Shown: positions 1 through 33,487 of the stretch, piece after piece
How positions within the stretch are numbered: position 1 is the first letter of the stretch
Layout: each line of letters starts with the position of its first letter
Translations under genes and position numbers: made by a program
Source of the DNA: an uncultured Bacilli bacterium
GTDB lineage: Bacteria > Bacillota_I > Bacilli_A > RF39 > UBA660
DNA: 33,487 nt
Reading direction: 5' to 3'
Assembly: GCA_947598345.1 (NCBI GenBank)
Contig: CANQFF010000003.1
Span: 1 to 33,487, forward strand
The notes under the pieces: model-generated
What the model was told of the DNA's origin: nothing
Database searches by the model: none
What the model saw: only the letters and a program-made list of their open reading frames with translations

Positions 1-90
1 TTTTTATTTTTTTTCCCATTTTCTCTTACATTTGTTGTTTTTTTTAGTTAATATGACATTTACTTTTCATTCAACTCTTTTTATATTTTT

Positions 91-1011
91 TTATTTAAAT
101 ATATTTTTCTTTATCTCATTAGCAAAATTCTTATATATATTTTTTTTATTATTACACTTATTTATAAACAACATAGGATCTATTAATTCAACTTCTAGTA
201 ATAAATATTCATCATCTTGTTTAATAAAATCTAATCTTAAAAACAAATAATTTTTATACTCTTCAATACCATCTATTTTATTACATATATCCAGTAATTT
301 TTTATCAATTGTAACTTCATAAATAGTATTCTCAGTTTCTAATACACCAGAATGTCTTAATATACAATGAGAAAATTTATGATTGAAATAAATAACAGAA
401 TATTCTCCATCTTTTATACCATCCATAAAAGGTTGAATCATCATTTTACTATCATTATTACTTAAATTTACATCGTTAATATTTTTTTTATTAATTAAAT
501 AAGTATTTTTTCCACTTTCAGATATACATGGTTTCAATACTAATTTGTCATATTTATCAAAATTATTTTTCCATACATCAGATATATTGAATTTTTTTTT
601 CAAAAAAACTGTCTCAACATGTTTTATATTATATTTATCCATAAGTTTGTATTGATTTTCTTTGTCTATATTATTTTTTATTAAATCTAAATCATTAAAA
701 ACAGGAATTTTTATATTACTCAACCAATTTAAAAAGCTATCTACATCTTCTTGAAAATCCCACACACTTCTAATGATTAAAGCATCATATTTATTAAAAT
801 CAACATCACTTTTCCAAGATAATATATCAACATAAATATTTGATTTAAGTAAATAATATTTAAGTTCTATATCTTCCCTAATCTTCTCACAATATTTATC
901 ACATGATATTATTGCAATATTCTTTTCAAATTTACCTTTTTTTATAATTGAATAAATATCATTTTTTTTCTTAATAAAAATATTTTTTATTTTTCTAAGT
1001 CTTTTACGCAT
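91..1011 (-). CDS. ATP-grasp family protein (glutathione synthetase / DcsG-like ligase fold)
   Basis: 306 aa ORF; motifs ALIIRSVWDFQ, LVLKPCISESGKNTYLI, LLLEVELIDPMLFI typical of ATP-grasp ligases; SD-like GAGG upstream of the ATG; overlaps the upstream aminotransferase ORF by 25 nt. Confidence 0.75.
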   Translation of the reverse strand: MRKRLRKIKNIFIKKKNDIYSIIKKGKFEKNIAIISCDKYCEKIREDIELKYYLLKSNIYVDILSWKSDVDFNKYDALIIRSVWDFQEDVDSFLNWLSNIKIPVFNDLDLIKNNIDKENQYKLMDKYNIKHVETVFLKKKFNISDVWKNNFDKYDKLVLKPCISESGKNTYLINKKNINDVNLSNNDSKMMIQPFMDGIKDGEYSVIYFNHKFSHCILRHSGVLETENTIYEVTIDKKLLDICNKIDGIEEYKNYLFLRLDFIKQDDEYLLLEVELIDPMLFINKCNNKKNIYKNFANEIKKNIFK

Positions 1012-2603
1012 ACAAATTCCTCATTTAAAGCCTTATGCAATCCAATAAAATTATCTATCAAATCTGGTATGTCAATAGCAAAATTAAATCTTCCAATCAT
1101 TTCATTTTCATAAGGCCAAGACATATTTTGCCCCATTATAGTTTTAAATTTACTTTTTTTGTATAAGTATTTTATTAAATCTGTTTCATTTTTAATTATA
1201 TTTCCATCTATAGATTTATCCTTAAATTCCGTGAAATCAACTACTATAAAAAATCCTGATTCTGGATATGTACACTTTCTAATTTTTAATCTTGGAATAC
1301 CATTTAATAAAATATTTTGTAAATTATCATCTTTAACATATTTACGCATATCTTTTTTTATCTTTTTTGAAATTTTTTCATCACTAACAGTTTCTATACC
1401 CTCTATCAATGTTTTTACAAAATCCAATTGATATTTATATTTTTTTATAAGAGCTTTAAAATATTTATTAGCTTGTCTATATCTTCTATTAGTACCATTA
1501 AACGCACCAGCTAAAGCTTGGACTTGAAATACTGGTAAAGAATCCATAGAAGTAAAAATTTTTTCACCTATACCTTTACAAATAGGTATAGGTGCGACTA
1601 CTGCACCTGCCCTAATACCTGCAAGGCCATATGACTTTGATAAGCCAAATAAACTTATCGTGTTATTAAAGTACTTTGGAAAAGACGCTAAAGGAATAGC
1701 CTTATCATCCAAATCAAAAGTTATATCTCTATATATTAAATCATCAATTACAAAAACACCTTTTTCTAAGCAAACATCCCCTATTCCCTTTAATATATCT
1801 ATATTTTTACTGTTCATAACTTTACCTAATGGATTATGTGGATTCATATTTAGGAATGCAACTACTCTGGGTACATAATCTAATTTACCAGCCCATTTTT
1901 TCTTTAATTCGTTATTTATTTCATCTATTCTTTCAGCTAATAATTTTGGATTAACATAAAAATTATCTTCTTCTCTTAAATTTAAAACTTCAACTCTTCC
2001 ATTTATTCTCTCGGGTTCTACCGCAAAAAGTCCATAATTTGGACCAGTCATAATAACTACATCTTCTTCTCTTAGAATCGTGTCTAATATCATTGTAAAT
2101 GCATGAGTAGTAGAACAAGCAAATATAACATTCTCAATACCTATTCCATCATAACCCTTTGATTTTTTTTCTTGAAAACCTTCCCTAATCAAATAATTAA
2201 CAAAGTGTCCTCTTGCTTTAACATGACCTTCAATACTTGGATATCTAAATAAATACTTACTTAATAATATTCTCATCATATATTCCTTTGCCATTGGAAA
2301 AGCTTTATAATTTATAGGATTTCCTGTTCTTACAGTATATATTTCTTGAACAGGTACATAATCCTTTTCATTATAAACATCAAGTTCCTGATTTAAAAGA
2401 TAAAACCCTTTTTCAATTTTTTTAATAGATGGATAAAAATCTTTTAAATCCTTTCTTTTACCAAATTGACTATATTTATTTAAATAAACTGGATTATTAT
2501 TTATAAAATTTTCTAATGCTTTTGGACAATTTTCTTTATCAAAAGATGTATTAATTATATTTATATCTTCTCCTAAACATTTTTTTATAATCTTCTTTAG
2601 CAT
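987..2603 (-). CDS. PLP-dependent aminotransferase class I/II
   Basis: 538 aa ORF; NMNPHNPLGKVM, VFVIDDLIYRDI and LFGLSKSYGLAGIRAGAVVAP (PLP lysine region) match fold-type I aminotransferases; strong SD TTGGAGG before ATG. Confidence 0.85.
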   Translation of the reverse strand: MLKKIIKKCLGEDINIINTSFDKENCPKALENFINNNPVYLNKYSQFGKRKDLKDFYPSIKKIEKGFYLLNQELDVYNEKDYVPVQEIYTVRTGNPINYKAFPMAKEYMMRILLSKYLFRYPSIEGHVKARGHFVNYLIREGFQEKKSKGYDGIGIENVIFACSTTHAFTMILDTILREEDVVIMTGPNYGLFAVEPERINGRVEVLNLREEDNFYVNPKLLAERIDEINNELKKKWAGKLDYVPRVVAFLNMNPHNPLGKVMNSKNIDILKGIGDVCLEKGVFVIDDLIYRDITFDLDDKAIPLASFPKYFNNTISLFGLSKSYGLAGIRAGAVVAPIPICKGIGEKIFTSMDSLPVFQVQALAGAFNGTNRRYRQANKYFKALIKKYKYQLDFVKTLIEGIETVSDEKISKKIKKDMRKYVKDDNLQNILLNGIPRLKIRKCTYPESGFFIVVDFTEFKDKSIDGNIIKNETDLIKYLYKKSKFKTIMGQNMSWPYENEMIGRFNFAIDIPDLIDNFIGLHKALNEEFVCVKDLEK

Positions 2604-2642
2604 AATCTAACCTCCAAGTAGTAGATTCAACTTCTATTTTCA

Positions 2643-2671
2643 ATTATATTAGAAGTTCATTTTAAAGTCAA
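2643..2671 (-). promoter_or_regulatory. Putative sigma-A promoter for the aminotransferase/ATP-grasp operon (TTGACT-N17-TATAAT)
   Basis: Reverse strand TTGACT at 2671-2666, TATAAT at 2648-2643, 17-nt spacer; overlaps the 3' end of addA. Confidence 0.65.
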
Positions 2672-5600
2672 TATATTAAGATCTTTTAAAACATCATCTA
2701 ATATTGAATATAGATATATATTTACACTTTTATTACTAATACTTTCAATATATTTTTTATAACCATTTAACTGATTTATATAGCTTTCATCATCAATATT
2801 TTTAGTCTTATAATCTATTATATCTATATGAGTTTCATATTCTAACATAAGATCTATAATACCCTTTTTTATTTCACCTTCACATTCATATATAAATTCA
2901 TATTCTTTAAAACAATTTATATAATCTTGATCTATATGTTTTAAAAATTTAAGAACATATAAATCTGTTGTATTCTTAAAATCTTCTGTTTCAAAAATAT
3001 AGTGAAGATGAGTTCCTTCTTTCATATTTTTATATTCTTCTTGTGTTATTAAATTATTTACTGATTTAGAATATTTTAATTCATTTACTTTTTCATATTT
3101 TATATCGTTTACCATTTGAATAATTTTATTATCTACTCTTTTTATATATTTTTTATAATTATAATTTTTTATTTTTTCATAATCATGAGTTAAAATTACT
3201 TTATTAAAATCAATATTCTTAATATATGGTTTTAATACTTTAGATATAGATTCTAACATTTTAGATATTTTGTTATATCCTAACCTAATATCATCAGGAA
3301 CTAAATGATCAAATGATTCATTTTCCAAATTAAGTGGACATATTATTATGATTTTTTCCTTTACTCTAGTTAAAGCAACATAAAAAAGTCTTATTTTCTC
3401 GCTTATAGATTCTCTAAGTTCGGTATCTAATAATAATTCCTTTAATATAGTTTGCTTAATACCATTATCAAAATAAGGCGTTATAATATTATAATTTGAA
3501 TCCACTGTAAATTTTGCTTTTTTATCATCTTCATTAGCTTGTTTATATAATCCAGTAAAATAGCATATGCTGTATTCTAATCCTTTACTTTTATGAATAT
3601 TTAATATTTTAACACTATTACTAGAATCACCATTTAATGAATATTCAATAGATCCCTTGTTTGTTATATCATTTAAATATTCAGCAAATTCAACAGGAGT
3701 ATATCCTATAGTTGATAAATTAATACTCAAATCTCTTAAATAATCCAATCTTATTATTGATTCTTTAATATTATTTGTAGTTATTAATTTTTCATAATAA
3801 TTAAAATCATTTATTATTTTATTTATTAAGTCTAAATTCGATATTTCTTTTATATCTATGTTTTTACACTTTATATATAATTCTGTTTCATAAAACTTAT
3901 TAAACTTTAATGCATCAAATATATCTTGATCAGATGTTTTAAATAAAAATGATCTAGATACACTTGTATATAAATATTTAAAATTATCATCTATTTCATT
4001 TAAATTAATTTTAACTATTAAATTTATTAAATTTCTAAGAACTATTATATCATCACTCAAAGTAATCTTTTCATTTTGAATTTGAATAATTGGAATACCT
4101 ACATACTCAAATATTTTTTTATATAAATCAAAACTTGATCCCCTATCCATTATTATTGCAAAATCACTATATTGACATGGTCTAAGTTTTTTTGTTTTTT
4201 TATCTACAACTAAATATTTATTATTTATTTTCTCTTTTATATCATAAGCTACAGTAAATATTTCTATTTCATCATTAGAAAAATCTCCTAATTCACTTTT
4301 ATCATAATTAAGTATTTCCATATTAGCATCATATGGTAATTTACAATCTTTTTCATAATTTGTATTTCCAAAGTTCATCTGATGCGATTCTTTATATTCA
4401 GCATCACCTATTTTATTATCCATAATTAAATTAAAAATTAAATTTATATTATCAAGTACTTCTTTTCTAGATCTAAAATTTTTAAGAAGATCTATTTTTA
4501 TACCACCACTATCTTTTGAATACAAATCGTATTTATCCCTAAATATATAAGGATTAGCATTTCTAAACCTATATATTGATTGTTTTATATCCCCAACCAT
4601 ATATACATTATTATTAGATATTAAATTTATAAACTCTTCTTGAATATCACTTGTATCTTGATATTCATCTACCATAATTTCATCAAAGCTATTTCTAAGT
4701 TCATCTCTAACAGAAGGATTTTCCTTTATCACTTTTATAGCCATTATCGCAATATCAGTAAAAGTGTATATATTTTTTATCTTTTTATATTCTAAAAATT
4801 TTTCATCAAATTTATTTATTATTTTTATAATCGCACTAACATATGGTTTAGTATATAGTAATGTTTCTTTCATTTCATTAGTATCATCGAATCTAGTTAA
4901 TTCTTTTAATTTTTCAACTATATTATTTATATAATCTTTATATACTTTAAAATCATCTTCACAATTTTTATTTTTTCTCGGAGAACCAATAACATTTATA
5001 TTATTTTTAATTTCATCATATGTATTAGAATTAATTAATGGCTCAATATTATAAGAAGTAAGATATTTATTATCAACCATTGAAGATAATTTTTGATAAT
5101 AATTATTTATAGAATTTTTCAAATTTACTACATTGTCAATATATTTTTTAATTTGAATATTTATAAATTCATCACTAAAATGATTTTCGATATAAGTATT
5201 TAAATATTCTTTTTTATCAGTAATTAAATCTAATTTAAGTGAAAGTTTTTTTATTATTTCTTTAATATTATCATCAGTTTTTGTAGAAAAATCATTTATT
5301 AATTTATCAAAATCTTCATCGCCATACATTTCTTCAAATATATTATTTATTATTTCATCAGTTTTTACTGTAAATATAGATGAATCCATGATAGATATAT
5401 TACTAGATAAATTTAAAAGTAAATGATATTTTTTTACTACAGATAATGCGAAAGAATCAAAGGTTGTTATATAAGCAGAATCTATATAATCTAACTGTTC
5501 TTTCAACCCTGCTGCTTTTATTGCGGATCTAATTCTATCTTTCATTTCACCTGCTGCAGCATTAGTAAAAGTAAGTATTAAAAGTCTATTTATATTCCCA

Positions 5601-5731
5601 CCATTTAATAATTTTCTTATAGTTCTTTCTGTTAATACAGCTGTTTTACCACTACCAGCTCCTGCAGATACTATTATATTAGAGCCAGTTTTTGTTATTG
5701 CTTCTTCTTGTTCCTTTGTCCATTGATTCAT
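2657..5731 (-). CDS. addA: ATP-dependent helicase/nuclease subunit AddA
   Basis: 1024 aa; N-term WTKEQEEAI..NIIVSAGAGSGKTAVLTER (Q motif/Walker A), DEIMVDEYQDTSDIQ, VGDIKQSIYRFRNANP, C-terminal IDLMLEYETHIDIIDYKTK nuclease motif. Confidence 0.95.
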   Translation of the reverse strand: MNQWTKEQEEAITKTGSNIIVSAGAGSGKTAVLTERTIRKLLNGGNINRLLILTFTNAAAGEMKDRIRSAIKAAGLKEQLDYIDSAYITTFDSFALSVVKKYHLLLNLSSNISIMDSSIFTVKTDEIINNIFEEMYGDEDFDKLINDFSTKTDDNIKEIIKKLSLKLDLITDKKEYLNTYIENHFSDEFINIQIKKYIDNVVNLKNSINNYYQKLSSMVDNKYLTSYNIEPLINSNTYDEIKNNINVIGSPRKNKNCEDDFKVYKDYINNIVEKLKELTRFDDTNEMKETLLYTKPYVSAIIKIINKFDEKFLEYKKIKNIYTFTDIAIMAIKVIKENPSVRDELRNSFDEIMVDEYQDTSDIQEEFINLISNNNVYMVGDIKQSIYRFRNANPYIFRDKYDLYSKDSGGIKIDLLKNFRSRKEVLDNINLIFNLIMDNKIGDAEYKESHQMNFGNTNYEKDCKLPYDANMEILNYDKSELGDFSNDEIEIFTVAYDIKEKINNKYLVVDKKTKKLRPCQYSDFAIIMDRGSSFDLYKKIFEYVGIPIIQIQNEKITLSDDIIVLRNLINLIVKINLNEIDDNFKYLYTSVSRSFLFKTSDQDIFDALKFNKFYETELYIKCKNIDIKEISNLDLINKIINDFNYYEKLITTNNIKESIIRLDYLRDLSINLSTIGYTPVEFAEYLNDITNKGSIEYSLNGDSSNSVKILNIHKSKGLEYSICYFTGLYKQANEDDKKAKFTVDSNYNIITPYFDNGIKQTILKELLLDTELRESISEKIRLFYVALTRVKEKIIIICPLNLENESFDHLVPDDIRLGYNKISKMLESISKVLKPYIKNIDFNKVILTHDYEKIKNYNYKKYIKRVDNKIIQMVNDIKYEKVNELKYSKSVNNLITQEEYKNMKEGTHLHYIFETEDFKNTTDLYVLKFLKHIDQDYINCFKEYEFIYECEGEIKKGIIDLMLEYETHIDIIDYKTKNIDDESYINQLNGYKKYIESISNKSVNIYLYSILDDVLKDLNILTLK

Positions 5732-5750
5732 ATTATCCCTACTTCTAATT

Positions 5751-7352
5751 TTATTTTATTAATTTTTCAAATGAATTTGATTCATCATTTCTTAAAGATA
5801 CTGAAATATCTTTAAGATTAGGTATATAAACTACTTTCGCAGATCTACAAACTGGTAAAAAATTACCTACAACCTTAACTAAATTTGGAAGTAATATTTT
5901 TTTTAATTTTTGATTACGCACCATAAAACTAAATTCAGCTTTTTTTAATTTTGGAAGTACTAATTCTTCTAGACTTTCATTTAAATTTAAAAAATTACTT
6001 CCAGTTTTCTCCAAATTTGGAAGAAATAATTTTATTATAGTATTATTTTTAAATAAAAAATTATGCCCTACCTTTTTCAACATTGGTAGTGATATTTGGT
6101 TTAAAGTATTATTTTTAAACAAGAAATTATCCCCAACTTCTTCCAATTTTGGAAAATTTAAATTGATTAACTTTTGATTATCATATAAAAAGTTATCTTC
6201 TATTTTTTCTATATTTGGTAACGATAAGTTTTTTAAATCTTTGTTACTAAGCAAAAAGCATGAACCTATTTCAGTTAAATTAGGAAGTAATAATGTCTTT
6301 AAATATTTATTATGATATAAAAAATTATTTTTTGCTCTTTTAATATTACCATTATATAAACTTATTAATCTATTTCCAATATCTAAAGTTAATATAATTA
6401 TTTTACCTTCCCTTGGGGTAATTGTTATAACCTTTTTTTCTCCATTTCTTACTACTTCTATTTTTTCTATTTTACCTATACTTTCTATAAATGAATCGTC
6501 GATATTTTCATCATATGATCTTATTACTTTTTTTTGTATATCAATTATAAATGTTTCCATTAATATATATCTTTCTTTTGGAAATCTTTTAGCTTCAAAA
6601 TTTTCTATTACTACATTATTTGGGCAATAATATATATTATTAATTTCAATATTATATTTGTAATATCTTCCATCTCTTGCTCGTACATAATTAGGTATTT
6701 CAAAATTTTTTGAGACTTTGTTCTGCTTTATACCATAGTGTACTTCAAAACTTTTTGTTAATCCTTCTATTATATTATCCAAATTATTCGAAAATGTTGC
6801 ATCTGGATTAGCTACTGTATGATTATATCTATTTTTTATTGATAATGTGTGTGAACGATCCCGTGTAAACTGTATACTTATTACAGATGTTCCATATCTA
6901 TCTTGTCTAGTTGGTGAACTAAAATCCTCTCTTTTTATATCATCAACATCTTTTTTTACTGCGAAAAATACTATACAATCTTTTAATCTTCCACCTCTAA
7001 ATGTACATAATTCTTCTCGCTCAGAATAATATTTTCTAAAATTTTGTATATCTTTTTCTTTTTCACACTTATATAATGTATATCCAGCTTCATCTAATAA
7101 TTCTTCTGGTGTTTTAGATAATTTTTTTTCTTTGTCATCAATATCTATTAAACTATATATGTAATCTTTAAAAGAATCTACCATATTATTTTTTATTATA
7201 TCATAATAAAGTTCACGACTAAAAGAAAAATTAGATTCCAATAACTTAGGTAATAATCCTTCTTTTTCTAATAAAGTTGGAAATAATTCTCTACATAAAT
7301 AACAAAACTGTTCTCCATACTTTTTCTTAATTATTTTTAAATCTTGATTCAT
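5751..7352 (-). CDS. Leucine-rich repeat protein with a distinct N-terminal domain, located between addB and addA
   Basis: 533 aa; C-terminal half has about 7 tandem 22-aa repeats of form xxLxxLxLPNLxKIGxNFLxxN; N-terminal domain with RQDRYGTSVISIQFTRDRSHTLSIKNRYNHTVANPDATFSNNLDNI. Confidence 0.8.
   Translation of the reverse strand: MNQDLKIIKKKYGEQFCYLCRELFPTLLEKEGLLPKLLESNFSFSRELYYDIIKNNMVDSFKDYIYSLIDIDDKEKKLSKTPEELLDEAGYTLYKCEKEKDIQNFRKYYSEREELCTFRGGRLKDCIVFFAVKKDVDDIKREDFSSPTRQDRYGTSVISIQFTRDRSHTLSIKNRYNHTVANPDATFSNNLDNIIEGLTKSFEVHYGIKQNKVSKNFEIPNYVRARDGRYYKYNIEINNIYYCPNNVVIENFEAKRFPKERYILMETFIIDIQKKVIRSYDENIDDSFIESIGKIEKIEVVRNGEKKVITITPREGKIIILTLDIGNRLISLYNGNIKRAKNNFLYHNKYLKTLLLPNLTEIGSCFLLSNKDLKNLSLPNIEKIEDNFLYDNQKLINLNFPKLEEVGDNFLFKNNTLNQISLPMLKKVGHNFLFKNNTIIKLFLPNLEKTGSNFLNLNESLEELVLPKLKKAEFSFMVRNQKLKKILLPNLVKVVGNFLPVCRSAKVVYIPNLKDISVSLRNDESNSFEKLIK
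5847..6308 (-). repeat. Seven tandem 66-bp (22-aa) LRR units, with degenerate units on both flanks
   Basis: Units KYLKTLLLPNLTEIGSCFLLSN / KDLKNLSLPNIEKIEDNFLYDN / QKLINLNFPKLEEVGDNFLFKN / NTLNQISLPMLKKVGHNFLFKN / NTIIKLFLPNLEKTGSNFLNLN / ESLEELVLPKLKKAEFSFMVRN / QKLKKILLPNLVKVVGNFLPVC. Confidence 0.9.
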
Positions 7353-7372
7353 ATAATCCCCTGCTTTACCTA

Positions 7373-9685
7373 TTAATTAGTAATATTAAATTTTTCACTG
7401 GAATCAATATATTTTAAATCGTATTCTTTTTTATAACATAGGTCACTAAAATTACAAAATTCACATCCTAAATTATCTTTATTTATTTTAGGATTGATAT
7501 CAAAATTACAATTTAAAATATTATCAAGTGTCTCGTCTATTTTAGTTTTAGTAATATCAATAATATTATTTATATCTTCATCCGAAAGCATATATTTTAA
7601 ACTATTGGCACTAAAAGAACCATCTTGCTTTACCTTTATTCCATTTATCACACTACTATTAGTATAACCACTATCAAACATTTCTAATATTTTTTTATCT
7701 TTATTTGTAAACCCTATTAATTTTAAACTATCTTTCTTTTCATCATCTGATTTATTATCAAGAGTAATATTTTGTAAATAAAAACCAGCAAATTTAATAT
7801 TTTTATATAAATAACTAGATAAATACATATATGTCGGTAACTGTATATCTATACCATTTTCAATAAATTTTAGACTCGGACTTTTTACATAAGTTTTATA
7901 ATCAATTATAGCTGCAACTGTTTGATTATCTATTTTATCATACACTATCTTATCTATAAATCCAACAAAGTTTATATTGTCTTTTAAAGGAACTTTTATA
8001 AATTTTTCCGTATCTATATTTTTTAATTTTGAAAAACTACTTTGATATTTTAATATTTCAATTAGATATTTTAAATTATTAATACATTTACTTATAAAGA
8101 AATTATTAGAGTTACTTAAATCAATTTTATTTTCTTCTATATATTTTTTAACCTCATATTCAATATCTATATCTTGTTTAACTGCTTTTTCAAGGATATA
8201 GTGGTAGATTTTACCTAAAATTAAACTAAATTTTTCATTATTATCTTTTAAACATAGTATTTTATCTATATAAAATCTAAAAGCACATCTATTATAATTA
8301 TCCATACTAGAATAAGATAAATTAAAATTTTCTTGACTATTTATATAATCTTCTAATTTCTTTTTACTTAATCCAGTAAAAGAATGTGAATAAGTATTAT
8401 ATGGAATATCATAATTAGAATTTAAAATTTCTAGAGTATCATCGATTGAAGAAAATTTAATTAGTTCATCTAAAGCACTAGCAAGTCTTAAAGAATCACT
8501 TATTCTACTATAACTAACCTTACAATCAAATTCTGATTTAGATACATTTACACCGAGTTCATCAATTAAATTAGAAGGATAAAATACCCTAAATGGACTT
8601 TTTAATTTATAAGTTATAGTTAAATTTTTAATATTCCTAATACTATTTAAAACTTCTTCTCTTTCTTTTTTATTTTTTTCAACAGTACTGTCCATATAAT
8701 AAGGTTTTATTGAATCAGTTATATAATCTTCATCCTTTTGTAAATTTGGTATAATTCCTTGATTAAATCCTAACATGAATACATATTCATTATTAAAATC
8801 GTATGTCTTTAAATCAACTACTTCTATCATATTTTTATACTTTGTATTTTCTATATATGTGTGTTTTAAATCATATTCAATTAATATTCTCGCATCATTT
8901 ATATCATCACACCATATATATTTATTACATATATCTATAATTTGTTTATATATTTTAGTATCACTATATTTACAAATAGAATCACATGCAAAATTAATAC
9001 CATTATTTAAATTATCATAAAATTTCTTGCCAATAACTGTAGATAATATAGATATTTTATTAAATTTATCTATCATTAAATTATAATATCCAAATATTCT
9101 TGTAACTATATTTATATAATCATCACCTATATTTACAAGTTTTATTTGATCTACTGGTACTTTAGAATTTATAAGTTTAGAGATCTCTTTAGCAACAAAT
9201 TCAACTTCCTCATCAACATTTTTAAATTCATATATAACTGGCTTATAACTATTTTGAGGTTTATTTATTTCTTTTATATCCAAATCTCTAAGCAAGTATC
9301 TTTCAAATTTTGTAAGATGATAATTATATATAACTATTTTTTTATCCTTTATATAATTTTTAAATTTATTATTAAATATTAATAAATTATTATCCATCAA
9401 AGTTTTCTTAATACTTACTAAAAAATCTAATTTATCGTTATTATATTTTTTATCTTCAACATAAATTAAATTAGATAGATATTCTACTGCTATTTCATAC
9501 TTTATATTATATTTTTTCATAAGATATAATATTGATTTTTCATCATAATCAAAATAATATGATTTTATAAATTCTTTAATACTCATAAATTTTATATTTA
9601 TAAGTTTTTTTATCCTTCTTAATATTTGATTTTTTGCATCTTTATTACAAATTATTATTGAATTATTTTCTATACTATCTAACAT
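7373..9685 (-). CDS. addB: ATP-dependent nuclease subunit B-like (AddB, shortened)
   Basis: About 770 aa from internal ATG with SD TTAGGTGA (the ORF call starts at 9730, but the ATG at 9685 is better supported); YSSMDNYNRCAFRFYI plus AAIIDYKTY and C-terminal CEFCNFSDLC match the AddB Fe-S/PD-(D/E)XK nuclease. Confidence 0.85.
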   Translation of the reverse strand: MLDSIENNSIIICNKDAKNQILRRIKKLINIKFMSIKEFIKSYYFDYDEKSILYLMKKYNIKYEIAVEYLSNLIYVEDKKYNNDKLDFLVSIKKTLMDNNLLIFNNKFKNYIKDKKIVIYNYHLTKFERYLLRDLDIKEINKPQNSYKPVIYEFKNVDEEVEFVAKEISKLINSKVPVDQIKLVNIGDDYINIVTRIFGYYNLMIDKFNKISILSTVIGKKFYDNLNNGINFACDSICKYSDTKIYKQIIDICNKYIWCDDINDARILIEYDLKHTYIENTKYKNMIEVVDLKTYDFNNEYVFMLGFNQGIIPNLQKDEDYITDSIKPYYMDSTVEKNKKEREEVLNSIRNIKNLTITYKLKSPFRVFYPSNLIDELGVNVSKSEFDCKVSYSRISDSLRLASALDELIKFSSIDDTLEILNSNYDIPYNTYSHSFTGLSKKKLEDYINSQENFNLSYSSMDNYNRCAFRFYIDKILCLKDNNEKFSLILGKIYHYILEKAVKQDIDIEYEVKKYIEENKIDLSNSNNFFISKCINNLKYLIEILKYQSSFSKLKNIDTEKFIKVPLKDNINFVGFIDKIVYDKIDNQTVAAIIDYKTYVKSPSLKFIENGIDIQLPTYMYLSSYLYKNIKFAGFYLQNITLDNKSDDEKKDSLKLIGFTNKDKKILEMFDSGYTNSSVINGIKVKQDGSFSANSLKYMLSDEDINNIIDITKTKIDETLDNILNCNFDINPKINKDNLGCEFCNFSDLCYKKEYDLKYIDSSEKFNITN

Positions 9686-9771
9686 AATTTCACCTAAGTA
9701 AATTATAGCAAAAACAAATACTATAAGCAAGAAGAAGAAATATTAAAAATGTAAATAATAATAATTATAAC

Positions 9772-9797
9772 AAAAAAAGAGAAATGTTATCCTCTTA
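9772..9797 (-). terminator. Rho-independent terminator downstream of rpmA
   Basis: Reverse strand AAGAGGA-taacat-TTTCTCTT followed by a T run. Confidence 0.55.
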
Positions 9798-10082
9798 TAT
9801 AGTTTCATAAACACTAACTTGTTTTTTATCTTTTCCCAATCTTTCATATTTTACATATCCGCTTATTTTAGCATAAACAGTATCGTCGCTTCCAATTCCT
9901 GCATTAACACCAGGATAAATCTTTGTACCTCTTTGTCTATATATGATTGATCCTCCAGTTACAAATTCACCATCACTAGCTTTAGCTCCTAGTCTTCTAC
10001 CAGCAGAATCTCTACCATTTTTTGTAGATCCTTGACCTTTTTTATGTGCGAATAATTGGATATTTAATGTCATCAATTTCAT
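9795..10082 (-). CDS. rpmA: 50S ribosomal protein L27
   Basis: 95 aa; [26 protein letters not shown] canonical L27 with Firmicutes N-terminal cleavage extension. Confidence 0.98.
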
Positions 10083-10096
10083 AAGATGGCACCTCC

Positions 10097-10399
10097 CTAT
10101 CTAATTTTTATATAATCTTTATATTTTTTTTCTAATTCTTTAAACAAACTTATCATATTTTCCATTAAAATATTAATTACATCATTGTAATATAATATTC
10201 CAATTTCAAGAAGCCCGTCATCCTCACTATAAACGATTGCTTCACTATCTAACCTTATAATTGCATTCACTGTTGTAGTTGCGATTGATGAAACGGATGC
10301 ACAAACTATATCAAATCCTTCATCCGCATAGTCTGCATGTCCTTTTATCTTGACAAAATTTATAAAATCTTCTTTTTTCTTAACTTCAATAGTTATCAT
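10097..10399 (-). CDS. prp: Ribosomal-processing cysteine protease Prp (YsxB)
   Basis: 100 aa; [28 protein letters not shown]; His/Cys catalytic motif and synteny between rplU and rpmA. Confidence 0.95.
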
Positions 10400-10400
10400 A

Positions 10401-10703
10401 TTATTTTACCACTATTTTTTTAATTTCAACTTTAGTATATGGTTGACGATGACCTTGTTTTCTACGATAATTTTTCTTTTGATTATATTTGTAAACTATA
10501 ATCTTTTTACCTTTACCATTTTTAACAACTTCACCTTCTACATAAGCATTTGCTAAAGTAGGTGTTCCAGTTATTCCATTAGCCATTAAAACTTTATCAA
10601 ATTTAACTTTTGAACCAGCTTCTGAATCTAACTTTTCAATATAAAGAACTGTACCTTCTTCAACATAGTATTGTTTCCCACCAGTTTCTATAACTGCTTT
10701 CAT
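10401..10703 (-). CDS. rplU: 50S ribosomal protein L21
   Basis: [17 protein letters not shown]...[21 protein letters not shown] at 10703 preceded by AAGGAGGTAAAT. Confidence 0.97.
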
Positions 10704-10724
10704 ATTTACCTCCTTTATAAATCT

Positions 10725-10800
10725 AAGACTCACCATTAAGGTACTTATACAAGTTTTAAAACCTTTTCTGAGTGGTTGTAGAGTGAGGCCCTACACGATT
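10725..10800 (-). ncRNA. L21 leader (ribosomal protein leader) region upstream of rplU
   Basis: Structured, relatively GC-rich 5' UTR (GTGTAGGGCCTCACTCTACAACCACTCAG...TTGTATAAGTACC...AATGGTGAGTCTTA) between a consensus promoter and rplU; the position is that of the Rfam L21_leader in Bacillota. Confidence 0.6.
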
Positions 10801-10803
10801 AAA

Positions 10804-10832
10804 ATAATATCATAAAATATTTATAATGTCAA
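10804..10832 (-). promoter_or_regulatory. Sigma-A promoter of the rplU-prp-rpmA operon (TTGACA-N17-TATTAT)
   Basis: Reverse strand TTGACA 10832-10827 and TATTAT 10809-10804. Confidence 0.7.
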
Positions 10833-11584
10833 ACATTTTTCCTCTTTTCATAATCAAAAATATTCTTTAATAAATATTTTTCAGTTAAATACTTATTATC
10901 AATATAAAAAAGATGTCTATAATCCTTTTTCATTTCATTTACTGATTTTACAGTTTTCACCCTTTTAAACTTTAATTCTTTTAAATATCTTTCTAATAAA
11001 AATTTATTAAACAACTCTGATCTTTCTTTATATAACTTATTTACTTCTATCAATAAAAATATTAAAACTAATGTAATTAAATTATTTATTCTAATAAAAT
11101 AAATAGAAAAAATTATTATGAATATATAAGATATTATAACAGTTAATAACATGCTATTTTTAAAACTAGTAATTTTATTAAAAATAACATTTAATATTTT
11201 TGAACCATCTAATGGATATATTGGAATTAAATTAAACATAATTATAAAATAATTTATAACTATAAAATAATCATATTTAATATATCTTTTAGTTAATATT
11301 AAAAAAAATAATTGAAATAATATTCCCGATATTGATATCAAAAATTCCTCAATTAATGGTCTATTTATTATTTCATTAAATTTAGTAAGACCACCAAAAG
11401 GTAATATTATAATTTTTTCAATATTCCATTTAAATAATTGAGATATAAGTATATGCCCTAGTTCGTGAATTATAATTACAACCATAAAATAACTAATGAA
11501 TTTAAAATAACCCATAAGTGTGAAAACTAAAACACAAATTAAAAAAAGTGGATGAAAATATATTTTATTTAAGATATTCTTCAT
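10829..11584 (-). CDS. spoIVFB: Site-2 protease family M50 (SpoIVFB-like)
   Basis: 251 aa membrane protein with IIHELGHIL (HExxH) and NLIPIYPLDGSKIL; synteny with rplU-prp-rpmA as in Bacillus. Confidence 0.8.
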   Translation of the reverse strand: MKNILNKIYFHPLFLICVLVFTLMGYFKFISYFMVVIIIHELGHILISQLFKWNIEKIIILPFGGLTKFNEIINRPLIEEFLISISGILFQLFFLILTKRYIKYDYFIVINYFIIMFNLIPIYPLDGSKILNVIFNKITSFKNSMLLTVIISYIFIIIFSIYFIRINNLITLVLIFLLIEVNKLYKERSELFNKFLLERYLKELKFKRVKTVKSVNEMKKDYRHLFYIDNKYLTEKYLLKNIFDYEKRKNV

Positions 11585-12095
11585 AATTCAATGTATTTCC
11601 ATCCTTTTTAAATACTAAATATAAATTTTGATCAGCCTCACCTAATAATGTACCTTTTTTTACATAATCATATAACTTAACATTAACATTATTTATATTT
11701 CCATACCACTGATCTATTCCATCTATTCTTTGAATTATAACGGTATTTCCATAATTTTCTTTTTCTCCAATAAAAACTACAATTCCACTCATACTTATTG
11801 GAACTAAGTAATTACTTTCAACACTTAACTTAACGCCATCTAAATATTTTTCTTCTTTCTTATAAGTTAATTTTTCACTAAAAACAGTATCTGTATTTAT
11901 TATGTTATCCAGGATATCAGAATCGCCAATATACTTATTATATAATTTTTTTAATTCTACAAAAGAAATATTTGTTCCGTATACTTTTTTGTAAAAAGTA
12001 TTTTTAAAACTAGTACTTGATTTTATAAGTATTAATATAGTAAGAGTAAATATAACAGATATTAATAATTTAGTAACAAATATACTTTTTTTCAC
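11565..12095 (-). CDS. spoIVFA: M23-like/SpoIVFA-like membrane protein
   Basis: 176 aa; N-terminal TM; SGIVVFIGEKENYGNTVIIQRIDGIDQWYGNINNVNVKLYDYVKKGTLLGEA lysostaphin-like fold; overlaps the spoIVFB start. Confidence 0.75.
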   Translation of the reverse strand: MKKSIFVTKLLISVIFTLTILILIKSSTSFKNTFYKKVYGTNISFVELKKLYNKYIGDSDILDNIINTDTVFSEKLTYKKEEKYLDGVKLSVESNYLVPISMSGIVVFIGEKENYGNTVIIQRIDGIDQWYGNINNVNVKLYDYVKKGTLLGEADQNLYLVFKKDGNTLNYEEYLK

Positions 12096-12117
12096 AATAT
12101 CACCATTAAAATATATG

Positions 12118-12150
12118 AAAAAAAGATATAAAAATGACTCTTTTTATATT
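12118..12150 (-). terminator. Rho-independent terminator downstream of pyk
   Basis: Reverse strand ATATAAAAA..TTTTTATAT hairpin followed by a T run. Confidence 0.55.
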
Positions 12151-13550
12151 CGTTCTATCTTTAAGAAATTAGTTGATTTAACTGGAGCATTATTTGGAAA
12201 TCCACCAGTAATAACTACTAAATCTTCTTCTTTTAATTTCATAAATTCTTTTGCTTTATTAATAGCTTCATTTACTAATTTATCAGTACTTTCATATACT
12301 GGTAAAATAGTTGCATAAACACCAAATCTCAATGACAAACTATGAGCTACCTTCTTTGTTGGACAAGCTGCTAATATAATTGTTTTAGGTCTTAAATTAC
12401 TTATTTTCTTTGCAGTAAATCCAGAAAGTGTTGCAGCTATTATAACTTTTACATCTAACATATTAGATGCATCTACTACACTTCTAGCTATAGTATCTGT
12501 TATATCTGCTTTATAGTCTGGTTTAACTACATTTTCATAATCCAAATATTTCTCTGTATTTTCTACTATTTCTGACATGTATCTTACTGCATCAACAGGA
12601 TACTTACCAGTAGTAGTTTCTCCACTAAGCATAACTGCGTCTGTTCCATCAAATACTGCATTAGCAATATCTGTAACCTCTGCCCTTGTTGGTCGTGCAT
12701 TTTTATACATACTTGCAAGCATTTCAGTTGCTACTATACAAAATTTTCCGGCCTTTCTACATTTTTCGATTAATTGCTTTTGGATTATTGGAAGTTCCTT
12801 CATTGGCACTTCTACACCAAGATCTCCACGAGCTACCATAATACCATCACTATATTCTATAATATCCTCTATATTTGATAATGCTTTATTATTTTCTATT
12901 TTAGAAATTATTTGCATATCACTGTTTTCTTCTTTTAATATTTTTTTAACTTCCAATATATCCTCTTTAGAAGAAACAAATGAAAGTGCGATAAAATCTC
13001 CACTATTTCTACAAGCATATATTATATCTTCTTTATCTGACTCACTTATAAATGGCATATTTAAACTTACACCTGGTACATTAATACCCTTTTTATTACC
13101 TAAAATTCCACCAACTATTATCCTACAAGTAAGTGCTTCTTTATCTTTATCTATAACTAATAATTTCATTAATCCATCTTCAAGTAGTATTATATCATTT
13201 ATATTTATTGCATCTAATGCATCTTTATAATTTACAGTTATGCATTTATTATTACCTATTATATCATCTTTAACAATTTTTATTATTTCTCCATCTTTTA
13301 AAACTATCTCGTTATTCTCAACTATACCCGTTCTAAAATCTGGACCTTTTGTGTCATATAAAATAGATATATTTGTATTAAGCTCATCATTAATTTTATT
13401 CACTAAATCTATAGTTTCTCTTCTTTCATTTAAATCAGCATGTGAAAAATTAATTCTAGCAACATTCATCCCATTAATAACCATAGATTTCATAACATCA
13501 TATTTTCTACTAGCAGGTCCTATACTACATATTATTTTTGTCTTTTTCAT
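12144..13550 (-). CDS. pyk: Pyruvate kinase
   Basis: MKKTKIICSIGPASRKYDVMKSMVINGMNVARINFSH; GIMVARGDLGVEVP; AVFDGTDAVMLSGETTTGKYPVDAV; ATG at 13550 with SD AAGGAGTG. Confidence 0.98.
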   Translation of the reverse strand: MKKTKIICSIGPASRKYDVMKSMVINGMNVARINFSHADLNERRETIDLVNKINDELNTNISILYDTKGPDFRTGIVENNEIVLKDGEIIKIVKDDIIGNNKCITVNYKDALDAININDIILLEDGLMKLLVIDKDKEALTCRIIVGGILGNKKGINVPGVSLNMPFISESDKEDIIYACRNSGDFIALSFVSSKEDILEVKKILKEENSDMQIISKIENNKALSNIEDIIEYSDGIMVARGDLGVEVPMKELPIIQKQLIEKCRKAGKFCIVATEMLASMYKNARPTRAEVTDIANAVFDGTDAVMLSGETTTGKYPVDAVRYMSEIVENTEKYLDYENVVKPDYKADITDTIARSVVDASNMLDVKVIIAATLSGFTAKKISNLRPKTIILAACPTKKVAHSLSLRFGVYATILPVYESTDKLVNEAINKAKEFMKLKEEDLVVITGGFPNNAPVKSTNFLKIERI

Positions 13551-13782
13551 CCAATCACTCCTTTTTAAACTCAAAACAAGAAACATTCTATCATATTATA
13601 ATATTTTAATCAAGTATAAAAATTCCATCTTATTTAAGTTTGCACATTAAAATAGATAAATTATAAGTATTACAATTAGTAAAGCTTGTTTATAACGCAT
13701 AAGTTTTATTACAATTTTTACATAATACTTTATATATTTACTTGTTAACATATTATTATTAAGTAAAATTATGAAATAAGTT

Positions 13783-13818
13783 AAAAAAAATTGAGTAAGA
13801 TAAAATTTTACTCAATTT
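13783..13818 (-). terminator. Rho-independent terminator of the surface-protein gene
   Basis: Reverse strand AATTGAGTAA..TTACTCAATT followed by a T run, overlapping the stop codon. Confidence 0.7.
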
Positions 13819-14461
13819 ATGCCGCAGAACTATAATTTAATACAACATTTCCAAAAGTTACTGTAAATGGTCCATCTGCACGGTTACCACCACTTGCATA
13901 AGTTGCTGTTATAACTATAGCTTCACTAGTTGCTTTATTAAGTGTATGTGGTGAGGTAGAAGCAAATGTCTTTGTAGCTGTTACAGCAGTCTCACTACCT
14001 ACTTTAACAGATAATGAAATAGAACTACAAGCAGATGTTACTAATGCTGCTGTTGCTCCTCCACCAGATGTCGCAGCACAAGATTTTGTTCCAAATGTAA
14101 TTGATTTTAAATATGCCACATATTCACCTGCATTTCTCGCATAAAATGACCATGTAACAGTTTGTCCCGGTTCAGTAAATGATGCAGCCAAACCTGTTGC
14201 TGTCGGATTGCTAGTGTTACTTAATGTAGCATCAGTACCAGTCGCACTACCAGTAACTGTTGGTTTTACTTTCGTACTTACATCAACAGATGTAGATGAT
14301 GTTGAGAAATCAACATTAAATGATGAAGCACTTGGCGTTACATTTGCAGTTGCTGAAATTGTTAATGTACTTGAAAAAGCTGCAAAACCTATTCCCAATC
14401 CTACCACTGCAACAGCTAACGCTACTACCGCTATAACTTTTGAATTATTATTTTTTATCAT
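13817..14461 (-). CDS. Secreted/surface protein with N-terminal signal anchor (TasA/camelysin-type or pseudopilin-like architecture), Ser/Thr/Ala-rich
   Basis: 214 aa; MIKNNNSKVIAVVALAVAVVGLGIGFAAFSSTLTI signal segment, low-complexity S/T/A-rich beta-type ectodomain; SD AGAAGGAG upstream of ATG. Confidence 0.75.
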   Translation of the reverse strand: MIKNNNSKVIAVVALAVAVVGLGIGFAAFSSTLTISATANVTPSASSFNVDFSTSSTSVDVSTKVKPTVTGSATGTDATLSNTSNPTATGLAASFTEPGQTVTWSFYARNAGEYVAYLKSITFGTKSCAATSGGGATAALVTSACSSISLSVKVGSETAVTATKTFASTSPHTLNKATSEAIVITATYASGGNRADGPFTVTFGNVVLNYSSAA

Positions 14462-14506
14462 AATTTTATCACTCCTTCTTATTTCAGTACTTTCTACTGT
14501 AATTCA

Positions 14507-14538
14507 ATTATAGCATGCCCCCCCCCCCAGCTTGTCAA
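14507..14538 (-). promoter_or_regulatory. Putative phase-variable promoter: TTGACA - AGCT(G)11CATGC - TATAAT with extended -10 TGC
   Basis: -35 at 14538-14533; poly-G (poly-C on + strand) 14518-14528; -10 at 14512-14507; spacer 20 nt. Confidence 0.8.
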
Positions 14539-14586
14539 TACAGTAATGTAAATAAGGTGTAAATATAAATTTATTGTATGCAGTGG

Positions 14587-14608
14587 AAAAAAAGAACTAT
14601 TAGTTCTT
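14587..14608 (-). terminator. Rho-independent terminator downstream of pgsA
   Basis: Reverse strand AAGAACT-AAT-AGTTCTT followed by TTTTT. Confidence 0.7.
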
Positions 14609-14615
14609 ACATTGA

Positions 14616-15218
14616 TTATTTATCCATTATTAAATATTTATTTAAAGAATAATATTGTATTCCAGATATAACTGATAAGATAGTAGCAACAAATAATAAT
14701 ACTTCTGCAATTGAAATATTCCATAATTCAAATGGTAAATTATAAAATAATGTCAATACTATACCAACCATAAGAGTTGCAGTTTTAATTTTTCCAGACT
14801 TTATTGCAGCCACAACTTTACCTTTACTAGCAGCTAACATTTTTATTGAGTTAACAACGCTATCTCGAATTATAATTACAACTGGTATAATTGGATGTAT
14901 AAATCCTTGTGCGGCTAATATTATAAGTACGGAATTAACTAAAATTTTATCTGCAATGGCATCTACTAACTTACCAAAATCAGTTACAAGATTATATTTA
15001 CGAGCAATATAACCATCTAAAAAATCTGTTAGTGACGCTATTATAAATAATATTCCAGCTATAATATATTTTAAATCAACAACAATTGATTCGTTAATAA
15101 ACACTTTAGGTATTTCAATTCCAAGCATGGAACTTATATTTCCACTTCCAAGTAAAATAATAATTATTAATATAGAGATAATTATTCTACTTATAGTTAA
15201 TTTATTAGGCAAATTCAT
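14616..15218 (-). CDS. pgsA: CDP-diacylglycerol--glycerol-3-phosphate 3-phosphatidyltransferase
   Basis: MNLPNKLTISRIIISI; LTDFLDGYIARKYNLVTDFGKLVDAIADKIL (CDP-alcohol phosphotransferase motif). Confidence 0.95.
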   Translation of the reverse strand: MNLPNKLTISRIIISILIIIILLGSGNISSMLGIEIPKVFINESIVVDLKYIIAGILFIIASLTDFLDGYIARKYNLVTDFGKLVDAIADKILVNSVLIILAAQGFIHPIIPVVIIIRDSVVNSIKMLAASKGKVVAAIKSGKIKTATLMVGIVLTLFYNLPFELWNISIAEVLLFVATILSVISGIQYYSLNKYLIMDK

Positions 15219-15711
15219 ATGTAATAACTCCCTCACTACTTACTATAGTATCTGAAACTGTTACATCTTCTTTAGTTATAAGTAAAATTATTATATAAAC
15301 AATTATTATTACTACAAGGATTATACCACCAATTATCAATATTCTAGGTATAGGTCTTTGTTGTTTTTTTTCTACTGTATAAGGTGAAGATATTTTTACA
15401 GTTTTTAATTTTTTTTCTTTTTTTCTTCTTTCTCTTTCAGCTTTTTTTATATCATCTATAGATATTTTAGAAGTAAAATCAAATAGATATTCATTAAATT
15501 CTTCTAGCATTTCATCATAATCTAATCCAAGATATTTAGAATAATTCTTTATAAACATCTTTAAATAAAATATATCCTTAAATGCCTCTTTATTGCCATC
15601 TTCAATATTTTCTATTTGTGATGCTCGTAACTTTAAATCTTGAGCCGCTTCTTCTATGGTAATTCCCATAGATTCACGAGTTTCTTTTAATTTTTCTCCT
15701 ATCTCTTTCAT
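15205..15711 (-). CDS. rodZ: RodZ-like helix-turn-helix membrane protein
   Basis: 168 aa; KLKETRESMGITIEEAAQDLKLRASQIENIEDGN HTH, single TM near the C-terminus, next to pgsA. Confidence 0.8.
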   Translation of the reverse strand: MKEIGEKLKETRESMGITIEEAAQDLKLRASQIENIEDGNKEAFKDIFYLKMFIKNYSKYLGLDYDEMLEEFNEYLFDFTSKISIDDIKKAERERRKKEKKLKTVKISSPYTVEKKQQRPIPRILIIGGIILVVIIIVYIIILLITKEDVTVSDTIVSSEGVITYEFA

Positions 15712-15732
15712 AATACCTCAATTCCAAAATAT

Positions 15733-16079
15733 AATATTTTATAAGCCATGTTCTGTTCTCCAAATGGAGTGACAAATATTTATCTACTGTTTCCAGTCCT
15801 CGAATCGGTTCTTATTACCTATCAAGGTTCCCCTACCAAAATTTGGGTTTCTCACTCGCGGGGTTTACCACGTTCCACTTCCACTATTTCTAGTTTCATC
15901 GTCACTTTGGCACTTTTAAACTTAATCTAACCATATCAAAGACTTAGGTTATTTCAGAGCCGTTAGCAAAAGCTACCTAGAGTTATTTTTTCCTCTAGCG
16001 CGAACACTACAATCATCACAGACTGTGTGAGCATGGACTTTCCTCTACATCAAAAAGATGCAGCATTTGTCAAAATATT
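15733..16079 (-). ncRNA. rnpB: RNase P RNA (bacterial)
   Basis: Reverse strand contains AGAGGAAAGTCCATGCTCACAC, GAACGTGGTAAACCCCGCGAGTGAGAAACCCAAATTTTGGTAGGGGAACC and 3' AGAACATGGCTTATAA; terminal AATATTTT/AAAATATT can pair; adjacent to gpsB. Exact ends uncertain. Confidence 0.93.
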
Positions 16080-16407
16080 ATTCTTTTCCATATATTATTT
16101 TTTCAAGTTTTGATATACGCCTTAAAACATCAGCATTAGTGTTGTTAGCGCCATTACCGTCTGATTCAGAAAGAACTTCTAATTTTGTTTTTAAATTTCT
16201 AATTTCTTGTTTTAATTGAATATTATCTTCAATTAATTGTTTTTTTTCTCTTTCTAAATCTCTTATTATACTATTCATTTCATCATAGTCTTTTATGATT
16301 ATATCTAAGTACTTATCTACTTCTTGTGGGCGATACCCTCTTGTATCTATTTTAAAATCTTTTTCTAAAATATCACGACTAGTTAAAACTATACGATCTT
16401 GGTACAT
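16078..16407 (-). CDS. gpsB: Cell division protein GpsB (DivIVA family)
   Basis: MYQDRIVLTSRDILEKDFKIDTRGYRPQEVDKYLDIIIKDYD; ATG at 16407 with SD GAGGTGG (the ORF call starts earlier). Confidence 0.95.
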   Translation of the reverse strand: MYQDRIVLTSRDILEKDFKIDTRGYRPQEVDKYLDIIIKDYDEMNSIIRDLEREKKQLIEDNIQLKQEIRNLKTKLEVLSESDGNGANNTNADVLRRISKLEKIIYGKE

Positions 16408-16435
16408 TTTTTCCACCTCACTCTTATTCGTTCTA

Positions 16436-16464
16436 ATTATCTCAAAAAAAACATGTTTTGTCAA
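16436..16464 (-). promoter_or_regulatory. Sigma-A promoter for gpsB (TTGACA-N17-GATAAT)
   Basis: Reverse strand TTGACA 16464-16459, GATAAT 16441-16436. Confidence 0.65.
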
Positions 16465-16465
16465 T

Positions 16466-16499
16466 AAAAAAAACTACTTACCTTTCACCGTATAAGTAG
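16466..16499 (-). terminator. Rho-independent terminator overlapping the end of a 31-codon ORF
   Basis: Reverse strand CTACTTA-tacggtgaaagg-TAAGTAG followed by T8. Confidence 0.6.
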
Positions 16500-16569
16500 C
16501 TAACTTTATATAGCTTACATCATCTATCATGTTATTAAATACATTTTCTATGTGCGAATTACTATGCAT
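16474..16569 (-). CDS. Possible small ORF, 31 aa (MHSNSHIENVFNNMIDDVSYIKLATYTVKGK)
   Basis: ATG preceded by GAGGTGATAAT SD; stop inside the terminator; not in the supplied ORF track because of its length. Confidence 0.4.
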   Translation of the reverse strand: MHSNSHIENVFNNMIDDVSYIKLATYTVKGK

Positions 16570-16698
16570 ATTATCACCTCATTAAACATATTATCACAAT
16601 AAAAAAATTAGTGTTGGGATTCGACAAAACTAGCTAAAAAATATGCTTTATCAGTAGAAAAAAAATAAATTTTATTGTATAATGATATCGGAGGAAGT

Positions 16699-17277
16699 AT
16701 GAATTACCCAAACGGATTAAAAAAACAGTATAAAAATTCTAGAACTTATAGTAATAGAGGGATGAGTTTAGAACAAGATTTAAACGATACTAACAACTAC
16801 TATTTAAAGTGGAATTTAGCAGTTGTATATAAAAAACCTACACCAATAACAATAAACAAAGTAAATTATAAATCTAGAAAAGATGCAGTTATAACAGAGG
16901 CACATTTCATAACTCCATCTACAACCGATTATAATGGAATTTATAAAGGTAAGTATATTGATTTTGAGGCTAAAGAAACAAAAAGTTTAACTAGTTTTTC
17001 TTTGAACAATATTCATAAACATCAAATACAACATTTAGAGAAAATATACTTACACGGTGGGATAGGATTTATAGTAGTTAGATTTACAAGATTAAATATG
17101 ACTTATCTTCTTTTTATAGAAGAATTATTGGATTTTTTAAAAAATAATAAAAGAGCATCCATTCCTAAATCATATTTTGATGAAAAAGGTTATATTATAA
17201 AAGAGGGATTAAATCCTAGATTAGATTATTTAAAAATTATAGAAAAAAAGGAGTTTGATTATGAAAAAGATTTTTAA
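16699..17277 (+). CDS. recU: Holliday junction resolvase RecU
   Basis: MNYPNGLKKQYKNSRTYSNRGMSLEQDLNDTNNYY; KYIDFEAKETKS; GGAGGAAGT SD before ATG 16699; synteny with ponA and gpsB. Confidence 0.95.
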   Translation: MNYPNGLKKQYKNSRTYSNRGMSLEQDLNDTNNYYLKWNLAVVYKKPTPITINKVNYKSRKDAVITEAHFITPSTTDYNGIYKGKYIDFEAKETKSLTSFSLNNIHKHQIQHLEKIYLHGGIGFIVVRFTRLNMTYLLFIEELLDFLKNNKRASIPKSYFDEKGYIIKEGLNPRLDYLKIIEKKEFDYEKDF

Positions 17278-20146
17278 AAATGGGATTAAAAAATTTAAAA
17301 ACATCTGGAAAAATAATCCAATGGATATAATAATACCAATAGTTTGCATATTAATATTTATAATTGCTTGTTTTACTATCGGTATAACTGGTGGATTAAT
17401 AATCTTTGTCGCACTAATTGTTATATATTTTATTGGAAATTTTATTTTTAATAAGAAGAAAAAAAAGAAAGATAAAATAAAATCAAAAAATACCAATAAG
17501 AAAAAAAAGAAAAGTAAAGAAAAAAATGAGCGAATATATAAAAAGCAAAAAAAAGTAAAAACAAAAAAGAAAAAGAAGAAAATTTTGAAAATTATATTAT
17601 TAATTTTCTTAACATTATTCATATTAGGCGTAATAGCTGTAATTGGCTTTCTAACTTATATAGTAATCAATGCTCCTACATTTGATGAAAAATTACTTTA
17701 TGTTTCTGAACCAACTATAGTTCTTAGTAGCGATGGAAAAGAAATAGGAAAACTAGGTACAGAAAAAAGAGTTATATTAACATATGATGAACTACCTGAA
17801 GTATTAATAGATGCTATTTTAGCAACAGAAGATTCTAGATTTTTTAATCATAATGGCGTTGACTGGGCTCGTTTCTTAAAAGCTTCTGCTTATCAATTAG
17901 TTGGTATGTCTGATGCTGGTGGTGCATCTACGATAACAATGCAAGTTTCTAAAAAAGCATATACTGACGATAATAATGAAGGAATTGAAGGAATAATAAG
18001 AAAATTTACAGATGTATATGTTTCAATGTTTATATTAGAAAAAAATTATACAAAAGAACAAATTATGGAATTTTATGTAAATTCACAATGGTTAGGTAAA
18101 AGAACTTATGGTGTTGAACAAACTGCTTTAACTTATTTTGGAAAAAGTGCTAAAGAGTTAAATTTAGCAGAAGCTGCAATGATGGCTGGGTTGTTCCAAG
18201 CGCCAGGAAAATATGATCCTTATACTAATCCTGAGGCTACTGAAAAAAGAAGACAAACTGTTTTAAGCTTAATGCTAAGACACGGTTATATAACAAAAGA
18301 TGAATACAATCTTGCTAAAAAAATGACTGTTGAAAAAATTGTTATACCAAAAGAAGAAAGCTTATATGTAAGTGGTGAAATATCTCCATATCAATCATTT
18401 ATAGATACTGTTGTAGAAGAAGTTCAAGATAAAACTGGAAAGAATCCATATACTACTTCAATGACTATATATACTACTTTAAATACTGATTTTCAAGACT
18501 ATATAAATAAAATTATGGATGGATCTTCTTACAACTGGGATAACGACCTAGCTCAAGGCGGTATAGTTGTTACAGATGTAAAAAATGGTAGTGTTGTAGC
18601 TATTGGCGGTAATAGAAAAATAGATAGTATCGATACATACAATTATGCCACTGATACAGAAAATCAAATTGGATCTACTGCAAAACCACTATATGATTAT
18701 GGTCCTGCTATAGAATTTAATAATTGGAGTTCTGGACAAATTATTGTTGATGAACCAACTACATATTCAGATGGAAATCAAATAAATAACTGGGATAGAA
18801 ATTATCAAGGCCTTGAAACAATTAGAACTGCTCTTGCAGGTTCTAGAAATATCCCAGCTCTTAAAACTTTTAAACTTAATAACAAAGCTAAAATAATTGA
18901 ATTTGTTGAAAAATTGGGATTAAGTCCTGAAATTTATACTTGTAGCAAAGGTTACACTAGAAAAGGTAAACAATGTATTAACGATAATGATCCTGATGAT
19001 ATTGTACAGGCTAAAAAAGCTAATACTCTACACGAGGCTCACGCAATTGGTGGATACAATGGAGAATCACCTTTAACAATGGCTTCTGCATATGCAGCAT
19101 TTGCAAATGGTGGTACTTATATTAAACCTTACACATTTACTAAAGTTGTTTTCCAAGATACAAATGAAGAATATGTAAACAATATTGAAAAAACAAAAGC
19201 TATGAGTGAAGAAACTGCATATATAATAAGTGATATGTTAGTAACAACTGCTCATCAAGCTATGGGACGCTACCATGAAGTTAATGGTGTTGAATACGCT
19301 GCAAAAACAGGAACAACTAACTATGATGAAGCCAAACTTAAAGCTCACGGTTTACTTTACACAGATGCAGTTAACGATCTTTGGGCAGTAGGTTTTAATA
19401 CTGAATACTCTATTGCTGTATGGCATGGTTATGATAGAATAAATAGTAAATATTATAATAGATTGAGTGTTCCTTCTAATACAAAATTGTTTCAAGCTGT
19501 TGCCAAGAAGATTTTTACAAACAAAGCTAGATTTAAACAACCAAGTGGTGTTGTAGCTGTTGAAATTGAATCAGGATGTGCTGAAGCTATGCTTCCTAGC
19601 GAATATACTCCTTCAGATTTACGCCAAACTGAATTATTTATAAAAGGTACTGAACCTACTTCAGTTTCTCAAAGATTTACTAAACTTAGTGATGTTTCAA
19701 ATTTAAGCGCTAATGTCGCTGATAATGTTGTAACACTAACTTGGAATTCAGTTAATACACCAGATATAAATACTGAAGCTGGATTAAGAAAAGCATATGC
19801 TAGTTTATTCTCAGATCAAGGATATTTAAATTCTTACATATCTAGTAGACTTTCTTATAATAAGTCATACCTTGGTAATATTGGATATAACATATATTTA
19901 AAAAAATCAGATGGATCATTAACATTACTTGATTTTGTAACATCAAATAAATATGAAACAACCATAGATGTTGCTGGTAATTATACAATAGTTGTTAAAA
20001 CTGCATACTCAATATTTAAATCAAATATGAGTGATGGTAAATCTGTAAGTGTTACGATAGAAAAGGATTCTCCTTTAATACCTACTGATCCAGATGATGG
20101 TAATGGCGATAATAATGATGAAAATAAAGAACCAGATCAACCATAA
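17261..20146 (+). CDS. ponA: Class A penicillin-binding protein (PBP1a)
   Basis: ILATEDSRFFNHNGVDW (GT51), GSTAKPLYDYGPAIE (SxxK), SRN, AKTGTTNYDEA (KTG); C-terminal FN3-like segment and acidic tail. Confidence 0.95.
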   Translation: MKKIFKNGIKKFKNIWKNNPMDIIIPIVCILIFIIACFTIGITGGLIIFVALIVIYFIGNFIFNKKKKKKDKIKSKNTNKKKKKSKEKNERIYKKQKKVKTKKKKKKILKIILLIFLTLFILGVIAVIGFLTYIVINAPTFDEKLLYVSEPTIVLSSDGKEIGKLGTEKRVILTYDELPEVLIDAILATEDSRFFNHNGVDWARFLKASAYQLVGMSDAGGASTITMQVSKKAYTDDNNEGIEGIIRKFTDVYVSMFILEKNYTKEQIMEFYVNSQWLGKRTYGVEQTALTYFGKSAKELNLAEAAMMAGLFQAPGKYDPYTNPEATEKRRQTVLSLMLRHGYITKDEYNLAKKMTVEKIVIPKEESLYVSGEISPYQSFIDTVVEEVQDKTGKNPYTTSMTIYTTLNTDFQDYINKIMDGSSYNWDNDLAQGGIVVTDVKNGSVVAIGGNRKIDSIDTYNYATDTENQIGSTAKPLYDYGPAIEFNNWSSGQIIVDEPTTYSDGNQINNWDRNYQGLETIRTALAGSRNIPALKTFKLNNKAKIIEFVEKLGLSPEIYTCSKGYTRKGKQCINDNDPDDIVQAKKANTLHEAHAIGGYNGESPLTMASAYAAFANGGTYIKPYTFTKVVFQDTNEEYVNNIEKTKAMSEETAYIISDMLVTTAHQAMGRYHEVNGVEYAAKTGTTNYDEAKLKAHGLLYTDAVNDLWAVGFNTEYSIAVWHGYDRINSKYYNRLSVPSNTKLFQAVAKKIFTNKARFKQPSGVVAVEIESGCAEAMLPSEYTPSDLRQTELFIKGTEPTSVSQRFTKLSDVSNLSANVADNVVTLTWNSVNTPDINTEAGLRKAYASLFSDQGYLNSYISSRLSYNKSYLGNIGYNIYLKKSDGSLTLLDFVTSNKYETTIDVAGNYTIVVKTAYSIFKSNMSDGKSVSVTIEKDSPLIPTDPDDGNGDNNDENKEPDQP

Positions 20147-20177
20147 AAAAATGTAAAGATTAATTCTTTACATTTTT
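20145..20177. terminator. Bidirectional terminator between convergent ponA and nth
   Basis: AAAAAATGTAAAGA-ttaat-TCTTTACATTTTT. Confidence 0.8.
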
Positions 20178-20780
20178 ATTGCATATATTTTTTAATTTAC
20201 AATTATCACATAAGGGGGACTTTGCCTTACAATAATATCTACCAAATAAAACTAATTGATGATGTAATCTAGATAGACTACTTTTAGGAAATTTTTTATT
20301 TAATTTTTCTTCAATTTTTAATACATCATCCTGTTCGTTAGCGATACCTAGCCTTTTACTTACCCTAGATACATGAGTATCTACTGCAATACAAGGTTCA
20401 TTAAACAAATTTGATAAAACAACATTCGTAGTCTTTCTACCTACTCCATTTAATTTTTCTAAATATTCTCTATCATTTGGAACAACACCTTGCTTATCAT
20501 TAATTAATGAGGTAGCTATAGCTATTATATTATGAGCTTTTTTATTGAATGTTCCTATTGGTCTTATTATTTCAATTAAATCTTCTAGAGAAGCTTTACT
20601 AAGTTTTTCTAATGTATCATATTTTTTAAATAAGATATCTGTAACCATATTAACTCTTTTGTCAGTGGTTTGAGCACTTAACATAACTGCAATTAATAGT
20701 TCATAGTCCTTTGTATAATTTAATTCACAACGAGGATTTGGAAATAATTCATCTAAATAATCAATTATCTTTTGTGTCAT
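20160..20780 (-). CDS. nth: Endonuclease III
   Basis: LLIAVMLSAQTTDKRVN; LNGVGRKTTNVVLSN; DTHVSRVSKRLG; C-terminal CKAKSPLCDNCKLKNIC [4Fe-4S]. Confidence 0.97.
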   Translation of the reverse strand: MTQKIIDYLDELFPNPRCELNYTKDYELLIAVMLSAQTTDKRVNMVTDILFKKYDTLEKLSKASLEDLIEIIRPIGTFNKKAHNIIAIATSLINDKQGVVPNDREYLEKLNGVGRKTTNVVLSNLFNEPCIAVDTHVSRVSKRLGIANEQDDVLKIEEKLNKKFPKSSLSRLHHQLVLFGRYYCKAKSPLCDNCKLKNICNKNVKN

Positions 20781-21402
20781 TTAACCAATCGTAATCAAAT
20801 AATTCTTTATTTTTAGAAGAATTATTTTTAAATTGTTTTCTATTTTTTTCCACATCCTCTTTTGTTTTTATCCCCTTCTTTTCCCATTCATACAAGATTT
20901 TATCAATATATCTTAAATTATTAATATGATTGTATGTTGCCTCTTTAAGTGCCAAAATTATCAAATCTTCATTATGGCCTACATCTATCCATCTAGAGAT
21001 AATTTCATATTCCATTGGTGAGAGTGGTCGCGCAAATTCTTTTTCAAAGATAGTATATATATCGCTAGTTTCACTTTTTTCTGTATCATCAAGTGAAAAA
21101 GCAATTTTTTCATATAAAGGATCTAAATTTATTACCTCATTACGAATATTATTTATTTTTTTTGTTTCAATTTTAATAATGTTTTTTTCATTTAAAGAAT
21201 TTATTAGTTCCAAAACTTCATTTAATTTTAATTTCAAATCATTACTTATTTGTTTTGGATTATAAATATCACTTGGTTGATTTATTAAATAAATAATCAC
21301 AATAAATTCACTATCTGTTATTTTTAAATTCTTATAATTAAATAATAATTCTTTTGATACTTGATAATTAATACTTTTCAATAATTCTATTATTTGATTC
21401 AT
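20761..21402 (-). CDS. DnaD domain protein
   Basis: 213 aa; IFEKEFARPLSPMEYEIISRWID and ALKEATYNHINNLRYIDKILYEWEKKGIKT typical DnaD/DnaB2 domain; precedes nth. Confidence 0.9.
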   Translation of the reverse strand: MNQIIELLKSINYQVSKELLFNYKNLKITDSEFIVIIYLINQPSDIYNPKQISNDLKLKLNEVLELINSLNEKNIIKIETKKINNIRNEVINLDPLYEKIAFSLDDTEKSETSDIYTIFEKEFARPLSPMEYEIISRWIDVGHNEDLIILALKEATYNHINNLRYIDKILYEWEKKGIKTKEDVEKNRKQFKNNSSKNKELFDYDWLNDTKDN

Positions 21403-21450
21403 GGTTAATCACCTACCTAAATTATATATTAATTAATTTATTAAATCAAG

Positions 21451-21483
21451 AAAAATATAAAAGGATGATTATTTATCACCCTT
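21451..21483 (-). terminator. Rho-independent terminator of tig
   Basis: Reverse strand AAGGGTGAT-aaata-ATCATCCTT followed by a T-rich run. Confidence 0.65.
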
Positions 21484-22731
21484 AATAATAGAAAATGCTT
21501 TAGTTACTTCTAAGTCATATTTTATATAATCCAAATTTTCTCCGTATTGTTTTTTTACTTCTTCTTTTGTCATATTATATTTTTTTGCTAATTCATCTAT
21601 TTTATTATCGACTTCTTCATCAGTAACTTCTATTTTTTCAGCATCTATAACAGCTTCTATAATCAATCTATATTTAATTCTTTTTAAAGCTTCATCCTTA
21701 TATTGATCAACTAAAGTTTGTTTATCAGAATTTGTATATTTATAGAATTGATCTATTGATATACCTTGCATTGATAATTGTTCTGAAAATTGTTTAATCA
21801 TTCTTTCAGTTTCTTCTTCTATCATAGTTTCTGGAATATCCATTTCTGTATTAGCTGATATTTCATCAAGTAAATCATTAATGTATTTCTCATCTAATTC
21901 AGCATCTTTTCTTGCAATTATATTTTCTTTTAATTGTTTTTCTAAGTCTTCTTTAGTTTTTATTCCTTCCATACCTAAATCTTCAAAAAAATCTTTATCT
22001 AATTCAGGAATTTTTATTTCTTTAACCTCATTTACTTTAACTTTAAATACAGCTTTCTTACCTTTTAATTCTTCTGAATGATAATCATCTGGGAATGTAA
22101 CATTTATATCCTTTTGATCCCCAGCTTTCATACCTACTATTTGTTCTTCAAAACCTGGTATAAATGTATTTGAACCTATTTCTAATGAATAGTTCTCACC
22201 CTTACCTCCATCAAAGGCAACACCGTCTTTAAATCCTTCAAAATCAATTATAGCTATATCACCATTCTCAACACTACCATCTTTAATTACATTTTCTTTA
22301 TAGTGTTCACGCATATGATTAACAGCATCTTCTATTTCTTCTTTTGTAACTTCAACTTTTCCTTTTTTTGATTTTAAATTTTTATAATTTCCAAGTTTAA
22401 CTTCAGGTTTTAATGTTAATATAAATAAATATTCAATATGTTTTTCATCAATTGATTTTATATCTAAAATTGGTTGAGCTGCTATTTCAATATCTTTAGC
22501 TTCCTCTAACATTTTATCGTATGCCTCATCAACACAATAGTTAGCTGCATCCATATATAAAGACTCTATTCCGTAATTTTTTAAAAACACATTTTTAGGA
22601 GCTTTACCTGGTCTAAATCCAGGTATTTTTGCTTTTGCATTTGCTTTTTTAAATGCTTTATCTAATGCATCATCCCAACTTTTTCCTTCTATTGTAACAG
22701 TAATTTCTTTTAAATTTTTGTTTTTTTCCAT
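21469..22731 (-). CDS. tig: Trigger factor
   Basis: 420 aa; IPGFRPGKAPKNV ribosome-binding signature; FKBP domain GDIAIIDFEGFKDGVAFDGGKGENYSLEIGSNTFIPGFEEQIVGMKAG. Confidence 0.97.
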   Translation of the reverse strand: MEKNKNLKEITVTIEGKSWDDALDKAFKKANAKAKIPGFRPGKAPKNVFLKNYGIESLYMDAANYCVDEAYDKMLEEAKDIEIAAQPILDIKSIDEKHIEYLFILTLKPEVKLGNYKNLKSKKGKVEVTKEEIEDAVNHMREHYKENVIKDGSVENGDIAIIDFEGFKDGVAFDGGKGENYSLEIGSNTFIPGFEEQIVGMKAGDQKDINVTFPDDYHSEELKGKKAVFKVKVNEVKEIKIPELDKDFFEDLGMEGIKTKEDLEKQLKENIIARKDAELDEKYINDLLDEISANTEMDIPETMIEEETERMIKQFSEQLSMQGISIDQFYKYTNSDKQTLVDQYKDEALKRIKYRLIIEAVIDAEKIEVTDEEVDNKIDELAKKYNMTKEEVKKQYGENLDYIKYDLEVTKAFSIIKGDK

Positions 22732-22796
22732 AAATCTTCCTCCAATACCTATATAGTATATACTAAAAATTTTTTTTAATCAAGTTTTTTAGTGTA

Positions 22797-23771
22797 TTAA
22801 TTTTGCATATTTATCTGTTGACCTTTTACTAAGTCATAATTAATAAGTTCATCGCTATCTAAATTCTCATTATGCATATTAACACCAGTAATTTGACTAT
22901 TTTCATAAGTTGTATAATAGTATATTCCTTTATCTAAATTACAACAAGAACTATAAATAGTTATTTCATATTTATCATCACCCATATGAACACAACCTCT
23001 TTGTTGATCAACTGAACCTAAAATATGAAAAAATTGACTTATACTTTCAGATTCTGAATTTCCAGATATTGAATTCATTTTAGTAAATGTAGCCTTAACA
23101 AATCTTGATGCTGATGATAAATCACCTGGTAATCCCATAGCTCCCATGCCACGACTATATGTTTTTAAATCTAACTTTTTAGAAAAGTTATTAATAGGTG
23201 CTTCTACCGATAAATTCATATAATTATTTAAATTAAATAATTGAATATCAAATGTTGGATTATTAGTTAAAACCCCAACTGGATTATCATAAATTTTAAT
23301 ACCTTCTTTAACACATTCTACAGTTATTGAATTATTTTTATCTGAAATTATCCAGTGAAGTGGCGATACTCTTAAATATTCACTAAAATCTATTTTACAT
23401 ATATTTATCTTATTTAATAATTTTTTAGCTTCTTCGATAGTTGCACACTGTGATAAAATCCAAGGAATAAATTCAAATGGAGCTATATTATCATAAGACT
23501 TTTTTTCTTCATAATAATAGGCATTATCTGGAAAATTTAATCCTGCCATTGCTAGTCCTTTTTCATTAATTGCATCATAATAAAGTGGATAATCCATATC
23601 TACATATGCCATACCAATTATTGCATAATGATTGGAAATATCATGTGTTTTTCTAAATTTAAAAACATAATTTCTAGGAGTTATTGTAATTGTCTCCTTA
23701 TACGAATATTCCAAATCCAAATTTCTTCCAAAATAATGATCTTTTGTATTATAAGTTACTGCAGTACACAT
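22797..23771 (-). CDS. Choloylglycine hydrolase family (bile salt hydrolase / penicillin V acylase-like)
   Basis: 324 aa; N-terminal nucleophile MCTAVTYNTKDHYFGRNLDLEYSY, AMAGLNFP, GVLTNNPTFDIQ, SASRFVKA catalytic-site signatures. Confidence 0.92.
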   Translation of the reverse strand: MCTAVTYNTKDHYFGRNLDLEYSYKETITITPRNYVFKFRKTHDISNHYAIIGMAYVDMDYPLYYDAINEKGLAMAGLNFPDNAYYYEEKKSYDNIAPFEFIPWILSQCATIEEAKKLLNKINICKIDFSEYLRVSPLHWIISDKNNSITVECVKEGIKIYDNPVGVLTNNPTFDIQLFNLNNYMNLSVEAPINNFSKKLDLKTYSRGMGAMGLPGDLSSASRFVKATFTKMNSISGNSESESISQFFHILGSVDQQRGCVHMGDDKYEITIYSSCCNLDKGIYYYTTYENSQITGVNMHNENLDSDELINYDLVKGQQINMQN

Positions 23772-23792
23772 AAATATCTTCCTCCTCTTTTC

Positions 23793-23826
23793 AAAAAGAG
23801 ATCAAATTTACTTTTAATTAGATCTC
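23793..23826 (-). terminator. Hairpin/terminator between rpe and the bile salt hydrolase gene
   Basis: Reverse strand GAGATC...GATCTC followed by TTTTT. Confidence 0.45.
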
Positions 23827-24455
23827 AACTCATTTATAGCTTCATTATAGTCATCTTTTTTTGTAATAAAACTACCTACTACACAAATATCAGCTTTATC
23901 ACATTTTTTTATAGTCTCACTATTTATTCCACCATCTACTTCTATTAAGTATTGATAATTTTCTTTTTCTCTTATATTGTAAAGTTGTTCTATCTTTTTT
24001 ACACTATCCTCGTTAAATGCTTGACCTCCTTTACCCGGTTCAACACTCATAACTAAAACTAGATCAATAGAACCTAAATATCTAATTATTTCAGATACAT
24101 CTGTAGAAGGCTTTATAGATATACCCACTTTCACATTTCTTTCCTTTATATAATTAATAACACTACTAACTTCACTAGCTGCTTCGTAATGAAAAGTTAT
24201 AAACTCAGGTTTTAAATTAATAAACTGATCTATATACTTTTTAACATCACTTACCATTAAATGAACATCTTTAGGTTTAGTTGTATACTTAACTATATCA
24301 CAAAATTCGTCATATGTATAAGTTTTATTTTCTACAAATATACCATCCATTACATCCAAATGTATATAATCTACATCTAATTTGTCTAATTTAGTAACCT
24401 CTTCACACTTTGGATCTCTAATATCCAAAAATGATGCTGCTATTAATTTTTTCAT
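23814..24455 (-). CDS. rpe: Ribulose-phosphate 3-epimerase
   Basis: AASFLDI, IHLDVMDGIFV, DVHLMVSD, VLVMSVEPGKGGQAF, LIEVDGGIN; overlaps rsgA. Confidence 0.93.
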   Translation of the reverse strand: MKKLIAASFLDIRDPKCEEVTKLDKLDVDYIHLDVMDGIFVENKTYTYDEFCDIVKYTTKPKDVHLMVSDVKKYIDQFINLKPEFITFHYEAASEVSSVINYIKERNVKVGISIKPSTDVSEIIRYLGSIDLVLVMSVEPGKGGQAFNEDSVKKIEQLYNIREKENYQYLIEVDGGINSETIKKCDKADICVVGSFITKKDDYNEAINELRSN

Positions 24456-25288
24456 ATTCCACCTTTTTCTATAAATTTTAAGTAATTCTCGTATCTACTT
24501 TTTAATATAACTTTATCTTCGACTTTGGATTTTATACCACAATTAGTTTCATTAACATGCATACAATCTTTATATTCACATAAATCTCTATATTTATTAA
24601 ATTCAATAAAGTTATCTCTTATATCTTCTTTTGTCATACCACTAAAATTTATTGAAGAAAAACCAGGAGTATCAGCTATTAAACCGCCTAATACTTCAAT
24701 TAATTCGGTATGTCTAGTCGTATGTCTACCTCGTCCTAAAGCTATTGAAACTTCTCCTACTTTTATATCTAAACTGCTATCTAACCTATTTAATAATGAA
24801 CTTTTTCCAGCTCCACTTTGACCAGCAAATACAGTTATTTTATTTTTAAATATATCCTTAAAATTTTGATCAGTATTATCATAAACATCATAACCTATTG
24901 ATTTATAATACTTTTGGATATCTCTTATTTGATCTAATTCTTTTGAATCAAGTAAATCTAACTTAGTAAAACATATTATAGGTTTTATATTGTTGAATTC
25001 AACAATATTTAATAATTTATCTAATAAATTTGAAGAGAAATCAGGTATTTTAACACTGGTTACAATTACTACTTGATCTATATTAGCTATAGCTGGTCTG
25101 TCTAGTTCATTTTTTCTTTCTAAAATTTCAAGTATATAATTGTTTTTTTCATCTATCTTAACATTATCACCAACTAAAGGAGTAAGTGACATATTTCTGA
25201 ACTTCCCTCTTGCTTTACATACATATAAGTTATTATCGACTTTAACTGTATAATCATTACTTATTTGCTTAACAATCTTCCCTAGCAT
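24452..25288 (-). CDS. rsgA: Ribosome small subunit-dependent GTPase A
   Basis: FAGQSGAGKSSLLNRL (circularly permuted GTPase), GRGRHTTRHTEL, LIADTPGFSSI, zinc motif CEYKDCMHVNETNC. Confidence 0.97.
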   Translation of the reverse strand: MLGKIVKQISNDYTVKVDNNLYVCKARGKFRNMSLTPLVGDNVKIDEKNNYILEILERKNELDRPAIANIDQVVIVTSVKIPDFSSNLLDKLLNIVEFNNIKPIICFTKLDLLDSKELDQIRDIQKYYKSIGYDVYDNTDQNFKDIFKNKITVFAGQSGAGKSSLLNRLDSSLDIKVGEVSIALGRGRHTTRHTELIEVLGGLIADTPGFSSINFSGMTKEDIRDNFIEFNKYRDLCEYKDCMHVNETNCGIKSKVEDKVILKSRYENYLKFIEKGGI

Positions 25289-25290
25289 TA

Positions 25291-27012
25291 CTAATTATCT
25301 TCTCCATCTTCTCCATTAACATCTGGAGTTTGTGGCTTTGTATTAGTAGCAATTGTTATTTTAAGTGTAGTCCCTGACTTAACTTCATCGCCAATCGCTC
25401 TAGACTGAAGCATTATATCTCCTTCGTTATAATTATTATCTTCTTCCACTATAAATTCACATTTAATTCCATTATCATCGCAAAACTGTTGAATAGAATC
25501 TCTAGTATATGTTCCATCTGTAAAATCAGGATATACAGTTACAAGAGTTACATATGTTAATTCAATAACACCACTTTGTTTTTGCAATCTTTCACCCTTT
25601 TTTACACTTTGTGCGACTATTGTATTTTCTTCTTTTTTATCTTCTTTTGTATATTTTTGAGGTGTTGCAACTACTCTTATTCCCATACCTTCAAGCTCAG
25701 CTTTAACAATGTCTAGTTTTTTACCAACATAATTATCAACTTCAATAGTATCCTCATATGATGAAACTGTAATTGTTACAGTATTTCCCTCTTTTATTTT
25801 TGACTGTGGTCTAGGGCTAACTTTCATAACAATATCCTCTTCATATTCTTTATCATAAGCATATTTAACGGAACATATTAAACCAGCATCCTCTATTTTT
25901 TTACAAGCCTTCTTTTCACTTAAACCCTCTAATCCATCTGGCACAGAAACATTTTTAGTCTTATTAGAACTAAATATAAGTATGAATATAAGTCCAATAA
26001 ATACAATACTTACGCAAACAACACCAACAATTTTTAAAGCAATATTTATTTTTTTATCTGATTTGTCGCTTACATCATCTTCTCCTAATTTATTTTTTAT
26101 TTCTCTCGATTCTAGTTTAGTAATAGTTTTAGTATCTTCTATATTATGTTCAGGATATTTATAAACTAGTCTTTTTTCTTCGAATCTTAATGGATCTAAA
26201 CAAGTTTTTAAATCCTCATGCATCTCTGATACAGAATCATATCTATTTTTAGGATTTTTAGCGCAAGCTTTTAAAATAATATTTTCAACACTTTGAGGTA
26301 TTGAAGAATTAATTTCACATACGCTTGGAATTGGATCTTTCATATGTTTTATAGCTATTTCAACAGCATTTTCACCTTTAAAAGGAAGTTTACCAGTTAA
26401 TAATTCATACATTAATATTCCAAGTGAATATATATCACTTTTAATAGTAGAGCCACTACCACTTGCCTGTTCTGGAGGTAAATAATGTACACTTCCCATT
26501 ACAGAATTTGTTTGTGTAAGTTCATTACTATTTATAGCCATAGCGATACCAAAGTCAGTTATTTTAACTCTTCCGTCTTCCAAAATCATAACATTTTGTG
26601 GCTTTATATCTCTATGAATGATGTAACTGTCGTGTGCACATGCTATTCCACTTGTTAATTGTAACATTATGTCCAAGGCTTCATTTAAATTTAAAGCTCC
26701 TCGCTTCTTTATTAAACTTTTTAAAGTTTTACCATCTACATATTCCATTACAATAAAATATTTACCATTATCTTCACCAACATCATACATTTCAACTATG
26801 TTAGGATGTCTAAGTGTACTTGCAGAATTAGCTTCCCTTTGAAATCTTCTTACAAATTTTTCATCATCAGCAAGATCCCCTCTTAAAATTTTTACAGCTA
26901 CTTCTCTTTCTAAAATAGTGTCCCAAGCCAAATAGACATTAGCCATTCCACCTTCACCAATAGATCTAATAATCCTATAACGATTATCAATAAGTTCTCC
27001 CTTAATTACCAT
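25291..27012 (-). CDS. prkC: PASTA-domain Ser/Thr protein kinase
   Basis: Kinase motifs GEGGMANVYLAWD, HRDIKPQNVMI, DFGIAMA; TM then about 3 PASTA repeats. Confidence 0.96.
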   Translation of the reverse strand: MVIKGELIDNRYRIIRSIGEGGMANVYLAWDTILEREVAVKILRGDLADDEKFVRRFQREANSASTLRHPNIVEMYDVGEDNGKYFIVMEYVDGKTLKSLIKKRGALNLNEALDIMLQLTSGIACAHDSYIIHRDIKPQNVMILEDGRVKITDFGIAMAINSNELTQTNSVMGSVHYLPPEQASGSGSTIKSDIYSLGILMYELLTGKLPFKGENAVEIAIKHMKDPIPSVCEINSSIPQSVENIILKACAKNPKNRYDSVSEMHEDLKTCLDPLRFEEKRLVYKYPEHNIEDTKTITKLESREIKNKLGEDDVSDKSDKKINIALKIVGVVCVSIVFIGLIFILIFSSNKTKNVSVPDGLEGLSEKKACKKIEDAGLICSVKYAYDKEYEEDIVMKVSPRPQSKIKEGNTVTITVSSYEDTIEVDNYVGKKLDIVKAELEGMGIRVVATPQKYTKEDKKEENTIVAQSVKKGERLQKQSGVIELTYVTLVTVYPDFTDGTYTRDSIQQFCDDNGIKCEFIVEEDNNYNEGDIMLQSRAIGDEVKSGTTLKITIATNTKPQTPDVNGEDGEDN

Positions 27013-27745
27013 GATTTTCCTCCTTAATTAAACAAGCTATTGATATATTATCATTACCCCCGCGATTATTTGCTTTAAACACTAACTTTTCCAATTTTTC
27101 TTTTAGTGTACTACTTTCATTTAATACTTTGGCTATTTGATTATCATCTAGCATATTTGTAAGTCCATCACTACATAAAAATATACCATCTACATTTAGT
27201 TCTACATTAAAAATATCCATTTCTACATTAGTACTAGAACCAAGTGCCTTCATAAGAACATTCTTCTTAGGATGATTCTTTGCCTCTTCTTCTGTTAATT
27301 CTCCACTTTTAACTAATAAGTTAACTAAAGTATGATCAATTGTTATTTTATGTAATTTCTTATTTTTATATATATATCCTGATGAATCTCCGATATTTCC
27401 AATCAATAAAAATGAAGGTGTTAATACAGATAATACTATTGTTGTTCCCATACCAAGGCTTTCTGGATGTTCCGTAACATACTTAAAAATTGCAACATTT
27501 GCTTCACTTACAGTACCTTGTATCCAATTAATAGCATCTTCTTGATTACCAATACTACTGATATTTTTAAATCTATCACATATTAATTCAAGTGCGATTG
27601 AAGAAGCAATCTCTCCATCTTTATGACCACCCATTCCATCTGCTACTATTAACAATTTCTCTCCTGCATTATTTTCGCATATACATACACTATCTTCATT
27701 TCTCTCTCTTACCTTGCCTGGATCTGTTATGTAATAATAATCCAT
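27002..27745 (-). CDS. prpC: PP2C-type Ser/Thr phosphatase
   Basis: MDYYYITDPGKVRERNEDSV; VADGMGGHKDGEIAS; GNIGDSSGYIY; GGNDNISI; ATG at 27745 with SD GAGGAGGG. Confidence 0.96.
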   Translation of the reverse strand: MDYYYITDPGKVRERNEDSVCICENNAGEKLLIVADGMGGHKDGEIASSIALELICDRFKNISSIGNQEDAINWIQGTVSEANVAIFKYVTEHPESLGMGTTIVLSVLTPSFLLIGNIGDSSGYIYKNKKLHKITIDHTLVNLLVKSGELTEEEAKNHPKKNVLMKALGSSTNVEMDIFNVELNVDGIFLCSDGLTNMLDDNQIAKVLNESSTLKEKLEKLVFKANNRGGNDNISIACLIKEENHGN

Positions 27746-27746
27746 A

Positions 27747-28769
27747 CTATCCCTCCTCATAATGTGAACGAAGTTGTCCACAGGCAGCATTAACCTTACT
27801 TCCAAATTCTCTTCTTATAGTTACACCTATATTATTCTTTTTCAATATATCGTAAAACTTTAATATCGATTCTTTGTCACTTTTTTTATATTCTATATGA
27901 CTAGTTTCATTGTAAGGTATTAAATTTACATAGCAGTTTAACCCTTTTAACAAATCACATAGTTCTAATGCACATTTTTTTGTATCATTTATACCCTTAA
28001 GTAATATATATTCAAATGTTACTCTTCTATTAGTTTTAGCTATATATTCCTTTACAGAAGCCATAATATCTTCTATTTTATAAACTTTATTTATATTCAT
28101 GATACTATTTCTTAATTCATTATTTGGTGCGTGCAAACTTATAGCTAAATTAACTTGTTTATCGTAATTAGAAAATTCTTTTATTTTAGGAACAATTCCA
28201 CAAGTAGAAACCGTAATATGCCTTGAACCTATATCTAAACCTTTACCAGAATTAACTATATCTATAAATTTAATAACATTATCATAGTTATCAAATGGTT
28301 CACCTATTCCCATTAAAACTATATGAGAAATTCTTTGTCCAATATCTTCTTCAACCAAAAGGATTTGTGTCACCATTTCATATACTTCTAAATTTCTAAC
28401 TTTTTTTAGTCTGCCACTTTCACAAAACTTACATCCCATATTGCATCCTACTTGAGTTGAAATACATATACTAGTTCCATAATCATGATACATAACAACT
28501 GCTTCTACTTTTTCATCATCTTTTAGGTTAAATAAATATTTTTTTACATCGGTATCTTCCTGTTTTTTTATTATTGACAACTTTTCAAAATAAAAATTTT
28601 CATTAAGATCTTTAATTGTTTGCTTCGAAACATTTCTCATTTCATCAAAACTTTTTATTCTTTTTTTATACACCCAATCAAATACCTGAACTGCTTTAAA
28701 TTTTTTATCATTTTTATCAATAAAATATTTTTCTAATTCTTCAAAAGTAACATTATATATATTTTGCAT
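27747..28769 (-). CDS. rlmN: 23S rRNA (adenine(2503)-C(2))-methyltransferase
   Basis: QVGCNMGCKFCESG radical SAM CxxxCxxC; HIVLMGIGEPFDNYDNV; SLHAPNNELR; FGSKVNAACGQL. Confidence 0.97.
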   Translation of the reverse strand: MQNIYNVTFEELEKYFIDKNDKKFKAVQVFDWVYKKRIKSFDEMRNVSKQTIKDLNENFYFEKLSIIKKQEDTDVKKYLFNLKDDEKVEAVVMYHDYGTSICISTQVGCNMGCKFCESGRLKKVRNLEVYEMVTQILLVEEDIGQRISHIVLMGIGEPFDNYDNVIKFIDIVNSGKGLDIGSRHITVSTCGIVPKIKEFSNYDKQVNLAISLHAPNNELRNSIMNINKVYKIEDIMASVKEYIAKTNRRVTFEYILLKGINDTKKCALELCDLLKGLNCYVNLIPYNETSHIEYKKSDKESILKFYDILKKNNIGVTIRREFGSKVNAACGQLRSHYEEG

Positions 28770-28854
28770 ATTTACACCTATATCAATTATACCAAAATAA
28801 GTAAAAAAAAAATAGGAAATTGTTATAAATTTATAATTTAATTTAAATAAAAAT

Positions 28855-28878
28855 GTAAAAAAGACTAGTTAACTAGCC
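28855..28878 (-). terminator. Rho-independent terminator
   Basis: Reverse strand GGCTAG-TTAA-CTAGTC-TTTTTT. Confidence 0.75.
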
Positions 28879-29798
28879 TATCCCATTACTTGACCACCAT
28901 TGTTATGTATAACTTGACCTGTCATATAACTAGAATCATCAGAAGCTAAAAATACGAATGTAGAAGCTAATTCATATGGCATAGCGCCTCTAGCCATTGC
29001 AGCATCAGCACCTAAAGATGGTATCTTTTCCTTTACCCAACACGCTGGTTGTAATGGTGTCCAAAAAAATCCAGGTGCGATAGCATTTACTCTTATATTT
29101 TTTAAAGCTAAATTTCTAGCTAATGCCCTAGTAAACCCAACAATTGCGCCTTTTGTTGTAACATAATCTATTAATTGAGGATCTCCATAAAATGCAGTAA
29201 CAGAAGATAAATTAATAATAGAATCCCCTGAATTTAAATACGGTAATACTTCCTTTGTCAAATAAAACATGCCATATACATTAACTTTCATAGTCCAATC
29301 GAATTGTTCATCGCAAATATTTTCTAAACAATCTTGTTGATATTGTACACCAGCATTATTAACCAATATATTTATCTTTCCATATTTGCTTAAAGTTTCG
29401 TTTACAATTTGTTTACAAAAATCTCTATCAGTTATATCACCTGATAATAATAAACATTCTCCTCCTAAAGATTCAATATATTCCTTTGTTTCATAAGCAT
29501 CAATGTGCTCATTATAATAAGGTATAACAACTTTTGCTCCTTCTTTAACAAACGCTATAGCAGCAGCACGACCAAGTCCGCTATCCCCACCAGTTATTAT
29601 AGCTACTTTGTCTTTTAATTTACCAGAACCTATATAATTTGGATTATCAAAGATTGGCCTAGGATTCATAATATATTCAAGCCCTGGTTGTTCTATTTGG
29701 GATTGCTCAGGAGCAAGTATTTGGTATTCCGTACTTTGAATCCCCAAAGGATTATAGTAATTATAAAATTTATTACCAAATTTATAATCGTAATTCAA
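28878..29798 (-). CDS. SDR family oxidoreductase (YhdF/YhxC-type with N-terminal extension)
   Basis: VAIITGGDSGLGRAAAIAF, NNAGVQ, YVTTKGAIVGFTRAL; IRVNAIAPGFFWTPLQPA. Confidence 0.9.
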   Translation of the reverse strand: MNYDYKFGNKFYNYYNPLGIQSTEYQILAPEQSQIEQPGLEYIMNPRPIFDNPNYIGSGKLKDKVAIITGGDSGLGRAAAIAFVKEGAKVVIPYYNEHIDAYETKEYIESLGGECLLLSGDITDRDFCKQIVNETLSKYGKINILVNNAGVQYQQDCLENICDEQFDWTMKVNVYGMFYLTKEVLPYLNSGDSIINLSSVTAFYGDPQLIDYVTTKGAIVGFTRALARNLALKNIRVNAIAPGFFWTPLQPACWVKEKIPSLGADAAMARGAMPYELASTFVFLASDDSSYMTGQVIHNNGGQVMG

Positions 29799-29843
29799 AA
29801 TTTCACCCTCCGTTAATAATATATGATATTTATACTAGGAAGG

Positions 29844-30662
29844 TTATATATATAAATATTTTATAGTTATCATAATACTATCTATTAAAAAATAAATAGG
29901 TATTATAAGGGTTGAAGCAAATAAAATATATTTTAACTTAATATTTAAATTAAAATCTTTATAAAATAATTTTTTAATTTTATCTATTATATTAAATCTA
30001 GTTATTAAAAAAGTAAATACAATAGACCCACCAATATTAAGTATAATATCATCAATATCAAAAGAACCAGTACCAGAATAAGTTTGTAGTAGTTCGATTA
30101 AAAATATAGTTGGAAATAATATCTTTAATTGATTTAATATTTTCTTATATTTACCTTCTTTAAGCATAAGTAAAAACGATAGTGGTATAAGCATTATTGA
30201 ATTACCACCTAAATGATATAATCTAGTTTTAAATGTTACTCGATGCGTTATATATCTATTTATACTATCAAAAGGAATTATATTATTGAATATAGTAAAA
30301 TTTTTAAAATTACTAAAATCAAAATCTATATCTCCCCTATATATGAACATAGTAATACTTATAAGTAGTATTAAATATAAAATTATGTGATATTTAATGT
30401 TATTATTATAAACTTTTTCTTTATTTTCTATTAATCCATAAATATATAAAAGAATAGATAATGAAACTATTATTAAAATTGTTTTAATTTGAGACATATG
30501 GTACCTGTACCATCCACCTTCTAAGAAAACAAATAGATATGTTATTAAACTTAATATTAAAATTATATTTTTTAATGTTTCTAATGAATACAATTCCTTT
30601 TTTATAAACTTATAAAATAAATATATTAATAAAGACAATACTAATAATACTATATGTGACAT
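29844..30662 (-). CDS. VanZ-like membrane protein
   Basis: 272 aa polytopic; FLIELLQTYSGTGSFDIDDIILNIGGSIVFTFL typical VanZ motif. Confidence 0.8.
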   Translation of the reverse strand: MSHIVLLVLSLLIYLFYKFIKKELYSLETLKNIILILSLITYLFVFLEGGWYRYHMSQIKTILIIVSLSILLYIYGLIENKEKVYNNNIKYHIILYLILLISITMFIYRGDIDFDFSNFKNFTIFNNIIPFDSINRYITHRVTFKTRLYHLGGNSIMLIPLSFLLMLKEGKYKKILNQLKILFPTIFLIELLQTYSGTGSFDIDDIILNIGGSIVFTFLITRFNIIDKIKKLFYKDFNLNIKLKYILFASTLIIPIYFLIDSIMITIKYLYI

Positions 30663-30684
30663 TTAAAATCTCCTTATATTTTTT

Positions 30685-31428
30685 TTAATTGCTAGCAGCA
30701 CCATCAACTTGTAATATAACTCCTGTTATGTAACTAGCCATATCACTAGCTAAAAATAAGAATGCATTTGCTACATCTCTTGGTTCACCTATTCTACCTA
30801 ATGGAATTTTCTTTATAAGAGGTTCTATAATTTCTTTTGGAAGTGAAGATATCATATCTGTATTTATAATTCCAGGAGCAACTGCATTTACTCTTATATT
30901 AAATGGTGAAAGCTCACGAGCTAAAGATTTAGTTATTCCATTTACAGCAAATTTACTTGCAGGATATCCAACACCAGATGGTTGACCATAAATACTTACC
31001 ATTGAGCTTGTATTTAAAATAACTCCAAATTTTTGTCTCTTCATATATGGAACTACTGATTTTGATGTATTAAATATGGCATTTACATTTAAATTCATAA
31101 TATCTTCAAAATCTTTTTGTGTCGTATCTTCTATTTTTTTATTTGCAGATATACCTGCATTATTCACAAGTACATCAATACGACCATATTCATCATAAAT
31201 TTTCTTAATAACTTCATCAACACTATTAAAATCCATTAAATTTGGATAATATCCTTTGACCTTTAATCCTTCATCTTCTAGAACTTTCAAAGCTTTATCA
31301 ACAGTTTCTTTTCTAGAACCAAATAAAACTACTTTAGCTCCATTTTCACTAAAGATTTTAACTATTTCCAAGCCTATACCTCTAGTTCCACCAGTAACTA
31401 TTACAACTTTATTTTTAAAATCAAACAT
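30685..31428 (-). CDS. SDR oxidoreductase, FabG-like (3-oxoacyl-ACP reductase family)
   Basis: VVIVTGGTRGIGLEI, NNAGISANKKI, YPASKFAVNGITKSLARELSPFNIRVNAVAPG. Confidence 0.9.
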   Translation of the reverse strand: MFDFKNKVVIVTGGTRGIGLEIVKIFSENGAKVVLFGSRKETVDKALKVLEDEGLKVKGYYPNLMDFNSVDEVIKKIYDEYGRIDVLVNNAGISANKKIEDTTQKDFEDIMNLNVNAIFNTSKSVVPYMKRQKFGVILNTSSMVSIYGQPSGVGYPASKFAVNGITKSLARELSPFNIRVNAVAPGIINTDMISSLPKEIIEPLIKKIPLGRIGEPRDVANAFLFLASDMASYITGVILQVDGAASN

Positions 31429-31481
31429 ATATTACCTCTTTTCTACTTTATATTATTATACAACATATATATAATTAATAC

Positions 31482-31508
31482 AAAAAAAATTCACTAAACA
31501 TAGTGAAT
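31482..31508 (-). terminator. Rho-independent terminator
   Basis: Reverse strand TTCACTA-TGTT-TAGTGAA-TTTTTTTT. Confidence 0.75.
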
Positions 31509-31513
31509 AATTA

Positions 31514-32386
31514 TTATATTTCTATTAATTCATATTCCTTTGTACCAAAACCTAAATCACAGGCGGCATCAATTGTATGAAGTCCATTTCTAGAATTAAT
31601 TCTTTCTAATAAATGATCTTTTCCTGGATCATTAGAAGATTTTACTAAATCAATACATGCTTGATCGATTGCAATAGGATCTAAACTAGCTAGGATACCT
31701 ATATCTTCCATACAAGGATCTTCAGCAACATTGCAACAATCACAGTCTACAGACATATTACACATTACATTGATATATGCTATATTACCATCAAAATATT
31801 CTACAACACTAGATGCAGCATCCGCCATAGACTCTAAGAAACTATTTTGATCTTGTTGAAACATATCTTCAAAAGTTCCATCATTTCCACAACAGTGAAT
31901 ATATCTTTTTCCATGTGAAGAAGCAACACCGATAGATAGTTGTTTTAAAGCTCCTCCATAACCACCCATAGGATGTCCTTTAAAATGTGATAAAACTAAC
32001 ATTGAATCATAATTACTCAAATTTTTACCAACATAATTTTTCTTTATGACTTTACCATTTGGTATTTCAAGAATCATATCACTTTCGCTATCCATTATAT
32101 CTACATTAAAATATTTACTCCATTCGTGTTCTTCCATTAACTGTTTATGTTTTTCTGTTGTATCCCTCGCACCATCATATGCTGTATTACACTCAACTAC
32201 TGTACCATTAACATATTCAATTATTGGTTTCATAAACTCAGGCTTTAAATAATTTTGATTTCCTCTTTCACCTGAATGAACTTTAACTGCAACTTTACCA
32301 TCCAAATCCTTATTCAATTTTTTAAACACATTAATAACATTTTCTGGTGTTATTTGCCTAGTAAAATAAACCTTAGCTTTTTCCAT
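31514..32386 (-). CDS. DUF362 domain protein (Fe-S type)
   Basis: KVAVKVHSGERGNQNYLKPEF, SHFKGHPMGGYGGALKQLSIGVAS, CNMSVDCDCCNVAEDPCMEDIGILASLDPIAIDQA. Confidence 0.88.
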   Translation of the reverse strand: MEKAKVYFTRQITPENVINVFKKLNKDLDGKVAVKVHSGERGNQNYLKPEFMKPIIEYVNGTVVECNTAYDGARDTTEKHKQLMEEHEWSKYFNVDIMDSESDMILEIPNGKVIKKNYVGKNLSNYDSMLVLSHFKGHPMGGYGGALKQLSIGVASSHGKRYIHCCGNDGTFEDMFQQDQNSFLESMADAASSVVEYFDGNIAYINVMCNMSVDCDCCNVAEDPCMEDIGILASLDPIAIDQACIDLVKSSNDPGKDHLLERINSRNGLHTIDAACDLGFGTKEYELIEI

Positions 32387-32438
32387 TTTTCTCTCCTCCT
32401 ATATTATTATATCAAATTAAGTTCATAAAAAACAATAA

Positions 32439-32825
32439 TTAATCCCATTCTTTAAATGAATGTAAAATGTCACCAGTTGTAGCATCTATATAAAATTCAT
32501 ATTCATAGTAGTCGTATTTAAAGTCTATTTCATAAACTGCAGTACCATATTTATTTTCTAGTTCTACGCCATAATCATGAATATCAGTTTTATTAATTTT
32601 TAAACTATCAAGTGCGATTTGTAACGCTGAGTCACTAGATATATAATTTTTATTTTCTGGTGTAGTACTACCATTTTGATTATTTTCTATATGATTATTA
32701 TTTTCATATCTATCATCATTAAATTCATCATTATATTCATTTTTTAAATATAAAAATAAACACATAAAAGATAATAGAACTACAATAACAATTAAAACTA
32801 TAATAATTATATTTTTATTTTTCAA
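32439..32825 (-). CDS. PepSY domain membrane-anchored protein
   Basis: 128 aa; N-terminal TM, then ISSDSALQIALDSLKI...YEIDFKYDYYEYEFYIDATTGDILHSFKEWD. Confidence 0.8.
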   Translation of the reverse strand: MKNKNIIIIVLIVIVVLLSFMCLFLYLKNEYNDEFNDDRYENNNHIENNQNGSTTPENKNYISSDSALQIALDSLKINKTDIHDYGVELENKYGTAVYEIDFKYDYYEYEFYIDATTGDILHSFKEWD

Positions 32826-32840
32826 TTAAATCACCACCAA

Positions 32841-33374
32841 TCATAAATTATTATTATCTAAATATATAATATAACTTGAACTTATACCTTCGCTTGTTGC
32901 ATAATTTTCAATATCAACTATTCCACCATTTTTTATAATAGCTTTTTTAGATGGGATATTATTATTATCACAATTAACCCTAATTTTATCAAAACCAAGT
33001 TCTTTTGCTTTTTTTAATCCTAAATTAAGAATAATATTCCCATAACCTTTACCCCTATAATCCTTTCTTATTTTATAAAATATCTGACTCCCATAATTTA
33101 TCCAATAATCGTTCATAGTTGTTCTAATACCTATTTCTCCAATTGGTTTACTATTAACAAACAAAATATATCTACTTACAGTTGTATTTAACTGTTTATT
33201 TATAACTTTTTCTTCATTTATATAATCTTTTAAAATTTTTTCAAAGGTTTTAAAATCTAAACCATTTAATTTATTTATGGTCCCTAATTCCTTTTTAGGT
33301 ATATTTTGATACATATCATATAATTCTTTAGTATCACAATCATTTAATTTTACTAATTTTATTTCACTATTCAT
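32841..33374 (-). CDS. GNAT family N-acetyltransferase
   Basis: 177 aa; KPIGEIGIR...YKIRKDYRGKGYGNIILNLGLKKAKELGFDKIRVNCDNNNIPSKKAIIKNGG. Confidence 0.85.
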   Translation of the reverse strand: MNSEIKLVKLNDCDTKELYDMYQNIPKKELGTINKLNGLDFKTFEKILKDYINEEKVINKQLNTTVSRYILFVNSKPIGEIGIRTTMNDYWINYGSQIFYKIRKDYRGKGYGNIILNLGLKKAKELGFDKIRVNCDNNNIPSKKAIIKNGGIVDIENYATSEGISSSYIIYLDNNNL

Positions 33375-33378
33375 ATAA

Positions 33379-33486
33379 TTATAACCCTAAATATTTATTA
33401 ATAATGTTTACAATCCTATTATATTCATTTAATAACTCACTATAGTGTTCTAAAATATAATCAGAGTTGTTTTCTTTTGATTTCAT
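33379..33486 (-). CDS. C-terminal end of a gene running off the window, or a 35-aa small ORF (MKSKENNSDYILEHYSELLNEYNRIVNIINKYLGL)
   Basis: Open frame on the minus strand to the window edge; the true start cannot be determined here. Confidence 0.4.
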   Translation of the reverse strand: MKSKENNSDYILEHYSELLNEYNRIVNIINKYLGL

Positions 33487-33487
33487 C

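Follow-up and report, generated by a model that had tools for sequence, protein, structure and literature searches.

A poly-G tract in the promoter spacer of an exported-protein gene of uncultured gut Bacilli as one of a lineage-wide set of putative phase-variable promoters

Introduction

At single loci, a few pathogens are known to switch transcription by means of a poly-G tract in the promoter spacer. The −35 element of one of these loci, porA of Neisseria meningitidis, is weak. The porA promoter and the locus described here have in common that a poly-G tract is situated in the spacer of a surface-protein promoter; however, porA is a single locus, whereas the promoters studied here combine an exact −35 with an extended −10 consensus and precede genes for pilins or beta-rich proteins. 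In porA, the tract tunes the transcription of a surface protein, and an optimal spacer of 17 nt was given for it in a study of Treponema pallidum tp0126 (PMC7864442). The tp0126 gene encodes an OmpW homologue, and its promoter contains a poly-G tract between −35 and −10 with an optimum of 17 nt in total (PMC7864442). It resembles our locus in that a poly-G spacer precedes an outer-surface gene, but it is one gene of a GC-rich pathogen, in contrast to tens of copies in the tiny AT-rich genomes of uncultured gut Bacilli. An earlier note on the DNA analyzed here had named both porA and opc as precedents. The porA comparison holds, but the opc comparison is less close, because the poly-C tract of opc has been placed at the −35 and not purely within the spacer (PMC7864442); porA and tp0126 are therefore the closer precedents.

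Two further systems are related in part. In Bifidobacterium breve, deep sequencing revealed that slippage in G-tracts controls the sortase-dependent pili of a gut commensal (PMC9187656). Slippage in G-tracts and pili of gut commensals are shared with the present case, but the B. breve tract is intragenic and acts via the reading frame, not via promoter spacing. The Campylobacter jejuni phasome comprises many hypermutable poly-G/C tracts that control surface traits (PMC8355987). The likeness is that many G/C tracts occur in one small AT-rich genome; the difference is that the C. jejuni tracts are described as both intragenic and intergenic, whereas the element that recurs in the present case is a G tract in a promoter spacer.

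Results

Anatomy of the promoter

The window, i.e. the whole stretch of DNA that was analyzed (33,487 bp, 25% GC), is contig C3 of a 935,895-bp assembly of 80 contigs that is 88% complete. Read directly from the sequence, the minus strand from 14538 to 14507 is TTGACA-AGCT-G11-CATGC-TATAAT, with a spacer of 4+11+5 = 20 nt (Table 1). The ATG of the downstream gene, at 14461, lies 45 nt past the −10. The earlier note had described two consensus hexamers, a TGC extension and a homopolymer wholly inside a 20-nt spacer, and this description is exact. It had also remarked that no comparable homopolymer occurs elsewhere in the window, and G11 is indeed the sole G or C run of at least 7 nt. Its calculation that a loss of two to four Gs would bring the spacer to 16-18 nt was likewise correct, as these are the lengths obtained with G7-G9; the 17-nt spacer is obtained with G8.

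The full promoter pattern had no match in 100 dinucleotide shuffles of the window. These shuffles, together with the reversed-pattern and poly-C controls reported below, ruled out a chance origin. An inverton was also considered and rejected; only imperfect, AT-rich, chance-like repeats were present, and no clean pair of arms brackets the promoter.

Table 1. Features of the window promoter and its surroundings, and the other poly-G or interrupted poly-G promoters of the same genome
Feature	Position	Strand	Remarks
−35 hexamer TTGACA	14533..14538	-	from sequence
G11 homopolymer in promoter spacer	14518..14528	-	from sequence; C11 on the plus strand
Extended −10 TGC-TATAAT	14507..14515	-	TGC 14515-14513, TATAAT 14512-14507
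Ribosome-binding site AAGGAG	14472..14477	-	from sequence
Target gene, 214 aa	13817..14461	-	N-terminal hydrophobic helix (residues 7-27), beta-rich exported domain
Terminator-like hairpin and T run, 3' of the upstream gene	14587..14608	-	read from sequence
Upstream gene, CDP-alcohol phosphatidyltransferase (pgsA-like)	14616..15236	-	
Poly-G promoter, window	C3		spacer 20 nt
Poly-G promoter	C74		spacer 20 nt; precedes a paralogue of the window protein
Poly-G promoter	C23, contig end		spacer 20 nt; precedes a gene starting MKNKGFTLI, a prepilin start
Promoter with G6	C29, contig end		spacer 15 nt
Promoter with interrupted tract GGGGAGGGGG	C23, near 2530		spacer exactly 17 nt; precedes another paralogue of the window protein
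Promoter with interrupted tract G6AG4	C15:7145		spacer 21 nt; precedes a prepilin

The target gene

The hairpin that follows the pgsA-like gene was below the GC threshold of the terminator scan. Given this terminator-like structure, the 214-aa target gene has its own promoter and appears to depend on the poly-G promoter. The gene 3' of pgsA differs between species, so that a comparison of orthologous tracts at the same site was not possible across species; in one genome (G012), another poly-G promoter and a pilin gene stand there.

Six paralogues with 40-46% identity, alignable along the length of the 214-aa protein, are encoded elsewhere in the genome. In profile searches the protein matched no Pfam or NCBIfam family. 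An AlphaFold2 model (pLDDT 82.9) consists of an N-terminal helix and a beta-rich domain, and a Foldseek search with this model found no convincing relative. The earlier note had called the target a secreted, surface-type protein, with which the hydrophobic helix and the beta-rich domain agree; the localisation is predicted only. Membership of the TasA or camelysin fibre proteins was considered but is not supported. In addition to the lack of a Pfam or NCBIfam match, the TasA fibre 8aur was found only at rank 30 (E 0.028, TM 0.30), and because this match is weak the assignment was not made. Elsewhere in the window (5751-7352, minus strand) lies a gene for a protein that has BspA-type leucine-rich repeats (PF13306) and so belongs to a surface-type family.

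Distribution of poly-G promoters

The whole assembly contains three G runs of at least 7 nt (G11, G10 and G10), and all three lie within TTGAC..TATAAT spacers; for runs of at least 10 nt, the first-order expectation is about 0.02. With shorter and interrupted tracts included, the genome has six such promoters (Table 1). The two interrupted tracts resemble locked versions, with one spacer at the optimum and the other off it, but this is an inference. Seven other isolated G6 runs are not in promoter spacers; most of them lie within apparent coding sequence.

Genomes of the order were searched with the strict pattern TTGAC-N0-8-G7+-N0-15-TATAAT. It was present in 78 of 386 genomes and 34 of 119 genera, with up to 42 matches per genome. 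The reversed pattern, used as a control, had no match in any of the 386 genomes of the order, and the poly-C equivalent had none in 30 genomes; the coding strand therefore always has the G version of the run. Between 37 and 42 copies are present in some genomes of 1.1-1.3 Mb, and one of the richest (G046) has 44 when G5 is allowed. Of the 699 G runs of at least 7 nt in 28 rich genomes, 431 are located in strict spacers. A class-wide sample outside the order yielded one or two copies in 7 of 343 genomes. Within the genus of the window, relaxing the −10 to TANNNT gave matches in 8 of 16 genomes, or 9 of 16 when G004 is counted; the collection from these nine genomes comprises 72 poly-G promoters, 69 of them with an extended −10 (TGn). 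Among the matches listed for named genomes, the same design was found in gut Bacilli and Clostridia MAGs from rabbit, roe deer and goat, and also in Candidatus Ancillula, Treponema, Helicobacter and Campylobacter.

The window comes from a MAG, and several of the copies are found at the ends of contigs, as would fit a sequencing or assembly artefact produced by poly-G read ends or mis-assembly. However, the window tract sits between exact −35 and −10 boxes with genes on both sides, and equivalent tracts recur in dozens of species from many independent projects, always with G on the coding strand. We give this explanation almost no weight. As far as the presence of the tract is concerned it is already refuted; the exact count in the consensus of any MAG may be off by one.

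Many poly-G promoters are about 200 nt or less from contig ends (G010 and G259; e.g. G010:C6:29523, C29:17189 and C69:6020). This suggests that shared leaders or tract heterogeneity break assemblies at these promoters, and the promoter counts are thus probably undercounts. Two of the named genomes are rich in copies. The Candidatus Ancillula MAG Gsp477_bin129 (L073, L075, L079 and other JAIRWY loci) has many poly-G extended −10 promoters and is possibly an independent case far from Bacilli. In the rabbit-gut Clostridia MAG Lapin-032__bin86 (L077, L096, L101 and other CANQOB loci), lipoprotein-like genes starting MNTKKWL are preceded by many copies that have G8 and a spacer of 15 nt. A phage origin was rejected, as only one IMG/VR contig contained the pattern and none the window's own flank. 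This sole viral contig with a poly-G extended −10 pattern is IMGVR_UViG_3300017705_000711 (L219, 9093-9121).

Tract lengths and spacer lengths

In the family sample, 15 groups of promoters were found that have identical flanks and different G counts within a single genome. In one genome (G006), TTGACA-Gn-CAATGA-GATAAT occurs with n = 11, 11, 13, 13, 14, 18 and 18, and further same-flank groups in the genus have G counts of 10/11/13 and 13/16. Copies of this kind, alike in their flanks and unlike only in the number of Gs, are the trace that slippage leaves and, at the level of assembled consensus, they show that the tracts change length. Their ranges are as wide as the step that the window promoter would need to reach the optimal spacing. 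Variation within a population was not seen, and no reads were available; as the sample comprised one genome per species, orthologous tracts could not be compared within species.

The spacers of 151 listed poly-G promoters have lengths of 16 nt (42 promoters), 17 nt (9), 18 nt (17), 19 nt (34) and 20 nt (27), with few outside this range. In contrast, 17 nt is the most frequent spacer of the 65 ordinary TTGAC..TATAAT promoters without a G run at these loci (30 promoters). The difference at 17 nt is significant (Fisher p ~2e-11) when the relatedness of copies within a genome is ignored; because of this relatedness the counts are not independent. Evaluated per genome, 17 nt is the commonest spacer in only 2 of 30. 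In the genus, 47 of 72 promoters have spacers of 19-20 nt and six have 17 nt. In a few genomes (e.g. G316), contracted tracts can be missed because at least seven Gs were required; allowing G5 added few promoters. A 16-nt spacer is near the optimum, so that the respective copies need not be off.

The modal spacers of 16 or 19-20 nt, instead of 17 nt, would also be expected if the G run were an invariable structural element, whose stiff, A-like form allows such spacers to work without any switching. In several genomes, moreover, nearly all of the many copies share one G count (e.g. G9 in most of those of G046), whereas tracts that drift freely might be more scattered. However, G counts behind identical flanks differ by up to seven, some tracts within one genus are interrupted and its spacers range from 12 to 24 nt, and the poly-G spacers of tp0126 and porA retain the 17-nt optimum (PMC7864442). 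We therefore regard a fixed structural tract as very unlikely and prefer slipped-strand variation of spacer length.

Targets of the poly-G promoters

In the family, the median distance from the −10 to the start of the downstream gene is 27 nt. A hydrophobic segment at the N-terminus is present in 27 of 31 family targets versus 18 of 39 control ORFs and, among the matches listed for named genomes, in 63 of 87 targets versus 220 of 661 control ORFs. In the genus sample, 25 of 27 readable targets have such a segment and 23 have a prepilin motif; the sampled targets are mostly type IV prepilins. Pfam and NCBIfam confirmed the prepilin N-terminus (N_methyl, TIGR02532) in genus targets. Several of these N-termini are fused to PARCEL/DUF285 leucine-rich repeats, to DUF6273 or to a region with a weak FGE-sulfatase match; other targets are signal-peptide proteins with a C-terminal membrane anchor. 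Diverse pilin-adhesin fusions behind near-identical promoters and leaders were seen at the G010 and G006 loci (L253-L281). An exception to the rule of exported targets is a conserved 390-aa protein (MTTGEFNAIIDKIND...) without an obvious signal peptide, which follows a poly-G promoter in two genomes (L043 in G296 and L044 in G120).

The recurrence of one element, with G on the coding strand, in front of many exported-protein genes could alternatively mean that the tract serves mainly to bind a regulator common to these genes, which would then form a conventional regulon. Yet tract length and the distance to either hexamer vary freely between genomes, and the flanks are not conserved across genera. 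We consider a regulator site highly improbable.

Discussion

We conclude that the G11 tract of the window is very probably a contingency element for slipped-strand phase variation of transcription, and that it belongs to a lineage-wide set; the switching itself is inferred, as neither reads nor RNA were available. Replication slippage would add or remove Gs, and the length of the spacer would thereby set the strength of a sigma-A-type promoter that is predicted to be optimal at G8. Because G8 gives 17 nt, the 214-aa gene is predicted to be weakly transcribed or silent with the G11 tract of the assembly, and a minority of cells would have it switched on. Some basal transcription may persist owing to the consensus extended −10, an inference as well; since a TG-extended −10 may work partly without a −35, the change could be graded rather than on/off. 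Slippage in living populations, a dependence of transcription on spacer length in this organism and a biological benefit are likewise inferred.

The slippage logic of the earlier note is supported by the many copies, the same-flank differences in G number, the constant G on the coding strand and the avoidance of 17 nt, all of which were observed directly, as was the anatomy; switching and an effect on RNA remain inferences. That note saw a single switch, but the window promoter is one of a repertoire.

Although the device itself is known from porA and tp0126, its lineage-wide use in uncultured gut Bacilli, with dozens of copies per small genome in front of genes for prepilins and other exported proteins, appears to be unreported in the literature searched. 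In this search, which left out most subscription journals and preprints, no report was found that combines the poly-G spacer mechanism with RF39, gut Bacilli, Clostridia or Ancillula.

Across the genome and the lineage, the promoter set would control pilin-like proteins and other exported proteins stochastically and independently of one another. A more far-reaching version, which we put forward only tentatively and regard as possible rather than probable, is that each poly-G promoter independently gates a different pilin-fused adhesin or exported protein, and that the flanks are adjusted in such a way that, at the usual tract length, most of them are off and a few on in each cell. Gut commensals would then have a repertoire of antigens and adhesins that is based on promoters. 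If switching is confirmed, chance would determine much of the surface of these commensals in each individual cell, with consequences for colonisation, for encounters with phages and the immune system, and for the reading of metagenomic consensus genomes.
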